Part shown: positions 1-64,000 of the stretch, piece after piece
Layout of the letters: each line of letters starts with the position of its first letter
How positions within the stretch are numbered: the stretch's first letter is position 1
DNA from: Chthonomonadaceae bacterium
GTDB taxonomy: Bacteria > Armatimonadota > Chthonomonadetes > Chthonomonadales > Chthonomonadaceae
NCBI GenBank assembly: GCA_027459665.1
Contig: DAIDHN010000012.1
Span: 1-64,000 of the forward strand
Direction of reading: 5' to 3'
DNA: 64,000 bases
Notes under the pieces: generated by a model
Told to the model about the DNA's origin: nothing
What the model saw: the letters and a program-made list of their open reading frames with translations, nothing else
The model's database searches: none
Position numbers and translations under genes: made by a program

Positions 1-2169
1 TCTGAATTCCCAGATGTACCCTCTTCGCCGTTTGCCATTGGCGCTACGCCCATTGTCAGCTTTTTGCTGGACTACTACTATGCTTTTCGCCTCGATCCAG
101 ATCGAAGAACACGTGCACTGGAAGCAGAAAACCTGGCACGAAGCTATGTTTATCGCTACATGGTAATGTGGCCGAGTGATAATATACGAAAAGACAGAAT
201 CAACAGTGCGTTTCTTTGGGAACCTAATTCTGGTAGAGACTGGACTGGCGCAGCATGCTCCAATGAGGTTATCTGGGACCTGGATACGCTGGCGCAAACA
301 GCCGTAACAACCGGCGACCCCCTGCTGCTTTGGGCGCTCAACGGATCACTCTCACGCTGGCATCGTCTTTATCAAAACATCTATCACCCAAATCTTGACC
401 AATATCAGCAGAACGACTTTGTAGAAGGTTACGGCCTTGCCCCCGATAACACCTATGGTTACCCTGGCGGGAGGTCTTCGTACGGTTTCGGAGGGCAGTT
501 TCTGCTGCTAGACCCAGTAAAGAACACACAAGTGCGCATTCTTGCTGGCCTCAGGGCAGCTCTCGCATTCAACAGCAGCGGCAGCAAAATAACGCTGGCA
601 GGCTACCGCTGCACTGCACCGGGGCAGTTTGCCTTCAAACTGCAGGGTACTGTAAAACCAGTGAACATAACCGTCACCTGCCCATACAGCAGTATTGCGC
701 GAGAGTCGGTAACCATTATGCACGGCATTATAGGCCGCACAGCAAAGACAACGACCAGCAGGTACGCTCTCTGGACTCTCATAGTACATAATGTGCACCC
801 TGGTGATACAGTAATCGTGGGCCGGCCAAACCTGGCGCTCTCACATCCAAAGCCATCTGCTCCTCCGCTGCTTGTGTCACAAAGCGCAGTGATTTCTCAA
901 GCCTACACCCCATTTATCGTTCATCAGTTTGCAGCCAACAACAAACTGCAAAGCTCGTGGCGCAAAACTACCTCTTTTGCCGGTCTGCAGGGTGGGCTTC
1001 ACTGGATATGGGGAGTGCCTTTTGTAATTCCTGTGAACCTGTCAGCTGCCGATACGCGTGTGCTCTTAAACAGGCCGGCCGGCGGGCAGTCGGCAGCTTT
1101 TGTTCTCTATGCACCGGGAACAGCAAACAATGCCCCCAAACTTTTGCTGGCAAACGGCGATACAGCCCGCCCGCTTTGGCCAGTTCCTGCTCTCGCATGG
1201 CGCGCCTGGCCACCAGCCTACAGCGCCGTGCTGCTCATGCAGGCATACCAAATTCCCAAAGGAGATACGCTTGCCGGGCTTCAGCCTGAAGGCAGCAGTA
1301 TTCTGGCTCTCACCACACTACCGGTTTCACAGCAAAAGGCTCTGGGCCAGCTGCAAAAAAACATCGCTCGGGGAGGAGCAGAATGGATTGCAATGAGACG
1401 CTCTATGCAGCAGATCAGTACGCTGCATACTTTGGCAGCTGCCCTTCCGCCGCACGCCGTTGCGATCATTCCGCCCATTTCGGCAGCCAGCCCTGTTTAT
1501 CGTATGCTGTTGCAGGGTGGATTGTTTGACCGCATGGATGCACTCACCATGCAGCAGGTGCTGCAGCAGAGTGCTTTCAATGCAGTTCGCTATCCAGTGG
1601 CAATCTACATCGGTGGAGAAGGCTATCCTGCTACCCCGCATGCTCCACAAGACATCGCAGCTGCTCTGCATAGGTACCTGCAGCAGGGTGGTACAATCGT
1701 ACTCATGGCACACATGCCCTTCCCGCTCTATTATGCCAAGGGCAGTACAAGCGTCAGCGCTCCTGTTCTTCCACTCATCGGGCTTCCCATAGCAAACGCA
1801 CTGGAAGAATCCCCCCCTGCCGGCACGCGAATGGCTCTGGCTTCAAAACAAAAAGTGCTGACTAACATTCCTGCCAATTTCTCTTATCCGCCTGGCGATC
1901 CGCGACTGCGCAGCATCAATCCTGCCGATATACCGCCAGGTTCAGCATACTTCCCTATTTACCACACAGGTATATTGAGAGGCAGGCAGTACGGTGATGC
2001 TGCTGGTCTGCTTGAAATGCCACCCAATGCCAAAGGCAAAAGAGGTGCAATACTCTACATCAGCGCAAAACTTGTCAATGATCCTGTGCATGGCTCTGCC
2101 ATACTTATGTCGGTGCTGCACTGGATTTACAATAGAGCGCAGCCGATGAAAACAGGAGAGAAACAATGA
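1..2169 (+). CDS. Large protein of unknown function, 5' end missing
   Basis: The reading frame is open from the first base, so the gene starts upstream of the window and only the last 722 codons are visible. I do not recognise the family. The first ~150 visible residues are rich in Trp/Tyr and look helical. A middle part (about 170-350) has alternating beta-type composition. The last third resembles a ThuA/class-I-glutamine-amidotransferase-like alpha/beta fold, with YIGGEGYP near residue 535 and GGTIVLMAH near 563. The stop overlaps the next start in an ATGA junction, so it is translationally coupled to a sugar isomerase. That makes a carbohydrate-related secreted or periplasmic role plausible, but this is inference. 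The signal peptide, if any, is outside the window. Confidence 0.75.
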   Translation, partial: SEFPDVPSSPFAIGATPIVSFLLDYYYAFRLDPDRRTRALEAENLARSYVYRYMVMWPSDNIRKDRINSAFLWEPNSGRDWTGAACSNEVIWDLDTLAQTAVTTGDPLLLWALNGSLSRWHRLYQNIYHPNLDQYQQNDFVEGYGLAPDNTYGYPGGRSSYGFGGQFLLLDPVKNTQVRILAGLRAALAFNSSGSKITLAGYRCTAPGQFAFKLQGTVKPVNITVTCPYSSIARESVTIMHGIIGRTAKTTTSRYALWTLIVHNVHPGDTVIVGRPNLALSHPKPSAPPLLVSQSAVISQAYTPFIVHQFAANNKLQSSWRKTTSFAGLQGGLHWIWGVPFVIPVNLSAADTRVLLNRPAGGQSAAFVLYAPGTANNAPKLLLANGDTARPLWPVPALAWRAWPPAYSAVLLMQAYQIPKGDTLAGLQPEGSSILALTTLPVSQQKALGQLQKNIARGGAEWIAMRRSMQQISTLHTLAAALPPHAVAIIPPISAASPVYRMLLQGGLFDRMDALTMQQVLQQSAFNAVRYPVAIYIGGEGYPATPHAPQDIAAALHRYLQQGGTIVLMAHMPFPLYYAKGSTSVSAPVLPLIGLPIANALEESPPAGTRMALASKQKVLTNIPANFSYPPGDPRLRSINPADIPPGSAYFPIYHTGILRGRQYGDAAGLLEMPPNAKGKRGAILYISAKLVNDPVHGSAILMSVLHWIYNRAQPMKTGEKQ

Positions 2170-2960
2170 CACACTATCCGCTGGCAGTACAGATGTACAC
2201 TCTGCGTGATTACACCCGAACCGCACGAGATTTTAGAGACAGTCTAGGCAAAATACACAGCATGGGCTACCGTGCAGCACAGCTCTCCGCCGTCGGCGCC
2301 ATAGACGGCCCTGCACCAGAGCTTACTCCACAACAATGCCGGGAGCTGCTGGATGAGTTTGAAATAAAGTGCATTGCCACGCACCGTTCCTGGGAACGGC
2401 TGAGTATTCATATCGAAGACGAAATTGAACTGCACCATACACTAGGATGCAACTACACGGCAATTGGCGGCCTGCCCGGAACTTATGAACAGGATGGAGA
2501 AGAAGGTTATCGACGTTTCCTGCACGATTCTGCCCCGGTGATACAAAAGCTCGCTGATGCTGGCATACGTTTCGGTTATCACAACCATTCGCATGAGTTT
2601 GTACGCATCGGTACAGAGCAGCGTACAAGGTACGACATCTTTCTGGAGGAGGCGCCGCAGCTTATGCTCGAAATCGATGTATACTGGGCTATACACGCTG
2701 GCATCAATCCAGAACGGCTCATTGAGGCAGCTGCCGGCAGAGTGCCAGTGATACACATAAAAGACAAGGAAGTAGTGCCAAAGGACGGGCCGGTGATGGC
2801 GGCAATTGGAGAGGGCAACATGGATTGGAAGCATCTGCTGCCTGCCTGCGCAAAAGCAGGAGTAGAATGGTATGCAGTAGAACAGGATGTTTGCCGAAGA
2901 GACCCATTTGATTGTCTGCGCTCAAGCTATAATTTTGTAACCAGACTGGAGGTTTCATAA
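2166..2960 (+). CDS. Sugar phosphate isomerase/epimerase, AP endonuclease family 2 TIM barrel
   Basis: The 264-residue length and motif order fit the xylose-isomerase-like TIM-barrel family (IolE/inosose dehydratase relatives). Visible features are the N-terminal QMYTLRDY strand, a YHNHSHEF metal-site segment near residue 140, LEIDVYW near 170 and HIKDKE near 198, which supply the Glu/Asp/His ligands for a divalent metal. These enzymes isomerise or dehydrate free or phosphorylated sugars in the cytoplasm; the substrate cannot be told from sequence. It starts inside the stop of the preceding large gene (ATGA), so both are probably one transcript. A perfect 10-bp stem-loop follows at 3005-3040. 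Confidence 0.85.
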   Translation: MTHYPLAVQMYTLRDYTRTARDFRDSLGKIHSMGYRAAQLSAVGAIDGPAPELTPQQCRELLDEFEIKCIATHRSWERLSIHIEDEIELHHTLGCNYTAIGGLPGTYEQDGEEGYRRFLHDSAPVIQKLADAGIRFGYHNHSHEFVRIGTEQRTRYDIFLEEAPQLMLEIDVYWAIHAGINPERLIEAAAGRVPVIHIKDKEVVPKDGPVMAAIGEGNMDWKHLLPACAKAGVEWYAVEQDVCRRDPFDCLRSSYNFVTRLEVS

Positions 2961-3004
2961 AAAGGAACTTCCAATACATCAGTTTCGTAGCACAAACTGT
3001 AAGT

Positions 3005-3040
3005 AAATAGTCTCCTTCAAAACAGAAAAGAGACTATTTT
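3005..3040 (+). terminator. Stem-loop after the sugar isomerase gene
   Basis: A perfect 10-bp inverted repeat (AAATAGTCTC at 3005-3014 and GAGACTATTT at 3030-3039) encloses a 15-base A-rich loop and ends in a short T run. It sits between the isomerase stop and trxA, so it probably ends the upstream transcript. The loop is long and the T tract short, so termination may be partial. Confidence 0.5.
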
Positions 3041-3074
3041 CTCAACTCTTCAAGATAAGAAAGGGTGATATGCA

Positions 3075-3398
3075 ATGAGCAATGCTGAGGCTGTAACAAG
3101 CAAGGAATTCGATGAAAAGGTAATAAAATCCACGGTGCCTGTGCTGGTAGATTTCTGGGCAGTATGGTGCAATCCATGCCGCATGATTGCACCTCATGTA
3201 GATGCTGTTGCAGAAGAATTTCAGGGCAAGGCGAAAGTAATGAAAGTCAATGTAGATGACGAGCAGGAAATCGCTGCAAAATACAACATCAGGTCTATAC
3301 CCACCCTGCTTTTCTTCAAAGACGGCAAGGTTGTTCAGGAAATCATTGGGGTGCAGTCAAAACAGGTTATAGCCTCTCACCTGCAAAAACTGGTCTAA
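3075..3398 (+). CDS. trxA: Thioredoxin with WCNPC active site
   Basis: At 107 residues this is a single-domain cytoplasmic thioredoxin. The active site is W31-C32-N33-P34-C35 inside FWAVWCNPC, the buried Asp is D26, and the cis-Pro loop appears as SIPTLLFF near residue 75. It reduces disulfides in reductases, peroxiredoxins and possibly the CysH reductase encoded at 26890. The usual residue between Cys and Pro is Gly; Asn here is a known but less common variant that may shift the redox potential. An AAAGGGTG ribosome site precedes the ATG at 3075. The gene stands alone between two hairpins, so it is likely monocistronic. Confidence 0.95.
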   Translation: MSNAEAVTSKEFDEKVIKSTVPVLVDFWAVWCNPCRMIAPHVDAVAEEFQGKAKVMKVNVDDEQEIAAKYNIRSIPTLLFFKDGKVVQEIIGVQSKQVIASHLQKLV

Positions 3399-3417
3399 CA
3401 GCATTTACAGCAAGATG

Positions 3418-3465
3418 AAGGGCCGCTTTCTATCATGAAAGCGGCCCTTGTTGTTTATTTGTACT
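3418..3465 (+). terminator. Rho-independent terminator of trxA
   Basis: A perfect 13-bp GC-rich stem (3418-3430 with 3437-3449) closes a 6-base TATCAT loop and is followed by a T-rich stretch. It lies just past the trxA stop and just before the end of the convergent gene at 3467, so it may also limit read-through from that side. Confidence 0.85.
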
Positions 3466-3466
3466 T

Positions 3467-4162
3467 TTATTTTGTACCACTGGCAGCAGCATTTGCTGTA
3501 CTGCTTTTTGGTTCGCGTGCAGCCTCCATAGACTGCAGCAGAGGTATGATGCGAGAATAGCTCAGCAGTACCTCGCCAACCCACAAATGAAACCACTGGG
3601 CACGGGTAGTATTCGGGTTTTCGTTAGAAGCATGCACATTTTTTTCCAGATCAGCTGCGGTGCGTATCTGCTCTTTCGTCAAAATATCCTCCAGCGCCTT
3701 TGATACGTCTGCAATGTTCTGCATGTTCATAACATTGCGCCTCGCGCTGATAACAGCCAGCGCCTTCTTTATTTTATCATCCAGGTCAGAAGAGAGTGTT
3801 TTACCTTTCAGACCTTGCTTCAAGTCAGCCTTCAGGTCGGCATACAAAGGATTCATCTCATCTAGGCTGATGGCACTGATAGAGCTGTCGTAACGCTGCT
3901 GTATGCCTTCAAGCACTGTGATGAGTTTTTTCAATTCCGCTGGTGTCAGCTGCAAAGGGTTGATGCTGTGCAGGCGGTCAAGGTCGCTCAGGTCGTTCTG
4001 AATCAGGGTGATGCGCACAAGGTTCTGTGCTCTATGCACTGCATCAGAATCTGTAGACGGGGCAGCGCCCTTCGCCCCAGTCTGCGCCATACAATGCGCA
4101 ACAGGCAGCAGCAAAGCCATTATCAAACAGACAGTGCGGGTACAATAACCAAAAGTATTCAT
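3467..4162 (-). CDS. Secreted helical protein of unknown function
   Basis: The 231-residue protein has a clear N-terminal signal peptide (MNTFGYCTRT, then a hydrophobic run ending VAHCMAQ). The rest is a mostly alpha-helical domain with regularly spaced Leu/Ile, including LKADLKQGLKGK and ALEDILTKEQIR, which could form helical bundles. I chose the ATG at 4162 over a longer reading because AGGAG precedes it and the signal peptide then starts the protein. It is divergent from nanE and convergent with trxA, so it is a single-gene unit. No catalytic motif or known family is visible. Confidence 0.75.
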   Translation of the reverse strand: MNTFGYCTRTVCLIMALLLPVAHCMAQTGAKGAAPSTDSDAVHRAQNLVRITLIQNDLSDLDRLHSINPLQLTPAELKKLITVLEGIQQRYDSSISAISLDEMNPLYADLKADLKQGLKGKTLSSDLDDKIKKALAVISARRNVMNMQNIADVSKALEDILTKEQIRTAADLEKNVHASNENPNTTRAQWFHLWVGEVLLSYSRIIPLLQSMEAAREPKSSTANAAASGTK

Positions 4163-4238
4163 TGCGGTTCTCCTGTGGGTAAGGGATAATCTCGGCCATA
4201 TGACGTGCCGTAAGCCCACAGCGTTACAAAGGAGTTGC

Positions 4239-4940
4239 ATGCTAGAGACTTATCTGAAAGAAAGGTTGCACGGCGGCATCATCGTTTCATGTCAGGCAGA
4301 CCCAAAACAGCCCTGGGGCAGACCTGAAGTTCTCGCAGCCCTGGCTGCTGCCGCCGAAGCCGGCGGTGCTGCAGCAATACGCGCCAATGGCCCAGAAAAT
4401 ATAGAGGCTGTTGCAAAAGCAGTGAAAATACCTCTCATTGGTCTTTACAAGGTGATTCATCCCAAATTCGATGTGTATATTACCCCGGATTTTGCCTCTG
4501 CACAGACTATCTTCCATGCGTCATCTCCTCCTCCTGCCATTATTGCGATTGATGCTACCCTCAGACCGCGCCCTGGCCCGGATAACATGCAATCTCTCAT
4601 CGCCCGCATACAAAATGAACTTGGGGCCGCAGTCATGGCAGATGTATCCAGCCTTGAAGAAGGGTTGGCTGCAGCAGATGCAGGTGCAGACCTGGTAGGC
4701 ACTACGCTCAGCGGCTACACACAGCACACGGCACACCTGCCAGAAAATCAGCCAAATCTGAAGCTGGTGCAAGAGCTTGCCAGCCGTCTCACATGCCCTG
4801 TGCTTTGTGAGGGGAGGGTGCAAACACCTGTTCAGGCGAGGCAGGCGCTGGATGCCGGCGCCTGGGCTGTTGTTGTTGGAACCGCCATTACTGCAATAGA
4901 CTGGGTAACAAAAAATTTTACCGCAGCGCTGCATACATAA
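4239..4940 (+). CDS. nanE: N-acylglucosamine/N-acetylmannosamine-6-phosphate 2-epimerase
   Basis: The 233-residue TIM barrel shows the NanE pattern: HGGIIVSCQA at the N-terminus, AAAIRANGPENIEA, IGLYKVIHP, the catalytic-Lys region IAIDATLRPRP, and GADLVGTTLSGYT followed by CEGRVQTPVQARQALDAGAWAV-type phosphate-loop sequence. It interconverts ManNAc-6-P and GlcNAc-6-P during amino-sugar use. The ATG at 4239 directly follows AAAGGAG; an upstream in-frame ATG at 4200 lacks a ribosome site. No other sialate gene is nearby, so a general amino-sugar salvage role is likely; murQ at 12856 feeds the same pool. It leads the run that continues to queC. Confidence 0.9.
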   Translation: MLETYLKERLHGGIIVSCQADPKQPWGRPEVLAALAAAAEAGGAAAIRANGPENIEAVAKAVKIPLIGLYKVIHPKFDVYITPDFASAQTIFHASSPPPAIIAIDATLRPRPGPDNMQSLIARIQNELGAAVMADVSSLEEGLAAADAGADLVGTTLSGYTQHTAHLPENQPNLKLVQELASRLTCPVLCEGRVQTPVQARQALDAGAWAVVVGTAITAIDWVTKNFTAALHT

Positions 4941-4952
4941 GGTTAGGAGACT

Positions 4953-5474
4953 ATGTTGGAGTCGTTGGCAGATTATAGAAAACAGCGTGCAATGCATGCT
5001 ATGAAAGAGTTCCTTAAGCAAATGACCAGAACCACCTTCAGGCAGGCAAACCTGTTTGCACAGCAAAACTGGCCGGCACACGGCTGGGGAATAGGACAGA
5101 ACGGATCGATTGCAGGAATTGTTGTGCATGTAACCGCCTGGAAAGAGTTTACTCTGCCCGTACTGCAGGGAAACACGCAAATGCCGCCTACCCACTCTAT
5201 TATGCAATGGCCGACACCCAACACAGCAAACTGGAAACAGACGAGGCAGTGGGCGGCCAAAACAGCTGATGAGTGGCAGCAGGCGGTAGAACAACTGCAG
5301 GATTCAGACTGGCAGAGAGAGGTACTCTGGGAAAACGACTACAAAATTACACTCGGAAACCTGGTGGATGAAATACTCGAGCATGATATACAACACGCCG
5401 CACAGATAGAATATTTGCTGCAGCGCATTGCAACCGAGAATTCTCAAACAGCGGCGCATGGAAGTAACGTATAA
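4953..5474 (+). CDS. DinB/YfiT-like putative metal-dependent hydrolase
   Basis: A 173-residue four-helix-bundle protein of the DinB superfamily. The expected three metal-binding His are recognisable: one in VVHVTAWKEF near residue 53 and two in ILEHDIQHAAQIEY near residues 133-137. Members are thiol-S-transferases or hydrolases, often with bacillithiol or mycothiol, or are of unknown function. It starts 12 bases after nanE with a good TTAGGAG ribosome site, so it belongs to that transcript. The substrate is not predictable. W and Q content is high, as is common in the family. Confidence 0.7.
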   Translation: MLESLADYRKQRAMHAMKEFLKQMTRTTFRQANLFAQQNWPAHGWGIGQNGSIAGIVVHVTAWKEFTLPVLQGNTQMPPTHSIMQWPTPNTANWKQTRQWAAKTADEWQQAVEQLQDSDWQREVLWENDYKITLGNLVDEILEHDIQHAAQIEYLLQRIATENSQTAAHGSNV

Positions 5475-5560
5475 TAAACGGTGTCACATTCTAAAACACC
5501 ACACGTTAACGAGCGTTGAGAAAGGAGATTGCAGCGTCAAGACAGCACGCTGCGGCCATT

Positions 5561-6802
5561 ATGAGCGATACCACAATTCTCGCACCCGGACAAGCACCAC
5601 AAAACCAGTCTGCTGCTTCGCAGTACTGGAATAGAAGAATAAAAACCAACACAGTCAGCCTAATTCTGGCAGTAATTGGTATTGTACTCGCTACACTCCT
5701 CACCATAGAAGAGTTTACGCCTGCGCCTATTCTTCCCTGTTCAGCCAAAGGCATGGGGTGCGAAGGCACACTGCACAGCCAATACGGTCACTTGGGACCA
5801 ATACCTACCGCTCTTTTTGGGCTGGGATTTTACCTGCTGGCAGCCTTTTTCTTTCTCAAGCGAAGGCCGCTCATCGCACGGCATACCCGCCAGGAAATCT
5901 CTTCTACAGATGCTTCTCGGCTGCATGCAATAGACAAAACCTTCTGGTTTCTTTCACTCACTGGTGTTCTCATTTCATGGTGGCTTCAATACATCGCAGT
6001 CTTTGTCATAGTGAGTTTCTGCCCCTACTGCTTTACCTCTGCTCTTATAGTCACAACCCTTTGCGCCATAGCCTACCACGATCACGTACTTGCTGGCAAA
6101 GCTATGGGGGGTGAGCAAAAAATGCTCATCGGCATATCACTGTTTGTTCTGGTGGCGCTGGGCTTTTTCTACATTCCTGAAATCAGCGATATGCTCATCT
6201 CGGCACAGGATACTAAACCAAAAGCTGTCTCGCTGAACCTAAGAGACCTGCTCCTGCGTCCAAATCTGCATATGCTGGGCAGCCCCAATGCAAAGTACAA
6301 GGTAGTCGAATTCGCAGACTATGGCTGCCCGCACTGCAAAGAAGCCTCTGAAAAAATACCGGGGCTGGCAAAAAAATATCCAGACGTAGCCTTTATCTTC
6401 CGTAACTTCCCGCTCGGTTTCAACCTGCCTATGGGCCTGCGTTTCCCTAACTCGCTCACTGAATCTGAAGCTGCAGAGGCTGCCGGCATGCAAGGGCAGT
6501 TCTGGCAAATGCATGACGATCTGTATGAGGCCCAGAAAGAAATGGATACTTCAAAACTCCCCAGTGATGCATTTGAAAACTTTGCAAAGCAGCTCAATCT
6601 CAACATGCGGGAGTTTGCGACCGACATGAATAGCGCAGCAGTTGAAAAAGCCATTTCTGCTGATGTGGCAGATGGAACAGCTGCAAAAGTAGATATGACG
6701 CCTACTTTCTTCCTGATTACGCCAGACCATATCACCAAGTTTGTTGGTATTGATGAACTGGAGGCGGTGCTGGCTCACAGAAATAACAGCTCATGGAAAT
6801 AA
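5561..6802 (+). CDS. VKOR-DsbA fusion (vitamin K epoxide reductase with thioredoxin domain)
   Basis: A 413-residue inner-membrane disulfide-forming enzyme. The N-terminal half is a four/five-helix VKOR domain with the periplasmic-loop cysteines C60 and C67 and the quinone-facing C154-P-Y-C157. The C-terminal half is an exported DsbA-like thioredoxin domain with C256-P-H-C259. In such fusions the thioredoxin oxidises exported proteins and passes electrons through VKOR to quinone, replacing DsbA plus DsbB. The ATG at 5561 gives a short polar N-terminus; an AAAGGAG lies unusually far upstream (5521-5527), so a nearer non-ATG start (ATT at 5528) is conceivable. It works opposite to the reducing DsbD set at 29587. 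Confidence 0.9.
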   Translation: MSDTTILAPGQAPQNQSAASQYWNRRIKTNTVSLILAVIGIVLATLLTIEEFTPAPILPCSAKGMGCEGTLHSQYGHLGPIPTALFGLGFYLLAAFFFLKRRPLIARHTRQEISSTDASRLHAIDKTFWFLSLTGVLISWWLQYIAVFVIVSFCPYCFTSALIVTTLCAIAYHDHVLAGKAMGGEQKMLIGISLFVLVALGFFYIPEISDMLISAQDTKPKAVSLNLRDLLLRPNLHMLGSPNAKYKVVEFADYGCPHCKEASEKIPGLAKKYPDVAFIFRNFPLGFNLPMGLRFPNSLTESEAAEAAGMQGQFWQMHDDLYEAQKEMDTSKLPSDAFENFAKQLNLNMREFATDMNSAAVEKAISADVADGTAAKVDMTPTFFLITPDHITKFVGIDELEAVLAHRNNSSWK

Positions 6803-6806
6803 ATCA

Positions 6807-7904
6807 ATGACACGTTCACTGTATTCATTCGCAGCAATCGCCCTCGCAGCATTGGTGCTGTCGGCATTGGCTCCCTCCGCACATGCCGATCAGCTGGTGT
6901 GGGGAATTGGCCGCATTACCGACACTCATGGCAGGCCGCTTGCTGGTGCTACAGTAGCTGTCTACAATGATGCCAACCACATTGTAGATTATGCCACCAC
7001 AAATGCACAGGGAGAATACGTGCTCACCCTGCCGCAAAACCTGCTTCACCTTCCACATGGACATGGGGGGTTTTTGGCACAGGTTTTTGGCGACATCACA
7101 CACCTGGTTGGCGGAGTGGCCGGCTTTATCGCAAATCCACTGAGAGCAGGAGTACATACTCTCGCCAATAGTGAGGCGGCAGGGCTGGTAAATCCACTTT
7201 CACGCGGGGGGGCAGTTGCTGCAAGCGTAGTACTTGATGAAGCCCTGTTTGCGGTTACTCCACGCCCCGATAAAGAACGCCCGGAACAAGCACGCAAACT
7301 TCCGGGTGCGCTTTTTCTGAAGGCTATCTCTTCAGACAGGGCAGACCTGGTTGCGGTAGCACGCATTTACTGGATGCAGGACAATATTTTTCAGCTTGAC
7401 GGCCATACACATAAAACGCGTCTTATCTGGATAGACCCGCTGCAAATGGCCTCTGTCAATTCCAGCCACCCCTCTAGGGTAGTATCCTCTTATCTCACTT
7501 TCACTGGCGCACGACTGGTACCCAGCCTTGCCTCGCCAGGGCAGACTGTAAAAATTCTGGCTAAAATCAAGGTGCCACACACTCCTGCCATCCCGATGAT
7601 CGTGGTAGCGCGAGATTCACGCACAGGCCGTATATGGCAGCTGCACAAACGCTCAAACGGCCTGTATGAGGCAGAATTTACAGTAGACAACCATTTTCCC
7701 GTGAACGATCAGCAAATCAGTATTCTTGCCTACCCTGCTTCATCCCAAACACCAGGCAGGCGTCTCAATGTAGAAAATGCGCTTTTGCACAGCGGCATGT
7801 GGAATCCGCGGCAAACATTTATCTACAACCCACTGCTCACCGCCAGTAGAAACCGGGCCGATCTTACTCTCACTGTACTGCCCGCCGGAACTGCAATACA
7901 GTGA
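6807..7904 (+). CDS. Secreted protein with carboxypeptidase-regulatory-like (CNA-B type) domain
   Basis: The 365-residue product starts with a signal peptide (MTRSLYSFAAIALAAL... ending SAHA). Residues ~30-75 form a carboxypeptidase-regulatory-like beta sandwich (GRITDTHGRPLAGATVAVYN ... NAQGEYVLTLP). The remainder is beta-rich with no motif I recognise, including a second possible Ig-like region around VKILAKIKVPHTPAIP. It is probably an exported structural or binding protein. The start at 6807 follows the previous stop by 4 bases and the last codons overlap queC by 4 bases (GTGA), so it is co-translated with its neighbours although no functional link is evident. Confidence 0.75.
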   Translation: MTRSLYSFAAIALAALVLSALAPSAHADQLVWGIGRITDTHGRPLAGATVAVYNDANHIVDYATTNAQGEYVLTLPQNLLHLPHGHGGFLAQVFGDITHLVGGVAGFIANPLRAGVHTLANSEAAGLVNPLSRGGAVAASVVLDEALFAVTPRPDKERPEQARKLPGALFLKAISSDRADLVAVARIYWMQDNIFQLDGHTHKTRLIWIDPLQMASVNSSHPSRVVSSYLTFTGARLVPSLASPGQTVKILAKIKVPHTPAIPMIVVARDSRTGRIWQLHKRSNGLYEAEFTVDNHFPVNDQQISILAYPASSQTPGRRLNVENALLHSGMWNPRQTFIYNPLLTASRNRADLTLTVLPAGTAIQ

Positions 7905-8602
7905 GTGATCAAGGTAGAACCATTGTACTGGTTTCAGGCGGTATGGATTCATGCGTCACTGCAGCTATGATGCACAAAACAGGTGATGAACTGCTGTTTC
8001 TGCATGTAAACTACGGCCAGCGCACACAACAAAGAGAAGAAAAAGCCTTTCACAATCTGGCTGAACACTATGGCATACCTGATAACAAAAGAATGGTTTG
8101 CTCAATAGCTCACCTTGCAGCTATTGGCGGCAGCAGCCTCACTGATCCATCTATACCGGTTTCCAATGCAGACCTTCATAGTGAAGCACCGCCCACATCA
8201 TATGTGCCATTCAGAAATGCCCACCTGCTAAGCATAGCCGTATCGTGGGCAGAAACCTGCCGTGTACAGCGTATTGCCATTGGCGCCGTACACGAAGACA
8301 GCAGCGGCTACCCAGACTGCAGGCCGGAATACTATGCAGCATTCAACGAACTTATTCGGGTTGGAACAGCAGGTGCTGGCATAAGCATAGTCACTCCGGT
8401 CATTCACATGAGCAAGGAAGAAATTATCCTGCTTGGCGCAAAACTAAACGCCCCGCTGCATCTTACCTGGAGCTGCTACCAGAATGAAGAAATCGCATGC
8501 GGAGTCTGCGACAGCTGCGCCTTGCGTCTGAGAGGGTTCGAGCGAGCCGGAATCCCCGACCCGCTCGACTACGCAGTGCGCCCATCCTACAACCGTATCT
8601 AG
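7901..8602 (+). CDS. queC: 7-cyano-7-deazaguanine synthase
   Basis: The 233-residue cytoplasmic enzyme makes preQ0 from 7-carboxy-7-deazaguanine, ATP and ammonia in queuosine tRNA modification. The PP-loop S12-G-G-M-D-S17 binds ATP, and the C-terminal zinc site is complete (C191, C199, C202 and C205 in the CYQNEEIACGVCDSC segment). The start is a GTG inside the previous stop. The other que genes are not in the window, but folE at 13800 makes the upstream dihydroneopterin triphosphate. Length and motifs are normal. Confidence 0.95.
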   Translation: MSDQGRTIVLVSGGMDSCVTAAMMHKTGDELLFLHVNYGQRTQQREEKAFHNLAEHYGIPDNKRMVCSIAHLAAIGGSSLTDPSIPVSNADLHSEAPPTSYVPFRNAHLLSIAVSWAETCRVQRIAIGAVHEDSSGYPDCRPEYYAAFNELIRVGTAGAGISIVTPVIHMSKEEIILLGAKLNAPLHLTWSCYQNEEIACGVCDSCALRLRGFERAGIPDPLDYAVRPSYNRI

Positions 8603-8617
8603 TTTGCACCTGCCGAT

Positions 8618-9601
8618 TTATCCCGCCTGAATCACGGCTCCCTGCTCTGCCGCCTTCCAGGCAGCCTCAGTCCATTCAATTACTCTTAAACCCCAGTAGG
8701 CAGGGCAACCTATCGGCTCCTCCTTGCGAATGGCCCTCACAAAATTCACATCCGGGTTGCTTCCTGCAGGCATATCCTCTGCCGCAGGCTGAAATCTTTT
8801 TCCATTTTCATCACATACCTCCAGCTTACCCTGGCGTATAAAAAACACGCCTTTCTCACACCAAATCGTAATGTCCTCATGCCAGGTAGCAGCGTGTCCA
8901 ACCACAGACACATTGCCCTGCGCCCCGCCTCGAAATCGTATAGACAGCGCAGAATTAATGTCTACAGGAACATCCAGGTTATCGATAAAGGCAGAAACGC
9001 TTTCCACCGACAAGCCAGTTATAAACAGCAATACTGCCAGTAAATGAGACCCAGAATCGTTCAGCTGCCCCCCGCCGCTCAGTGAAATATCCTGCCTCCA
9101 GCTTCCACTGGTGCCTTTATACCACTGCTGGCACTGAAGCCCCTGTACAAACTGCACCGCACCGTACTTGCCTGAGGCAATTTCGCGCTGAATGTAGAGA
9201 AACTCAGGCTGGTAGTGCCTCTGATAGTTCAAAACAAATACTCTGCCGCTTTCATCTATTGCCTTCAGTACCTCATGCGCATGTGCAACAGTACAAACCA
9301 GCGGCTTTTCACCCAGCACATGCTGACCATGTTTCAAACTATTGAGTATCTGCTCATAATGCGTTGTGTGAGGCGTGCATATTACAACTGCATCTGTCAG
9401 GCCAGAGGCAAGCAGCTTCTGATGGTCATCAAAGATGGCAGCACCCTTGAGAAACTCATGTCTGCCTTTGGTGCGCTCCAGTGCTTCTGGCCGAATATCG
9501 CACAGTGCTGTAATCTCTACGTCTGGCTGTGCCGCCAGTCGCTCAATATGCCCCTGCGATATACCGCCTGTGCCGATAATACCTATACGAAGTGTACTCA
9601 T
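8618..9601 (-). CDS. Gfo/Idh/MocA family NAD(P)-dependent oxidoreductase
   Basis: A 327-residue two-domain dehydrogenase. The Rossmann nucleotide-binding motif is at the very N-terminus (MSTLRIGIIGTGGISQGHI), followed by the conserved EKPLVCTVAHA segment near residue 95, where the Lys is the usual catalytic residue. The C-terminal alpha/beta domain includes SGGGQLNDSGSHLLAVLL with the family's Asp/His. Substrates are normally cyclic sugars or inositols; which one is unknown. The ATG at 9601 has AAGGAG about 12 bases upstream. An in-frame extension upstream has no such signal and runs into the hairpin after the next gene. It ends 16 bases from the convergent queC. Confidence 0.9.
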   Translation of the reverse strand: MSTLRIGIIGTGGISQGHIERLAAQPDVEITALCDIRPEALERTKGRHEFLKGAAIFDDHQKLLASGLTDAVVICTPHTTHYEQILNSLKHGQHVLGEKPLVCTVAHAHEVLKAIDESGRVFVLNYQRHYQPEFLYIQREIASGKYGAVQFVQGLQCQQWYKGTSGSWRQDISLSGGGQLNDSGSHLLAVLLFITGLSVESVSAFIDNLDVPVDINSALSIRFRGGAQGNVSVVGHAATWHEDITIWCEKGVFFIRQGKLEVCDENGKRFQPAAEDMPAGSNPDVNFVRAIRKEEPIGCPAYWGLRVIEWTEAAWKAAEQGAVIQAG

Positions 9602-9696
9602 TTTTCCCGCATTTCTCCTTGCTCTTAGAGATGAGTGTGTGTTGCAGGTGTAATTGCGCCCAGCATCAGAAGAATTCCTGCCTGATTTCTGAGTGC

Positions 9697-9733
9697 AAAA
9701 AACAGCCAGGAAAACTAGGTGTTTCCCTGGCTG
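9697..9733 (-). terminator. Terminator of the first PEP-CTERM gene
   Basis: On the - strand a stem pairing 9703-9710 with 9726-9733, extended by an AAAC/GTTT inner helix, is followed by six T (A6 at 9697-9702 on +). It lies 41 bases past the stop of the gene at 9774. Confidence 0.8.
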
Positions 9734-9773
9734 AATAAGCTGCTGATGCTGCAAGTACAGCGAACAGTGTTAG

Positions 9774-10364
9774 TTAGGCGCGAACTTTGCGGCGCTTGCG
9801 CACACCCAGCAGAGCACCTCCCAGCAGTAGGCCGGCCATGCTCATAGACGTGCTTGCCTCAGGAGTAGCGGGGGTAAAGGTGCCGCTGCCGCCGCTGGGT
9901 GAAGTGTGGCTGCCATTCCAGCCAGAGAGTGTAAGGCCGTAGCTGCCATTGGGAGCTATACTCAGCCCAGGGATGCCGCCGGTATACAGATAGCTGCCCA
10001 GTACGCCAACAGAACCACTGCCGGTATTGCTGACAAGGCCCTTCGAAGAGGTAGCAGTAAGCACAGGGCTGCTGCCGTTGCTGTTTTGGCTGATAGACCA
10101 GCTGATGTTGGTCATTGTGCTGCTGGATGAATTCAGATTCGCGTCTGAGCCTGAGAAAGTCAGATAATAGGTGCCAGACACAGCAGCGCCGTTGTAGGTA
10201 AGAGACACTACAGTGTTGTTAGCGGTCAGTTTACCTGATGCATAGCTGAACAGGCCGCCAGCGTAGGCCAGCGAGTGACCTTGTGCCTGTGCTACCAGGC
10301 CAGTCATGCTGGCAAGTGCTGCTACAGCAGAGATAGTTGCTAAAGTTCGGTACAATCCCCTCAT
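9774..10364 (-). CDS. PEP-CTERM sorting-domain surface protein, copy A
   Basis: A 196-residue exported protein with a signal peptide (MRGLYRTLATISAVAALAS... ending AQA), a Ser/Thr/Asn/Gly-rich beta-type body, and a C-terminal sorting signal: TPEAST, a hydrophobic helix (AGLLLGGALLGV), then RKRRKVRA. In known systems exosortase cleaves at this signal and the protein is displayed or released with exopolysaccharide. The motif here reads PEAST, close to the PEP consensus. GAGGAGG precedes the ATG. The neighbour at 10794 is a clear paralogue with the same leader element, so the two arose by tandem duplication. No exosortase lies in the window. Confidence 0.88.
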   Translation of the reverse strand: MRGLYRTLATISAVAALASMTGLVAQAQGHSLAYAGGLFSYASGKLTANNTVVSLTYNGAAVSGTYYLTFSGSDANLNSSSSTMTNISWSISQNSNGSSPVLTATSSKGLVSNTGSGSVGVLGSYLYTGGIPGLSIAPNGSYGLTLSGWNGSHTSPSGGSGTFTPATPEASTSMSMAGLLLGGALLGVRKRRKVRA

Positions 10365-10412
10365 AATTCTTTCCTCCTCAAGAAAATATAGCTTAAAGGT
10401 TCAAAGACACAA

Positions 10413-10483
10413 TACTCGAATGGACCAGCGTATGAGCCGGGTTTCCGAGAGTAATTGAGTACAGTGGCGGTCATGGTCACTGT
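10413..10483 (-). promoter_or_regulatory. Conserved structured leader element, copy A
   Basis: On the - strand, 49 bases before the start of copy A, an outer stem (TACTC/GAGTA, 10449-10453 with 10413-10417) encloses a hairpin CCGGC-TCATAC-GCTGG (10440-10425). In copy B the same hairpin is CCGGC/GCCGG; the change here gives a G-U pair that is only possible in RNA of the gene strand. The 23-base core is almost identical in both leaders, while the outer stems differ in sequence but still pair. Further upstream an ACAGTG/CACTGT repeat (10461-10483) with an 11-base loop has a counterpart of different sequence in copy B. It is probably a 5'-UTR regulatory RNA; function unknown. Confidence 0.6.
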
Positions 10484-10708
10484 CTTTGAGCGCACCTGAT
10501 ACAGTCAATTCTCATACTCATATTCTGAATGCTGCACAAAGCATTATATGCTACCTTTGAAGAAATTACAATAAATATAGCTTAACTAGACTTCTGTATA
10601 AATACTAGATTTTAATGCAATTTACAGCTATTCATAGTTATTCAATAATTTATTCGCAAAAATACAGCACCTTTAACAGGGTTCAGGCATAGATAACATC
10701 AAACCTGC

Positions 10709-10750
10709 AAAAAAACAAACGGTCAGAGAAACTGAAGTTTCTCTGACCGT
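10709..10750 (-). terminator. Terminator of the second PEP-CTERM gene
   Basis: A perfect 14-bp stem (10719-10732 with 10737-10750) with a 4-base loop is followed on the - strand by a T-rich tail including seven T (A7 at 10709-10715 on +). It lies 44 bases after the stop of the gene at 10794. Confidence 0.9.
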
Positions 10751-10793
10751 AAGAGCATCTTGCTGCTATGGGCAACAGAAGAGACTGCGCTGG

Positions 10794-11387
10794 TTAGGCG
10801 CGGGCTTTGCGGCGTTTTCGAATGCCGAGCAGAGCGCCGCCCAGCAGAAGGCCAGCCATGCTCATGGAAGTGCTTGCCTCAGGAGTAGCGGGGGTGAAGG
10901 TGCCGCCGCTGCCGCTGGGTGAATTGGATTTACCATTCCAGCCAGAAAGCGTCAGGCCGTAACTGCCGCTGGGGCCAGCATTCAGCGGAGAGGTGTTGCT
11001 GCCGGTGTACACATAGTTGCCAAGAATGCCGATGGCATTACCAATGTTGGTTACGGTGCCTTTGGAAGCTGTGGCAGTAAACAACGGGCTGCTGCCATTG
11101 CTGTTTTGGCTGATAGACCAGCTGATGTTGGTCATTGTGCTGCTCAGCGAGTTCAGGCTCGCATCAGTACCTGAGAAAGTCAGGTAATAGGTGCCAGACA
11201 CGGCAGCGCCGTTGTAGGTAAGAGTCACAAGTGAGTTGGTAGCAGTCAGGGTGGGGCTAGCAAAACTGAACAGACCGCCTGCAAATGCCAGAGACTCACC
11301 GGTAGTTGCCTGTGCCGCCAGTACAGTTGCACCAGAAAGGGCAACAGCTGTCGCAGCGGTCACAGCAAGTTTATAGATTCGGTTCAC
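10794..11387 (-). CDS. PEP-CTERM sorting-domain surface protein, copy B
   Basis: A 197-residue paralogue of the protein at 9774. It has a signal peptide (MNRIYKLAVTAATAVALSG ... QA), the same body segments (LTYNGAAVSGTYYLTFSG, MTNISWSISQNSNGSSP) and a nearly identical C-terminal TPEAST - hydrophobic helix - RKRRKARA sorting signal. The start codon is GTG at 11387 behind GAGGAGG. It is a surface or matrix protein in the exosortase pathway. The strong conservation with copy A across the whole length suggests recent duplication or gene conversion; divergence is concentrated between about residues 105 and 150, possibly the variable exposed part. Confidence 0.88.
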   Translation of the reverse strand: MNRIYKLAVTAATAVALSGATVLAAQATTGESLAFAGGLFSFASPTLTATNSLVTLTYNGAAVSGTYYLTFSGTDASLNSLSSTMTNISWSISQNSNGSSPLFTATASKGTVTNIGNAIGILGNYVYTGSNTSPLNAGPSGSYGLTLSGWNGKSNSPSGSGGTFTPATPEASTSMSMAGLLLGGALLGIRKRRKARA

Positions 11388-11432
11388 TTTTTCCCTCCTC
11401 AGAGAATTGGTAGAAACGGATGCAAAGTTATC

Positions 11433-11514
11433 TCCATTGAACGGACCGGCGTATGAGCCGGGTTTTCAAATGGATACTACTGTATATAGTGGCAATTTTT
11501 GTTCCACATTGCCA
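11433..11514 (-). promoter_or_regulatory. Conserved structured leader element, copy B
   Basis: On the - strand, 46 bases before the GTG of copy B, an outer stem (TCCATTTGAA at 11474-11465 with TTCAATGGA at 11441-11433, one bulge) encloses a perfect hairpin CCGGC-TCATAC-GCCGG (11461-11446). A TGGCAAT/ATTGCCA repeat with an 11-base loop (11490-11514) precedes it. Compared with the copy A leader, the core is conserved and the outer stems change in a pairing-preserving way. Confidence 0.6.
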
Positions 11515-11540
11515 AAAACAGACTTTTTTTTAGACGGAAT

Positions 11541-11565
11541 AAAAAAAAATTTCTCAACTGAGAAA
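11541..11565 (-). terminator. Hairpin with T9 tail downstream of the PpiC-type gene
   Basis: On the - strand TTTCTC-AGTT-GAGAAA (11565-11550) is followed by nine T (A9 at 11541-11549 on +). The stem is short and AT-rich but the T tract is strong. It would act as a second stop for transcripts from 11686 and insulate the PEP-CTERM leader. Confidence 0.6.
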
Positions 11566-11614
11566 AATACCGGAACATGTTAGTATTATAACCGGTTTTT
11601 AGCAAAAATGCAAT

Positions 11615-11640
11615 ACCTGCTGCCATAAATAGCAGCAGGT
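11615..11640 (-). terminator. Stem-loop after the PpiC-type gene
   Basis: A perfect 9-bp stem ACCTGCTGC/GCAGCAGGT (11615-11623, 11632-11640) with an 8-base loop lies 46 bases after the stop of the gene at 11686. On the - strand it is followed by ATTGCATTTTTG, a moderate T tract. Confidence 0.6.
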
Positions 11641-11685
11641 AATATTGCTTGCTTTTTAAGCTATAACAAACATTTTACTACTATT

Positions 11686-12780
11686 CTATTCGCCTGCTCC
11701 CTGCACGTTGGCGCCGGTCGACTGCAACGCCTTGAACACTTCAGGCCAAAAATCACGAACAACCTGCGACTTTCGCCAATCAGCAAACTTTTTATCCAAT
11801 GCTGTCTTGGCAGCAGGGGTCACCCTGGAAAGCATTACCCCTATCTTGCACTGCTCTTTCACAGCGCTGAAGGGAGGGACGTAGGTGGTATTGTGATCGA
11901 GCATTCTCACTATCCACCAGGAGGGGGTGCCGTGAAGGTTAAACTCATGAGGGGTAGAAGTCTGCCCAATAGTCAGACTAAATATAAAACTGAGCAGCCC
12001 CGGTATTTTTTCTGCTGCACCGCCGTAGGTTATTGGTTCAGGCAGAAGGCCGCCGTTGGCAGCACTCTTGTCTACACTGTATGTTTGTGCCACTATTGAA
12101 AACGGTAAACCTGCCAAAAGACTCTGCTGGGCTTTGTAGGCGGCAGCACGCGTCGGAGTGACTATGATGGCAATCGTTGCCGATTCTGCATGATAAAACT
12201 CTGCCTTTGGGTTGTGCGGGTTGATGTTGTCATTGTAGAAAGCCTGCATCTCTGCATCTGAAACAGTCTGCCCGCCCGATATAAGCATGGCACGGGCTAG
12301 CTGTACTTTGATATCGTGCATGGCCTCGTCTGGATATTCTTTCTTCAACTGGCTCGAAAGCAGCTGGTTCTGAGTTGCCTCCTGATAAGCCTCATGCACT
12401 TCTGCCTCGGAAGGCAGTAAATGCAGCTGCTTTGCATAGGCAAGGGTCAAATCATCATTCGCCAGCGAAAGCATCACTTCATCGCCAGAGGCAAGCAGCA
12501 TTCGGTGAATCAGCTGATCTTTCGTTATGATATGGCCGCTTACAACAGCTACTATATCTTTGGAGTGTACCCTCTGACGTTCCAGCACGCCTCCTAACCC
12601 CACACCCGCAATCAGGGCGATCGTCATGAAAAGCAAACTCTTGTTCCGGGATGCGCGCGGAACGGGCACCGATACCCCCGGAGCGGCAGCGCGTCTTGGC
12701 TTAGAGACTGCTGGCGGAGATATTACTGGATGACCAGTTTCTTTTTTTTCAGTTTCCACTTTTTGACTCCCACTCAACAC
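11686..12780 (-). CDS. Membrane-anchored peptidylprolyl isomerase of the SurA/PpiC type
   Basis: The 364-residue protein has a cytoplasmic Pro/Lys-rich tail (~1-48), one transmembrane anchor (LLFMTIALIAGVGLGGVL, ~49-66), a helical SurA-N-like chaperone region (~75-190) and a parvulin (PpiC) rotamase-like domain (~195-305: YHAESATIAIIV ... YSVDKSAANGGLLPEPITYGG ... IFSLTIGQTSTP), followed by a C-terminal helix. It would assist folding of exported or outer-membrane proteins outside the inner membrane. The start is a GTG at 12780 after GAGG. Adjacent exported PEP-CTERM proteins are possible clients. It is 75 bases after murQ and may be at the end of that operon or have its own promoter. Confidence 0.82.
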   Translation of the reverse strand: MLSGSQKVETEKKETGHPVISPPAVSKPRRAAAPGVSVPVPRASRNKSLLFMTIALIAGVGLGGVLERQRVHSKDIVAVVSGHIITKDQLIHRMLLASGDEVMLSLANDDLTLAYAKQLHLLPSEAEVHEAYQEATQNQLLSSQLKKEYPDEAMHDIKVQLARAMLISGGQTVSDAEMQAFYNDNINPHNPKAEFYHAESATIAIIVTPTRAAAYKAQQSLLAGLPFSIVAQTYSVDKSAANGGLLPEPITYGGAAEKIPGLLSFIFSLTIGQTSTPHEFNLHGTPSWWIVRMLDHNTTYVPPFSAVKEQCKIGVMLSRVTPAAKTALDKKFADWRKSQVVRDFWPEVFKALQSTGANVQGAGE

Positions 12781-12855
12781 CCTCGTCGAATTAACAGCTT
12801 ATTGTAACCCATGCAGGTATCTAACTGCAACATAATTGCAGATGATGTGGCCTAT

Positions 12856-13773
12856 TTAACACCTAGCGCTCTGTTTTGCAAGCGCTTTTCGCACAAAGCC
12901 GCCTGTTTCTTTCAGCAGGGCGCGTGCAGATACTGGCGAAATACTGCACTTCAGCATCACAATCGCTGTTTTGCACTCCCCTTCAGCACTCTGCAGCGCC
13001 TCGGCTGCCTCATCTCGCTCTGCACCGCATGCTTCCATTACTATGCGCACAGACCGCTCTTTCAGCTTCAGATTGCTTGCATGAAGATCAACCATCAGAT
13101 TCTGATAAATACGACCCAGTTTCACCATGACTCCAGTACTAATCATGTTCAAAACCAGTTTCTGAGCCGTGCCGGCCTTCATGCGGGTCGAACCAGTAAG
13201 CGGTTCTGGGCCTGTTGAGGCCACGAGGAGATAATCTGCCTCCTCGGCAAGATTGGCGTGAGAAACGCAGGTCAGAAGTGCTGTACAGGCGCCTGCTTCT
13301 CTGGCAGCACGCAGTACGCCGCGCACGTAAGGAGTTCGCCCGCTGGAAGCAATTCCAATCACCATATCATCGGCAGAAACACTCTTCGCCTGTATCTGCC
13401 GCCTGCCTTCTTCCATGCTGTCCTCCGCCCCTTCCACAGCAGTAGTAAGAGCAGCTAAACCACCTGCAATCATCCCCTGTACCATCTCGGCATTTACGCC
13501 AAAGGTAGGAGGGCATTCAGATGCATCCAAAACTCCCAGGCGGCCGCTGGTACCGGCCCCTGCATAAATCAGCCTGCCGCCTTTTGCCAGGCGTACAGCA
13601 GCAGCATCTATCACTGCCGCAATGTTTGGCAGCGCTGCACTCACTGCGTCATGCACGCTTCGGGTTTCTTCATGAATGCACCGAACAAGATCAATGGTGG
13701 AAAGTGTATCCATATCCACTGTGCGCGGATTTCGCTGTTCGGTTTCCGGCAGGAAACCATCAGGTGCTCTCAT
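12856..13773 (-). CDS. murQ: N-acetylmuramic acid 6-phosphate etherase
   Basis: The 305-residue SIS-domain enzyme cleaves the lactyl ether of MurNAc-6-P to GlcNAc-6-P in peptidoglycan recycling. Diagnostic segments are TEQRNPRTVDMDTLST at the N-terminus, GRLIYAGAGTSGRLGVLDASECPPTF near residues 65-92, and GPEPLTGSTRMKAGTAQK with the catalytic/sugar-binding region near 190. GGGAGA lies before the ATG. It follows folE by 26 bases at the end of the ABC importer operon. MurQ normally sits with MurNAc transporters, so the importer might carry a cell-wall-derived substrate, although its own family points to nucleosides. Confidence 0.95.
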   Translation of the reverse strand: MRAPDGFLPETEQRNPRTVDMDTLSTIDLVRCIHEETRSVHDAVSAALPNIAAVIDAAAVRLAKGGRLIYAGAGTSGRLGVLDASECPPTFGVNAEMVQGMIAGGLAALTTAVEGAEDSMEEGRRQIQAKSVSADDMVIGIASSGRTPYVRGVLRAAREAGACTALLTCVSHANLAEEADYLLVASTGPEPLTGSTRMKAGTAQKLVLNMISTGVMVKLGRIYQNLMVDLHASNLKLKERSVRIVMEACGAERDEAAEALQSAEGECKTAIVMLKCSISPVSARALLKETGGFVRKALAKQSARC

Positions 13774-13799
13774 TAGGTTTTCTCCCTTTCCGGCAAAAA

Positions 13800-14360
13800 T
13801 TAATAGTTTCTGGGCTGCAGCAAATCCATCAATTCACTGCGGGTCGACTTGTCTGTACGGAACACACCCAGCACATGACTGGTCACCATCTCACTGCTCT
13901 GCTTTTCTACGCCGCGGGCCATCATGCAGAGGTGACGTGCACGCAGCACTACTGCCACTCCCTTCGGGTGCAATACTTCCTGAACAGCCTCTGCGATTTG
14001 AACTGTCAGACGCTCCTGAACCTGCAAACGGCGGGCATACATCTCTGTAATGCGGGCAAGCTTCGACAAACCCAGTATTTGCCCGTCAGGAATATAGGCT
14101 ATGCTGGCATGACCAAAAAACGGAAATAAATGATGCTCGCACATTGAATAAAACTCAATGTCGCGTACAATCACCATATCGTCCGACTCCTGGGTGAATA
14201 TGGCATCGTTCACAACTTCCTCCAGTGTCTGCCCGTAACCTCTGGTTACATATGCCAGTGCCTCAGCAGCCCTGTGGGGAGTTTTTTTCAACCCCTCGCG
14301 TTCTGGGTCTTCACCTATTTCCTCCAGCAGCAAATGATACAGTTTTTCCAGAGATTTCAT
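13800..14360 (-). CDS. folE: GTP cyclohydrolase I
   Basis: A normal-length (186 residues) FolE, making 7,8-dihydroneopterin triphosphate from GTP for folate and queuosine pathways. Zinc ligands are C74 and H77 in [12 protein letters not shown] and C145 in RHLCMMARG. The substrate-binding segments GLSKLARI and [10 protein letters not shown] are intact. It lies 27 bases after the second permease gene and 26 before murQ, so it seems to be co-transcribed with a nucleoside-type importer, an arrangement that would link imported guanine compounds to pterin synthesis (inference). Its ribosome site (GGAA) is weak, suggesting coupling to the upstream gene. Confidence 0.96.
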
Positions 14361-14387
14361 AATGAGTAATGATTCCTTCCAGCATTC

Positions 14388-15338
14388 TCAGTTCCTGCGG
14401 TACGGACGCCCCAGTGCAGCAGGAGCAGCAGTAGACCTGCTGGTACCCATCAGCAAAAACAGCGTTGCCGCATACGGCAGGGCGAGAAACAGATTGTAAG
14501 GGATATGAGCCAAATTAAAGTGTTTTGCTGCATCAAGCAAATGCATATGTGCCAGCAGCGCCCTGTAGCGTGCTCCCAGGCCAATTGCCTGCCCCTCAAA
14601 ATTAAGTACGCCTGCAAACCCAAAAATAAGTGCAGCTAGGGTACAGCCGCCTGGCGTCCAGCGTCCTGCAGTCACCACAGCCAAAGCGATAAATCCTCTT
14701 CCTGCCGACATATTTTCAGCAAATGCCGATCCATTGCCAATAGAAAGAAAAGCCCCTGCCATCCCCGCCATGCATCCCCCCCACAGCAGCATGCAAAATC
14801 GAATCAGATTCACCCGTATGCCCGCAGCGCCTGCCGACTCAGGGTTTTCACCGCATGCGCGCAGGGCAAGTCCAAGCCTGGTTTTATACAATACCCAGCC
14901 CACAAGCAGCATACAGGGTGCTACGCAGGGGGTAAGCAGGGGCAGGCTCTTGTGAAAATACAACGGCATTTGCACGGTAATCAGTCTATGCTGCGTGAAC
15001 AGCAGACGGTACAGGGTGCCGGTAATCCCCAGTACAAGTAAATTGAGCACTACTCCAATGACAATCTGGTCTGCGGGTATTTTCAGTGTGAAAAGGCCAA
15101 GCAGCATCGCGAGCACGATCCCGGCCAGCAGGGCAGCCAGCAAGCCGGCCAGTGTAGAGTGAGTATAGTAGGCAGTGAGCGAAGCGGCAAATGCGCCACC
15201 CAGCATCATTCCCTCCAGCCCAACATTCACCATTCCGCTTCGCTGCACAAGTATCTCGCCAGCAGCAGCATATAGCAGAGGGGTGGCGGAAATAACAGAC
15301 TGCAGCAGTACGCTCCCTGTAAAATTCAGCCAGTGCAT
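14388..15338 (-). CDS. ABC importer permease, BMP/nucleoside type, second subunit
   Basis: A 316-residue inner-membrane protein with about eight to ten hydrophobic helices. The segment QRSGMVNVGLEGMMLGGAFAA near residues 30-50 is the BPD_transp_2 signature shared by sugar and nucleoside permeases (YufQ/NupQ type), with GLALRACGENPESAGAAGI as the coupling loop contacting the ATPase. It pairs with the permease at 15342 (3 bases apart) to form the heteromeric channel. The C-terminus ends in a basic cytoplasmic tail. The likely cargo is a purine nucleoside or a related molecule. Confidence 0.9.
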   Translation of the reverse strand: MHWLNFTGSVLLQSVISATPLLYAAAGEILVQRSGMVNVGLEGMMLGGAFAASLTAYYTHSTLAGLLAALLAGIVLAMLLGLFTLKIPADQIVIGVVLNLLVLGITGTLYRLLFTQHRLITVQMPLYFHKSLPLLTPCVAPCMLLVGWVLYKTRLGLALRACGENPESAGAAGIRVNLIRFCMLLWGGCMAGMAGAFLSIGNGSAFAENMSAGRGFIALAVVTAGRWTPGGCTLAALIFGFAGVLNFEGQAIGLGARYRALLAHMHLLDAAKHFNLAHIPYNLFLALPYAATLFLLMGTSRSTAAPAALGRPYRRN

Positions 15339-15341
15339 GAT

Positions 15342-16418
15342 TCATTCTCCTGCATGAAGCTGTGCCCTGTTCTGCCAGGCATGTATGCCCACAACAGCAA
15401 GCACTGCCGCTGCCTGCACTATATTTACTACCTCTGCAGGCACGCTTGCCAGTCTCTCTGCGTTGTTGGCGCCTGCAGTGAGGGCGCCAAAAAACAAAGC
15501 CGACAACAAAGTGCCGCCAGGTGCAAGCCCACCCATCAGGGCAACCGGTATGGCGCTGTAACCCCACCCGGGTGAAAATCCCTGATCCAGGCGGGATGCA
15601 ACCCCCAGCAGCTGAACCGAACCTGCCAGCCCGCAGAGCGCGCCAGAGAAGAGCATAGCCTGAAGGCGTGTTTTAGATACAGAATATCCTGCGCACCTCG
15701 CTGCATTGGAGTTGCTGCCCGTAAGCCGCAGTGCAAACCCCTGTCTTGTTCTGTACAGGTAGAGCCACACCACCGGGACCGCTGCCAGGGCAATAAGCAC
15801 GCCGGTATGCAGCCTTGCTATCATCCCGCCGGTAACGGCAGGAGGAAGAAGATGTGCAAACAGCAGCTTGTCAGGCAGTAAATCGCTTTCAGGCCCGCTT
15901 CTCGAACGTTCCTGCAGAGGGCCTTGCACTGCCGCCCCTACCAGATAGAGCGCCAGGTAGTTGAGCATAATGGTGCTGATCACTTCTTGTACATTGAATT
16001 TCACCCTCAGCCAACCGGCAGCTCCGCCCCACAGCGCGCCAGCAGCGATAGAGGCGCATACCATAATCAGTGTAACCAACGGAGCCGGCAGATAGTGTAC
16101 CAGCCAGGCAAGACTCATAGCGGTAAGCGCGCCCATCAAAAGCTGCCCCTCTCCGCCTATGCTGAACATGCCTGCCTGCCATGCAACCACTATCGACAAA
16201 CCTGTGAGCAAAAGAGGAGTGGCTTCGACCAGTGTTTCAGAAAGTGAATAGAAAGTATTGAAATTTCCCCCACCCAAGGCTCCATTTTTGTAGGCATGCA
16301 GCGCAGGGCCGGGTGGTATGTGAAACAGTACAAAAGTAAACCAGAGCAGTGCAATCAAACCGCAGGGGTAAGCTGACAGCAGCAGCAAAGCCTTGCCCAA
16401 TCGCTTCAACAGTTTCAT
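15342..16418 (-). CDS. ABC importer permease, BMP/nucleoside type, first subunit
   Basis: A 358-residue inner-membrane permease of the YufP/NupP type. An N-terminal helix (KALLLLSAYPCGLIALLWF) is followed by a short external part and the core with MFSIGGEGQLLMGALTA near residue 90, then the coupling loop GFALRLTGSNSNAARCAGY. I place the start at the ATG at 16418, which has AGGGTG 8 bases upstream. An in-frame ATG at 16451 lies inside the ATPase gene and is immediately adjacent to, not spaced from, a GGGAG. It is co-transcribed with the ATPase and the second permease. Confidence 0.88.
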   Translation of the reverse strand: MKLLKRLGKALLLLSAYPCGLIALLWFTFVLFHIPPGPALHAYKNGALGGGNFNTFYSLSETLVEATPLLLTGLSIVVAWQAGMFSIGGEGQLLMGALTAMSLAWLVHYLPAPLVTLIMVCASIAAGALWGGAAGWLRVKFNVQEVISTIMLNYLALYLVGAAVQGPLQERSRSGPESDLLPDKLLFAHLLPPAVTGGMIARLHTGVLIALAAVPVVWLYLYRTRQGFALRLTGSNSNAARCAGYSVSKTRLQAMLFSGALCGLAGSVQLLGVASRLDQGFSPGWGYSAIPVALMGGLAPGGTLLSALFFGALTAGANNAERLASVPAEVVNIVQAAAVLAVVGIHAWQNRAQLHAGE

Positions 16419-16437
16419 CTGCGCAGCACCCTGACTA

Positions 16438-17997
16438 TCATGCAAGTTCATCTCCCTTTTCCAGCGCCCCCGCCCCGCCCAGCATCAAACCCAGTTCAAT
16501 GCTGCTGGCTGAATCAAGCGAAAAAGGCGACAGCCTGCCGCCTGAAAGTATGGCTGCCCGGTCTGCCACAGCCCGCAGTTCATCCAGATCAGTAGATATA
16601 AGCACGATAGAGGCTCCCCTCTCCCGTGCCTGCAGCAGTCGGGTATGCACATATCGTGCCGCCCCTATATCCAGCCCGCGTGTAGGGTTGAGGGCCACAA
16701 TCCATTCAGGGTTGCGGTAAAGTGCACGCGCCACGATAATTTTTTGCTGATTGCCCCCCGACAGCGAGGAAGCAGGGAGAAACATGCTGGAAGTGCGAAT
16801 GTCAAATTCTTCCACGAGGCGCTGCCCCAGCTTACGCAGGGAATGTCTGCGCAGCAGAGACCATTTTCGGTACTCACGGTCTTTCACCGCCTCAAACAAA
16901 AGGTTTTCCTCTATGGTCATGTTTACAGCCAGACCGTCGCGCCTGCGGTCTTGAGGAATGTAGGCAGCAGTGAGGGTTCTGCCTGGCAAAAACCTTCCGC
17001 CCTTCCATGTAATGCTGCCCTCTGCTGTCTTGCGCAAGCCTGCCAGTGCCTCAGCTAGTTCGGTCTGCCCATTGCCATCAACGCCGCCTATACCCAAAAC
17101 CTCACCTGCACGCACCTCCATGCTCACACCGCGCAAGGCGGCTTCTCCCCTGTCTCCGTACACCACCAGCTTATCTGCCTTCAGCAATGTCTCTCCACCC
17201 TCTGCTGAAGATCGACGTGGAAGCAGACTGGGCAGCACATGCGCTGGCTCTAAAACCTCACTGCCCTGCACCATCCATGCTGCTAATTGGGCAACGTTCG
17301 TGCTGCTGATATCCGAAACGGCTGCGTTTTTACCTTTGCGCAGCACTGTCACCCTGTCTGCTGCAGCCATTATCTCCGTCAGCTTATGAGCGATCAACAG
17401 CACAAGTCTGCCTTCCTCTTTCAATCTGCGAAGCACAGCAAACAGTTCTTCAATCTCATTCTCTGCCAGCACAGCGGTCGGTTCATCAAACACAAGTATC
17501 TCTGCCCCGGTCGCGAGGGCGCGCACGATCTCCATGCGCTGCTGCACGCCAACCGGCAAATCACGCACACGGGCCTCCGGGTCAAAAACCCAGCCCAGTT
17601 CCTCTGCTTTTTTGAATATGGGTGCGGCTGCCTCACGCACGCTGAAGTGTGCAGAGTTTCCGCCTTTTACGTCCAGGGCAAAATTTTCAGCGGCAGTGAA
17701 GGCAGGCACAAGGGTGAAATGCTGATGCACCATTGCAATGGAATGAGCGCGCGCCTCGGCAGGAGATCGAAGCTGTACAAGGCTGCCCCGCAGCGAAATA
17801 GCACCGCTGTCTGGCATGGTCATACCGCTCAGTATGTTCATCAAGGTCGACTTGCCTGCCCCGTTTTCACCCAGAATCGCATGTATCTCACCCGCACAGC
17901 CAGTCAAATCAACCCGGTCTAAAGCCACAGTAGTCCCATACTGCTTGCATATGCCGCGCATTTCCAGCAAAGGCGGTTTCAAATGCGCCTGCCTCAT
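16438..17997 (-). CDS. ABC importer ATPase with two nucleotide-binding domains
   Basis: A 519-residue duplicated ATPase as used by ribose and nucleoside importers. Domain 1 (about 8-245) has Walker A GENGAGKST near 44, a degenerate signature (LPVGVQQRMEIVRAL) and Walker B LVFDEPTAVL. Domain 2 (about 268-510) has IGGVDGNGQTEL in place of a canonical Walker A, signature LSGGNQQKIIVARAL and WIVALNPTRGLD, where the usual Walker B acidic pair is replaced. Thus domain 1 is the more canonical ATP hydrolysis site, a pattern known in this family. Its ATG overlaps the stop of the lipoprotein gene (ATGA). Confidence 0.93.
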   Translation of the reverse strand: MRQAHLKPPLLEMRGICKQYGTTVALDRVDLTGCAGEIHAILGENGAGKSTLMNILSGMTMPDSGAISLRGSLVQLRSPAEARAHSIAMVHQHFTLVPAFTAAENFALDVKGGNSAHFSVREAAAPIFKKAEELGWVFDPEARVRDLPVGVQQRMEIVRALATGAEILVFDEPTAVLAENEIEELFAVLRRLKEEGRLVLLIAHKLTEIMAAADRVTVLRKGKNAAVSDISSTNVAQLAAWMVQGSEVLEPAHVLPSLLPRRSSAEGGETLLKADKLVVYGDRGEAALRGVSMEVRAGEVLGIGGVDGNGQTELAEALAGLRKTAEGSITWKGGRFLPGRTLTAAYIPQDRRRDGLAVNMTIEENLLFEAVKDREYRKWSLLRRHSLRKLGQRLVEEFDIRTSSMFLPASSLSGGNQQKIIVARALYRNPEWIVALNPTRGLDIGAARYVHTRLLQARERGASIVLISTDLDELRAVADRAAILSGGRLSPFSLDSASSIELGLMLGGAGALEKGDELA

Positions 17998-19076
17998 GGA
18001 GCGGTCATCGGCACCTGCAGAGTGCCTTGCTGTATCTGCTTTTCAGCACTCTCTACTTTCTGCAGCAGAGCTGCAGGGATACGTGACTGCAGCTGAGGGT
18101 TGAGTACAAATCCAATCACACCCTGCGGCAGTCCGTATGGCACGGCAGATGGATGAAACGTGCCCGCACGGGCATCCTGTGCAATCTTTACAAAAACCGG
18201 CGTGCAGTCTATAGGGGCGCTGGCCAGAACAACATCGGGTGCTGCGGAGTTCTGATCGTTGTTTGTACCCAGTGCGTACACCGGATGCTGAGGGGTATTG
18301 CTCTGTTGTACCGCATTGAATACTCCCTGAGAGGCGCTGTCCAGGTCCTGCACAATCACATCAGCCCCTCGCTGTATAAGAGGCAGGGTAGCGGTATGCG
18401 CCAAATTCACATCCTCCCAGTCGTTGGTATACACTGCGGGGAGAATGGTAATATTTGGGTTCACTGCTTTGGCCCCCAGTGCAAAAGCAGAAAATACGCT
18501 TTTTACCGGGCCAATGGGCTGTGCGCCTACTGCTCCAATTTTGCCTGTATGGCTCATGCCAGCGGCCAGCATTCCTAGCAGATAGGCGCCGTCTTCCAGT
18601 TTGAAAACTATGGGGGTTACATTGGCAGCAGTTTTACTGCCCGATGAAATCACAAACAGGGTGTTGGGATAATCTGGCGCCATCTGCAGGGCAGGTGCCT
18701 CATACTCTTCGCCATGCCCAAATATCAGGTTGTAGCCCTGGCTTGCATATGCCTGCAGATTGGACTTCTGCGCTGTTGGGGTAGTAGCCTCCTCCTTGAT
18801 GGAAACATCCGAATCGGGCAGATTAAGCGCTTTCTGCACCTGATGAATTGCCACAACCGCATCCTGATTCCAGCCGTGATCTGTGCCAGACCCCGAAAGC
18901 ACAAGCGCCACCTTGTACGGCTTGCTGCTCTCCCCTTTGCCAGCAGAACCAACCGATGCCTTACCCGCCGTATTAGAGCGGCCGCATCCGGCAAGCAGGC
19001 AGAATACTCCTGTGAGAGCGGCAGGAACACTTAGCTGCAGTAAACGATGAAAACTGATACGAACGTTCAGGCGCAT
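17994..19076 (-). CDS. BMP-family substrate-binding lipoprotein
   Basis: A 360-residue exported lipoprotein, first gene of the importer operon. The signal peptide ends in LLAGC, the lipobox, placing it at the membrane surface. The mature part is a Bmp/PnrA/Med fold: KVALVLSGSGTDHGWNQDA at the N-terminal lobe, LIFGHGEEYEAPALQMAPDYPNT near the binding cleft, and KLEDGAYLLGMLAAGMSHTGKIGAVGA. PnrA relatives bind purine nucleosides. I chose the ATG at 19076 behind AGGAGG; the upstream in-frame codons lack a signal peptide. The mature N-terminus is a Gly/Ser/Ala linker. Confidence 0.9.
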   Translation of the reverse strand: MRLNVRISFHRLLQLSVPAALTGVFCLLAGCGRSNTAGKASVGSAGKGESSKPYKVALVLSGSGTDHGWNQDAVVAIHQVQKALNLPDSDVSIKEEATTPTAQKSNLQAYASQGYNLIFGHGEEYEAPALQMAPDYPNTLFVISSGSKTAANVTPIVFKLEDGAYLLGMLAAGMSHTGKIGAVGAQPIGPVKSVFSAFALGAKAVNPNITILPAVYTNDWEDVNLAHTATLPLIQRGADVIVQDLDSASQGVFNAVQQSNTPQHPVYALGTNNDQNSAAPDVVLASAPIDCTPVFVKIAQDARAGTFHPSAVPYGLPQGVIGFVLNPQLQSRIPAALLQKVESAEKQIQQGTLQVPMTAP

Positions 19077-19388
19077 TCCGCCCTCCTGCACAATTTTGTT
19101 ACGGGTAGTATACTTCTTGCCGTGCGGTTTTTCATGCCGATACATACGGTTCGCGTTTGTATACTGCCCTTTCTGATTCACCGGTTATTTTACCTGTTTA
19201 ACACAAACATCCGGCCAGTTTATGCCAAGCAGATTTCATATTGCATCCACCTTTCCACCTCACTGCAATCAGTGTATTTCCTGCAGCAGCAACTGGCCCA
19301 AAGCCCAGTTTGCTGCAACTTTGCACCACGCTGTTGAGGTATACTATATGTATACATATGTGCTGTATTCAAAGGGAGGGCAAAGGCT
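19077..19388. other. Divergent control region between the importer operon and uvrB
   Basis: This 312-base gap has no open frame of note. It must carry the - strand promoter of the importer operon (a TATACT-like -10 lies on the - strand near 19112) and the + strand promoter of uvrB (TATACT at 19340-19345 is a candidate -10). GTATAC occurs four times in the gap, and a 14-base palindrome lies at 19346-19359. Confidence 0.5.
19346..19359. promoter_or_regulatory. Perfect 14-base palindrome in the uvrB promoter region
   Basis: ATATGTATACATAT reads the same on both strands and begins one base after a candidate -10 box (TATACT, 19340-19345), 30 bases before the uvrB start. Such a position suits a repressor operator. 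It does not match the LexA boxes I know (GAAC-N4-GTTC or CTG-N10-CAG), so the regulator is unknown. Confidence 0.4.
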
Positions 19389-21458
19389 TTGTTCCAAATC
19401 AATTCCAGCTATCAGCCTGCAGGAGATCAGCCGCGTGCGATAGACAGCCTGGTTGAGGGCTTGCACCGAAATTACCGCTACCAAACACTGCTTGGAGCAA
19501 CGGGAACAGGCAAAACCTTTACCATAGCCAATGTGATACAAAGGGTGCAGCGCCCTGCTCTGGTGCTGGCACACAACAAAACTCTTGCAGCACAGCTTTG
19601 TTCTGAATTCAGAGAGTTTTTCCCCAACAACTCTGTAGAATATTTCGTTTCATACTACGACTACTATCAGCCAGAAGCCTACATCCCTCAGTCAGATACC
19701 TACATCGAAAAAGACTCGCAAATCAATGATGAAATAGACCGCCTGCGCCATTCAGCCACACAGGCGGTGCTGGAACGAAGAGATGTGATCGTAGTCGCTT
19801 CGGTCTCATGCATCTACGGCCTCGGCTCGCCAGAAGATTACAAACAGATCATCCTTACCCTCACGCAAGGCGCCTCTTTAGACCGGGAAACCGCTCTGCA
19901 CAGGCTGGTGGATATGCAGTTCACGCGAAACAATGTAGAGCTTTCCAGAGGAACCTTTCGGGTGCGTGGCGACACGCTGGAAATACAGCCCGCAGATGAG
20001 GAAATTACTATTCGCGCCGAATTTTTTGGAGACGATATAGAAAAAATCACTCTGGTCAACCCTGTCACTGGTGAAGTCATTGGCGAGCGGGAGAGCGTTA
20101 CGGTTTTTCCTGCCTCGCACTTTGTTACCTCAGGCGAAAGGCTGGAAACTGCTATACAGGAAATTGAAGCTGAAATGCAGCAAAGAGTGGCGTGGTACAA
20201 GCAGCACGACCGGCTTCTTGAAGCACAGCGCATTGAACAGAGAACCATTTTCGACATTGAAATGATGCGCGAGCTGGGTTACTGCTCAGGAATAGAAAAC
20301 TACAGTCGCTACATGGACCGCCGCGCACCGGGCACGGCCCCCAACACTCTGTTTGATTACTTTCCCGATGATTTTCTTTTAATCGTAGATGAAAGCCATC
20401 AAACCCTGCCGCAGGTGCGCGCCATGTACAATGGCGACAGGGCACGTAAAGAAACCCTGATCGATTATGGCTTCCGGCTCCCTTCTGCTGCAGACAACCG
20501 CCCGCTCAAATGGCACGAATTTGAGGAAAGGCTGAATCAGGCGATTTTCGTTTCGGCAACCCCGGCGCCCTTTGAAAGAGAAAAAAGTGAACAGATCGTA
20601 GAACAGATTATTCGACCAACCGGGCTGATAGACCCTGAAATTGTTGTGCGTCCCACCAAAGGGCAGATTGACGATCTGATTGGAGAAATCAGGCTGCGGG
20701 TGGAGAAAGAAGAGAGGGTGCTGGTTACCACGCTTACCAAAAAAATGGCGGAAGACCTGACCGAATACCTGCAAGACCTGAAAATCAAGGTGAATTACCT
20801 GCACTCCGACATCAAAACTTTGGAGCGCACAGAAATACTGCGCAATCTGCGCCTGGGTGTGCACGATGTAATTGTAGGCATCAACTTGCTGCGCGAGGGG
20901 CTTGATTTGCCGGAAGTAACTCTTGTGGCCATTCTGGATGCAGACAAGGAAGGGTTTCTACGATCTGACACCTCGCTGATACAAACGATTGGACGTGCTG
21001 CGCGCAACTCTGCTGGCCAGGTAATTATGTACGCCGACAACATCACCGGGTCGATGCACCGCGCCATTGAAGAGACTAACCGGCGGCGATCAAGACAGCA
21101 GGAGTATAACAGTACACATGGCATTACACCGCAAACTGTGCAAAAAGCGGTGCGTGAACTGATCCTGGCAGAACGGGTAGCTGAAACAAAAACACCCTAT
21201 CACACTGGTAGCAGCATGGAACGCCTGAAGCAGAACCCTGAAGACATGAGCATAGATCAGATTGAAGAGGTAATAGCAGGGCTGGAAAAAGAGATGAAAG
21301 AGGCTGCTCGTGCGCTCAACTTTGAATATGCTGCCGAGCTTCGTGATGAAGTCAATGCACTGCGCAAACTGGCGCCTGCTTCCAAAATCGGGAAAGAAGA
21401 GAAGACTTCTGCCCTGGGGCGAAACAAGGCTATGTACGGCAACAAAAAAACAAGGTGA
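19389..21458 (+). CDS. uvrB: Excinuclease ABC subunit B
   Basis: The 689-residue nucleotide-excision-repair helicase subunit, which verifies damage after loading by UvrA and recruits UvrC. Walker A is GATGTGKT at residues 36-43, the beta-hairpin region is [24 protein letters not shown], the helicase II motif is [13 protein letters not shown] near 335, and motifs V-VI are [14 protein letters not shown] and [13 protein letters not shown] domain with the UvrC contact lies at the C-terminus ([22 protein letters not shown]). The start is TTG at 19389 after GGGAGGG; the sequence begins [15 protein letters not shown] as in orthologues. A basic tail follows the UVR domain. Confidence 0.97.
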
Positions 21459-21854
21459 ATCAAGTTTATCCTGCCGCTGCCCGGCTGTCTGCTTTTCACA
21501 ACAGAGGTATCTCTGTTGCCGCTCATTTCAGTGGCTGAGTACTTCTGCGGTATGGTCTATAGAACTGACTACTGCTGGCGCTATGGGAGGGCTGCCAGCA
21601 GGCGTACTTGAGTGAAGTTTGGTCTTTCCCGCTGCTAAATATTGTTTTCAGTAGAAATAGAAACTCTGTGAGCATCACTGTTTCGGTAATAATTCGATTG
21701 ACACGTTGGGGGTGCATAGCTAAACTCTATAATCTGCCGAGAGTGGCACAATACTTTGTCTCGCAGCCCAACTGCAGCCCGCCAGCATGCTCCACCTGCT
21801 ATTCCTGTCTGCATCATGCGCATACTGGTAATTCGCCGTCATGCTGCAAGCAAA
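21459..21854. other. Gene-free stretch after uvrB
   Basis: No convincing gene in 396 bases. It holds an 8-bp stem-loop CAACAGAG-GTAT-CTCTGTTG (21499-21518), a possible weak uvrB terminator without T tract, and a promoter-like pair on + (TTGACA at 21698-21703, 17 bases, TAAACT at 21721-21726; TATAAT at 21728-21733) that points toward the convergent gene. Base usage is less GC-rich than the flanks. It forms the left border of the HEAT/Clp_N islet. Confidence 0.5.
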
Positions 21855-22758
21855 TTAGTTAAACAGGGTCATTCTATTCTCATAGCTTAAACCTATCTGC
21901 CGCAGAATCTCTGCGGTCTGATCGTATTTCAATAGGCTGGCAACCAGATGGTCTACATTCATTTCTTCGCGTTGTAATTCCAAACTGATTTCGTATGCCT
22001 GTTCCAGCATAACCCCCCAAGGCTCAATCACAGGGTCTGTCATTCCCACCACCCAGGCTGCAGATGAATCAGGAGCGGTATCTATTACCTCGTCGCACAT
22101 TTCCTGTACTGCAGCCAATTTGGTAAGATAGAGGGTTGCAAATCTGGAAGACGCAGGATGACAGTCGCAAATTGCTTTCAGCATATGAACAGGGGTCGGG
22201 TATCTAGTTTTGTCTTTGTTTACTATTTCCCACGCTCGGGAATAGACCAATTCGAAGTCTTCAGAGAATTTAAGAGAAATCGCCGGCTTTTCTTCCTGGC
22301 GGTAAACATGCTTTAGATGTTCTGTCAGCGTCTCCAGCAAGGCTGATGACGAGGACGGAAATAGCTCATTTATATCGGTGTCATTGACCAAACAGACAAA
22401 AAGGTGATGTATTGTTACTGTTACTACCTGTTCCTGTTCAGCCAATAGACGCGCCTGCTTTATCATTTGTTTGGAAGCATCAGAGAGATGACATATCTCT
22501 ATCTGGCCACCGGGATGCATCTGCGCTGGTCGCAATTTTCTCACGAAGCCCTTGCAGCATCCGCTGCATATTCGCTTCTTCTGCCTCCTGTGGTAATGTA
22601 TTCACAGAGGCATTAGACAGCAGCGTAAACAGCAAGATGGCCGGGCTAATTGATTTACAACCAAAGTTTTTGGCATTTAGCTGGCTGCGGGTAATGCATT
22701 GTGCGAACAAGGGAGAAAAGTTGATTCGATCCATTTTATCCTCAGGTTTCATTCTCAT
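21855..22758 (-). pseudogene. Clp_N-repeat protein split by a frameshift
   Basis: Two - strand frames overlap by about 65 bases and together read as one protein with four degenerate Clp N-terminal repeats. Frame one (start ATG 22758, or 22734 behind GAGG; stop 22480) carries repeat 1 (INFSPLFAQCITRSQLNAKN ... ILLFTLL). Frame two (open from 22544 to 21855) carries repeat 2 (ASKQMIKQARLLAEQEQ ... HHLFVCLV), repeat 3 (YPTPVHMLKAICD) and repeat 4 (MNVDHLVASLLKYD). In ClpA/ClpC this domain binds adaptors and substrates; here there is no ATPase. The frame change falls between repeats, near GAGAAAATTG. It may be a true frameshift mutation, a sequencing error, programmed frameshifting or coupled translation. 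It follows the HEAT-repeat gene and is probably co-transcribed. Confidence 0.55.
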
Positions 22759-22972
22759 TGTCCCCAGCAAACAGTCAGATAGACTAAGATACAGGCATTC
22801 TGATTGGTAGAATCATAAGGCAGCGCCGCACAGTAATTTCAGAACCAGCTGCAATCTCCATCATGCACCGTTAGGCAGAGGCTTGCACCCAACGCAAAAG
22901 GCCTGTTGCCATTACTGAGCGCTGGTTGCCCAGCTGCCCCCCGTCAAGTCACTGGCAATGGCAGGGAGGTAC

Positions 22973-23629
22973 TTATCCATCACTTCGTTCACTGGCCTCA
23001 TCAACCAAGCCTTGCTGTATGTATTTCATCGCCCGTGCAGCCTCCTCATGCACATATCCCCATTGTTTCGATACCCCGTAATCATTCTGTGCATGCCAAA
23101 TTAGCACAGAGAGGGAAGCTGAATCTTGCAACTGCCCCAGAGAATAACATACCCAGAACCTTACCTCAGCCGACTCATCTGATAACGCTGCACGCAATGT
23201 TGTGAGGGCAGCTGAATCATGGAAGCCCGCCAAAGCCTCAGCTGCAGCCCCGCGAATTAATTCGTTCTCATTCTTGTTACTCAGCAATTGACATATACGC
23301 GACACACAGTGCATATTTCCTGAGTCAGCAGCCATCGACAGTGCATAGCTTCTGACATAGGTGTTCATGCCTGTTTCAGCAGTTTGAATTAGCCTTCGTG
23401 TGGACTCCCATTCGCCATTATGGCCACCTTTCAGCGCAGCTAACCCCGCAATAACCAGTTGTTCCTGGCTGCTTTGAAGCAAGCTATCAACGACTCTGTA
23501 AAGCGCTATCGGAAATTGCTCATCTGACAGACTCATCAAAGAGCAAATCGCCAGGATTACGTCAAGATTTCCTGCCCTAACCATGTTCACGATCTTATCG
23601 CATGATACTGCCCCATTTCGTCGCAGCAT
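22973..23629 (-). CDS. HEAT-repeat protein
   Basis: A 218-residue soluble protein built of helical HEAT/PBS-lyase-type repeats. Clear units are LVIAGLAALKGGHNGEWESTRR, MNTYVRSYALSMAADSGNM, LIRGAAAEALAGFHDSAALT and EVRFWVCYSLGQLQDSASLS, ending with VHEEAARAMKYIQQGL. Such solenoids are protein-protein interaction scaffolds; no catalytic residues are visible. The start at 23629 has only a weak GAGCGGA upstream. It lies 200 bases before the split Clp_N-repeat gene on the same strand, suggesting that the two products act together. Codon and base usage are less GC-rich than in neighbouring housekeeping genes, consistent with an accessory origin. Confidence 0.75.
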   Translation of the reverse strand: MLRRNGAVSCDKIVNMVRAGNLDVILAICSLMSLSDEQFPIALYRVVDSLLQSSQEQLVIAGLAALKGGHNGEWESTRRLIQTAETGMNTYVRSYALSMAADSGNMHCVSRICQLLSNKNENELIRGAAAEALAGFHDSAALTTLRAALSDESAEVRFWVCYSLGQLQDSASLSVLIWHAQNDYGVSKQWGYVHEEAARAMKYIQQGLVDEASERSDG

Positions 23630-24298
23630 ATCAATTCCGCTCTCGATTGTCCTTCAGCATTAGCATCTTCGTGAAACGCAGCATCGAGCCAAATTCTCAT
23701 CCTATAAGAAAATTTTTTCATCTACACAAGATATACTTTCGTTTTGATGCAATCATATGTGCAATGTCTTTTGTAACAGACTACAAACTTCGTCTCATGA
23801 TATTCTCACATGCATCTCGTTTGGCTGCTTGGCAAGCTAGGGCTTTGGGTCTACCCCCCCCCCGTGGTTGGCGTCTTGGTTACGGCTCTGTTCACTCATA
23901 GCGACTGCTCCTTAAGTAGGTGTGTGCAGAGGTTGAGTAAATGGCAGCCCATCCAAAAACGCTGCGGTCAGTAAACCAAACAGGTAAAGCCCATTATAGA
24001 GAACCTGTTTTGATATGTCAAGCGCTTACAGGTAGTATTTTGAAGGTTTTATCAGCGGCTGTGAGGCATAGCGGAGGAACAAGGTCGAAACCCCTGCGTA
24101 ATGCAGCCTCACCCAGGCCTGTCGGCACTGAAAGAGGGGCGGCAGAGGTCTGATACTGGCTGACAGCATAACACTGCAGCCCTCGAAGAGGGCTAGGCGT
24201 GTCAGCACGGGGGTTCACCCCCGTAGCTCCGGCAGGCTGGCAAAAGAAAACCAGCCGCACATAGGTACGGCTGGCGGTGCTGGGGAGGAAAACAGAGG
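23630..24298. other. Gene-free stretch upstream of the HEAT gene
   Basis: In 669 bases I see no supported gene. It contains a run of ten C (23854-23863), a perfect ACGGGGG-TTCA-CCCCCGT hairpin (24207-24224), an imperfectly repetitive GC-rich part (about 24050-24210), and at the right end the terminator of the gene at 24299. The left part should hold the HEAT gene promoter on the - strand. It may be the remnant of an older element or encode a small RNA; neither is demonstrated. Confidence 0.5.
24242..24274 (-). terminator. Terminator of the Bax-inhibitor-like gene
   Basis: On the - strand a 7-bp GC-rich stem CCAGCCG/CGGCTGG (24274-24268 with 24257-24251) with a 10-base loop is followed by TTTTCTTTT (24250-24242). 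It is 25 bases past the stop at 24299. Confidence 0.85.
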
Positions 24299-24994
24299 TT
24301 AATCCCTGCGGTTCATATCCATCAAAAGCTGAAGGATAAACAAAAACAGGTTGATCACGTCAAGATACAGCGCTATTGCTGCAGATATAGGCTCTTCTGC
24401 CGAGTGCCTGTTCATCACATTGGAAGTATCGTACAACACATAGCCGCTAAAAATAAGCACTCCTCCCAGAGAATAGAGAATACTGAGAAACGGGATGTGA
24501 AAAAAGATGAGAAAAATTCCCGCTATCAGCAGTCCTATGAGCGCCATATTGAGAAAACCGCCCAAAAACGAGAAATTGATGCCGGAAATAATCGTGTACA
24601 ACGACAAACCGCCAAACAGAAAAAAGGTCAAAGCCGCAGCGAGTGCAGGTGTGCCAGGTGCAACCTGGTTGGCAGCCATAAGATATGGCCCCAGCATCAA
24701 ACCCAACACGCCCGAAAACATATACAGCAAAAAGATATTCACCCCGGTAGTACGGCGAACAAATGCCATAATCAGGCCAAGAACTATGTAGGCAACAAAT
24801 AGCAGCGGCATAAGCGGCATAATGGCAGATGCTGCATTTGCTGCAAATACACCGGCGACAATAGTAACTACCAGTGAACTGAACAGTATGCCGTACACGG
24901 TGCGAATAAAGCTTGTACGCACCGAAACGGGTGCCATTGCCACGGCATTGGCAATGGGCTGCTGCCTGCGGTTATTTGTATAGTAAAAGCTCAC
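24299..24994 (-). CDS. Bax inhibitor-1/YccA family membrane protein
   Basis: A 231-residue inner-membrane protein with seven hydrophobic helices. The family signature is at the C-terminal half: GGVLIFSGYVLYDTSNVMNRHSAEEPISAAIALYLDVINLFLFILQLL, of which the YDTSNV and ALYLDVINLF parts are most typical; the two Asp would be the pH-sensing pair of BI-1 proteins. Bacterial members are calcium leak channels or FtsH-interacting proteins. I take the GTG at 24994: it overlaps the upstream stop (GTGA) and has AAGGAG 9 bases before it. The 5'-most in-frame ATG (25012) lies inside the PHP gene without a ribosome site. Confidence 0.88.
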   Translation of the reverse strand: MSFYYTNNRRQQPIANAVAMAPVSVRTSFIRTVYGILFSSLVVTIVAGVFAANAASAIMPLMPLLFVAYIVLGLIMAFVRRTTGVNIFLLYMFSGVLGLMLGPYLMAANQVAPGTPALAAALTFFLFGGLSLYTIISGINFSFLGGFLNMALIGLLIAGIFLIFFHIPFLSILYSLGGVLIFSGYVLYDTSNVMNRHSAEEPISAAIALYLDVINLFLFILQLLMDMNRRD

Positions 24995-25869
24995 TGCATC
25001 TTCTCCTTCCACGCCTTCAGGTCAGAAAGCACCTCAGGCGGCGCTGCCTTCCCCTGCACCACCTGCCCCAGATGCACGGCTGGCCGCACGCTGGGGCCGT
25101 GAAAATCGGAGCCTCCTGAGGTAATCATCTCATGCCTTTGCGCCAGCTTCAAATATCTTTCGGTGTCTTCAGGGGTATGCATGCTGTATCGCGCCTCTAT
25201 GCCATCCAGCCCCTCATTTTTCATACGTAAAATATACTCTTCGGTTTCAACCGCATTTCTCTTCAAATTATTAGGGTGCGCCAGAACAGCAACACCGCCC
25301 GCCTCATGAATAAGGGAAATGCACTCGCGGGGAGTAAGCTTTTCCTTGGGAACTGAAGCGGCTGCCCCCTCCGCCAGATAACGGTCGAACGCTTCCTGGT
25401 AGCCCTGCACCACCCCTTTCTCTACAAGAGCCTGGGCAAAATGAGGGCGCGCCACCAGATCGCGGCCTGCAAAACGGGCCACATCTTGCAGCGTAATTGA
25501 TATGCCCAAAGCATTCAAACGTGCAATCAAGGCATCGTTCCGGTCGCGACGAGCCTGCTGCAGCTCCTGAAGGCGCACAACCAGGCAAGGGGCTGCCGGA
25601 TCAATAAGCAGGCCAAGAATATGGCACTGCCCCCTGTCTATGGTGGCGCTCAGCTCTATGCCTGGCACAATCTCCAAACACGCGGCCTCACCGGCATGCA
25701 TTGCCTCTGCAAGCCCTCCCAGTGTGTCATGGTCGGTAACTGCCAGTGCCCCCAGGCCGCTTTGAACGGCTAGCTGAACCAACTGGGAAGGAGTATGGTC
25801 GCCATCACTGGCGGTGGTGTGAGAATGCAGGTCCACACCCGCAGGTATACTGTTGTTTATGGATGTCAT
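24991..25869 (-). CDS. PHP-domain phosphoesterase (YciV/TrpH, RNase AM type)
   Basis: A 292-residue PHP metallohydrolase. Metal-ligand motifs are DLHSHTTASDGDHTP (residues 13-27), VTDHDTLGG near 45, EIVPGIELSA near 67, LAHPNN near 195 and SGGSDFHGPS near 255, a complete set for a trinuclear metal centre. YciV/TrpH proteins hydrolyse 3',5'-nucleotide bisphosphates such as pAp and trim 5' ends of RNA. pAp arises from PAPS use, so the closeness to cysC/cysH is suggestive (inference). The start at 25869 lacks a clear ribosome site and overlaps the start of the opposite-strand gene. Confidence 0.9.
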   Translation of the reverse strand: MTSINNSIPAGVDLHSHTTASDGDHTPSQLVQLAVQSGLGALAVTDHDTLGGLAEAMHAGEAACLEIVPGIELSATIDRGQCHILGLLIDPAAPCLVVRLQELQQARRDRNDALIARLNALGISITLQDVARFAGRDLVARPHFAQALVEKGVVQGYQEAFDRYLAEGAAASVPKEKLTPRECISLIHEAGGVAVLAHPNNLKRNAVETEEYILRMKNEGLDGIEARYSMHTPEDTERYLKLAQRHEMITSGGSDFHGPSVRPAVHLGQVVQGKAAPPEVLSDLKAWKEKMQ

Positions 25870-26191
25870 ACGATCAATTATACTCTTTATTTTGGCAGGA
25901 ATCTGTGAAATAGGCGGAGGCTACCTGGTTTGGCAGTGGCTGAGAGAGGGCAGAGGCGTAATCACGGGGATATTGGGCGGGTTGATACTGATGATATACG
26001 GCATACTGCCAACTCTGCAAAAAGGCGCCCCCTTCGGCAGAGTATACGCTGCATACGGGGGCATTTTTATTGTTATGTCGCTCTTATGGGACTGGCGGTT
26101 TGATGGCCGACCGCCAGACGGGCCAGAGAAGGCAGGCGCACTCATCTGCATAATTGGAGTGGCCGTTATCATGTTCTGGCCGCGAAACTAG
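25859..26191 (+). CDS. UPF0060 (YnfA-like) small membrane protein
   Basis: A 110-residue protein with four transmembrane helices. The YnfA/UPF0060 pattern is clear: [64 protein letters not shown]. Members are small multidrug-resistance-like transporters of unclear substrate. The ATG at 25859 overlaps the start of the divergent PHP gene by 11 bases, and its stop shares the CTAG tetranucleotide with the stop of convergent cysC. There is little room for its own promoter, so it must lie inside the PHP gene. Confidence 0.9.
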
Positions 26192-26748
26192 GCTGTTTCC
26201 TGAAAAATCAGGCCCTGCTCCTGAAGGTAGGCAAGCAGACGCTCTGCGCTCTGTTCTACTGTTTCTTCAGAAGTATATGCAACAAATTCAGGCTTCTCAG
26301 GCGCTTCATAAGGGTCGGATACGCCGGTGAAGTTTGCAATCTCGCCAGCCAGAGCCTTTTTGTACAACCCTTTCACATCCCGCTCGATCAAAGCCTCCAG
26401 AGGGGCGCAGGCAAACGCCTCCACAAAAGCAGCTCTGCCCTCTTTCTCTACATCAGCGCGAATCTCATTGCGAATTTCGGCATAGGGAGAAATGGCTGCA
26501 GTAATCGCAATCACCCCATTGCGGGCAAGCACGCGGGCCACCCAGCCTATGCGCCTGATATTGGTATCGCGGTCTTCTTTGCTAAACCCCAGCCCTTTGG
26601 AAAGGTTGGTCCTCACCTCGTCGCCATCCAGCAGCTCTACGTTGTACCCCCTGGTCTGAAACTCAGCTACCAGCTTGTTGGCCAGAGTAGACTTTCCTGC
26701 CCCCGACAAACCTGTAAACCAGAGAACAAATCCCTTGTGACCCGGCAT
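26188..26748 (-). CDS. cysC: Adenylyl-sulfate kinase
   Basis: A 186-residue APS kinase phosphorylating adenosine 5'-phosphosulfate to PAPS. Walker A is G13-LSGAGKS-T21; other signatures are [33 protein letters not shown] and the [25 protein letters not shown] segment. AAGGAG precedes the ATG. It is divergent from cysH across a 141-base region with an inverted repeat at 26773-26789. PAPS may serve sulfation rather than reduction, because the reductase next door looks like an iron-sulfur APS/PAPS reductase that can use APS directly. Confidence 0.96.
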
Positions 26749-26772
26749 ATCATTTGCTCCTTCTAAACCGAT

Positions 26773-26789
26773 TGTAAAAATATTTTACA
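26773..26789. promoter_or_regulatory. Inverted repeat between cysC and cysH
   Basis: TGTAAAA-ATA-TTTTACA is a perfect 7-bp dyad with a 3-base spacer, 25 bases upstream of the cysC start and 25 bases upstream of the cysH -35 box. It is a good candidate for an operator that controls one or both sulfur genes. Confidence 0.45.
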
Positions 26790-26813
26790 TCCAATGTGTT
26801 TGAATGCATACTC

Positions 26814-26843
26814 TTGACATCGCAATTCGTATTGTACTATAAT
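26814..26843 (+). promoter_or_regulatory. Sigma-70-type promoter of cysH
   Basis: TTGACA (26814-26819) and TATAAT (26838-26843) are both consensus, with an 18-base spacer, 46 bases upstream of the cysH ATG. It is the strongest promoter match in the window; with so strong a core, control probably depends on a repressor. Confidence 0.8.
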
Positions 26844-26850
26844 CATATCT

Positions 26851-26877
26851 GTTTAGTCAACTTATCGGTTTAGTCAA
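26851..26877 (+). promoter_or_regulatory. Direct repeat GTTTAGTCAA in the cysH leader
   Basis: The 10-base unit occurs at 26851-26860 and 26868-26877, centres 17 bases apart, starting at about the expected +1 and reaching the ribosome site. It could be a downstream operator for a repressor binding on nearly the same helix face, or a translational control site. Confidence 0.4.
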
Positions 26878-26889
26878 GGAGTACCAACA

Positions 26890-27600
26890 ATGCAAGCAGT
26901 TCTGCCAGCACGCGAAGACCTCAACGCCATCAGCAGGGAGCTGGAAAACGCATGGCCCGATGAAGTGCTCTGCTGGGCAGTGCAAACCTATGGCCCCACG
27001 CTTGCCATGGCCACAGCATTTGGTGCAGAAGGATGTGTGTTGCTCGATATGCTCGCAAAACTTGGCCCCAAAGCACATCAGGCACACCTGTTTAACCTTG
27101 ATACCGGTTATCAGTTTGCAGAAACACTGCAGTTGCGAGAACGCATTCAAAACAAATATGGCCTGCACATAGAGCTGGTGCGTCCTGAAGAAACCGTAGA
27201 ACAAATGGAGGCACGGCTGGGAGGGCCAATCTACCACACGCAGCCCGATGCCTGCTGCCGAATGCGCAAAATTGTACCCCTTCGCCAAACACTGCAGGGG
27301 CATGCGGCATGGATAAGTGCTATACGAAGAGACCAGACCCGCGACCGTGCAAATCACAGCATCGTAGAGTGGGACGAAAAATTTGGGCTGGTGAAGATCA
27401 GTCCGCTTGCATCCTGGACTAAAGAAGACGTATGGGCATACATCATTGCCAATGATGTGCCTGTCAACCCGCTGCACCAGCAGGGCTATCCCTCTATTGG
27501 CTGCCAGCCCTGCACACACCATGTGCAGCAGGGTGAAGATGAACGCGCTGGGCGATGGCGTGGAATGGCAAAAACAGAATGCGGCATCCACTCCAAATAG
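26890..27600 (+). CDS. cysH: Adenosine phosphosulfate (APS/PAPS) reductase, iron-sulfur type
   Basis: A 236-residue assimilatory reductase that makes sulfite from activated sulfate using thioredoxin. Seen are the nucleotide-binding PP-loop-like AMATAFGAEGCVLLDML, FNLDTGYQFAET, the Cys-Cys pair in DACCRMRKIVPL, the second pair in GCQPCTHH, and the catalytic C-terminal ECGIH. The four extra Cys bind a [4Fe-4S] cluster, which marks the APS-reductase-like branch (CysH of plants and Pseudomonas) rather than the E. coli cluster-free PAPS type. RBS AAGGAG overlaps the second leader repeat. No sulfite reductase gene lies in the window. Confidence 0.94.
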   Translation: MQAVLPAREDLNAISRELENAWPDEVLCWAVQTYGPTLAMATAFGAEGCVLLDMLAKLGPKAHQAHLFNLDTGYQFAETLQLRERIQNKYGLHIELVRPEETVEQMEARLGGPIYHTQPDACCRMRKIVPLRQTLQGHAAWISAIRRDQTRDRANHSIVEWDEKFGLVKISPLASWTKEDVWAYIIANDVPVNPLHQQGYPSIGCQPCTHHVQQGEDERAGRWRGMAKTECGIHSK

Positions 27601-27807
27601 TCGCTGCCAATGCCAAACATATACCCTGTCACTGCTGTTTGTAACCAGCCTGAACAGCTCATGCTGTCAAAGACAGCGCTGTATGCCACTTCATTTGCAG
27701 CAGTTTACCAGTTCACAATGGGTGTATTGTATATAAATTCATCATTTCGCAGTTGAGTTGCGTATTAAAAACAGGATCAGCTCCAAATTCGAAGGAGAAA
27801 TACGCAC

Positions 27808-28968
27808 ATGGCTCGAAAAACTCTGCCGGCTGCACTGATAGCAGTCGGCTTGCTGATAGGTTATATGATTTGGCACGGCTCTCACGCTCCGGCAAATGCG
27901 GTAACTACTGCTCACCAGTCTCCGTCTGCCCTGGCATCCAACGATTACCCACAGCCCGCGCCGCGCTTCTATGGCTCAAATTCAGACTGGATCAATACCG
28001 GCGGCAAGGCTCTGCGCATCTCGCAGCTTGCCAGTCAGCACAAGGTCGTGCTGGTCGATTTCTGGGAATATACCTGCGTCAACTGCCTTAGAACGCTTCC
28101 CTACCTGAGGGAGTGGAACAAGCGCTACGCGAAGGATGGCCTGGTCATTGTTGGCATTCACACTCCCGAATTCCGTTTCGCGCACAAATACGCCAATGTT
28201 CTTCAGGCAGCAAAGCGGCTCCAGATCACCTGGCCGGTGCTGGTAGACAGCAGCTACAAAAACTGGAATGCATGGCAGGGAATGGAAGGTTTCTGGCCGC
28301 GAGACTATCTTATCAATTCGAAGGGAAATGTGATAGAAGACCATGCAGGCGAAGGAGGTTACGGCCACACCGAAAAAATGATTCAGAACCTTCTGCTGCA
28401 AATTCACCCAGGTCTGAAACTGCCACCCATTCTGGCCCCAATACACAGCGCCGACAAACCGGGCGCACGCTGTTTTCCCATGACCCCGGAAACCTACTGC
28501 GGGCAGAGAGGCTTTCAAAGCGGGGTACTTGCCAACATTGTAAACTGGCAGCCTGGTCAAACTCTGCAGCTTCCACAACCCACTACCCCCCTGCAGGATG
28601 GAGTAGTGTACCCGGTAGGCAACTGGATCACTGAACCTGAATCGCTCAGGCATGCAATGCGCACCACCACCCTGTCAGACCGCATACTGCTGCGCTACCA
28701 CGCCATAACGCTCAATGCCGTCATCAAACCGGCAGGCAGCAAACCCTATCGCGTATACATTCTGCAAGACAACAGGCCAGTTCCGGTAGCGGACAAGGGG
28801 CCAGACCTGCATTACACGGCACAGGGACAAAGCTACATTCTGGTAAATCAGCCGCGCATGTATTCCATCATCAAAAATGCGCAGTACGGCAGCCATATCC
28901 TGACCATGGCTTCACGCTCGCCAGATTTCGATCTATACTCTTTCACATTCACTTCCTGCGAAGAATAA
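27808..28968 (+). CDS. Membrane-anchored thioredoxin-like protein, DipZ C-terminal type
   Basis: A 386-residue exported protein: an N-terminal signal anchor (AALIAVGLLIGYMIW), a redoxin domain (~45-200) with C90-V-N-C93 in FWEYTCVNCLRTLPY, GIHTPEFRFAHK and WPRDYLINSKGNVIEDHAGEG, then a beta-rich C-terminal domain (~210-380) as in the periplasmic part of mycobacterial DipZ. It would reduce exported protein disulfides. GAAGGAG precedes the ATG. It stands just upstream of a DsbD-alpha-like protein and DsbD, which would supply electrons, so the three genes form one extracytoplasmic reducing system (inference from family knowledge). Two further Cys lie around residues 226-231 and one near the C-terminus. 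Confidence 0.85.
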   Translation: MARKTLPAALIAVGLLIGYMIWHGSHAPANAVTTAHQSPSALASNDYPQPAPRFYGSNSDWINTGGKALRISQLASQHKVVLVDFWEYTCVNCLRTLPYLREWNKRYAKDGLVIVGIHTPEFRFAHKYANVLQAAKRLQITWPVLVDSSYKNWNAWQGMEGFWPRDYLINSKGNVIEDHAGEGGYGHTEKMIQNLLLQIHPGLKLPPILAPIHSADKPGARCFPMTPETYCGQRGFQSGVLANIVNWQPGQTLQLPQPTTPLQDGVVYPVGNWITEPESLRHAMRTTTLSDRILLRYHAITLNAVIKPAGSKPYRVYILQDNRPVPVADKGPDLHYTAQGQSYILVNQPRMYSIIKNAQYGSHILTMASRSPDFDLYSFTFTSCEE

Positions 28969-28974
28969 GTCACT

Positions 28975-29011
28975 CCCTGTCTGTGGCAGGACTAACTTGT
29001 CACAGACAGGG
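28975..29011 (+). terminator. Stem-loop after the DipZ-like gene
   Basis: A perfect 11-bp inverted repeat CCCTGTCTGTG/CACAGACAGGG (28975-28985, 29001-29011) with a 15-base loop lies 7 bases after the stop. There is no T tract, so it may be a weak or factor-dependent terminator or an mRNA-stabilising hairpin. Confidence 0.45.
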
Positions 29012-29079
29012 GAAAATACGTTTATCTCAGCAGGCATATTGATACAATAGTATTTATCTATACAAACAGGAGTTTCCCC

Positions 29080-29583
29080 TTGACATCCTTGTTCCGCAAC
29101 ACCACGGCAGCTTTCGTGCTTGGTTCAGCCGCGGCGCTTCCAGTTTTTGCCAGCCCGCTTGCCATCCCAGGCGCTGCACCGCAGTTCATCAAGATCAGCC
29201 TGCCAGCGCATCTTGTCCTAACAGTAAACAGGATAACACATGTACCCATCAAAATTCAGGTACTTGCGCCTTACCACATCCAGGGGCACCCTGCAGCAGA
29301 AGGGTACATTCCCACTACTCTGTATATAAAAAAAACCGCTGATGTAAAACTGGTCAAAATGGTTTATCCTCATCCTGTCACCATCACCTTCTACGGTCAA
29401 AAACTGCCTGTGTATGAAAAACAGTTCACGGTGCTGCTTTGGCTCAAACCGCTCAAGCCGGGCAGTTTCACACTCCCGCTCTCCATACATTTTCAGGGCT
29501 GCAATGCCAGCCAGTGCTACCCGCCGTCAACCATATCTGGCAAGCTCAAGCTACAGGCACGCAAAGCACCCGAGAGGAAATAG
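29080..29583 (+). CDS. Secreted DsbD alpha-domain-like protein
   Basis: A 167-residue exported protein: signal peptide (TAAFVLGSAAALPVFA) and one immunoglobulin-like beta domain. Near the end HFQGCNASQCYPPS has the CX4C arrangement of the DsbD N-terminal (alpha) domain, which takes electrons from the membrane core and hands them to periplasmic partners. It lies 3 bases upstream of dsbD, whose own N-terminus has the same fold, so this is probably a free extra copy of the shuttle domain. The start is TTG at 29080 behind AGGAG. An AT-rich possible promoter lies around 29035-29065. Confidence 0.75.
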   Translation: MTSLFRNTTAAFVLGSAAALPVFASPLAIPGAAPQFIKISLPAHLVLTVNRITHVPIKIQVLAPYHIQGHPAAEGYIPTTLYIKKTADVKLVKMVYPHPVTITFYGQKLPVYEKQFTVLLWLKPLKPGSFTLPLSIHFQGCNASQCYPPSTISGKLKLQARKAPERK

Positions 29584-29586
29584 AAC

Positions 29587-31566
29587 ATGCAGATGCCGGC
29601 TTTTCCCAAAGCATTCAATGCCCTTCTGCTGGGAATGCTGATCACTCTCCCTTTTCCAGCGCTCTGTCAGTCAGGAAGTGTATCGGCGCCTCAGCCAGTG
29701 CATGTGAGCGCCTCGCTGCAGCCCCCTGATGCCAGAGCGGGTGAAGGGGCGCAGATAGAAGTCACGGTGACGATAGATTCGCCCTATCACATCTATTCTC
29801 TCACACAGCCCTCTACAGCCGACGGCTTTGGGCCAGTACGCTCTGCGCTCAGCATTGCCAAAGGTACGCCTTTTTCCAGCATTGGCAAGCCGGTTCAGCC
29901 CGCATTCCAGCCTTTTTACGACAGTGGATTCCAGTTAACAGATCAGTTGTACAAAAAGCAGGTGGTGTTTGGCATACCTGTGCAAATAAAACCAGGGGTA
30001 AGCGGCAGCCAAACCGCACAGATCAGCCTGCATTACCAGGCCTGCACCGATAAAAACTGTCTCATAGCCACTACACTCACGGTGCCTCTGCAGTTTACTC
30101 CACTCCCGGGTCCTCCACGCCCAGATCATCTTGCGCCCGTCACGACTGTGCCTGCGCAAACGGTGTCACAGCAAACTGCTGCTTCATCAAATACGGCTGG
30201 GCCAACAGCTTTAAAATCTGCTGTCAGCGGGGCAGCAGCGCCAAATACCGATGCTACCAGTGAGCGTATTGCCAAAGCACAGCAGGCGGGCATACTCTCT
30301 TTTCTGCTGCTGGCGGTAGGCTATGGTTTTCTTGCCCTGCTCACACCGTGCGTTTTCCCCATGATTCCCATTACGGTAAGCTTTTTTGCCAAACGCTCAC
30401 AGCAAAACACTCTCAAGGGTGTTGCCGAAGCCCTCGCCTACTCTGCAGGAATCATGGGCACTTTCACTGTATTGGGCATACTGGCGGCAGTGGTTTTCAA
30501 AGCAGCAGGGCTGCGAGTATTCGCCAACAACCCGCTGGTAAACCTTGCGCTCGCTCTTCTGTTTGTAACGCTGGGCATCAACCTGATGGGCGGATTTGAA
30601 ATCGTGCTGCCTGCCGCTCTCACCAACAGAGCCAACAGCGCATCCTCCAAAACAGGTTTGCTTGGGCCTTTCTTCATGGGCCTCACATTTACCCTCACCT
30701 CATTCACATGCACTGTTGCTTTTGTGGGAACCCTGCTGGCCGCCGCAGCACGGGGCAGCCTGTTCTATCCTGTCATCGGAATGCTCGGTTTCAGCGCCGC
30801 ATTCGCACTCCCTTTCTTCCTGCTGGCTCTCTTCCCGCAGTTCCTCGCCAGGCTGCCCAGGTCGGGTGCATGGATGGTTACTGTGAAGGGGTTTATGGGG
30901 TTTGTAGAACTTGCCGCTGCCTTCAAATTTCTTTCAAATGCCGACCTGGTATGGGGGCTTGCCCTGCTTACACGCCCTGTTTTCCTGGCAGTCTGGTCTA
31001 TCATCGCACTGCTGGCAGGGCTGTACCTGCTGGGGCCGCTTCAACTCCCGCACGATGATTCGCGCAGCATTGGCCCTGCACGGCGCTCTATTGGCGCACT
31101 CAGCCTGCTCGTTTCAATCTGGCTGCTGGCAGGTATCAACCATGCACCGCTGGGGCAGCTTGATGCTTTCCTGCCGCCCAGCCCCTATCCCGGCAGCGGC
31201 AAACAGGCTGCCGGCGTGCTTGCATGGCAAGACAGTTATAAAAAAGGGCTTTCGCAGGCGGCTGACCAAAACCGTGATATACTCATCAACTTCACTGGGG
31301 CAAACTGCACCAACTGCAGAGATATGGAACAAAATGTGTTTCCAAAACCGCAAATACAGGCCGCCATGCACCCATTTGTTAGACTTGAACTCTACACAGA
31401 CAGGGAGAGACCAGATGACAGGCGGCATGCTGCCCTGCAGCAGCAGCTTACGCACACTGCGACCCTGCCGGTTTATGCCATACTATCCCCACAGGGAAAA
31501 GTGCTGCGTATTCAGCAAGACCGTTCCAGCGCCAGCGTCTTCCTCCACTTCTTGAAAGGAAACTGA
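29587..31566 (+). CDS. dsbD: Thiol:disulfide interchange protein, full DsbD
   Basis: A 659-residue three-part electron conduit from cytoplasmic thioredoxin to the periplasm. After a signal peptide comes the alpha domain (~30-185) with C153 and C158 in YQACTDKNC; the membrane core (~235-525, eight helices) with C255 in LLTPCVFPMIP and C375 in TSFTCTVAFVG; and the gamma thioredoxin-like domain (~535-659) with C574-T-N-C577. All three Cys pairs are intact. It probably reduces the DipZ-like thioredoxin at 27808 and the free alpha domain at 29080. It is 3 bases after the latter and 2 bases before pyrE. Confidence 0.95.
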   Translation: MQMPAFPKAFNALLLGMLITLPFPALCQSGSVSAPQPVHVSASLQPPDARAGEGAQIEVTVTIDSPYHIYSLTQPSTADGFGPVRSALSIAKGTPFSSIGKPVQPAFQPFYDSGFQLTDQLYKKQVVFGIPVQIKPGVSGSQTAQISLHYQACTDKNCLIATTLTVPLQFTPLPGPPRPDHLAPVTTVPAQTVSQQTAASSNTAGPTALKSAVSGAAAPNTDATSERIAKAQQAGILSFLLLAVGYGFLALLTPCVFPMIPITVSFFAKRSQQNTLKGVAEALAYSAGIMGTFTVLGILAAVVFKAAGLRVFANNPLVNLALALLFVTLGINLMGGFEIVLPAALTNRANSASSKTGLLGPFFMGLTFTLTSFTCTVAFVGTLLAAAARGSLFYPVIGMLGFSAAFALPFFLLALFPQFLARLPRSGAWMVTVKGFMGFVELAAAFKFLSNADLVWGLALLTRPVFLAVWSIIALLAGLYLLGPLQLPHDDSRSIGPARRSIGALSLLVSIWLLAGINHAPLGQLDAFLPPSPYPGSGKQAAGVLAWQDSYKKGLSQAADQNRDILINFTGANCTNCRDMEQNVFPKPQIQAAMHPFVRLELYTDRERPDDRRHAALQQQLTHTATLPVYAILSPQGKVLRIQQDRSSASVFLHFLKGN

Positions 31567-31568
31567 CA

Positions 31569-32150
31569 GTGTCGCTCTCTCAACAGGATGTAAGGCAGAT
31601 TTTTGAGGAGACACATGCGCTTCGCACCGGGCATTTTCTGCTCTCTTCAGGCAAACACAGCAATGAATACTGGGAAAAATTCTGGGTGCTGCAATACCCT
31701 CGCTATGTAGACAGGCTCTGCGCAGAAATTGCCAGGCGTTTTGAAGCAGACGGTATACAGGTAGTGCTTGGACCCACCACGGGGGGGATTCTGCTCGCAT
31801 TGGAAACTGCCAGGCACCTCAATGCAAGGGCACTCTATGCCGAAAAAGAAGCGGGGGTGCGCACGCTCAGAAGAGGACTGACGCTTCCGCCAGGCACGCG
31901 AACTCTGATTGTAGACGACATCATGACTACCGGAGGCGCTACTCGTGAATGCCTTGAACTGGCGGCCAGATGCAAGGCAGAGGTAGCAGGCGCAGCAGTA
32001 CTGGTAGATAGAAGCGGCGGCACGGTGAACCTGGAATGCCGAACCGAAGCGCTGCTTACCGTGGAGGCGGAAGCCTACGAAGCGGCAGACTGCCCACTCT
32101 GCAAACAAAACCTGCCGCTGCATGCCCCAGGCACAACGCATGAAAAATAA
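31569..32150 (+). CDS. pyrE: Orotate phosphoribosyltransferase
   Basis: A 193-residue pyrimidine-synthesis enzyme converting orotate and PRPP to OMP. Motifs: TGHFLLSSGKHSNEYW at the N-terminus, LGPTTGGILLAL, the catalytic-loop region LYAEKEAG and the PRPP-binding TLIVDDIMTTGGATRE. The start is GTG at 31569, almost touching the dsbD stop, so it is co-transcribed with redox genes without obvious functional link. A C-terminal CPLCKQ pair of Cys is seen in some bacterial homologues. Confidence 0.95.
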   Translation: MSLSQQDVRQIFEETHALRTGHFLLSSGKHSNEYWEKFWVLQYPRYVDRLCAEIARRFEADGIQVVLGPTTGGILLALETARHLNARALYAEKEAGVRTLRRGLTLPPGTRTLIVDDIMTTGGATRECLELAARCKAEVAGAAVLVDRSGGTVNLECRTEALLTVEAEAYEAADCPLCKQNLPLHAPGTTHEK

Positions 32151-33450
32151 ACCTGCTTTCCCGCTGCTTCTCATTTTTGCCATGCTTCCTCTTGCCGCTC
32201 CCAACCGCTCTTTTGCAGCGCCTGCATATATTCAGCTGGTGCGCCCAGCCTGCCCGGTGCGCCTGGGAGGCGTGTTTACCATGGGGTTTCAAAGCTCGCC
32301 GTTTTCCAAACAGGGGCCAATCTCTCAAAACAATTTGCAATGGGTTGCAACACACTGCGACGTAGCTGCATTCCCTACTACTGCTCTCACCGTAAACACA
32401 TTCCCGCACATCAATCGCATCTACCCTGCATTTACCCCACTGCTCTATTTTTATGCCTCCTGCCTGTATGTAAAGCCCCATGCAGGCAGCGTGGGAGGCT
32501 GGGATGAAAGTATGGCAAAACATGTTCTGCGCAATGCAAAACAGGAGGAAGTGCCATACCCAGGAAAATATGGTCACTGGATGGATATGGGAAGCAGAAC
32601 GTGGGCGCAGCACTGGCGGAAAATGGCTGTCATAAAAATGGCTCGCTACAGGGCGCAGGGAACTGTTGCCGCTGAGATGCCAGTAAACAATTCGTTTGTA
32701 AAACCCATGCCAAAACAATACAAAACGTTCAACCAACGCGTCTCTGCTACCGAAAAATGGCTCGAAGGGGCACAGTCGAGAGGACGTTTTCTACTCATCC
32801 CGGCAGCACTCTATTTCGACCATTCCGCAGGTCATCCAACCCTGCCGCCCCCGCCGGGATTGGAAGAAGCCAGCCTGCAGGGGCTGGTTTGGGATGATCT
32901 GCTCTCACTCATGGATGGTGCCTGGATGGAAGGCTGGGTGCATCGCTACTGGAAAATGCAGCCTGAACTGCCCCAGCAATGGGAGGCAGACCTGGAAGCA
33001 ATGGATCGCTACGGATTGTCTGGCCAGGTGTTCATCGCTGATGCAGCATACCATAACCTCTCTGAACTGGAGTTTGATCTCGCCTCATATCTTCTAGTTG
33101 TGCATCATCAGGGGAGGGCTGTTTTTCAGCCTATGCCTCTGATTGATGGGCGAGATGATGCAGGCTTCAGCCTGGATGTAATGAAGCAGGAAGTAGACAA
33201 GCTGCCCAGCTACTTCAATCCACCACTTGGCTGGCCTGTGCAAGTGCGCCACATGGTGCCCGACGGCAGTGGAGCGGTATGGACTCGGCGGTTTCAAAAC
33301 GGCGCTGTTTACGTAAACTCCTCTCTCACACGCACAATCACAATCAACCTCGGTTCACCTATGATTAGGCTAAATGGCAAACATGTTCAGAAAGTAGTGC
33401 TTCCGCCGCAAAATGGCGCGGTAATGCTCAACCTGCCCAATTCAGACTAG
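32140..33450 (+). CDS. Secreted protein, possible glycoside-hydrolase-like
   Basis: The 436-residue product has a signal peptide (MKNKPAFPLLLIFAMLPLAA ... SFA). I do not recognise a family with certainty. The body alternates alpha/beta elements with many aromatic residues and a C-terminal beta segment (AVWTRRFQNGAVYVNSSLTRTITI ... NGAVMLNLP) like the small beta domain that closes TIM-barrel glycosidases. Acidic residues in LVWDDLLSLMDGAWMEGW could be catalytic. The ATG at 32140 overlaps the pyrE stop by 11 bases; a longer reading from 32122 lacks a start signal and adds nothing to the signal peptide. A carbohydrate-active role is only a guess. Confidence 0.65.
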   Translation: MKNKPAFPLLLIFAMLPLAAPNRSFAAPAYIQLVRPACPVRLGGVFTMGFQSSPFSKQGPISQNNLQWVATHCDVAAFPTTALTVNTFPHINRIYPAFTPLLYFYASCLYVKPHAGSVGGWDESMAKHVLRNAKQEEVPYPGKYGHWMDMGSRTWAQHWRKMAVIKMARYRAQGTVAAEMPVNNSFVKPMPKQYKTFNQRVSATEKWLEGAQSRGRFLLIPAALYFDHSAGHPTLPPPPGLEEASLQGLVWDDLLSLMDGAWMEGWVHRYWKMQPELPQQWEADLEAMDRYGLSGQVFIADAAYHNLSELEFDLASYLLVVHHQGRAVFQPMPLIDGRDDAGFSLDVMKQEVDKLPSYFNPPLGWPVQVRHMVPDGSGAVWTRRFQNGAVYVNSSLTRTITINLGSPMIRLNGKHVQKVVLPPQNGAVMLNLPNSD

Positions 33451-33507
33451 CGTATGGAGGTATAATTGTTTCCCGCCAACAAGTCTTATCAGGCAGTAGG
33501 AAATAAT

Positions 33508-34248
33508 ATGAAACAATACGCATTTACGCTCATCGAACTTTTAGTGGTAATAGCCATCATAGCCATACTGGCAGCCATTCTTTTTCCCGTGTTTGCTCAG
33601 GCCAGAGAAGAAGCAAGAAAAACCGTATGCGCTTCTAATCAGAAACAGATCGGCCTGGCCTTTCAGATGTATCTGCAGGATTACGATGAAATGTACCCAG
33701 ATACAGGCAACCCATACCTTTTTGCCGGCAGATTCTGGCGATGGCCTGTTATGCCCTACCTGGGAATTGGCCAACAGCAGCAGGGCAGCACGGGAACAGC
33801 ACGCAACGGTTCCCCCGAAATATTGCTCTGCCCTTCTGATTCGCTCTCACGCGCACAGTTCGATGGCACTTCCTACGACTACTCGGCAGCATTTTACTAC
33901 ACCCCGCCGCAGATCAATCAGGCACATTTCGGTGATCTGCTCTCTCCTCCTTCCTGGCTGGTTCCAACGCCCCAGTCAGAAGCGGCAGTCATTTACCCAG
34001 CCCAAAAAGCGCTGCTTGCAGAGTGGTACACCAATCACCAGCACCCAGGCCAGCCGGTTGGGTTTTGGGGCAGTGGCTACACGCTTCCCTCTACCCCTGG
34101 CCCCGACTGCTGGACAGGCGCCAGAATGGTGGCCTTCGCAGATGGACATGTAAAGTATGAACAATCACATAATATACTCCCCTCTCACGACAACTGCCCG
34201 GATATGAATCTCACCGTAAACGGCGTCAACGGAATAGATGTGCATTAA
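33508..34248 (+). CDS. Prepilin-like protein with H-X9-DG-type C-terminus (DUF1559-like)
   Basis: A 246-residue type IV pilin-like/pseudopilin. The class III signal is [19 protein letters not shown] with the +5 Glu, followed by [14 protein letters not shown] and [25 protein letters not shown], a block highly typical of Armatimonadota. The C-terminus contains [13 protein letters not shown], the processing-associated H-X9-DG-type motif. A prepilin peptidase would cleave before Phe. Role: exported surface or secretion-apparatus minor pilin. The ATG at 33508 follows AGGA and starts exactly at the prepilin signal. The gene ends by overlapping the convergent LysR gene by 4 bases. Confidence 0.88.
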
Positions 34249-35135
34249 CTGCCAGAAAACCTGCGTTGAAGCAGGGTGAAAAATGCTTCTGCAGCAGGTG
34301 AGGGAGCATAACCGCGGCGTATTATGCGATACAGAGGCCTTCGTATCTGCAGCCCCTTTACGTCCAGCATGCGCAGCCCCCCTGTTGCGGTTTCAGAGCC
34401 GAGCGCAAGCCGTGAAACTACTGCTACGCCTGCCCCAGCCATCACGGCGCGCTTAATGGCTTCCGAACTGCCCAGGGTAAGCGATACCTGCGGCCAGAGT
34501 CCAAGCCGCTTCCACTCCTGCTCTGCTACTGCTCTCGTGCCAGAGCCTGCCTCTCGCACCACAAACGGATAGCGGCAAAGTATTTCGGGCGTTATTCGCC
34601 TCTCATGACACACAGGATGATCTGGCGAAGCAATGGGAACCAGTCTGTCTTCTGCAAATTGCACTGCTTCCAGCCCTGCTTCAGGAGGAAGTCCTTCTAC
34701 AAAACCTGCTTCCAGTATTCCGTCCGCCACCCATTTTGATATGTTTTCTGTGTTGGCAATCTCTACCGTGAGTTCAATGTCAGGGTATGCACGCCTATAC
34801 TCCGCAAACAGGTCTGGAAGCAGATAACTTCCCAAAGTCAAGCTCGATCCCAGCGATAGCGTGCCCCGTCTCAACCCGCAAAAGTCAGCCAGCGCCTGTT
34901 CCGCCTGCATTTCAATTTGCACCATCCGCCTGGAATAGCTATACAAAATACTTCCCGCCTCAGTCAGCTCCATGCCGCGCGGAACTCTATAAAACAGTGA
35001 TGCCCCTATACTGCTTTCGAGAGCATGCAGCTGCTGTGATATTGCTGGCTGGCTCAGGCCGAGTTTTTCTGCTGCAGAAGTTATGCTTCCGCTCTCAGCA
35101 ACTACATGAAATAGAAGCAGATGATGCAAGTTCAT
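34245..35135 (-). CDS. LysR-family transcriptional regulator
   Basis: A 296-residue LysR regulator: winged helix-turn-helix at 1-60 ([26 protein letters not shown], shown here in part as [14 protein letters not shown]) and a periplasmic-binding-protein-like effector domain (~90-290) of the CysB/CbbR/YeiE group. It is divergent from the YeiH-type exporter gene, the classic arrangement in which the regulator controls its neighbour and itself. An AT-rich dyad CAAA-N7-TTTG lies at about 35159-35173 between them and could be a binding site. The sulfur link is suggested by the YeiH neighbour and by cysC/cysH elsewhere in the window. Confidence 0.93.
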
Positions 35136-35245
35136 AGTTTTTATTTATGCTTTCTATTCAAAATATATATTTGCATTATACATTACTCTACTGTATCCTT
35201 TGTCTATGTATCGCTCAACATGCAATAAAACAAGGAGAAGGAACA

Positions 35246-36250
35246 TTGAAAATGGGTGCATGGAATCAAAATGTGTATAACAACACCGCAAAGGCAGAGT
35301 ACTCAGGCAAGGCAGTTCGTTACGCAGCATTTTTGGCAGCGCTGCTTTATTGCCTCAGTCCGCTTGCAACACCACCCGCTGCCCTCGCACTGGGAATAAT
35401 TATGGCGCTCACAATTGGCAACCCAGACATATCACGAACCAGAAAAGCCTCTGGGCTTCTGCTCAAGAGTTGTGTGGTGCTTCTGGGCTTCAGCATGAAT
35501 CTTGCCATAGTGCTGCATGCCGGGGAGAATGGGCTGTTGTTTGCAATGGGCACCATTGCTTCCACCCTTCTGCTGGGTTATCTGCTAGGGTGCTGGTTCA
35601 AAGTGCCCCGTTCTGCGGCAACACTTATTGCAGCAGGAACTGCTATCTGCGGAGGTTCTGCGATAGCTGCTGTAGGCACAGTGATTTCGGCAGAAGAAAG
35701 CGATATCACAGTAGCTATGGGATCGGTATTTTTACTCAATTCTGCTGCGCTTTTTCTTTTTCCCATGGCAGGGAGCTGGCTGCACCTCAATGCTGTGCAG
35801 TACGGCACATGGTGCGGAGTTTCTATTCACGACATATCTTCGGTAGTTGGCGCTGCATCGCGCCGCGGGCTGCTTGCCCTGCAGACTGCAACCGCTGTAA
35901 AACTGTCTCGCGCACTCTGGATTGCACCAGTTGCATTGACTGCAGCACGCTTTCAGCACAAAAAAAATGGCGGCCGTACGCAGGTTTCCAAAGTACAGTG
36001 GCCCTGGTTCATTGGGCTGTTTTTACTCGCTTCTGTTGCACGCACCCTGCTGCCCGGCATGGCCGCATGTGCCCCGGCTATTGGAAGCATAGCCTCTACC
36101 GGCCTCACGCTTACGCTGTTTCTAATAGGATTGGGGCTAAGCAGGCAAACACTGCGCAAAGTGGGCTGGCGTCCTTTTGCACAGGCCATTGTGCTATGGG
36201 GGTTTATCAGCATATCTTCGCTGCTCATTATTGTCTATCTGATGCACTAA
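35246..36250 (+). CDS. YeiH/UPF0324 family putative sulfate exporter
   Basis: A 334-residue inner-membrane protein with about ten helices. The family signatures KASGLLLKSCVVLLGFSMNL, AAGTAICGGSAIAAVGTVISAEESDI and VGAASRRGLLALQTATAVKLSRALWI are present. YeiH proteins are annotated as sulfate/sulfite-type exporters on limited evidence. I prefer the TTG at 35246 (AAGGAG 8 bases upstream) over a frame-open extension to 35147; an ATG two codons later (35252) is also possible. It is controlled, most likely, by the divergent LysR protein. A 10-bp stem-loop follows at 36257. Confidence 0.88.
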   Translation: MKMGAWNQNVYNNTAKAEYSGKAVRYAAFLAALLYCLSPLATPPAALALGIIMALTIGNPDISRTRKASGLLLKSCVVLLGFSMNLAIVLHAGENGLLFAMGTIASTLLLGYLLGCWFKVPRSAATLIAAGTAICGGSAIAAVGTVISAEESDITVAMGSVFLLNSAALFLFPMAGSWLHLNAVQYGTWCGVSIHDISSVVGAASRRGLLALQTATAVKLSRALWIAPVALTAARFQHKKNGGRTQVSKVQWPWFIGLFLLASVARTLLPGMAACAPAIGSIASTGLTLTLFLIGLGLSRQTLRKVGWRPFAQAIVLWGFISISSLLIIVYLMH

Positions 36251-36256
36251 CCCCAT

Positions 36257-36284
36257 GGCTGGCAGGTCTGCTTTCCTGCCAGCC
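36257..36284. terminator. Bidirectional stem-loop between yeiH-like gene and bcp
   Basis: GGCTGGCAGG (36257-36266) and CCTGCCAGCC (36275-36284) form a perfect 10-bp stem with an 8-base loop between two convergent genes. There is no strong T tract on either side. Confidence 0.55.
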
Positions 36285-36292
36285 TAGCTGGC

Positions 36293-36751
36293 TCACTTCC
36301 GCAGATATTCCAGTACCTCACCAGCATGGTTTTCCACTTTCACTTTCCGAAAAATGTACTCAATAGAGCCGTCTGCAGCAATCACAAACGTTGTGCGGTC
36401 TACCCCCATGTACTTTTTGCCATACATGCTTTTCTCCACCCATATTCCGTACGCTTCTGCTACGGCATGATCTGCATCGGCCAGCAGGCGGTAAGGAAAC
36501 CCAAACTTTTCAGCGAACTTTTTCTGCTGCCTGCTGGTATTGGGGCTGATGCCCAGCACCACCGTATTTACATCGCCAAACAGAGCATATTCGTCGCGAA
36601 AACTGCATGCCTCTGTTGTGCAGCCTGGCGTATCTGCTTTGGGATAAAAAAACAGCACCACCCTCTTCCCCCTCAACGAAGCAAGTGAGAGCGCTTCTCC
36701 ATCCTGGTCTGCGAGTACAAATTCCGGTGCGGACTGACCGCTTTGCAACAT
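36293..36751 (-). CDS. bcp: Thioredoxin-dependent peroxiredoxin, Bcp/PrxQ type
   Basis: A 152-residue thiol peroxidase. The peroxidatic Cys is in FYPKADTPGCTTEACSFRD; the second Cys five residues later (C-TTEA-C) is the resolving residue of the PrxQ subfamily, giving an intramolecular disulfide reduced by thioredoxin. The conserved Arg is in YMGVDRTTFVI. It protects the cytoplasm from peroxides. It is a single-gene unit, convergent with the YeiH-type gene. TrxA (3075) is the probable reductant. Confidence 0.96.
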   Translation of the reverse strand: MLQSGQSAPEFVLADQDGEALSLASLRGKRVVLFFYPKADTPGCTTEACSFRDEYALFGDVNTVVLGISPNTSRQQKKFAEKFGFPYRLLADADHAVAEAYGIWVEKSMYGKKYMGVDRTTFVIAADGSIEYIFRKVKVENHAGEVLEYLRK

Positions 36752-36939
36752 AACAACCTCCTTGCCTGCTACATAAGTGTTCTGTTTGATGAAATGAACC
36801 TGTCTGCCTCAAATACATGAAGCAAAGTCTGATTTGTCTGTTTACATAGAGTATATTGCAGAAAAGCAACTACTCTGCAAAAATTCACCTGCAAACAATA
36901 CTAAAGAAGCCTTCCTGCATGGTATCATAGTTTCCGTTT

Positions 36940-37881
36940 ATGAATACCAGGGGTTTTTCTACAAATTCCGCTCACAGCCAGCCTTCTTCCAGGTCAACTG
37001 CTCTGGTGGTGTTGCCGCGCCACCGCATTCCTGTCATATTCAAGTCACCTGCTCTTTTGGCACTGGGAGTGTACCTGACAGGTGGCAGTACTACAGCACG
37101 TCCGGTACTGACCGCTATGGTGCTGCTCAGCCTGCTCTGGGCGGTTCTCTACAGCCTGAACGAATGGTCAGATGTTCGCAGCGAGCAAAACATACGCGTG
37201 CCCGAATGGGAGCTGGCAGCGCTTCTGCTTATTTGCACGCTTCTTTGCAAAGCCGCTGGAGAAATATCCTGGAAACTGGGAACTCTCTTTTTACTCATGA
37301 CGATCTGTCAGTGTTGCTACTCCCTCTATCCCTTTCGTTTCAAACGCTTCTGGCAGTACGGCTTTGTACTAAGCGGTATCATCAACCCATTGCTGCGGTT
37401 GTGGTGTGGTGTAATCTTTGGCTGGCACGCTCTGCCGGCGCTGGTGCTGATTACTTTTATTCTGCTTCACACAGGCGCTGTATTGCGTGCACGCTGCCTG
37501 CTTAGACAGCGTGACCAGCAGCTGGGGTACCTGTACATACCGGACAGGGCGGAGGCAGCAGGAATTGCATTCACCATACTGGGATTGGCAGGTGCATTTG
37601 CAATCTGCTTCACAGGCTTGGTGCCGGCTGTTTTCATACTGATGCCGGCAGGGGCCTCTTTCTTCTCCTGGCATGCCTGGTCTCACCCGCACCCCAGCCT
37701 GGCGCAGCTTCGCCGCAGCTGGATGCTTTTTGCATGGATGGCTTTGGCAGGAATCACTGCTCTGCTGCTGCAGAAACATCACGGATTGAGTGCACAAAGT
37801 TCCTCTGGCACAAACAAACCATCTTTGCGAATAAGCTCTCCGTCAAACCATATCTCCCCGCCGCCATACTCTGGACGCTGA
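36940..37881 (+). CDS. UbiA-superfamily-like membrane protein
   Basis: A 313-residue protein with eight or nine hydrophobic helices. The segment YSLNEWSDVRSEQ after helix 2 resembles the first Asp-rich motif (NDxxD) of UbiA prenyltransferases, and the second loop YIPDRAEAAGI could stand for the second motif, though both are degenerate. Members transfer prenyl groups to aromatic acceptors or lipids. The start at 36940 lacks a convincing ribosome site, so the true start may be further in. The last 34 codons overlap the 3' end of the convergent aminopeptidase gene by 103 bases and encode a Ser/Pro-rich tail. Confidence 0.6.
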   Translation: MNTRGFSTNSAHSQPSSRSTALVVLPRHRIPVIFKSPALLALGVYLTGGSTTARPVLTAMVLLSLLWAVLYSLNEWSDVRSEQNIRVPEWELAALLLICTLLCKAAGEISWKLGTLFLLMTICQCCYSLYPFRFKRFWQYGFVLSGIINPLLRLWCGVIFGWHALPALVLITFILLHTGAVLRARCLLRQRDQQLGYLYIPDRAEAAGIAFTILGLAGAFAICFTGLVPAVFILMPAGASFFSWHAWSHPHPSLAQLRRSWMLFAWMALAGITALLLQKHHGLSAQSSSGTNKPSLRISSPSNHISPPPYSGR

Positions 37882-38888
37882 ATGCACACCATGTCCCAGT
37901 GAATCTGGCTGCGGTTTCCGTTGTCTGCCTCTTCATAAGCCTGCCCAGGTGTGAGGTGAAAACTGCCGGCTATTTTCTCATCAAACAAAATATCGCGCAT
38001 GGGCTGCAATATGTGAGGGTTGAATGCCAGCGACCATTCGCCTATGTAGCGCGCACCCTCATCGGCATCCAGAATTTCATTGAGGCGTGCGGTATCTCCT
38101 CCTGCGGTGGCATTTACAATTCTGCCCTTTGAAAACTCCAGCCGAATATTATTGAATACCTTGCCCCGGTAAAGCGTTTCACAATTGTACTGTATCACTC
38201 CTTCTACCGAGTTACGCACTGGGCAGGTGAACATTTCGCCATCAGGTATATTGGCAGTACCGGCGCACCCTACAGTAGGTATGCCGCCAATGCGAAAATG
38301 TAAATCAGTTCCATGTCCGATAATGTGTACTCTGTCGGCAATATCCATGCGAGACTTCAAAGGCTGCATCGCAGACTCCATTGCGACGTAATCTACGCCG
38401 GCGCATACCTGAAAATAAAAATCCTCAAACGCCTCGGTAGACATACCGGCAGACTGAGCCATCGAAGGAGAGGGCCAGCGAAGCACAACCCAGCGAGTTT
38501 TTGGAACACGAACCTCGCTATGCACATGATGCCACCAGTACTTCTCGTAAAGAGCCGTCTTTTCTGAGGGAACATCGCTCAGCTCACTGATGTTGTGACT
38601 GCCGCGTATACCTATATAGCACTGGACGGCCTCCATGCGTGCACGCTCAAGACGACCAATGGTGCGCATCTGTTCTTCTGTAGCAGCGCGATACAGCGCA
38701 CGCAGCACAGGCTGATGATAGGTTGTAACCAGCGGCACGCCGCCCGCTTCTGCAATAACCTCAACAAGTGCTGCCGTAAAATCTACTGGTATATCAAAGG
38801 CTTCTACCAACACCTTGTCGCCGGCAGTTACTCGGGTGGAATGCTGCACCAGCAGCTTGGCAAGTTGTACATAGCGCGGATCTTTCAT
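37779..38888 (-). CDS. Aminopeptidase of the M29 (thermophilic, AmpS/PepS) family
   Basis: A 369-residue cytoplasmic metallo-aminopeptidase. M29 hallmarks are KVLVEAFDIP near the N-terminus, AGMSTEAFEDFYFQVCAGVDY near 160, the metal-site block GTDLHFRIGG ... PDGEMFTCPV and EGVIQYN, GEWSLAFNPHI, and the C-terminal QIHWDMVCI. Two divalent metals are bound by Glu/His/Asp in these segments. The ATG at 38888 has AAGGAG; the open frame runs 111 bases further upstream without a start signal. It overlaps the UbiA-like gene at its 3' end and lies downstream of the phosphofructokinase gene on the same strand, separated by a terminator-like hairpin. Confidence 0.93.
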   Translation of the reverse strand: MKDPRYVQLAKLLVQHSTRVTAGDKVLVEAFDIPVDFTAALVEVIAEAGGVPLVTTYHQPVLRALYRAATEEQMRTIGRLERARMEAVQCYIGIRGSHNISELSDVPSEKTALYEKYWWHHVHSEVRVPKTRWVVLRWPSPSMAQSAGMSTEAFEDFYFQVCAGVDYVAMESAMQPLKSRMDIADRVHIIGHGTDLHFRIGGIPTVGCAGTANIPDGEMFTCPVRNSVEGVIQYNCETLYRGKVFNNIRLEFSKGRIVNATAGGDTARLNEILDADEGARYIGEWSLAFNPHILQPMRDILFDEKIAGSFHLTPGQAYEEADNGNRSQIHWDMVCIQRPEYGGGEIWFDGELIRKDGLFVPEELCALNP

Positions 38889-38960
38889 GACCAGAACTCC
38901 TTTATCTGCTGACTGCTGTAAGGTGTGAAATGACAGGTTCAACAGCTTGCCTGCACATAT

Positions 38961-38995
38961 AAAATGGCGCGCCCTGCTTCTGCAGTAGACGCGCC
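38961..38995 (-). terminator. Terminator of the phosphofructokinase gene
   Basis: On the - strand GGCGCG (38995-38990) pairs with CGCGCC (38971-38966), with an inner CTGC/GCAG helix, followed by ATTTTATAT. It lies 20 bases past the stop at 39015. Confidence 0.65.
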
Positions 38996-39014
38996 TCATA
39001 CAACCTAGCTGCCC

Positions 39015-40046
39015 CTATTTGCTAAAAAGAGGGCAGATGCTCTTGTAAAGCTCTACTGGTACTGTGCGCAACACTCCGGTAGCCTTGTCAATGTCTACGG
39101 GTTCTACGTTTACACCGCGCAGGGCAACCATCTTGCCAAAGTCTTTTTCGTACACGCATTGTGCTGCACGAATACCCAGGCGAGAGGCCAGCACACGGTC
39201 GAACGCACTGGGAGCGCCGCCTCGCTGTATGTGGCCGGTAGCTGCAGCTCTTGTTTCCAGGCCGGTGCGCTTTTCAATTTCACCGGCTACCCACTCGCCT
39301 ACATTTCTGTCGCCCAGTATCACATGGCCGAATGCATCTACTTTCTTGTCTGCCTCATCCAAATTGGGCAGTTCCACACCTTCAGAGGCAACTACCAAGG
39401 CATACCCCTTGCGTGCATGAGCGCGCTTAACCTGCTCTACAAGCGCATCTACATCCATTGGCACTTCTGGTATCAGTATGAAGTCTGCACCTGCAGCTAT
39501 GCCTGTGTGCAGCGCCACCCAGCCAGCATGACGCCCCATTACCTCCAGCACGATTACACGGCTGTGAGACTGTGCGGTATCGCGCAAACGGTCTGCTGCA
39601 TCTACATTTACCTGCACAGCGCTGTCAAAGCCAAAAGTATAATCTGTCTCGCTCAAATCGTTGTCCATGGTTTTGGGAATGCCAACTGTTGAAATCCCAT
39701 CCTTGTACAGCTTGCTGGCTACTCCCAGGGTATCTTCGCCCCCCAGTGCAACTATCGCGTCGAAACCGAATTTTCGAATGTTGTCTTTCACTGCCTGCAG
39801 CTGTGCCGGGTCTTTGTACGGGTTGGTGCGGGAAGAACGCAGCATTGTTCCCCCCTGTCTAATAATTTCTTCCACTCGTGCAACACCAAGCGGCTCTGGT
39901 TCCACAATACCCTGCACCAGCCCTTTCCAGCCTTCGCGAATCCCGTGAATCACAAAGCCGTAATCAAGCCCGCGCATTACAAAGCCCCGAATGGCAGGGT
40001 TCAGGCCGGGGCAGTCTCCCCCGCCTGTCAATATTCCGATCTTCAT
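39015..40046 (-). CDS. pfkA: 6-phosphofructokinase, pyrophosphate-type residues
   Basis: A 343-residue glycolytic enzyme phosphorylating fructose 6-phosphate. It has GGGDCPGLN at 8-16, the phosphoryl-donor site G102-G-E-D-T106 and P124-K-T-M-D-N-D130, and MGRHAGWVALHTGIAAGAD. In ATP-dependent PFKs the residue after GG[DE] is Gly and the catalytic block reads PGTIDND; Asp105 and Lys125 here correspond to the two residues that favour pyrophosphate in PPi-PFKs. So the donor may be PPi and the reaction reversible; this is inference from known determinants. RBS GGGAGGA precedes the ATG at 40046. The extra upstream frame to 40121 has no signal. Confidence 0.93.
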   Translation of the reverse strand: MKIGILTGGGDCPGLNPAIRGFVMRGLDYGFVIHGIREGWKGLVQGIVEPEPLGVARVEEIIRQGGTMLRSSRTNPYKDPAQLQAVKDNIRKFGFDAIVALGGEDTLGVASKLYKDGISTVGIPKTMDNDLSETDYTFGFDSAVQVNVDAADRLRDTAQSHSRVIVLEVMGRHAGWVALHTGIAAGADFILIPEVPMDVDALVEQVKRAHARKGYALVVASEGVELPNLDEADKKVDAFGHVILGDRNVGEWVAGEIEKRTGLETRAAATGHIQRGGAPSAFDRVLASRLGIRAAQCVYEKDFGKMVALRGVNVEPVDIDKATGVLRTVPVELYKSICPLFSK

Positions 40047-40400
40047 TGCTCGTCCTCCCGATGTAGTCTGTGTGCAAATATGGAGAACAGGCTTGGGAAC
40101 AGCCTTCTCCTTCAAAGGCAAGTGTACCCCAAAATGCCTATCTGCATTTCATGCTCATGTTGCAGCATGCCTGTGAATGCATAAAATACCATTTCCGACT
40201 GCCAGGCAGATCGAAGTACTAGCCAGAGAATGGAGAATACAGATGAATGCAATTTCATACATCGAGCCGATAATGCTCGTACTCAGGTGGTATAATGAGT
40301 TGCAGTGTTTTAAAACCGGTATTTTTTCCGTACCTTTCTGCTCTTCCTCTGTTCTATAATGACAACAGAGAAAATACACAGTCATTTCAGGAGCTAACCA
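40047..40400. other. Divergent control region upstream of pfk and the small barrel gene
   Basis: This 354-base gap has no supported gene. It should contain the pfk promoter on the - strand and at least one + strand promoter: a TATAAT at 40355-40360 centred in an inverted repeat, and a second TATAAT-like box near 40293. A GTTTTAAAAC palindrome lies at about 40307-40316. Confidence 0.5.
40347..40370 (+). promoter_or_regulatory. Promoter -10 box flanked by a 7-bp inverted repeat
   Basis: CTCTGTT (40347-40353) and AACAGAG (40364-40370) are perfect inverted copies bracketing a consensus TATAAT (40355-40360), 31 bases upstream of the ribosome-site/TTG start of the next gene. A protein bound to this dyad would block the promoter. 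I see no good -35 box. Confidence 0.45.
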
Positions 40401-40967
40401 TTGAAACATAAGTTCACCCGCGGCATTTTGCTGCCCATGGCGTTGCTCTGCTGGGCAGGCTGCTTCGCTCCTGCATCTGCACAGACAACTGCCAATCCCG
40501 GTCTGAATGCTCTCGGATCGCTCTTTAGCATCGGGGGGTATTTCTTCACAAACAGTTCTGCCAGCAACGCCATGGGCAGCCCGAAATTCTACTCTGAAGC
40601 CTCTTACTTTGGGCATTCCGCCTCGCTGGGAGCAATCAATATTGCAGGCGGAATTCAGATAGTATCTGCAAGCGACCACTTTTTTCCGTTCACAGGCGGT
40701 ACCAGATTTTCACTCTACGGCCCAGCCCTGCGACTCTCTACCCCTCATCTGACGCACAGAGCAGTGCTTTTTGTTACTGCAGGAGTGTACGCTGCAAGCA
40801 TTTCTACAAAAAGCGGAGTCAATACCACTACCTTTGCTCCTTCAGCCGAATTCGGCATCAATCTGCCCCTGATACGCTATATAACACTTACTGCTGGCTA
40901 TAGAATAGCTCCATCCATCGACCACATCGATTCCAGCGGATTTTCTGTTGGGCTGAAACTCTTCTAA
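40401..40967 (+). CDS. Small secreted/outer-membrane beta-barrel-like protein
   Basis: A 188-residue exported protein: signal peptide (RGILLPMALLCWAGCFAPASA) and eight or so amphipathic beta strands ending in a C-terminal aromatic residue (GFSVGLKLF), the usual signal for barrel insertion in outer membranes. Strands such as RFSLYGPALRLS, AVLFVTAGVYAAS and YITLTAGYRIA alternate polar and apolar residues. The start is TTG followed by AAA, with AGGAG upstream. No family assignment; an 8-strand OmpA/OmpW-like barrel is plausible. It is followed by the threonine aldolase gene after 25 bases. Confidence 0.7.
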   Translation: MKHKFTRGILLPMALLCWAGCFAPASAQTTANPGLNALGSLFSIGGYFFTNSSASNAMGSPKFYSEASYFGHSASLGAINIAGGIQIVSASDHFFPFTGGTRFSLYGPALRLSTPHLTHRAVLFVTAGVYAASISTKSGVNTTTFAPSAEFGINLPLIRYITLTAGYRIAPSIDHIDSSGFSVGLKLF

Positions 40968-40992
40968 AACCTGACCCAGAGAGGTGAATCCA

Positions 40993-42018
40993 TTGCACGT
41001 TCCAATCGATTTGAGAAGCGATACCGTGACTCGCCCCGGCAATGCTATGCGGGAAGCCATGATGAGGGCTGAAGTGGGTGACGACGTGTATGAAGATGAC
41101 CCCTCTGTAAATGTCCTGCAGCAGAAGGCAGCTGAAATCACTGGCAAAGAAGCAGCGCTCTTCACAGCATCTGGAACCATGAGCAATGCCATTGCTCTCA
41201 AAACACATGTACGCCCAGGCGAAGAAGTGCTGCTCGATTCTGAAGCGCACTCTATGATCTATGAGCTTGGCATGCCTGCAACTCTGGCACTGGCTCTTAC
41301 ACGGCAGTTCCAGAGTGTACAAGGCATTCCAGACGTACGACAAATTGCCGGCTCTTTTCACCAGGAATCGCTTCATACCCCGCGTACTTCCCTGCTGGTA
41401 CTCGAAAACACGCACAATCGGGCAGGCGGAGCCATTATCCCGCTTGAAATACACCGCACTCTGTACGAACTCGCACATGCACACGGAGCCGCAGTACACC
41501 TTGATGGAGCGCGCATCTTCAATGCCTCTGTGGCAACCGGCATTCCTGTGTGCGAATTTGCCAGATACACCGATACCATCACCTTCTGCCTGTCAAAAGG
41601 CCTCGGATGCCCGGTTGGTTCCCTGCTCTGCGGCTCTGCTCAATGGATCAAGCAGGCAAGGCGCAATCGCAAAATGCTGGGAGGGGGCATGCGACAGGTG
41701 GGTTTTCTTGCCGCAGCCGGCCTCTACGCCCTCGAACACAACATTGCGAGACTGAAAGAAGATCATCAGCGCATACGCACTCTTGCTGAGGCTGTTGCCC
41801 AGATGAAGGGCATTCAGCCCGACTCTGCTGCCCCGCCTACCAATATTTTGTACTGCACCACAGAAACCAGTGCAGAGGCGCTTTGCACACGTCTGCAGGC
41901 TGAGTACGGTATTCTGTGCAATGCCATGTCGGCCAACAGGGTGCGATTTGTGGCACACATTGACATAGATGACGACGATATTATGCATACTATAAAGGCT
42001 CTCCAAGAACTCTGCTAA
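40993..42018 (+). CDS. Low-specificity threonine aldolase
   Basis: A 341-residue PLP enzyme splitting L-threonine to glycine and acetaldehyde (or related beta-hydroxy amino acids). Signatures: DLRSDTVTRPGNAMREAM at the N-terminus, GDDVYEDDPSVN, FTASGTMSNAIAL for PLP phosphate, LENTHNRAGG, VHLDGARIFNAS and FCLSKGLGCPVGS, where the Lys forms the Schiff base. I take the TTG at 40993, 6-8 bases after GAGAGGTG, giving the usual short N-terminus; a GTG three codons earlier is the alternative. Confidence 0.94.
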   Translation: MHVPIDLRSDTVTRPGNAMREAMMRAEVGDDVYEDDPSVNVLQQKAAEITGKEAALFTASGTMSNAIALKTHVRPGEEVLLDSEAHSMIYELGMPATLALALTRQFQSVQGIPDVRQIAGSFHQESLHTPRTSLLVLENTHNRAGGAIIPLEIHRTLYELAHAHGAAVHLDGARIFNASVATGIPVCEFARYTDTITFCLSKGLGCPVGSLLCGSAQWIKQARRNRKMLGGGMRQVGFLAAAGLYALEHNIARLKEDHQRIRTLAEAVAQMKGIQPDSAAPPTNILYCTTETSAEALCTRLQAEYGILCNAMSANRVRFVAHIDIDDDDIMHTIKALQELC

Positions 42019-42172
42019 CACTGAAGCATGCACATTCAAAGGCTCTGCATAATGCAAAGCAACTGCAGAATTGGCGTCAGTGGGAACTGCAATCGTTTGT
42101 TCACTGTTTTCTTATGATACAATAACCCTAAAACCATACTGCCCGCAACCAATCACAAGGGGAAACCACATC

Positions 42173-42715
42173 ATGGCTCGTACCATATCTGCCCGCAGGC
42201 CCGTGGCCAACGACAACAGAACCGCATTGAGCGTGCCGGAATTCATTGTCTTTGTTTTGCTGGCTGCTGCAATAGCAGGCGGAGTTTACTACTATTTTGA
42301 GGTGTACCGAAAATCACCCGGTTTTCAAATAGGAGAATTCTTCAGCGCCCTCAATGCCGGCGACGACAAGAGCCAATACGCCATGCTAGATAAGCTGGAT
42401 TACCGCTACTGGTCTACCGAAAAGTCATACACCAAATACCAGCTCGGGCGCGGATACACCGACAGGGTGCAAAAGGTCAATTCACTCACACCAGTGCCTA
42501 GCTCCAAAGACCCTAGTTATGTGATTGTGCCGGTAGACCTGAATATAGCAGGTACTGAGGCTGGTAAAGCGCTCTATCAAACATCTTCCACGCATACCGC
42601 AGAGATAAAGCTGCTTATGCATCACATCGACGGGCAGTGGAAAATTGTGCTGAGCGGCTCAGATATAAGTCAGCTGCTTGCAATTACTCCGAACCCGCCA
42701 GGCAGTAATTTCTAA
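42173..42715 (+). CDS. Membrane-anchored protein of unknown function
   Basis: A 180-residue protein: basic N-terminus, one transmembrane helix (EFIVFVLLAAAIAGGVYYYF, ~22-41) and an exported alpha/beta domain (~50-170) that resembles NTF2-like/DUF4878-type small domains (FFSALNAGDDKSQYAMLD ... HIDGQWKIVLS). The GGGGA ribosome site and ATG at 42173 fit the anchor. It is followed after 20 bases by a gene with the same design plus a zinc ribbon, so they are likely an operon and distant paralogues. Function unknown. Confidence 0.65.
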   Translation: MARTISARRPVANDNRTALSVPEFIVFVLLAAAIAGGVYYYFEVYRKSPGFQIGEFFSALNAGDDKSQYAMLDKLDYRYWSTEKSYTKYQLGRGYTDRVQKVNSLTPVPSSKDPSYVIVPVDLNIAGTEAGKALYQTSSTHTAEIKLLMHHIDGQWKIVLSGSDISQLLAITPNPPGSNF

Positions 42716-42735
42716 TACTTACGGAGACGACATCC

Positions 42736-43560
42736 ATGATGCCCTGCCCCCACTGCGAACACCCTGTAGATGAAACCAGCACCGATACCTGCCCAATCTG
42801 CAAGTCCAAGCTATTTGCTGTGCAGCAGCCTTCCCAGCAGACCCCTCCCCCGGCTGAACCTCTAAAGCCTGTTTCTATCTCATCACTTTCGGGCGCACCG
42901 GCAATGCCTGCTGCACCTGCCTCTGTTTCAGGCGTGAAACGGCGCGTCACCCTTACGGGTGAAGTAATAGAAGAACCCGATGCGCCGGCGGCGCCTGTTG
43001 CCGGGCAGGCGCCCCGTCCCGCCTACGCCCGTCCCAGTTACACCAATGTAACCAGCACGCCGAAAGAAAACACTGGCGGCGAAAAAAAATCTTCTCATCT
43101 CGCTGCAATTCTGGTTACAGTATGCCTGCTGGCAGTTGCCGGTCTGGGAGGTTGGTACTATTACATGCACCGTACCAACCCAAAAGACCAGGCGAATAAG
43201 TGGGTGGCAGCTTTCAAGGCGCAAGACTGGAAAACCATTTACAATCTCACAGAACTTTCTGCACAGGCACAGCAGCAAACGCCTAATGCCGATGCCTTCG
43301 CCAGCAAAATGCAGCAGGTAGGGCCGCCGCTTGCAATTTTCACAAACTCAATGCAAATGCAGGCGCAAGACCCAACCAGCGACGACGGGCACACGGCGGT
43401 AGTCCCAATAAAAATGACCATCTCACTTTTAGGACACACCCAAAGCAAAAACATTAACCTAAACATGGTAAACGACAATGGTATCTGGAAAATGGATGCA
43501 TCAAATGCTAGCAGCGCAGGTAGTTCACCTGGCATCCCAAACATGTTCCTCAAAAGATAG
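42736..43560 (+). CDS. Zinc-ribbon membrane protein with NTF2-like exported domain
   Basis: A 274-residue protein with, in order, a cytoplasmic zinc ribbon (CPHC and CPIC near residues 4-23), a Pro/Ala-rich linker (~35-110), one transmembrane helix (LAAILVTVCLLAVAGLGGWYYY) and an exported NTF2-like domain (WVAAFKAQDWKTIYNLTE ... MVNDNGIWKMD). The exported part resembles that of its upstream neighbour, with the fingerprint of a small domain ending in a short WK strand. It might sense or anchor, but no function is known. Translation signal GGAG lies before the ATG. Confidence 0.7.
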   Translation: MMPCPHCEHPVDETSTDTCPICKSKLFAVQQPSQQTPPPAEPLKPVSISSLSGAPAMPAAPASVSGVKRRVTLTGEVIEEPDAPAAPVAGQAPRPAYARPSYTNVTSTPKENTGGEKKSSHLAAILVTVCLLAVAGLGGWYYYMHRTNPKDQANKWVAAFKAQDWKTIYNLTELSAQAQQQTPNADAFASKMQQVGPPLAIFTNSMQMQAQDPTSDDGHTAVVPIKMTISLLGHTQSKNINLNMVNDNGIWKMDASNASSAGSSPGIPNMFLKR

Positions 43561-43694
43561 CATTTTCCAGGCAACAGCTTGCTTACGTATCAGAAACAAA
43601 ACAACCGGAACCAGTTTATACGCATTGTGCGTACATGAGTATACCGAACAACAGCCAAAGGATAAGCAGGTTGAACCTGTACAGTAACACTATT

Positions 43695-44930
43695 ATGAAT
43701 ACAGCAAAGTTTATGAACCGTCGAAGGTTTTTGGGGCAGGCTGCAGCTGCAGCCGGCACTGCTGCTCTGTGCACTCAGCAAGCCAATGCCAACCCCTCCT
43801 CTGACTCCAATGCTGAAAACAGCAGCTGGCCAGTACGGTTCCAGCCGGATGCCACTCGCCCCCGCTGGTACCCGCGGGATATGCCCAAAGCCGGAGAGGT
43901 CGTACACGAATACAAAATCGAAATCGACCTGATTCGGCACGAAATACTGCCTATGGTAGAAACCTACGCCTACGCATACAATAAAATGGTTCCAGGGCCA
44001 GTATTCAGGGTGAAGGAAGGAGATTGGATAAAAGTCGATTTTCACAACAACACGCATGACTTTCATACCATTCACTGGCATGGCATTGAGGTTCCATGTG
44101 AAATGGATGGCGTTCCTCTTGGTACTCAGTATCCTGTAGGGTATCAGCAGACTTTTCAATATCTTTTCAGGGCGCAGCCTGCCGGAACCCACTACTACCA
44201 CTGCCACAATATGACCCCGCTGCATGTACAGGCAGGCATGTATGGTGCTTTTATTGTAGAAAGCGATAACGACCCTGTAAAAGCGATGTTCCCGTATGAA
44301 CGGGAATACACACTGGCTCTTTCTGAAATAGATACCAACTATGTTCGGGAGCAGCTCAATGCCATGCAGCAAATGGGAGAAGTAATGGATTACATGAACG
44401 GCTCACCCAAATTGATGGAGAAGATGAACGGCAAGATGATGGGCTGGTTTGCCAGCAGAGAAGATTTTGTACAAGCCGTGAAAAATGGATACATTCCCCC
44501 TTATGCCCAGAGCATGAGCGGCTATGTGCGCCCAATTCAGCCAAATTTTTTCATGATAAATGGCAAATCCTACCCCATGACCGATCATCTGCACATTCGC
44601 AGCGGAGAAAACATTCGCGTACGCCTCATAGGGGCAGGCATGATGCCGCACTTCATGCATCTGCATGGACACGATTTCTGGCATGTTTGCCAGGATGGAG
44701 CAGTACTCGCCTCACCCATCCGTCACAACACCATACCGGTATACCCTGGTTGTACCACCGATATCGTTATTCAAGGCACCAACCCTGGCTGCTGGCATTT
44801 TCATGACCATAGCGATATTTCCAACATGAACAATGGCGTATCTCCAGGTGGAATGATGACCATGCTGATGTACGATGATGCAGAACAGGCAGGATTTCAC
44901 TTCAAGGAAATCATCGCGGTAAATACTTAA
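43695..44930 (+). CDS. Two-domain multicopper oxidase with Tat signal
   Basis: A 411-residue exported copper enzyme. A Tat-type signal (MNRRRFLGQAAAAAG) indicates folding with cofactor before export. Copper ligands: HTIHWHG at 124-130, HYYHCHNMTPLHVQAGM at 166-182 (type 1 Cys170, His177, Met182), HFMHLHGHDF and CWHFHDHSDIS near the C-terminus. The type 1 Cys is only in domain 1; the C-terminal motif has HFH where laccases have HCH, so this is a type-C-like two-domain oxidase. A Met-rich insertion (~220-265; MQQMGEVMDYMNG and following) suggests copper(I) binding or oxidation. The start (43695) has no clear ribosome site. It heads an operon with a barrel and a Met-rich YtkA-like protein. Confidence 0.88.
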   Translation: MNTAKFMNRRRFLGQAAAAAGTAALCTQQANANPSSDSNAENSSWPVRFQPDATRPRWYPRDMPKAGEVVHEYKIEIDLIRHEILPMVETYAYAYNKMVPGPVFRVKEGDWIKVDFHNNTHDFHTIHWHGIEVPCEMDGVPLGTQYPVGYQQTFQYLFRAQPAGTHYYHCHNMTPLHVQAGMYGAFIVESDNDPVKAMFPYEREYTLALSEIDTNYVREQLNAMQQMGEVMDYMNGSPKLMEKMNGKMMGWFASREDFVQAVKNGYIPPYAQSMSGYVRPIQPNFFMINGKSYPMTDHLHIRSGENIRVRLIGAGMMPHFMHLHGHDFWHVCQDGAVLASPIRHNTIPVYPGCTTDIVIQGTNPGCWHFHDHSDISNMNNGVSPGGMMTMLMYDDAEQAGFHFKEIIAVNT

Positions 44931-44946
44931 AAGAAAGGAGACGCTC

Positions 44947-46173
44947 TTGAAAAACTATCAACTTCCTGTACTCTGCATGCTCTCTATTCTGGCAACCGCT
45001 GCTATTACCCCGAATGCTCGGGCACAGCATACCCCCATTCCTGCGCAACCGGGCATTGCACCGCAGATAGAACTGGATGGAGTTGGCATTGGAACTATAG
45101 AGCTTCGCACTCCGCGCAATACTCTGACGGATGGAACAAAACTTTCTACTGGGCGCATCAACTTCTCCGATTCTGCTCTGTTGCTGGGGGTTTCCGAACG
45201 GCTCTACCGGCAGGGCGGCATTGGCAGCTTTGTGCTGGGCGCTACTACTACAGACAGCAGCCTCAATGGCACAGGAACAGGCCTGTTGCTGCATCAGCTC
45301 TACCTCAACTATTCTATTCCTTCGCTTGAAGCCACTCTTGGAAGAACAGACACGGCAACCAGGCTGATAGACTTTCCTACCCTGCGCGGAGACGACCTGG
45401 TAGAGTTCACCGCCCCCCTCGATCCATTTTCCAGTGGAGGCGATATTCAGGAACATCGCTACAGCAACCAGGCAGCAGTCACCTTCAACAGTAAGCTGCG
45501 CTACTTTGTCAACCTGCATGCGCAGCACTTGCTGAACAGCGTAGATGCCGGGTCAGATCAAACCGGCCTCAATTCCTATGGCATATCATTCAGATACATG
45601 AGTCCTCCTGCACTAGATGACATCACCCGCATTCCAGAATGGGGGGTTGGATACGAACGGCAGGAGATTCCTGCCTCGCATGGGGGGGCGAACAACGTAC
45701 TGTATGCAGGCATGGTATACAATATCAACCCAGACCCGGTTGACCGTGTAGACCTGCGGCTGCAGGATGTTTACTCTACTGGCAACAACCTGGCCACTTT
45801 CACCAGCATCACAGACACATACCGCGCTGCGGCTAACAGCATTGCACTCTCATTGCGCTGGCTGCACAGTCCATTCGGTACTCCCGGCTTTCAAGTTGCC
45901 CTCACAGGCGGTTATCGTTCTTATCAAAGTGTGCCCCGTTCAGATACGTTCGCATTGGCGCTTACGGGCATAAAAAACCTGGGACAGGGTTTCGATCTGG
46001 TTGCACAATACACTTTTCAGTACAGGGCTGCAGCATATGCGGCGCCTTTTGGCGGCAGCACAGACAATTCCTTTCAGCTGGGATTTTTATACAACTTCAC
46101 CAACACTTTTAATCACCATCTGGGGGCACGCAGGTCGCTGCTCAACCTGCAGCACCAGTACATTCCCGATTAA
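44947..46173 (+). CDS. Outer-membrane beta-barrel protein in the copper cluster
   Basis: A 408-residue exported protein with a signal peptide (MKNYQLPVLCMLSILATAAI ... ARA). The body has about 16 alternating amphipathic strands, e.g. GSFVLGATTT, LRYFVNLHAQHL, SIALSLRWLHS, FQVALTGGYRSY and FDLVAQYTFQYR, typical of an outer-membrane barrel. It is 16 bases after the oxidase gene with AAAGGAG and a TTG-AAA start, so co-expressed with it. By position it could be the outer-membrane partner of copper efflux or resistance, comparable in role to CopB/PcoB, but sequence similarity to them is not evident. Confidence 0.72.
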   Translation: MKNYQLPVLCMLSILATAAITPNARAQHTPIPAQPGIAPQIELDGVGIGTIELRTPRNTLTDGTKLSTGRINFSDSALLLGVSERLYRQGGIGSFVLGATTTDSSLNGTGTGLLLHQLYLNYSIPSLEATLGRTDTATRLIDFPTLRGDDLVEFTAPLDPFSSGGDIQEHRYSNQAAVTFNSKLRYFVNLHAQHLLNSVDAGSDQTGLNSYGISFRYMSPPALDDITRIPEWGVGYERQEIPASHGGANNVLYAGMVYNINPDPVDRVDLRLQDVYSTGNNLATFTSITDTYRAAANSIALSLRWLHSPFGTPGFQVALTGGYRSYQSVPRSDTFALALTGIKNLGQGFDLVAQYTFQYRAAAYAAPFGGSTDNSFQLGFLYNFTNTFNHHLGARRSLLNLQHQYIPD

Positions 46174-46191
46174 ACTCAGGAGACAGTCATC

Positions 46192-47109
46192 TTGAAAAGT
46201 ACAACAATCTTTTCCATTTTGCTATTGGCAGTACATGCTGTCCCCTCTCTAGCCAATGCCACCGCAGCAGGCGCTGCAATGCCTGGTGCGCATATTATAC
46301 GCTCATCTGGAACCTTCATAGTAAAACCGAATACCAACTGGAGTAGTCAGACCGGTTTTGGCAGCAACGCTGCAGGCACAGCAATGATGATAAAAATGAT
46401 GGTGAGCGGCTCAGGCATGCAGGCTATGCAAGGCATGAATATGACCAGGAGTGCAGGCAAAGCACAAGAGGCTGCCTCTGCGGCAAATGGTCTCAATGCG
46501 GTGGCAGAGCTGCAAGTCAATCCTCCTGCAGCAGGCAGCAACCTTCTTAAGCTCACTGTTATGCAGATGGATGGCAAGCCTGCTGCCGAACTGCCTCTTA
46601 CCATTTCTACCGCAATGGACACAATGGATATGGGAACAAAGGTGGTACAGGTCCGCACAGATGCCAGAGGCGTTTGCAGCGTGCCAGTGCAATTTGCCAT
46701 GAATGGCCCCTGGACAATACAGGTTCGTTCCGACCCCAAAAACTCGCCTCCATTATCGCTGCAGCTGCACGTAAATGCTGGAAGCAGAAGTAAGTGGGTA
46801 CAGCCAGCCTACTATACTCTTGCTCTTACCCCAGAAGGCAAAAAGGTGATAGTTGGCCAGAACAAACTGAAGCTTCTCTGCACAAAAAACAACGGCACAC
46901 CTGCCGCCGGAATGCAGATAAACATTGAAATAGCCATGAGCGGCATGGATATGGGAACAACCCGCATGAAATCTGTTACAGACAAAAGCGGCAGCTGCAT
47001 TCTGCCGGTTAATTTTGCCATGGCAGGCTCATGGCAGGTAAAAATCATGGCTGTGCAGCCAGGCAGCAAACCTCTGCAGTGTGTATTTACCTTTGAGGCA
47101 AAAGGCTAG
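46192..47109 (+). CDS. Secreted Met-rich protein with two YtkA-like domains
   Basis: A 305-residue exported protein: signal peptide (MKSTTIFSILLLAVHAVPSLA), a Met-rich linker (MMIKMMVSGSGMQAMQGMNM, ~65-85) and two YtkA/FixH-like Ig domains (~105-190 and ~205-300). Each repeats the signature MDMGT ... G-CS-PV-FAM-G-W, namely TMDMGTKVVQV/VPVQFAMNGPW and GMDMGTTRMKS/LPVNFAMAGSW. YtkA/FixH domains are linked to copper delivery and oxidase assembly. The GTTTAG-free leader has TTG start at 46192 after CAGGAG. With the oxidase and barrel it completes a likely periplasmic copper-handling unit. Confidence 0.75.
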   Translation: MKSTTIFSILLLAVHAVPSLANATAAGAAMPGAHIIRSSGTFIVKPNTNWSSQTGFGSNAAGTAMMIKMMVSGSGMQAMQGMNMTRSAGKAQEAASAANGLNAVAELQVNPPAAGSNLLKLTVMQMDGKPAAELPLTISTAMDTMDMGTKVVQVRTDARGVCSVPVQFAMNGPWTIQVRSDPKNSPPLSLQLHVNAGSRSKWVQPAYYTLALTPEGKKVIVGQNKLKLLCTKNNGTPAAGMQINIEIAMSGMDMGTTRMKSVTDKSGSCILPVNFAMAGSWQVKIMAVQPGSKPLQCVFTFEAKG

Positions 47110-47177
47110 CGGGGAATTTGCTGAAAACAGGTGATTTTGCGTAAAGCCCCCTTCTTTTGCAGACACAGGAATATTCC

Positions 47178-47206
47178 TTGACAAAAACGCCCCGTTGAAG
47201 TAGAAT
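47178..47206 (+). promoter_or_regulatory. Promoter of the tRNA-Pro gene
   Basis: TTGACA (47178-47183), 17-base spacer, TAGAAT (47201-47206), 15 bases before the tRNA 5' end; a near-consensus sigma-70 promoter. Confidence 0.75.
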
Positions 47207-47221
47207 CTTATTCCACATCAA

Positions 47222-47293
47222 CGGGGTGTAGCTCAGTGGTAGAGTGCTCGTCTGGGGGGCGAGTGGTCGCTGGTTCAAGTCCAGTCACCCCGA
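47222..47293 (+). tRNA. tRNA-Pro (anticodon GGG)
   Basis: The sequence folds as a complete tRNA: acceptor CGGGGTG/CACCCCG, D arm GCTC-AGTGGTAGA-GTGC, anticodon arm CTCGT-CTGGGGG-GCGAG with GGG at 34-36, 5-base variable loop, T arm GCTGG-TTCAAGT-CCAGT and discriminator A. CCA is not encoded. GGG reads CCC/CCU proline codons. Confidence 0.95.
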
Positions 47294-47319
47294 TCTGTTT
47301 CCTCCACAGTTTGCCTGCA

Positions 47320-48720
47320 TCACAATACTTTATTGCCAGTCCTTTCCTGCTCCCCCTCATGCAGATAAATCCCATTGGTCTCAATCACTTTTTTATACCA
47401 GTAGGCAGAGTCTTTGGGAATGCGCTGCTGAGTTAAATAGTCTACATACACCAGCCCAAAACGCATTTTGTACCCTTCATGCCACTCAAAGTTATCCATA
47501 AGCGACCACTGAAAGTATCCCTGCACCTCAACTCCATACTCAATAGCCTTTTCAAGACCAAGCAGATACCTCTGCAGAAAGTCGATGCGCTGCGGGTCGT
47601 GCACTTTTCCATCCAGTGAAACCCAGTCGTTGTTGCCCAGGCCATTTTCAGTAATCACTATGGGCTTATGATAGCGTTCCCAAAAGAACCTGGCTCCCCA
47701 GTAAAGGGCGTCTGGTGTAACCGGCCACTGATACGAAGTGCGCCCTATTCCGGCTGGATGAGGGGTCTCCTCTGGCCCGTTGTCTCCCGCTTTCACAGGA
47801 TGCGAGTTGTAGATATTCGCCCCCAGAAAATCGATCGGCTGATGCATAAGTTCCAAATCTCCCGGCATTATCTCGGGCAGCAGATGGCCATACTGGCTCA
47901 AGCCGTCTTCGGGATATCCTCCCAGCAGAAGCGGGTCTGTCCACCAGGTGTTGTTCCACAGGTTGTGCCCCGCTATCTGAAACATCATGGCTCTGGCCGC
48001 TTCCCTGTCTGCGTCGCTTTCAGAAACAGGCGATTTCACCACTCCAACTGGAGCATAGCCAATGACAGGCGCAGATTTTGCTTCTGAACGAATCACTTGC
48101 ACTGCTCTGCCATGAGCCATCAAGGTATGGTGCGCCGCCCTCAGTATCTCTGCAAAACCCAGGCTGTCACCCGGTGCATGCAGTCCGCTTTGCAGCCCAA
48201 GCCCTATAAAACACTGAGGTTCGTTGAGAGTCATCCAGTGTGCTACTCGGTCAGAAAGACGCTGCACTACCAGCCGGGTGTATTCTTCAAACCATTTCAC
48301 CGATTCCCGGTTCAGCCAGCCCCCCCTGCAGTACAGCTCATATGGCAGGTCCCAGTGAAACAGTGTAACATAGGGTGTAACTCCAGCCTCAAGCAGGGCA
48401 TCTATCAGGCGGTCATAAAATGCCAGCCCTTCTTCATTGGTTCTGCCTGTTCCATCTGGCAGTATGCGGGGCCAGGATATAGACATTCGGTATCCCTGTA
48501 TTCCCAGTTCTTTCAACAGTTTCACATCTTCCGTGAACCGGTTGTAATGGTCACAGGCAACATCACCCGTTTCACCATTCCAAATTTTTCCCGGTCTTCT
48601 GCAAAACATATCCCAAACCGACATGCCTCCGCCCGCACGGTAGGCAGCGCCCTCAATCTGATAGGAAGCGGTAGCTACGCCCCAGCAAAATTTATTAGGA
48701 AAAACCACTCTTGTTTCCAT
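47320..48720 (-). CDS. Beta-glucosidase, glycoside hydrolase family 1
   Basis: A 466-residue GH1 retaining beta-glycosidase. FCWGVATASYQIEGA marks the N-terminus; the acid/base Glu is in MTLNEPQC near residue 165 and the nucleophile Glu in IVITENG near residue 357; QGYFQWSLMDNFEWHEGY lines the glucose site. No signal peptide is present, so it acts in the cytoplasm on imported beta-glucosides or cellobiose. It is divergent from the glycosyltransferase at 48845 with 124 bases between. Usual length and complete motifs. Confidence 0.96.
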   Translation of the reverse strand: METRVVFPNKFCWGVATASYQIEGAAYRAGGGMSVWDMFCRRPGKIWNGETGDVACDHYNRFTEDVKLLKELGIQGYRMSISWPRILPDGTGRTNEEGLAFYDRLIDALLEAGVTPYVTLFHWDLPYELYCRGGWLNRESVKWFEEYTRLVVQRLSDRVAHWMTLNEPQCFIGLGLQSGLHAPGDSLGFAEILRAAHHTLMAHGRAVQVIRSEAKSAPVIGYAPVGVVKSPVSESDADREAARAMMFQIAGHNLWNNTWWTDPLLLGGYPEDGLSQYGHLLPEIMPGDLELMHQPIDFLGANIYNSHPVKAGDNGPEETPHPAGIGRTSYQWPVTPDALYWGARFFWERYHKPIVITENGLGNNDWVSLDGKVHDPQRIDFLQRYLLGLEKAIEYGVEVQGYFQWSLMDNFEWHEGYKMRFGLVYVDYLTQQRIPKDSAYWYKKVIETNGIYLHEGEQERTGNKVL

Positions 48721-48844
48721 CCTGTTTTTTTGTAGTGTCTATAATATTACCCATAATACACCGCCTTTACATGCCCGATTTTCTCGCTGCGAAACCGATA
48801 CCGTGCATGCTTCTGGTATTCTGAACAGTAGAAGGAGAGAATCA

Positions 48845-49969
48845 ATGTGGTGGCTGGAAGTCTGGCTGACAGTATTGCAGGCAGCTGCCTTTTTATTTGC
48901 ATTGCGCAACCTGCGGGATTATGCAGTTCCAAATCAAAACACCTCTCCACCAAATCAACGGCTTTTCATTCTGATACCTGCACGCAATGAAGAAGAAAAC
49001 ATTGGCCAGTGCCTGCAGGGAGTGCTTGAACAGACGCTGCCCAGCCTGCAAGTGCGTGTTCTGGATGACAATTCTGAAGACTCTACCCTCAGCCAGCTGG
49101 AACAGATAGCCGCCCTCGACAGCAGACTGAAAACCCTGCATGGAAAACCGCTGCCAGCTGGGTGGGCAGGCAAGGTGTGGGCCTGCAGACAGCTGGGTGA
49201 GGCAGCGCTGCAGGAAGGGGCTGACTGGCTGCTTTTTCTGGATGCCGATACACGCATGCAGCCAGAACTTGCCGCGCTGCTGCTCGGCCATGCTATTCGC
49301 ACTCAGGCAGACATGGTTTCAACGTTTCCTTATCAGATCACGCAGGGGTTCTGGGAAGGCGCTGCTCTGCCCATGCTTCATTTCCTTATTCTCGCTTTTC
49401 TGCCTGTGCGCATGGTGCCTGAAAAAAAATTCCCTCAAATCGCTGCGGCATGTGGTCAGGTAGAACTGTTTTCTGCAGAGGCATACAAAAAAATCAACGG
49501 ACATGATGCCATTCCTGCCTCTTTTCACGATGGGCTGCAGCTTGCACGCCGAATCAAGGCACATGGCCTTACCCTGCAGTTATGCGATGCAAGCCCCTGG
49601 GTGCAGTGCAGAATGTACCGAGGCGGCCGGCAGGTGTGGCAGGGATTTACCAGAAACGCATATGAGGGGCTGGGTGGGCCAATTGCACTCCTCGTGATGA
49701 CCCTGCTGGAGGCTGGTCTCTATCTTTGGCCGTTTCTGGCGCTCTGCTGGTGTGGCTTAACAGGCTGGCCAGTCTGGGGCTGGCTGGTTCTGGTGCAGGT
49801 ACTGCTGATTCTGCTGATGCGCACTTTACAGGCTAAGAGGTTTGCCTCGCCAGTCTCAGTGCTGTTGCATCCGGTTAGTATTTCGCTGCTCATAGCAGTG
49901 CAATGGGCTTCCTTCCTGCGCAGCATGCGGCGTTCTCCCATCAGATGGAAAGGGCGCAGCTATCCGTAA
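48845..49969 (+). CDS. Membrane glycosyltransferase family 2, CrtQ-like
   Basis: A 374-residue inner-membrane GT2. An N-terminal helix (WWLEVWLTVLQAAAFLFAL) precedes the GT-A domain with FILIPARNEEENI, LDDNSEDST, LPAGWAGKVWACRQLGE and the metal-binding LFLDADTRM; three C-terminal helices follow (~275-365). The AGK-WAC block is typical of CrtQ/hopanoid glycosyltransferase relatives (4,4'-diaponeurosporenoate glycosyltransferase, HpnI), which glycosylate carotenoid or hopanoid-type lipids. AAGGAG precedes the ATG at 48845. No carotenoid gene is nearby, so the acceptor is open. Confidence 0.82.
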   Translation: MWWLEVWLTVLQAAAFLFALRNLRDYAVPNQNTSPPNQRLFILIPARNEEENIGQCLQGVLEQTLPSLQVRVLDDNSEDSTLSQLEQIAALDSRLKTLHGKPLPAGWAGKVWACRQLGEAALQEGADWLLFLDADTRMQPELAALLLGHAIRTQADMVSTFPYQITQGFWEGAALPMLHFLILAFLPVRMVPEKKFPQIAAACGQVELFSAEAYKKINGHDAIPASFHDGLQLARRIKAHGLTLQLCDASPWVQCRMYRGGRQVWQGFTRNAYEGLGGPIALLVMTLLEAGLYLWPFLALCWCGLTGWPVWGWLVLVQVLLILLMRTLQAKRFASPVSVLLHPVSISLLIAVQWASFLRSMRRSPIRWKGRSYP

Positions 49970-50076
49970 AGCATTGCACTCATAGCCTGTTGCATAGTTC
50001 ACGGCACACTACAGGCATTCTGGTATTTAATAAGAGTACAGTTTCAGCTGCATCGCCCAAAGGAGAAGTACTTGCC

Positions 50077-50262
50077 ATGAACACAATCATTCTGCGCTGC
50101 CTCGTACTCATCGTTTTGCTGCCTGTCTGCAGCTTTTGCACAGGCTGCAGAGCCAGTCACTCTCATGCCGGCAGGCAAATTGCTTCTGCTGATATTATGC
50201 CCGCCGCTGCAGCCATTCGCCAGGCCAACAACGCAACTCTCAAAGAACTGGAAGACAGGTAG
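50077..50262 (+). CDS. Small putative lipoprotein
   Basis: A 61-residue product: hydrophobic signal (LRCLVLIVLLPVCSFC) ending in CTGC, which resembles a lipobox, then a short Ala/Asn-rich mature part ending KELEDR. AAAGGAG lies at 50059-50065, 11 bases before the ATG. Its size and signal suggest a tethered envelope peptide; function unknown. It ends 5 bases from the convergent ABC permease gene. Confidence 0.55.
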   Translation: MNTIILRCLVLIVLLPVCSFCTGCRASHSHAGRQIASADIMPAAAAIRQANNATLKELEDR

Positions 50263-50267
50263 CCGAT

Positions 50268-51464
50268 TTATTCCACCTGAAAACGCTTGAGAGCAACCGC
50301 ATATAGTGCGCAGCCCATCATCAAAACAATCATAAGCGAGGGCAAAGCGCTGGCAAAGCTCAGCCTGCGCAGCAGCATATCATCTACTGCAGCGAGTGCC
50401 CAGGCATGCGGGGTGATGTAGCTCAGCTGAAGCATCATCGGCGGCAGCAGTTCTCTGGGAAACAGGCAGCCTGAAAGCAAACCCATCACAAGCAAAGCCA
50501 GGGTGGTCATCCCTTGAATCTGCTCCTGTGTTTTGCCAAAGGTAGCAATCAGCAAACCAAGTCCTGTTGCCGTAAAAATACATACTGCATACACCAGCAG
50601 TATGCCTGCCAGGTTTACATTCATTGTGAGGTGCATCAGAAAAATGCCGGTTGCCAAAAGCAAAGATATTTGCATGCAGCCCATGGCACAGCGAGCAAGC
50701 ATTTTTCCGGCCAACACTTGAAACGGTGATACAGGCGCACTCAGCATCCGCCGTAAAGTGCCTGTCTGCCTTTCCTCAATCAGGGTAACTGCTACTCCGC
50801 TGGCCATAAAAAATACGAAGTATATAATCAGACCCGGCATTCTCTTGTCCCCTTCGGTAGGTTTAGGATATTTGGAAGGGTTCGGATGATCTATTACATG
50901 CAGAACTGCCGGAAGTGCACTCGGCCCTGCAAATAATCTGCCGGTAATCTGGGCAGCGGCAGGAAACTGGGCCATCAGCTTTTGCGCCTTCAGCATTGCA
51001 GATGTGCGCTGCAGCGAGCCATTCACTACCTCCTGCAACACAGATTCCAGAGTTGTATGGGCTGGGTCTATCCAGAGTGTAAGCGACAAAGGAGATATTT
51101 TGGGAGGGACGGTGCTTTCTGCCCAGTTTTGTATCCGACTGCCAAAGCCTGCAGGCAAAACCAGCGCTGCATGCAGTTTCCCAGTCATCACTTTCTTTTC
51201 CAGCCCTTTTGCTCTGTATATCACATGCACCGATACACCCATCTTGTGCAGATTGGCTATCATCTGCTGACTAACTGGCGAAGAATCTCTGTCCAGCACA
51301 GTAATGCGCAAAGGCAGCTTGCCGCTCATCCCAGAAGTCTGACGGTAAATCATTCCAAATAAAAGAGCAAACACCATGGGCAGCCCAAACACAAAAATAA
51401 GAGCAGAACGATCTCGCTGAAACAAACGCATATCCTTGCGAAAAACGGCAAGTATAGTTGTCAT
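50268..51464 (-). CDS. ABC-2 type exporter permease
   Basis: A ~398-residue membrane protein with the ABC-2 layout: N-terminal FRKDMRLFQRDRSALIFVFGLPMVFALLFG, a large extracytoplasmic domain (~40-190), and five helices after residue ~205 (FVFFMASGVAVTLIEERQTGTLRRMLSAPVSPFQVLAGKMLARC carries the coupling region). It forms the channel for the ATPase encoded just upstream (51486). The start is either ATG 51464 or ATG 51485, which touches the ATPase stop (TGAATG); neither has a strong ribosome site. Substrates of such exporters include drugs, lipids and antibiotics; undefined here. Confidence 0.87.
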   Translation of the reverse strand: MTTILAVFRKDMRLFQRDRSALIFVFGLPMVFALLFGMIYRQTSGMSGKLPLRITVLDRDSSPVSQQMIANLHKMGVSVHVIYRAKGLEKKVMTGKLHAALVLPAGFGSRIQNWAESTVPPKISPLSLTLWIDPAHTTLESVLQEVVNGSLQRTSAMLKAQKLMAQFPAAAQITGRLFAGPSALPAVLHVIDHPNPSKYPKPTEGDKRMPGLIIYFVFFMASGVAVTLIEERQTGTLRRMLSAPVSPFQVLAGKMLARCAMGCMQISLLLATGIFLMHLTMNVNLAGILLVYAVCIFTATGLGLLIATFGKTQEQIQGMTTLALLVMGLLSGCLFPRELLPPMMLQLSYITPHAWALAAVDDMLLRRLSFASALPSLMIVLMMGCALYAVALKRFQVE

Positions 51465-51485
51465 AAATCTAAATCCATTTCCCAT

Positions 51486-52454
51486 TCAATCACGAAGGCT
51501 TTTTCCTGTGAGGGCTAAAAATACGTCCTCCAGTGAAGGGCGATGTATTGACAGTGAGATGAGTGACGCCTGGTGCTGGTTCAGCGCGGCAACTATCCCT
51601 GGCAGCGAACGGTCTGGCCGGGAAGACCGAACAGAAATGCTGCTCACACCTGCCTGCTGTGCATTGGGTGGTTCACAGGTCACTCCTTCTGTAAACTCCA
51701 GCGCCGCTAACGCCTCCAGTAAATGAGAGGTCACAGGCGCTGCCTCTACTCCCAGTTCTATCACAGGTATGCCCTGCCGGGCTATCAGCGCTTCAACGGT
51801 ATCGCAGGCAATCAGTTTTCCTCCATCCATTATGCCTACCCGGTCGCACAGCATCTCAACCTCTTCCATATAGTGGCTGGTATAAAGTACTGTGAGACCC
51901 TGTTTGTTGAGAGAACGTACACCTTCAAAAATATGATTGCGACTCTGTGGGTCTACCCCTACCGTTGGCTCATCAAGCAGCAGCAGACGCGGTTTGTGCA
52001 TCAAACCTGCAGCAAGGTTCAGTCTTCTTTTCATTCCACCCGAGTATTGCTCTGCCAAGTCCCCGGCGCGCTCCCGCAAGCCTACCAGGGCGAGCATTTC
52101 ATCAGTTCTTTGTCGCTGCACTGCCCCGCTCAAACCGTACAATTCTCCAAAAAAAGCCAGGTTTTCTTTGCCTGTAAGTTTTGGATACACTGCCAGGTCC
52201 TGCGGAACAATACCAAGCAGACGCTTTTCCTGCGGTGTTCCATGAAACGGTCTGCCAGCCAGTTCAATATCTCCCTTGTCTGGCTTGAGCAATCCCCCAA
52301 TCATGCTGATGGTGGTAGTCTTTCCTGCACCGTTTGGGCCAAGCAGACCAAATATTTCCCCCTCATATATCTCAAAACTCAAATTGTATACTGCAAACCG
52401 TTCACCATATGTATACTGCAAACCGTTCACCTGCAGCAGATGCGAAGCACTCAT
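51486..52454 (-). CDS. ABC-2 type exporter ATPase
   Basis: A 322-residue DrrA/CcmA-type ATPase. Walker A GLLGPNGAGKTTT near residue 40, Q-loop VPQDLAVYP, signature YSGGMKRRLNLAAGL, Walker B LLLLDEPTVGVD, H-loop LYTSHYMEEVE, and a C-terminal regulatory domain ending SLEDVFLALTGKSLRD. I start at the ATG at 52454 with GGAG 9 bases upstream; the frame stays open to 52793 but that stretch overlaps the sigma factor gene and its promoter. The N-terminal codons 4-20 contain a 22-base tandem repeat read in two frames (see repeat at 52385). Confidence 0.93.
   Translation of the reverse strand: MSASHLLQVNGLQYTYGERFAVYNLSFEIYEGEIFGLLGPNGAGKTTTISMIGGLLKPDKGDIELAGRPFHGTPQEKRLLGIVPQDLAVYPKLTGKENLAFFGELYGLSGAVQRQRTDEMLALVGLRERAGDLAEQYSGGMKRRLNLAAGLMHKPRLLLLDEPTVGVDPQSRNHIFEGVRSLNKQGLTVLYTSHYMEEVEMLCDRVGIMDGGKLIACDTVEALIARQGIPVIELGVEAAPVTSHLLEALAALEFTEGVTCEPPNAQQAGVSSISVRSSRPDRSLPGIVAALNQHQASLISLSIHRPSLEDVFLALTGKSLRD
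52385..52431. repeat. 22-base direct repeat inside the ABC ATPase gene
   Basis: The same 22 bases (TGTATACTGC through GTTCACC) occur at 52385-52406 and 52410-52431, a 25-base period. The copies are read in different frames on the - strand: NGLQYT in one and ERFAVYN in the other. Because 25 is not a multiple of 3, it must have arisen with compensating changes or by remodelling the N-terminus. Confidence 0.85.
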
Positions 52455-52573
52455 CACTACTGTCTCCCTTGCCGGCCAGCCAGGTGAAAACAGTTTACTG
52501 CCATGAAAACCGGGTTTTGCAATACAAATAGCCTTCTTTCTATCAATATTTGAAAAAATTTCAGCAAACGCAC

Positions 52574-52602
52574 TTGTTTTCCTTCCTGCTATCTTGTATA
52601 AT
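52574..52602 (+). promoter_or_regulatory. Promoter of the SigH-like gene
   Basis: TTGTTT (52574-52579), 17-base spacer, consensus TATAAT (52597-52602), 104 bases before the GTG start. Confidence 0.6.
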
Positions 52603-52706
52603 GATTTCAGCACTGCGTTTCCAGAGCAACCGGGCAGAATTCTTTCTGATCTGGTGGAGACGTCCAGTACACTCTGCAAAAATCCTAAGTAGATCGAGGG
52701 ACCAGG

Positions 52707-53396
52707 GTGATCAGTGACGCGCCTCATCATCTCCCCGCGAGCCACCTCAAATATGCCGATATACCGGACAGAGAGATAGTGGACCGCGCACAACAGGGAG
52801 AACAGACAGCCTCAGAATATCTCCTGTACAAGTACCGCAATCTTGTACGAACTAAGGTGAAAGCCTACTTCCTTGTAGGCGCTGAGAAGGAAGACCTCCT
52901 GCAGGTCGGAATGATTGGTTTATGGCAAGCCATAATAGATTTCCGCAGTGATCGTGCAATTTCCTTCCCTGCTTTTGCCAAGGTATGTATTCAAAGGCAT
53001 ATCATCACCGCCATCAAAACTGCTACCCGTCAGAAACAGATGCCACTCAACACCTCCATTTCGCTCGAAAGCCCCACAGAAGACCCCTCCGCCGACTGGA
53101 ATCTCTCCGACATTCTCCCTGCAGCAGCAGCGCAGAACCCTGAAGACCTCGTGATACAAAGCGAGGACACACGTACCCTGCATGATACTCTGCAGCAGAT
53201 GCTTTCGGAATTCGAGTGGCGGGTGCTGGCAGGTTACCAGCTGGGAAAATCGTACAGGGAAATAGCATGCGAGCTAAGGTGCAAAACAAAATCTGTTGAC
53301 AATGCGCTGGCACGTATCAAAAGAAAGGTATCTACAATGCAGCTGGGCAATGCCAACCTGAATCAGCTGCTCACACATCATTGTCATCGCAGCTAA
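52707..53396 (+). CDS. sigH: RNA polymerase sigma factor, SigH-like
   Basis: A 229-residue sigma-70-family factor. Region 2 is very close to the SigH pattern: YLLYKYRNLVRTKVKAYFLVG, EDLLQVGMIGLWQAIIDFR, SFPAFAKVCIQRHIITAIKTATRQKQ. Region 4 is QMLSEFEWRVLAGYQLGKSYREIA followed by TKSVDNALARIKRK as the helix-turn-helix. In Bacillus SigH drives early stationary-phase genes; in this organism the target genes are unknown. No anti-sigma gene is adjacent. The start is GTG at 52707 with GAGGGA upstream. It is divergent from the ABC exporter and upstream of gdhA. Confidence 0.9.
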   Translation: MISDAPHHLPASHLKYADIPDREIVDRAQQGEQTASEYLLYKYRNLVRTKVKAYFLVGAEKEDLLQVGMIGLWQAIIDFRSDRAISFPAFAKVCIQRHIITAIKTATRQKQMPLNTSISLESPTEDPSADWNLSDILPAAAAQNPEDLVIQSEDTRTLHDTLQQMLSEFEWRVLAGYQLGKSYREIACELRCKTKSVDNALARIKRKVSTMQLGNANLNQLLTHHCHRS

Positions 53397-53542
53397 AATG
53401 CAGCCACGCCCAATTGGCGCTGGCAAAATATGCAAAAAAAACCTGGAAGATTGCAAAAAAGGCGCTCTTCTATGGAAAATGTTAACCATATACATCTGAA
53501 TGACACGAAATCATCAAACATTCGTATTCATTTGTAGAGAAT

Positions 53543-53631
53543 AGGGAACGATTGCTAGAGGCAGTGTCGCCAAAAGCAGCAGGGGTAATCCCATCGTTCC
53601 CTCTTCTGCTGAATCGTATGATTCGAGGAGG
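53543..53631 (+). promoter_or_regulatory. Structured gdhA leader with ribosome-site-masking hairpin
   Basis: A 10-bp closing stem P1 (AGGGAACGAT 53543-53552 with ATCGTTCCCT 53593-53602) encloses P2 (TGCT/AGCA 53553-53556 with 53575-53578, then GGC/GCC 53560-53562 with 53569-53571) and P3 (GGG/CCC 53582-53584 with 53590-53592): a three-way junction. Directly downstream CCTCTTC (53600-53606) can pair fully, with one wobble, with the ribosome site GAGGAGG (53625-53631), supported by GAATC/GATTC (53611-53615, 53620-53624). P1 and the masking hairpin share 53600-53602, so they compete. This is riboswitch-like; I recognise no known class. ATG is at 53643. Confidence 0.55.
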
Positions 53632-53642
53632 AATCAACTACC

Positions 53643-54986
53643 ATGACTGCGACAACTACTACCGTGAAAACTGCTGAAGACGTAAACGAAACTAAAACCG
53701 CATCTGTACGCAGCAAAAATTCTGTACATGCTCCCTCCCATGATAGCGCTAACCCCTACCAGAATGCACTCAAACAGCTTGAGCTGGCTGCACAAAGACT
53801 AGAACTTGATGCAGGAATACATGAAATACTCAAGCACCCTGAACGCGAACTCACTGTACACTTCCCGGTAAAAATGGATGACGGGTCGCACCGATCTTTC
53901 ACAGGTTATCGAGTACAGCATAATATAGCCCGTGGCCCAAGCAAGGGAGGCGTGAGATACAGTCCGCTGACCGACCTTGATGAGGTGCGCGCACTCTCGA
54001 TGTGGATGACTTGGAAATGCGCCATTGTAAACATTCCATTCGGAGGCGCAAAAGGCGGGGTGGTGTGCGATCCTAAACAGCTCTCTCCTGGCGAACTAGA
54101 ACGACTTACGCGCAGGTACACCTCAGAAATAAGCATTGTCATCGGCCCCAATACCGACATACCTGCCCCCGATATGGGAACCAACCCACAGGTAATGGCA
54201 TGGATGATGGATACCTACTCTATGCAGCATGGCCGCACGGTTCCAGCAGTTGTTACAGGAAAGCCCGTTGCCATTGGCGGCTCTGAAGGCAGAGCGGATG
54301 CTACGGGAAGGGGCATTACCTTTATCGCCAGGGAAGCCCTGCGTGAAAGAGGCCGCAGCCTAACGAATGCCACCGTAGCAGTGCAGGGGTTTGGCAACGT
54401 AGGCGGTACCGCAGCAAAAATATTCCACGAACTAGGCGCGAAAGTGGTGGCTGTGTCTGATGCCATAGGCGGAATTTATAACCCCGGCGGGCTTGATATA
54501 CCAGCGCTGCAGGAATGCGCCAACAGAGATGGAACACTGACAACTCACAGCAGTGGCAAACAGATTTCATCAGCCGAACTGCTGGAACTTGACTGCGATA
54601 TTCTGGTGCCTGCTGCCATAGAAAACCAGATCACTACAGAAAATGCCCCACGCATCAAGGCAGACATTATTATTGAAGGCGCAAACGGCCCCACTACCCC
54701 GGCTGCAGACCGCATTCTGCAGGAACGAGGGGTATTTCTGGTGCCAGATGTGCTTGCAAACGCCGGCGGAGTAGTAGTAAGCTATTTTGAATGGGTACAA
54801 GATTTGCAATGCTTCTTTTGGCAGGAAGAAGAGGTAAATGCAAAGATGGAAGCAATTATGACACGTGCCTATCGAGATGTAAGACAGATGGCGCGAAGAG
54901 AAGAAGTAGATATGCGACTCGCTGCTTATCTGATAGGCGTTAGGCGTGTTGCCGATGCCTCTACTTTGCGCGGCATCTATCCGTAA
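53643..54986 (+). CDS. gdhA: Glutamate dehydrogenase (Glu/Leu/Phe/Val family)
   Basis: A 447-residue hexameric-type dehydrogenase interconverting glutamate and 2-oxoglutarate plus ammonia. Signatures: SFTGYRVQHNIARGPSKGG, TWKCAIVNIPFGGAKGGV with the catalytic Lys region, PAPDMGTNPQVMAWMMDTYS, the Rossmann VAVQGFGNVGGTAAK and DVLANAGGVVVSYFEWVQD. An unusual ~40-residue Thr/Ser/Lys-rich N-terminal extension precedes the core. GAGGAGG lies 11 bases before the ATG and can be masked by the leader structure at 53543-53631. It is convergent with glutamate formimidoyltransferase, another glutamate-related gene. Confidence 0.95.
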   Translation: MTATTTTVKTAEDVNETKTASVRSKNSVHAPSHDSANPYQNALKQLELAAQRLELDAGIHEILKHPERELTVHFPVKMDDGSHRSFTGYRVQHNIARGPSKGGVRYSPLTDLDEVRALSMWMTWKCAIVNIPFGGAKGGVVCDPKQLSPGELERLTRRYTSEISIVIGPNTDIPAPDMGTNPQVMAWMMDTYSMQHGRTVPAVVTGKPVAIGGSEGRADATGRGITFIAREALRERGRSLTNATVAVQGFGNVGGTAAKIFHELGAKVVAVSDAIGGIYNPGGLDIPALQECANRDGTLTTHSSGKQISSAELLELDCDILVPAAIENQITTENAPRIKADIIIEGANGPTTPAADRILQERGVFLVPDVLANAGGVVVSYFEWVQDLQCFFWQEEEVNAKMEAIMTRAYRDVRQMARREEVDMRLAAYLIGVRRVADASTLRGIYP

Positions 54987-55038
54987 AAAAAAAACAGCCT
55001 GCATCAGAGGCTTTTGCTGGCCCTCTTATGCAGGCTGT
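54985..55038 (-). terminator. Terminator of the formimidoyltransferase gene
   Basis: An 11-bp stem (55028-55038 with 54994-55004) with a nested AGAGG/CCTCT helix is followed on the - strand by a run of ten T (A10 at 54985-54994 on +). The T tract covers the end of the gdhA stop codon, so the convergent units meet here. Confidence 0.9.
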
Positions 55039-55058
55039 CTGAGTCAGAGAGAGGTTCT

Positions 55059-55931
55059 TCACACTGGTTCTAATATCTGTTCAGGCTTCCATTTATGCCA
55101 CAGTATCTTGCCAGGGCTTGCACCGGCTAGCAAGCCCGCTGGAAGCACTCCTATTATTTCGGTTTCCTCAACCCTTAAGCCGTGCATTTTCGCAATATCA
55201 TCCACAAATTCAAACAGAAGCGGCAGGCTGTTTTTATCTGGCTGGGTGAGATTCATTGATACCTGCGCCCTCCCGCGTGATGGCAAAAAGAGTGCAAGCG
55301 CACGCACGCCTTCCAGTATTTTCATGTGGGTGCGTTCTCTTCGGATACTTTTGCATATCAGTTCTGCAACTTGCATTTCCCTGCTGTTCAGATACATATT
55401 GCAGGCAACCAGGGCAGAGCGTGCTCCTGCCAGAAGCACGCCTCCGCTTGGATGAGCTTTTTGCGGCCCGTCGTCTGCCGACAGTTCATCATGCAATAAC
55501 GCATGCCTCCACTGAGGAAGCGTAACCGGATATTCCCTGCGTACAGCCCATTCGTAGTAGTACACTGGTATTTTAAAACGATCTGCAATCTCTTTGCCTG
55601 TACGCCATGCCAATTCTACGGCTTTGTGCCTGTCTGTGCCTGCAAGCGGGGTGAATGGAAGTACATCCAATGCACCAGTGCGGGGATGCAACCCAATATG
55701 AGTGCGAAGGTCAATCTTTTTCAACGCCTCTTCGGCTGCATTCACCGCGGCAGCAAACACCGACTCGCCATCACCTATCAGTGTGATAACAGACCGGTTG
55801 TGGTCAGAATCCATAGACCAGTCGAGCACCCGTACATCCGCTGCAGCCTGAGCAGCTGCTACAATAGCCTCTACCACTGCTCTGCGTCTTCCCTCGCTGA
55901 AATTGGGGGTGCATTGATACAATTCACCCAT
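55059..55931 (-). CDS. Glutamate formimidoyltransferase (FtcD N-terminal type)
   Basis: A 290-residue enzyme equal to the formiminotransferase part of FtcD, without the cyclodeaminase domain. Visible are QCTPNFSEGRR at the N-terminus, DWSMDSDHNRSVITLIGD, the folate/active-site HIGLHPRTGALDVLPF, and the C-terminal subdomain RGRAQVSMNLTQPDKNSLPLLFEF. It transfers a formimino group between glutamate and tetrahydrofolate in histidine breakdown. It is convergent with gdhA, which would use the released glutamate. No hut genes are in view. Confidence 0.94.
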   Translation of the reverse strand: MGELYQCTPNFSEGRRRAVVEAIVAAAQAAADVRVLDWSMDSDHNRSVITLIGDGESVFAAAVNAAEEALKKIDLRTHIGLHPRTGALDVLPFTPLAGTDRHKAVELAWRTGKEIADRFKIPVYYYEWAVRREYPVTLPQWRHALLHDELSADDGPQKAHPSGGVLLAGARSALVACNMYLNSREMQVAELICKSIRRERTHMKILEGVRALALFLPSRGRAQVSMNLTQPDKNSLPLLFEFVDDIAKMHGLRVEETEIIGVLPAGLLAGASPGKILWHKWKPEQILEPV

Positions 55932-55949
55932 TTGCCAGCCCTCTTTTCA

Positions 55950-57218
55950 TCAGTACGTTTCGCTATGATTGTCAGCGTGTACTCCTGTATATAGCATACG
56001 CAAAGTAGTACCGCTTTTTCCAAAGAAGTAATTATCCCGCACACCGGCATACACAATGCGAGACCTGTCGGGAGACCAGCAGCAGTCGGCATTAGGAAGC
56101 GTACCAATGCACCGTAATGTACTGGTACCCAAATTCAGAGTGACTACCCTGTATCCTTTGCTGGAGGTCTGCAGCAGCCCAAGTTTATCCTCGCCAATCC
56201 ACACAGGGTACAAAAAACCGTTCTTTCCTGCCGGAGTGACCTGTACAGCATGGCGGCTCAGTACGTTTACGACCCAGATAGAATAACTTGACAGCTTCAG
56301 CGGGTTTGCTGCCAGGGTAAGCGCTATTTTACTGCCATCAGGAGACCATGCAGGCGCACCCATGCGAGGATTGGGGCGGGAGGCAGTTTGCTTCTGCTTC
56401 AGATTATGCGCCGACATGCGCCAAATCATTCCGCTCTCTCTCATATTGGGCGAACCGGGCCGCACCACCCAGAGAGAGGTTCTTACAGCAGAGAATGGCA
56501 CGCCGGGTTCCAGCCTGCAAAATGCAAGAGCCTCTTTGCTCTGCGGCGCCCAGGTTGGAAAATCGCTTTCTTCAAACTTGTCAAAAAGAGGTTCGATTTT
56601 AGTGGGTGGTTCAGAACGCAGCGGACGCACAAAGATTGCTCTCTGCCCATTCAACCCTTCTCCTGCAAATGCAAGCATTTTTCCATCTGGTGACCAGGCG
56701 GGAGAATGATAGTAATAAAAAATACCGTGATACGCTTTCGGGTGCAGCGCCAAAGGCAGTACCAGCCTGCTGTGTAAATCGAAGGCCCAAAGCCCTGTGC
56801 CCGGCAAATCTGCTCCATCTGGAAATCTAAACCACTCAACTCTCTCAAATGCAATGCGTCTATCATGAAACGACCAGGCCAGCCTGTCTGGGCAGCAGTA
56901 AAGACTATGTGAAGCTGCAAAAGGACGATCAGGGGTTACTGTTTCCGGCTTCAGCAGCGCCTGAATATGACCAAGTGAAGCATTTGCCTGCATAAGCTGT
57001 AGTTTATGATTGGGGCTTAATCGCAGAAAGGCTATTCTTTTGCCATTGTGCGACCAGCAAGGTGCAATATCACGCCATTCATCTGCAGTAAACCTCAATG
57101 CAGCCGCATGCAGGGCAGGTGCAGCGTTTTTTGCCCTGCACCCTGCCGTCAGCAGTAAAAGGCAGCATATCCCTTGAAGAAGGCTGTTTTTAACTACATA
57201 GTGTATGCTGCCTTTCAC
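55950..57218 (-). CDS. TolB-like WD40/PD40 beta-propeller lipoprotein
   Basis: A 422-residue exported protein with a lipobox (LLLLTAGC near residue 27) and six PD40-type beta-propeller blades, each with a (P/A)xWSxDGxxIAF pattern: APCWSHNGKRIAFLRL, RLAWSFHDRRIAFERV, SPAWSPDGKMLAFAGE, FPTWAPQSKEALAFC, APAWSPDGSKIALTL and DCCWSPDRSRIVYAG. Propellers of this kind bind proteins or peptidoglycan-associated partners at the envelope. No Pal/Tol genes are adjacent, so it is not TolB proper. Transcribed before the formimidoyltransferase gene with an 18-base gap. Confidence 0.82.
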   Translation of the reverse strand: MKGSIHYVVKNSLLQGICCLLLLTAGCRAKNAAPALHAAALRFTADEWRDIAPCWSHNGKRIAFLRLSPNHKLQLMQANASLGHIQALLKPETVTPDRPFAASHSLYCCPDRLAWSFHDRRIAFERVEWFRFPDGADLPGTGLWAFDLHSRLVLPLALHPKAYHGIFYYYHSPAWSPDGKMLAFAGEGLNGQRAIFVRPLRSEPPTKIEPLFDKFEESDFPTWAPQSKEALAFCRLEPGVPFSAVRTSLWVVRPGSPNMRESGMIWRMSAHNLKQKQTASRPNPRMGAPAWSPDGSKIALTLAANPLKLSSYSIWVVNVLSRHAVQVTPAGKNGFLYPVWIGEDKLGLLQTSSKGYRVVTLNLGTSTLRCIGTLPNADCCWSPDRSRIVYAGVRDNYFFGKSGTTLRMLYTGVHADNHSETY

Positions 57219-57234
57219 TGCATTGCTGCTCCTC

Positions 57235-58356
57235 TTATGCCCCCGTAAGAATGCGTTTTACCACATCAATTACTTCACCGGCATCACCGCTTTCCTGTGC
57301 AGTTTCCAGCTTCTCGCGCACGGCATAAATTCGCAGCGCTTTTTTCATTGCATTCGCAAAAAGCTCTTTAGAAAGCCTCATTGCCCTCACTGGCTCCATG
57401 CGATAGGTAAACTGGTCTTCCCCAAACCATCCCTGATAGTCAGTATCTATTGCAGCGTAGCAAAACTCTGCCAAACGCCAAATATCATCTGTGCCGGTTA
57501 CACGGTCTTCATCGTTTGAATTGTACTTTGCCGCGTTTATGTGAAAATTGGCTATTGGCACTCCCACCCTGCGCAGCAAATAGAGGCTGTCGGCAGGCTG
57601 GTTGCCAACCATTTGCTCATGGCCGTAATCTATCACTACCCCCATAACAGTATCGCCCACTGCCTCATTCACGGTACGCGCTACCAGCGCCGCCTTGGCT
57701 GTGGTATTAAGAATCATATTGCCCTCGCGAGGCTCTTTCTGCTTTGCCTCTGTACCAAAGCGAAGGCCGCATTCTTTTGCAGCACGTGCAATAGCGGTAC
57801 AGCCATCTATGAACCAGTCAAGCTGCCTGCCATAATTCACCTCAAAATGATAGTCCCATCCATCTGAACCGGGCCAAAGCTGAACGCTTGGGCAGTTGAG
57901 CCTTGCTGCCAGTTCTACAGTTTGCAAGCAGTAATGCAGCGCATCTCTGCGGCGTGCAGCGTCTGGATTGGTAATTCCACCCATGCGGTACGCCGCACGC
58001 GTCCAAATATTGGTATTCATATTGGTAGGAATAAGCTTATAGTGGTTCAGAGTATCTTTGATGGTGCGAATACTGCTTTCATCTATTTCCAGCTTATCAT
58101 TCAAAAACATTTCGTTGTTCAGTTCAACGCCGCGAATGCCTGCGCGTGCCACACGTTCGATCTGACCGGCTGGACTTTCATCCAGACTCTCTTCAGAATA
58201 GGTTTTACAGAAACGATCGCTAAAGCCGCCAGCGCACCAGTGCCCGGCGGAAAAATTGATGTCGAATGTGCTGAAGAAATGATCTACAAGATCGCCTTCC
58301 AGATAGGGGGCAAAATCGCTGGAAAGCAAAACCAGATTTTGAGTGCTTACTCTCAT
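57235..58356 (-). CDS. Sugar isomerase/epimerase, xylose-isomerase-like TIM barrel
   Basis: A 373-residue TIM barrel of the AP-endonuclease-2/rhamnose-isomerase-like group. Metal and catalytic segments: GIRGVELNNEMFLND near 80, SVQLWPGSDGWDYHFE near 160, FGTEAKQKEPRE near 205, GVVIDYGHEQM near 245, and ANFHINAAKYNSNDEDR near 275, with the final WFGEDQFTYR. The set of Glu/Asp/His ligands is typical. GGGAGACC precedes the ATG at 58356. Substrate unknown; it probably acts on a free pentose or hexose. Longer than the isomerase at 2166 and a different subfamily. Confidence 0.88.
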   Translation of the reverse strand: MRVSTQNLVLLSSDFAPYLEGDLVDHFFSTFDINFSAGHWCAGGFSDRFCKTYSEESLDESPAGQIERVARAGIRGVELNNEMFLNDKLEIDESSIRTIKDTLNHYKLIPTNMNTNIWTRAAYRMGGITNPDAARRRDALHYCLQTVELAARLNCPSVQLWPGSDGWDYHFEVNYGRQLDWFIDGCTAIARAAKECGLRFGTEAKQKEPREGNMILNTTAKAALVARTVNEAVGDTVMGVVIDYGHEQMVGNQPADSLYLLRRVGVPIANFHINAAKYNSNDEDRVTGTDDIWRLAEFCYAAIDTDYQGWFGEDQFTYRMEPVRAMRLSKELFANAMKKALRIYAVREKLETAQESGDAGEVIDVVKRILTGA

Positions 58357-58434
58357 GGTGGTCTCCCTTACTGAGAATATCGTGTTGTAACTACCTGCTA
58401 TTTCTCTCTGCACATTCCTATTTCCTGCCAGAGG

Positions 58435-59250
58435 TCAGGCAAGAGGTACCTGAGCCTTGTGCAAGGCATCCAGCAAAGCAAACCGAAGTCGCATTTTTTC
58501 TCCCCATAACAGATTCTGATCGGTAGAAACAGAAACCTGCAGTGTCAGGGTAGTGCCGCTCACGGTTGTGATACCTGCCAATTTAGGCAGCGCCTTCAAG
58601 TGATTATTCTCCTCTTTCATCAATACATCGCCAACTTCCTGCACTACCTGTCTAATTTTATCCAGGTCGGCATAGGCACTCACTGTAATCTCTATAGTAT
58701 CTGAAATAGGGTTGCGAGAGAGGTTGGTCACCGTGCTTATATCTCCATTGGGGATAATATACAGCCGCCCGCTGGGGTCTTTGATGCTGGTTACTCTCAT
58801 TCCCATTTCTACTACTTCTCCTGTCACGGTGCCGATAGTAACCATTTCTCCCACCGTAAACACAGAATCGACAATGAGAAAGAAACCGGAAATCATATCT
58901 TTCACCAGTTTTTGCGCCCCAAACCCTATTGCCAGTCCCATCACGCCGGCAGCTTCTACAAAAGGCATAATTTGCACGCCTACCGCATCAAGCGCCTGCA
59001 CGGCAAATACAAAAAAAAGGGTGTAGCCCAAAATAGAACGCAGCATGCCCTGCAGGGTATGCAAACGCATCTGTTTTTCTACCATGCGCCCCATTATGCC
59101 GTCTAGCAGCCAAAACAGAAAAATACGAAGCACCAAATATACCAGTATCACACCCAGCAAACGCAGTGTGCTGTGCAAAATGCGATCGGTTTGGTCGTGC
59201 CAGAAATTCACCCAAAAGTCGGGGGTAAACAGTTTAGCTGTCAGGTGCAT
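58435..59250 (-). CDS. MscS-family mechanosensitive ion channel
   Basis: A 271-residue small-conductance channel. Three hydrophobic helices lie at ~28-50, ~65-85 and ~90-115; the pore helix AAGVMGLAIGFGAQKLVKDMISGFFLIVD, of which GLAIGFGAQKLVKD is the signature part, is followed by the beta domain (VGEMVTIGTVTGEVVEMGMRVTSIKD ... IIPNGDISTVTNLSR) and the alpha/beta C-terminal domain. It releases solutes on hypo-osmotic shock. The start lies 3 bases after the nadE stop, so it is in the same transcript. Confidence 0.94.
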   Translation of the reverse strand: MHLTAKLFTPDFWVNFWHDQTDRILHSTLRLLGVILVYLVLRIFLFWLLDGIMGRMVEKQMRLHTLQGMLRSILGYTLFFVFAVQALDAVGVQIMPFVEAAGVMGLAIGFGAQKLVKDMISGFFLIVDSVFTVGEMVTIGTVTGEVVEMGMRVTSIKDPSGRLYIIPNGDISTVTNLSRNPISDTIEITVSAYADLDKIRQVVQEVGDVLMKEENNHLKALPKLAGITTVSGTTLTLQVSVSTDQNLLWGEKMRLRFALLDALHKAQVPLA

Positions 59251-59253
59251 GTC

Positions 59254-61011
59254 TCAGCCTTTGTACCGGGTAATAATGGTTTCTCGGCTGCTAAACCCCC
59301 TGCTTCTAGGGGATAGGATGAGTATAGGAGCTGCCTGGGCGCACTTGAATACACTGGCTGTTCTGCTTCTTTTCCAGCACATATCTACATTCTCCTGCCA
59401 CAGAGCCTCTGGTATATCATATACGCCTTCATCTGGAAAATAGTCGGCAGTGAGCGTATGCTCACGCCATGCTCGGTACAAACCCCGGCGTGTTTTTCGG
59501 TGACGAATAATTTCGGCGCATATGCCGCTCACCAAAGCGTAGTCAAAGGGGTCTTCTTTGGCATCCGCCAGTTCGGCAGCAGGTTTAATCTCCCCGTTGT
59601 ACAAACCTGCCGGAATAAGCTCCTGGTCATAGTGTTCATTTATCCACCGGGCCAGCTCAAACAGTTCGGTTTTGGTAAGGTCGCCAATGGGCTGAAACAG
59701 CCCAATAGAGCCGATGTCATGAAAATTCGCCCAGCCGAGTACATTTTCTGTGTGATTGCCTGTTGCAAGCACCGCGGCATGGTTGTAATGACATTCTGCC
59801 AGCCCTATCACCGTTCTGCCCACAGCATCTACTGTAGAGCGCACCATTCCCATAGCAGAGGGAAGGCTGCTTCTGCCAAACCGCCTGGCATCGGCATCCA
59901 TATCCAGCAGAAGAGATTCAGAGAAATTTTGCACAGGCACAACATGCAGCGGGGTCTGAAGCGCTTCCGCCAGCTTTCTGCCTGTAGCAAGCAGTTCCTC
60001 TCCATTGTAGCGAGACGGATTGGTTATCAGGGTAACGCGATCACTGCCCAGTGCTTTCACTGCCAGCACAGCTACTAATGCACTGTCCAGACCTCCAGAT
60101 ACATGTACCTGGGCACAGGCAATGCCCGGAATGTCATACATGCGCCTGGTTGTGTAGCACATTGCTGCCCAGAGCCTGCTGCAGCGGTTTCCAAAATCCG
60201 GCCATTCTTCTGTGCCGCCGCACTGCAGTGCATAAGGCTCAAAGTGTATTGTGGTTACAGCTTCTTCAAATTCAGGCATGCGCAGCGCTATACTCCCATC
60301 TGCCCTCACTGCCCACGACCCTCCATCATAGCAAATAATGTTCTTTACAATATCTCCAATACCCACGGCATTCAAGTACACCATCCCCAGCCGATTGCGC
60401 AGGGCATGCTCCTGCAAAAGCTGCATCCTAAATGGCTGCTTGGCTGAGGTGAAGTAAGAGTAGTTCAGTACAAACAGCGTAGAAAGACCGGGGCAGGCGA
60501 GCTTCATTTCTGCAGCCAGGTCGCGCTCATGGTCATGCGCCCATATGTCTTCACAAATCAGCACGCCGCACAGACTGCCTCCTGCCTCAAAGGTGAGTAT
60601 CTTCTCTGGGCCGGGCAAGAAATATTTGCGGTCTTCATGGTGGCTGTCGTTGGCAAGAAAACGCTTGTGATACTGCCCAGCCACTTTGCCTTCGTGCATC
60701 AAAAGTGCAGTGTTGTGAATGCGTATGCTGCCATTGCGTTCGTGCATAGGTGATGCAAATGTAGGCGCTCCTGCCAGTACAAAGCTTCTGCCCACAGCGG
60801 GGGCAATGATTTTTTCAATGCACTCCCAGGCATCCTGTACAAACTCTTCACATTCAAAATCAGCGCCGCAGTTGTACCCGGTGACTGCCATTTCAGGAAA
60901 CACAATCACATCGCTGTCGGCATCGTGCTGCTGTATTACCTCCAGAATGCGCCTTGTATTGCCTTCCAGATCACCAGTAATCGGTTCTATCTGCGCCAGA
61001 GTGATTCTCAT
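59254..61011 (-). CDS. nadE: Glutamine-dependent NAD+ synthetase
   Basis: A 585-residue two-domain enzyme. The nitrilase-type glutaminase (1-~270) has Glu40 in VFPEMAVTGYN, the catalytic Lys in GQYHKRFLAND and the nucleophile Cys in GVLICEDIWAHDHERD. The synthetase (~290-585) has the PP-loop VHVSGGLDSALVAVLAV, GLAECHYNHAAVLATGNHTE and GSIGLFQPIGDLTKTELFELARW. It converts nicotinate adenine dinucleotide to NAD+ using glutamine. I chose the ATG at 61011 (AAGGAG upstream) because the protein then begins MRITLAQIEPITGD as in orthologues. Confidence 0.96.
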   Translation of the reverse strand: MRITLAQIEPITGDLEGNTRRILEVIQQHDADSDVIVFPEMAVTGYNCGADFECEEFVQDAWECIEKIIAPAVGRSFVLAGAPTFASPMHERNGSIRIHNTALLMHEGKVAGQYHKRFLANDSHHEDRKYFLPGPEKILTFEAGGSLCGVLICEDIWAHDHERDLAAEMKLACPGLSTLFVLNYSYFTSAKQPFRMQLLQEHALRNRLGMVYLNAVGIGDIVKNIICYDGGSWAVRADGSIALRMPEFEEAVTTIHFEPYALQCGGTEEWPDFGNRCSRLWAAMCYTTRRMYDIPGIACAQVHVSGGLDSALVAVLAVKALGSDRVTLITNPSRYNGEELLATGRKLAEALQTPLHVVPVQNFSESLLLDMDADARRFGRSSLPSAMGMVRSTVDAVGRTVIGLAECHYNHAAVLATGNHTENVLGWANFHDIGSIGLFQPIGDLTKTELFELARWINEHYDQELIPAGLYNGEIKPAAELADAKEDPFDYALVSGICAEIIRHRKTRRGLYRAWREHTLTADYFPDEGVYDIPEALWQENVDMCWKRSRTASVFKCAQAAPILILSPRSRGFSSRETIITRYKG

Positions 61012-61153
61012 AATCTGTAAACTCCTTACAAATATTGTACACCTACCCTGCACTGTACCGAATGTTTAGAGCAGCCAATCTGCACGCCTTTCAGCTGTTC
61101 TATCAATTTTCAGTGCCTGCTTCAGTTTGATAATGAGAAAACGCTGCCGTAAG

Positions 61154-62158
61154 CTACATCCACGTGTCGTCTCCATCTCCTCCATACGAAGGATCAGGGC
61201 GCGGGTCTGGTGAGGTATACCCAGGAATATCGTAGCCAAGCGCCCAGATTCGGTAACACTGGTTTTCATCTAGCCTGGCACCGGTCTGCTGTTCCCTGTT
61301 TGCCAGCATTGTCTCGAAAGCCGAATCGCGTATTTGCAGCCAAAGCGGGTCATACACTGCGCCTATACACAATATCAGGGCAGCCTGCACCTCCATCTCC
61401 TCTGCCAAAAGGCCGCCTGCAATGTCTTTCAGCACTTGTTCTCTGCAGCAATAGTGCAGCACAAGCCCAGCACAGCATAACCCCTGCAGCAATACAGAGC
61501 AGAGTGCAAATTCGAAGCCCGCCAAATCAGACAGGGCGAAAACCAGCACGCCAAGCATTTGCAGCAGTGCATAAATCAGCGCCATGCTCTTACCCCAGCT
61601 GCTGCGCACTATCATAAACCGCAAACGATTCTTGAGCGAGCAGGTCAGCGGGTAGCCGGCAAGGCGGTGTTCAGGATGCATGGTCTTGTTTTCCAGCCAT
61701 AACGTCCACCCATCCACTTCTTCAACGTTTTGCACCATCAATACAGCACGGTTATGAAAAAGAGGCATCAATGCTTTTTTTTCACCCGAAAAGGGGGTTT
61801 CAATGTCATATTCGTACAGTAGGCACAAGTGCTCATAGTACAATGCAGCATTAGAAAACGGGGGGTTCTCCTGCAGTGTGTGTTCTTTCGCCTCTATGCG
61901 CCATCTGTGTTTGAAGAGCGCTGCCGTGAGGGTATACAACATTCCTGCCATCAGTGCTGCAGCGCACAGGCATACCGAGTCTATTCTCAGCCTGCTGGCA
62001 TTCCCATGCTGCTGCATCTGGTTCAGTGTCCAAAGCACACCGCCCAAAACCCCTGCCTGAGCCAGCAAGGCAGCCGCGCCGCTGTAAAGGGCATCTGGAA
62101 ATACAGGCAGTGCCACAGGGTGCGCCAGCAGCTGAATTTCGCGCAAATTGTCTTTCAT
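61154..62158 (-). CDS. Membrane protein of unknown function
   Basis: A 334-residue protein with two hydrophobic helices near the N-terminus (~28-45, ~65-85), a soluble part (~90-185) and two more helices (~190-240), then a soluble C-terminus ending in an acidic/Gly-rich PDPSYGGDGDDTWM tail. The arrangement could be a four-helix membrane protein with two cytoplasmic domains; no known motif is seen. AGGAG lies 7 bases before the ATG at 62158 (a GTG one codon upstream is the alternative). It is followed by nadE after 142 bases. Confidence 0.6.
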   Translation of the reverse strand: MKDNLREIQLLAHPVALPVFPDALYSGAAALLAQAGVLGGVLWTLNQMQQHGNASRLRIDSVCLCAAALMAGMLYTLTAALFKHRWRIEAKEHTLQENPPFSNAALYYEHLCLLYEYDIETPFSGEKKALMPLFHNRAVLMVQNVEEVDGWTLWLENKTMHPEHRLAGYPLTCSLKNRLRFMIVRSSWGKSMALIYALLQMLGVLVFALSDLAGFEFALCSVLLQGLCCAGLVLHYCCREQVLKDIAGGLLAEEMEVQAALILCIGAVYDPLWLQIRDSAFETMLANREQQTGARLDENQCYRIWALGYDIPGYTSPDPRPDPSYGGDGDDTWM

Positions 62159-62318
62159 CACTTATCTCCTGTAAACACATTCATTCCTGCTATGTCGTAT
62201 ATTCTGGTACACGCGGCAGGTTCTCTTCTCTGCTGCATACTCAGTACAGCCGCTCACCATGTGCAGGCAGGGAATATTGCATTCTGCGAAGAATATTATT
62301 GGTGAGGAGGAACACTGT

Positions 62319-63503
62319 ATGAAAGACAATGCCCCCGTAATGATACAAAGCGCAGTAGACCAGGCACTGCCCGCAGTTGTGGCAGCACGACATCATCTGC
62401 ACCAGAATCCCGAACTGAGCCACCACGAAAAAAATACTGCGGCGTTTGTTGCAGAGCAGCTGCGGGCAATAGGAATGGATGACATACGCACTGACGTAGG
62501 GGGACATGGCATTGTCGCTACCCTGAAAGGCGGGCAGGGCAGTGGAAAAACCCTGGCTCTTCGTGCTGATATGGATGCTCTGCCTATTCAAGAAGAAAAC
62601 CTTGCCCCATACAGGTCTTGCGTACCCGGCGTTATGCACGCATGCGGCCACGATGGTCATACTGCCACCCTGCTGGGTGCCGCTGCTGCGCTCAAAAGCC
62701 TGCAGCATCAGTTGAAAGGCGAAGTGCGTTTTCTTTTTCAGCCAGCCGAAGAAGTTGCCGAGGGCGCAAGAGCTATGTGCAAGGAGGGGGCCATGGAAGG
62801 GATAGATGCTATTTTTGCTCTGCATGGCTGGCCAGGTCTGCCCGCCGGCAGCATTGGCTGCCGCCCCGGCCCCATGATGGCCTCTGCAGATACCTTTGAC
62901 ATTGCTGTACTTGGCCGAAACGCACATGCTGCTATGCCGCACAAAAGCCTCGACCCCATCGTATGCGCAGCACATATTATAACCGCGCTGCAAACACTGG
63001 TAAGCAGAGAAACCAACCCCATCGATTCGGTGGTGGTCAGCGTTACCAGACTGGATGCAGGCACTGCCTATAACATCATTCCTGCAAAAGCTGAACTCAA
63101 AGGGACTGTGCGATGCCTGATACCGGAAATAAGGCAGGCCATGCCCGAAAAAATGGAAAGAGTAACTGCCGGCATCTGCTCTGCGCTGGATGCCAAATAT
63201 GAGTTTCATTACCGTTTTGGCACTCCTGTCACCATCAATGATCATGCCATGACAGAAATGGTAACGCAGGTGGGGCGGGAGGTGCTGGGTGAGCATAATG
63301 TAATTGCACTGGAGGCTCCTTCTCTCGGCGCTGAAGACTTTGCAGTTTACCTGGGCCATGCTCCCGGAGCCATGTTCCGCCTGGGAGTGGGAGAAGAAAA
63401 ACCCCCGCTGCATACACCGGGCTACGACTTCGGAGATGAACCGCTGCAATCCGGCATGCGCATGTTTACAAGACTTGCCATGCACTTTCTCGCACAAACC
63501 TAA
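62319..63503 (+). CDS. M20-family amidohydrolase (hippurate/IAA-amino-acid hydrolase type)
   Basis: A 394-residue cytoplasmic peptidase-like amidohydrolase. Motifs in order: LHQNPELSHHEKNTAAFV, LRADMDALPIQEEN, the metal-binding GVMHACGHDGHTATLLGAA, FLFQPAEEVAEGA with the catalytic Glu, a dimerisation domain around residues 185-295 (NAHAAMPHKSLDPI), and SLGAEDFAVYL at the end. These enzymes cleave N-acyl amino acids. GGAGG precedes the ATG at 62319. A long antisense frame covers the same region but has no family features. Confidence 0.95.
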   Translation: MKDNAPVMIQSAVDQALPAVVAARHHLHQNPELSHHEKNTAAFVAEQLRAIGMDDIRTDVGGHGIVATLKGGQGSGKTLALRADMDALPIQEENLAPYRSCVPGVMHACGHDGHTATLLGAAAALKSLQHQLKGEVRFLFQPAEEVAEGARAMCKEGAMEGIDAIFALHGWPGLPAGSIGCRPGPMMASADTFDIAVLGRNAHAAMPHKSLDPIVCAAHIITALQTLVSRETNPIDSVVVSVTRLDAGTAYNIIPAKAELKGTVRCLIPEIRQAMPEKMERVTAGICSALDAKYEFHYRFGTPVTINDHAMTEMVTQVGREVLGEHNVIALEAPSLGAEDFAVYLGHAPGAMFRLGVGEEKPPLHTPGYDFGDEPLQSGMRMFTRLAMHFLAQT

Positions 63504-63509
63504 CCTGTT

Positions 63510-64000
63510 CTAGGCGCCGAAAAAATTGTATGTGCGGGTATGAAGCACTATACTCATAAGTGCCCAGAATGCTCCCATTACACAGTCGCCCAGAATAAGG
63601 CCCAGAAAAAACGGTACTGCCTGCCGATACATTTTCAACCCGCCATACCGTGTAAGAAAGCCCTTGAGCAGCCATGCAATCAGCATAGGCATCCACACCA
63701 GATTGATTGCCCAGGAAGACGCAAGCGCATAACCGAGCGGATGAAACGGAAAATCAATAAACTGCAAACGCAGGGCGGCAAGCCCCAAACTGCACAGCAG
63801 ACCTACCCCTGCAGCAATTCTTTCCGGGGCCTGTGAACCATGCCCAACGCTGCCCTGCAGCACCCCGTTCATGCGGGTAAATGCTTCCTGCGCCATGCCT
63901 ACCCCACTCGACATTTGAGCCGTAGCGCCCATTTGATACGCAAAATGCACAAAAGCCCATATCGCGCAAAACGCTCCCAGTACGGTTGCCAGCATAATTG
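63510..64000 (-). CDS. C-terminal part of a DUF6785/6784-like membrane protein
   Basis: Only the last ~163 codons are visible; the frame stays open to the window edge. Segments such as HPLGYALASSWAINLVWMPM, AWLLKGFLTRYGGLKMYRQAVPFFLGLILGDCVMG and the hydrophobic helices match my memory of the C-terminal (DUF6784) part of very large multi-spanning proteins common in Armatimonadota and Planctomycetota. The function of the family is unknown. The 3' end lies 6 bases from the convergent M20 gene. Confidence 0.7.
   Translation of the reverse strand, partial: IMLATVLGAFCAIWAFVHFAYQMGATAQMSSGVGMAQEAFTRMNGVLQGSVGHGSQAPERIAAGVGLLCSLGLAALRLQFIDFPFHPLGYALASSWAINLVWMPMLIAWLLKGFLTRYGGLKMYRQAVPFFLGLILGDCVMGAFWALMSIVLHTRTYNFFGA

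Follow-up and report, generated by a model that had tools for sequence, protein, structure and literature searches.

A predicted structured RNA element in the 5' leaders of one PEP-CTERM-type gene family of the Chthonomonadaceae

Organization of the locus

The 64-kb stretch of DNA analyzed here (the window) belongs to the 3.67-Mb genome G000 and carries on its minus strand two tandem paralogous genes, each preceded by a leader with a similar short hairpin element. The gene that follows the first of these elements (copy A; positions 10794 to 11387, start codon at 11387) codes for a 197-aa secreted protein with the PEP-CTERM-type tail ATPEAST...GGALLGIRKRRK, and the gene that follows the second one (copy B; 9774 to 10364, start codon at 10364) codes for a 196-aa paralogue that is 71% identical to it. 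The tails of both proteins score under the PEP-CTERM cut-offs in Pfam and NCBIfam (for copy A, a score of 13 against PF07589, with the cut-off at 20.7) and are therefore regarded as a divergent PEP-CTERM form. They consist of a C-terminal PE motif, a hydrophobic stretch, and a basic tail, and the VPEA/TPEA...GG...RRRK arrangement is common to all homologues. An exosortase (PF09721, E = 1.1e-50) is encoded on contig C8 of the same genome.

A terminator scan detected a strong intrinsic terminator (10719 to 10750, minus strand) that follows gene A and precedes the leader of copy B; copy B therefore appears to form a separate transcription unit and each gene to have a leader of its own. Both genes have the Shine-Dalgarno sequence GAGGAGG (11394 to 11400 for copy A and 10373 to 10379 for copy B, minus strand) in the context UGAGGAGG, an unusually strong ribosome-binding site that sits ∼45 nt 3' of the element.

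The hairpin element in the two leaders

The element, found upstream of both PEP-CTERM-type genes, has the consensus [P1]-AAC-CCGGC-UCAUAC-GCYGG-UCCR-[P1'], where P2 is a hairpin of five pairs with the loop UCAUAC, AAC and UCCR face each other in an inner loop, and the outer stem P1 differs in sequence between the copies. The near-identical core noted in the preliminary description of this DNA was found at 11464 to 11443 and 10443 to 10422 of the minus strand, with AAACCCGGCTCATACGCYGGTCC as the sequence common to both leaders; the spacing given there between the core and the start codon is about right, with the hairpin ending 58 and 60 nt from the start codons. Copy A (11433 to 11474, minus strand) comprises the P1 5' arm (11474-11465), AAC (11464-11462), the P2 hairpin CCGGC-UCAUAC-GCCGG (11461-11446), UCCG (11445-11442), and the P1 3' arm (11441-11433). 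Copy B (10410 to 10457, minus strand) has the P2 hairpin CCGGC-UCAUAC-GCUGG (10440-10425) followed by UCCA (10424-10421), and its outer stem can be drawn as CAAU(U)ACUC/GAGUAUUG or, alternatively, as CUCGGA/UUCGAG. The hairpin arms of both copies are thus the ones originally described.

A 17-base pattern of the element, with up to 3 mismatches allowed, matches the window twice, compared with 0.08 matches expected. Taken alone, the elements (40 to 50 nt) fold more stably than their shuffled versions (z = -3.55 for copy A and -2.40 for copy B), and the stability of the whole 146-nt leaders is not unusual in the same comparison (z = -1.44 and 0.10). A covariance model that includes both copies matches copy A at 11423-11483 (E = 3.6e-12, with copy A itself in the model) and copy B, likewise part of the model, at 10402-10463.

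At the gathering threshold of Rfam release 15, the window yields only tRNA and the leaders match no family, in line with the original failure to assign the element to a known riboswitch class; below the threshold, leader A gives only chance-level matches off the element, and leader B gives none up to an E value of 5. A search for an intrinsic-terminator attenuator revealed no terminator-like site at the element; terminators were found only after genes. An anticodon-like reading of the loop, with U33-CAU as in tRNA-Met, was set aside: the loop has 6 bases, not 7, in six of the seven copies known.

A further hairpin with an 11-base loop, previously proposed as a common feature of the two RNAs, did not hold up. 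Its version in the copy A leader (TGGCAAT...ATTGCCA, 11514-11490) overlaps the sigma-54-like promoter TGGAACAAAAATTGCC, 5' of the likely transcription start (∼11480), and is therefore probably not transcribed; the version in the copy B leader (10483-10461) is different in sequence, and no counterpart was seen in the leaders of the relatives.

Distribution of the element

Within the family, proteins homologous to the products of the two genes were found in a further four genomes: G001, G011, and G014 (genus g2) and G004 (genus g5). A profile search added one distant member in G002. A model built from the two window leaders alone, the test set beforehand, recovered four leaders from g2 (E values of 0.0002 to 0.05 in 47 kb). 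These four copies keep the core, with the loops UCAUUC, UCAUUU, or CCAUUU and arms GUCGG. The leader in G004 probably carries a divergent seventh copy, UUGG-AA-ACCGU-AUCAUCC-GCGGU-CAA-CCAA, located directly after a perfect sigma-54 promoter. Against a model built without it, this copy reaches 11.4 bits, with an E value of 1.2 in 35 kb, so that its membership relies on its expected position in a homologous leader and is not certain by score. In total, there are seven copies, four of them from one genus, in 7 of the ∼16 members of a single gene family that spans three genera. Since the element is shared by proteins that are only ∼43% identical between genera, the reservation that the two original copies are recent tandem paralogues no longer applies.

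When the seven-member model was run against 291 Armatimonadota genomes, the matches with E values of at most 0.05 were its own seven members. Matches outside 5' leaders had been named in advance as an outcome that would speak against a leader RNA; all the confident matches lie in the 5' leaders of homologous genes. Of the weak model matches, those in G084 (L049 and L053) were set aside because they lie inside reading frames or on the strand opposite to them; others were seen in G058 (L050) and G007 (L054). Further sites that nearly match the core, in G000 and across the phylum (L003-L014, L031-L033, and L038-L041), judged collectively, show no sign of the flanking features, and such near-matches agree with a reversed-pattern control. 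The exact pattern was found in the genome collection in three records from the same family and in one Kribbella record (L056), where the match overlaps long reading frames and was taken as due to chance; viral contigs contained no exact match.

The general role at PEP-CTERM or exosortase genes that had been envisaged was not borne out. The element was not found, even with filters off, at other PEP-CTERM genes of five genomes, and most g2 paralogues lack it. In the four-gene clusters of G001 and G011, only the first gene has it, and the remaining three do not. The element is not a general RNA of the exosortase system. It is narrowly spread and lineage specific, and probably a real control element. 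On the protein tree, which is weak, the motif requires at least two changes of state; the simplest reading of this weak tree would be early presence followed by losses.

Conservation of the structure

In the alignment of the seven sequences, 90.8% of the cells are paired, compared with 21 to 45% when the partner is slid, five pairs have changed on both sides, and the covariation score is 0.424, as against 0.263 ± 0.051 in shuffles. Without G004, four of the both-sided changes remain and 92.4% of the cells are paired. The compensatory changes in the outer stem involve GC, UA, and CG at alignment columns 17-47, GC and AU at 20-44, and GC, AU, and GU at 19-45. When P2 was held fixed and the flanks of each copy were shuffled, the outer stem was better than expected in copy A (p = 0.013), copy B (0.023), G001 (0.012), and G011 (0.042) and not clearly above the shuffled flanks in G014a (0.28), G014b (0.08), and G004 (0.23). 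The combined values are p = 4.5e-4 for A, B, G001, and G004 and 0.005 when G014a is substituted for G001. The earlier observation that the closing stem differs in sequence between the two window copies and still pairs is confirmed. Variation in P2 is one-sided, from C to U on the 3' arm, and the resulting G-U pairs survive only in the mRNA strand, as had been remarked for copy B. The letters of the core and the apical loop are near-invariant (CAU is invariant, and the inner loop has AAC on the 5' side and UCC on the 3' side), and ∼20 core letters have been kept while the remaining leader sequence and the encoded proteins diverged.

Because the sequences are few and related and the structure was taken from their own consensus, these statistics support the fold but do not prove it. 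Compensatory change in homologous 5' leaders, the mark of a cis-regulatory structured RNA of a generic kind, is seen here at a strength that, given the small number of sequences, can be called moderate. Of the two parts of the original proposal of a cis-regulatory RNA, selection on RNA structure is supported by the re-pairing of the outer stem with other bases in the relatives; regulation of gene expression is what we infer.

Promoters and sigma-54 regulators

The copy A element is preceded by a sigma-54-like promoter, TGGAACAAAAATTGCC (GG-N10-GC; 11491 to 11506, minus strand), that scores 20.5 of the maximum of 25.5 by weighted consensus (shuffle p = 0.013) and predicts a +1 position near 11480, ∼6 nt before P1. 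Perfect sigma-54 sites (TTGGCAYG-N4-TTGCW) are found ahead of the element at the equivalent place in homologous leaders of G001, G011, G014 (L030), and G004, so that five of the seven copies lie directly 3' of sigma-54 promoters; the predicted start of P2 is +20 for copy A, +26 for the leaders of g2, and +10 for G004. The leaders of copy B and of G014 L016 contain no sigma-54 site that scores above chance. The only promoter-like site of copy B that the promoter scan found is a sigma-70-like one, TTGTAA-17-TATAAT (10543 to 10571, minus strand), ∼100 nt 5' of the hairpin. Retention of the element in these two leaders, where a sigma-54 promoter is unrecognizable, indicates that it is not part of the promoter.

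RpoN is encoded in every genome with the motif (in G000 it scores below the equivalog cut-off, with all three sigma-54 domains present). Together, the -24/-12 promoters (four perfect sites and the weaker one of copy A) and RpoN make up a predicted sigma-54-dependent PEP-CTERM regulon. No protein reached the PrsR cut-off (TIGR02915, 502.6 bits): each genome tested has one candidate, with 374 to 383 bits, and the candidate NtrC-type regulator contains receiver, AAA+, and lid domains and differs from PrsR in that score and in having no detected Fis/HTH domain.

In G000, a conserved block 4 to 8 kb upstream of rpoN (contig C18, L093:590-5599 and 8778-10184) codes for a histidine kinase with GAF/PAS domains, an NtrC-type regulator in which no HTH domain was detected, and a PilZ protein. 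The same block adjoins PEP-CTERM genes in G002 (L094:7633-13010), and its NtrC-type gene is the sole strong PrsR-like match in each of the five genomes tested. G002, a Chthonomonadaceae relative, also has a perfect sigma-54 site, TTGGCACGGAAATTGCAT, before the distant homologue L062 (C1:3201333), with a leader that lacks the element. Leaders of element-less paralogues (L021, L022, L023, L025, L026, L028, and L029) have sigma-54 promoters as well; the element-less leaders share an (A/G)GGCACA motif and an AT-rich stretch ∼15 to 20 nt after the -12 element, and in some of them a later GGTGCC could pair with this motif. Positions 11598-11545 (minus strand) of the copy A leader, 5' of the sigma-54 site, contain a possible TTGCAT-17-TATAAT site and then TTTCTCAGTTGAGAAATTTTTTTTT, which resembles a weak terminator hairpin and is absent from the scan output.

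Possible roles of the element

Judged from the comparison of sequences, the element is most likely functional. The reading we favor, with moderate confidence, is a cis-acting leader RNA of one PEP-CTERM gene family of the Chthonomonadaceae, where recognition by a trans factor would tune translation or mRNA stability. In copy A and most of the relatives, the sigma-54 promoter would start the mRNA shortly upstream, which would place the folded element at or near the 5' end. A specific factor would then recognize it, as suggested by the conservation of loop rather than stem letters; candidates for this factor are RNA-binding proteins, small RNAs, and small molecules. Its binding would alter translation from the UGAGGAGG ribosome-binding site or the life of the mRNA, making the element a second layer of control under promoter choice. 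A narrower version, to which we assign a rather low likelihood, is a new class of RNA that senses, below the sigma-54 promoter, the state of the sorting or exopolysaccharide system and ties to it the amount of one exosortase substrate, with the element serving as an aptamer for a small molecule or as a site for a dedicated RNA-binding protein.

The main rival is a passive role without any sensing, in which a hairpin near the 5' end shields the mRNA or keeps the Shine-Dalgarno sequence open. The closeness of P2 to the predicted 5' end, the freedom of the outer stem to vary in sequence, and the location of the strong ribosome-binding site in a separate stretch downstream would all suit such a device; however, a passive stem has no need of a near-invariant UCAU loop and an AAC/UCC inner loop, and the copy B hairpin, with its promoter-like site ∼100 nt upstream, is not 5' terminal, which leaves this role a possible but clearly less probable one. 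Another proposal is that CCGGC-N6-GCCGG is a DNA operator, bound as a duplex by a repressor or another protein downstream of the promoter. The core of copy A is indeed a perfect palindrome and the sigma-54 promoters lie directly 5' of most copies, but the palindromes of copy B and of g2 are imperfect at differing places and keep their pairing in the mRNA strand alone, neither the conserved loop nor its flanks are symmetric, and the outer arms vary on both sides with pairing retained, so that an operator appears unlikely.

Least probable of all is a pseudoknot switch, in which CUCA(U) of the apical loop pairs with (A)UGAG of UGAGGAGG and hides the Shine-Dalgarno sequence. All six confident copies have UGAGGAGG, motif-less paralogues have AGGAG or GGGG, and only one other TGAGGAG precedes an open reading frame in the window; nevertheless, GAG is offered by any Shine-Dalgarno sequence, and the pairing is weakened by CCCAU in G014 L030, which breaks it without a matching change, and by G004, which has no complement. 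An absence of function, with leader sequence inherited by duplicated genes and folding by chance, would agree with the few copies, the single gene family, and the likely vertical inheritance, and is about as improbable as the operator in view of the ∼20 core letters kept and the outer stem re-paired while the leaders and the proteins (∼43% identity) diverged.

Relation to known systems

Sigma-54 control of PEP-CTERM genes is known in Proteobacteria (PMC1569441; PMC9850573): parts of these two papers describe control sites of the sigma-54/PrsK-PrsR type that lie ahead of PEP-CTERM genes (Haft et al. 2006, PMC1569441) and pepA as an RpoN-dependent PEP-CTERM gene (PMC9850573). The promoters and the regulator block found here fit this control, as far as those parts of the two papers describe it; they share with it PEP-CTERM genes that stand as single units and have -24/-12 promoters in a long upstream region (PMC1569441, PMC9850573), along with the presence of RpoN and an NtrC-type regulator. 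However, the PrsK-PrsR control element, as described there, is DNA, an enhancer motif and a promoter, and the relevant passages of PMC1569441 and PMC9850573 report no leader RNA structure. The literature search found no work that joins PEP-CTERM with a leader RNA.

With the small 5'-leader regulatory RNAs of Rfam, such as riboswitches and protein-binding leaders, the element has in common a compact hairpin whose loops are conserved and whose closing stem covaries; it differs from them in that no Rfam family scores at its threshold or close to it in the leaders, in having no terminator or clear expression platform, and in being limited to one gene family of one bacterial family. The ompA leader is a 5'-terminal stem-loop that stabilizes its mRNA. 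The element resembles stabilizers of this type in placing a hairpin near the predicted 5' end, ahead of a strong ribosome-binding site, but its loop letters are conserved and the copy B hairpin is internal in the predicted transcript.

The narrow range of the element (seven copies in three genera) limits its wider importance. Regulation of PEP-CTERM genes, in the portions of the literature cited above, has so far been described at the level of promoters, through sigma-54 and PrsK/PrsR (PMC1569441; PMC9850573). In the Armatimonadota, a phylum that has seen little molecular work, a covarying leader RNA, if true, would add a post-transcriptional layer to the control of an exosortase substrate.

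Follow-up and report, generated by a model that had tools for sequence, protein, structure and literature searches.

The window, that is, the whole stretch of 64,000 nucleotides analysed here, comes from a Chthonomonadaceae genome and carries a gene for glutamate dehydrogenase (GDH), an enzyme at which carbon and nitrogen metabolism meet. A gene for a small sigma-70-like factor (Sigma70_r2; 52707-53396) immediately precedes gdhA and has the same orientation, and a glutamate formiminotransferase-type gene (FTCD; 55059-55931), which specifies another enzyme of glutamate metabolism, is convergent with it. The gdhA leader and gene comprise the following features:

53543..53552, forward strand: 5' arm of helix P1, AGGGAACGAT (fold, covariation, flank duplex test)
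53553..53578, forward strand: P2 hairpin, TGCT-AGA-GGC-[AGTGTC]-GCC-AAA-AGCA, hexaloop in brackets (covariation)
53561..53570, forward strand: P2 apex, GC-AGTGTC-GC, with the conserved core GC-ARYGNM-GC in relatives
53579..53592, forward strand: 3'-side bulge, which can fold as a small P3 in the window (per-leader folding against shuffles)
53593..53602, forward strand: 3' arm of P1, ATCGTTCCCT (fold, covariation, flank duplex test)
53600..53606, forward strand: CCTCTTC, complementary to GAGGAGG, a putative anti-Shine-Dalgarno (anti-SD) sequence; not conserved
53620..53635, forward strand: Shine-Dalgarno (SD) hairpin, GATTC-GAGGAG-GAATC, with the SD in the hexaloop; before gdhA in 14 of 31 genomes of the order
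53643..54986, forward strand: gdhA, glutamate dehydrogenase, 447 aa (Pfam PF00208 and PF02812; NCBIfam GDH models)

The 10 bp of P1 (53543-53552 with 53593-53602) stack on the P2 hairpin. The preliminary description had placed P1, P2 with its AGA/AAA internal loop and a small P3 in this leader, and all three are present at the positions claimed. The segment 53543-53602 folds at -25.3 kcal/mol (z -3.9), a value reached by none of 200 shuffled sequences, and P1 in the window taken alone is significant in a test of the duplex formed by the flanks of P2 (p<0.001).

Leaders of gdhA orthologs were taken from 31 genomes of the order. Nine Chthonomonadaceae genomes have the P1-P2 element ahead of gdhA, as a C-G-closed hairpin with an ARYGNM loop and an abutting outer helix. 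The P1 sequences of these leaders are mostly unrelated to each other, for example AACGAT/ATCGTT, CAGCGG/CCGCTG, CTGCGG/CCGCAG, AATATACT/AGTATATT and ACCCT..GCCC/GGGCAGGGT. Within an alignment of six leaders (A5), 94% of the pairing cells are paired (against 73% in shuffled and at most 43% in slid alignments) and 10 of 14 pairs show changes on both sides, against a shuffle mean of 5.3. P1 itself has 97% of its cells paired and four of six pairs altered on both sides; for P2, which in relatives consists of 6-9 mostly continuous pairs, the corresponding figure is six of eight. Since this alignment was trimmed by hand at P1 and so leans towards that helix, the alignment-free flank duplex test was added. 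In each of the nine leaders the best duplex between the flanks of P2 takes up the same position, with its first strand set 0-3 nt before P2 and its second about 10-18 nt beyond; the combined Fisher p is about 2e-9 for the nine leaders and about 0.001 for the three outside the alignment, whereas G011, G013 and G004 are not significant singly. In the more distant G030 the hairpin is present and the same test detects no P1 (p 0.7). Covariation and the alignment-free duplex across nine leaders together establish that the P1-P2 structure is real as a set. The orthologous leaders could have lacked the stems or the compensatory base-pair changes expected of a conserved, structured cis-regulatory leader; both were found, and the P1-P2 stems survived this comparison.

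Sequence conservation in P2 is concentrated at its tip. Loop positions A1 and G4 and the C-G closing pair are invariant in the nine leaders, and departures from GC-ARYGNM-GC occur in one leader each at loop position 3, loop position 6 and the second pair. A C-G-closed hairpin of at least 5 bp with an A-R-H-G loop was found in eight of 15 leaders scanned, where 0.07 would be expected from shuffles.

A covariance model of P1-P2 (R1), applied to 151 Armatimonadota genomes, gives confident matches to Chthonomonadaceae gdhA leaders only, all others being at chance level. A further 80 gdhA loci, mostly from other phyla, gave no significant match outside the family, and searches of the window's own genome by BLAST and covariance model gave no convincing second copy. 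The element is in this way linked to one gene family, and the stems found in relatives support the earlier proposal that gdhA has a specific cis-regulatory leader with conserved structure. It is small and well delimited.

One interpretation is that the element is not regulatory, and that a 5'-terminal stem stabilises the mRNA next to a favourable SD context. The conservation of P1 in structure and not in sequence is compatible with such a role. Moreover, -10-like hexamers, which in several relatives were recognised by eye a short way ahead of P1, would place P1-P2 at the 5' end of the mRNA; in the window leader itself, neither a sigma-70 promoter nor a terminator was found by consensus. A stem at the 5' end could serve mRNA stability only. 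However, this leaves unexplained both the conserved hexaloop and the gdhA-specific 16-nt SD hairpin, and we regard it as improbable.

The segment between P2 and the 3' arm of P1 is more variable. Folding of each leader against shuffles supports P3 in the window, G002, G007 and perhaps G009, whereas the 10-18-nt segment does not fold in G004, G006 and G013. P3 was rejected as a conserved helix on this basis; since it is missing in several relatives, the three-way junction initially described is not the conserved architecture, which includes a bulge that folds only in some leaders. Junction and bulge sequences differ between leaders and contain no conserved nucleotides. A pseudoknot between loop and bulge was also considered; by eye only G004 could form the pairs, and this was taken as chance.

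The preliminary description had further proposed that CCTCTTC masks the ribosome-binding site in competition with P1. Its complementarity to GAGGAGG and its overlap with P1 at 53600-53602 are confirmed, but the masking stem is not conserved. When the 5' arm of P1 is blocked in silico, predicted pairing of the SD to upstream sequence rises from 0.05 to 0.61 in G006 and from 0.04 to 0.93 in G013, rises weakly in G000 and G002 and does not change in G011, G007 and G004; in G001 the SD is predicted to be paired with or without P1. Several relatives lack the anti-SD, and masking that depends on P1 is clear in two of nine leaders, weak in two and absent in three; an anti-SD switch was therefore rejected as a conserved feature, and with it the logic of an aptamer coupled to a sequestrator.

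These observations bear on the possibility that P1-P2 is a riboswitch, binding a small metabolite of nitrogen metabolism and thereby switching SD accessibility. Covariation in a stem domain that precedes just one metabolic gene is what such a device would show, and the predicted response of G006 and G013, with the weaker one of G000 and G002, is in keeping with it. Like translational riboswitches, the leader has a stem domain and, downstream of it, an SD capable of pairing, and like the glutamine (glnA) riboswitch it is structured and precedes a nitrogen-assimilation gene. Riboswitches, however, carry conserved core nucleotides, and the gdhA leader has neither conserved junction or bulge bases in which a ligand core could be recognised nor a conserved P3 or anti-SD pairing. 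The distribution is very narrow, and an Rfam covariance-model scan, proposed earlier as a check for a known riboswitch or leader family, yielded one tRNA as the only match in the window and no plausible match to the leader, that of the glutamine riboswitch included, either at gathering score or at E values up to 10. A riboswitch is thus unlikely, and the suggestion that a ligand related to nitrogen or glutamate switches gdhA finds no support in a junction devoid of conserved nucleotides and a P3 absent from several relatives. A literature search for a gdhA RNA motif returned nothing relevant; RNA-level control of gdhA in Armatimonadota is not described in the literature searched.

The most conserved regulatory piece of the leader is not the eye-catching upstream stem but the SD hairpin, which was overlooked in the first reading. 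With at most one mismatch it precedes gdhA in 13 of 61 genomes, and G006, with two mismatches, provides a fourteenth gdhA case. Elsewhere, hairpins of this type with at most one mismatch occur in only three of the 61 genomes (G034, G037 and, as a second site, G027), and none of these is convincing as an SD. In most leaders the hairpin lies 38-47 nt after P2, and the predicted ensembles do not always favour it (G001, G002 and G013). G008, G010, G027 and G028 keep the SD hairpin and have no clear P1-P2 hexaloop element, and G005 has neither by eye, which indicates that the two modules are separable.

Because GATTC-N6-GAATC is also an imperfect palindrome in DNA, the repeat might be read as an operator for a transcription factor. 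Yet the repeat has the SD at its centre and lies near the start codon, and the substitutions found in the stem in four genomes alter one side only and all retain pairing through G-U (GGTTC/GAATC and GATTC/GAGTC), which favours RNA over a DNA palindrome. A DNA operator is accordingly very improbable.

A variant of the SD hairpin, GGTTCAAGGAGGAATC, with a stem of 6-8 bp, precedes an aspartate-aminotransferase-like gene in G021 (C25:21877) and G029 (C206:46911), two genomes of one genus that have no close gdhA ortholog. Hairpins of this type are absent before the aspartate aminotransferase orthologs of G024, G027 and G018, and the SD regions of aminotransferase genes are not conserved in the order. 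The idea of a shared nitrogen regulon was dropped, since the hairpin is limited to one genus and missing from three other orthologs.

An SD presented in a hexaloop is an established layout for operators of CsrA (PMC4894983), and the SD hairpin could be such an operator, with CsrA binding the loop GGA and repressing gdhA translation. The gdhA GGA likewise lies in a C-G-closed hexaloop over the SD, as in the CsrA layout CANGGANG (PMC4894983). The likeness to the CsrA/RsmA operators of flagellin leaders, in particular that of flaA in Campylobacter jejuni, extends to a second hairpin upstream and to compensatory changes in relatives (PMC4894983). A CsrA gene is present in 22 of the 31 genomes of the order, the window's own among them. 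Most of the flagellin leaders inspected in the clade have CA(C/T)GGAGG at the SD, in agreement with the published CANGGANG hexaloop (PMC4894983), so that CsrA appears to function in its customary manner in these bacteria. In contrast to the flaA operator, the gdhA loop, which contains GGA in 13 of 14 leaders, departs from the CsrA consensus at its first base, which is G instead of A in each of the 12 CsrA-positive genomes that carry the hairpin; the upstream ARYGNM loop has no GGA. The two remaining carriers of the hairpin, G008 (98% complete) and G030 (78% complete), have no CsrA match and begin the loop with A. The association between first loop base and CsrA presence gives a Fisher p of 0.011, in a small sample of related genomes. 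The exceptional loop without GGA is that of G006, and flagellin is likewise missing from each of the nine genomes without CsrA, which argues that CsrA tracks motility rather than the gdhA hairpin. The G-for-A loop base, the hairpin in genomes with no CsrA match and the loop of G006 make CsrA unlikely as the conserved partner of the hairpin, and simple repression of gdhA by CsrA is correspondingly doubtful. It may instead be that the gdhA SD loop is tuned to weaken CsrA binding, which is a lead and no more.

Conserved sequence in the leader is confined to the two hairpin loops, the apical pairs of P2 and the SD stem, a pattern that one would sooner expect of a protein operator than of a metabolite aptamer. 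The leader of the Chthonomonadaceae and some of their relatives probably controls the amount of the enzyme. That P1-P2 and the SD hairpin form a lineage-specific cis-regulatory leader controlling gdhA translation through an RNA-binding factor is a proposal drawn from sequence comparison, to which we give about an even chance. The P1-P2 stem near the 5' end would display the conserved C-ARYGNM-G hexaloop and the downstream hairpin would present the SD in its loop; a factor acting in trans, most probably a protein that binds RNA, would recognise the SD hairpin, and perhaps the P2 loop as well, in competition with the ribosome, so that GDH synthesis would follow nitrogen or carbon status. While both structures, their conservation and their linkage to gdhA are observed directly, it is the translational control, the protein partner and the signal that we infer. 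A more speculative version, held only tentatively, is a two-module RNA regulator of GDH new to science, in which the P2 loop and the SD hairpin would be read together by an RNA-binding regulator (or a metabolite) sensing nitrogen status, and in which the base in the SD loop would be tuned so as to escape the resident CsrA.

The P2 loop invites one comparison with a known protein target. The loop of the iron-responsive element, recognised by aconitase/IRP, is CAGUGN, and the loop region of P2 in the window reads CAGUGU, a lead only. The register differs, as the gdhA C closes the stem by pairing with the G after the hexaloop and not with the loop G, so that the C1-G5 pair of the element is missing; the loops of relatives read CAAUG, CAGCG or CAAAG, and a C bulge 5 bp below the loop is not conserved.

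At the SD of most flagellin genes of the order (leaders L275-L299) stands CACGGAGG or CATGGAGG, both of them textbook CsrA sites. CsrA and flagellin are missing together from G008, G019, G021-G024, G026, G029 and G030. Some of the flagellin SD sites lie in clear hairpins, for example CAATTC-ACGGAG-GAATTG in L276.
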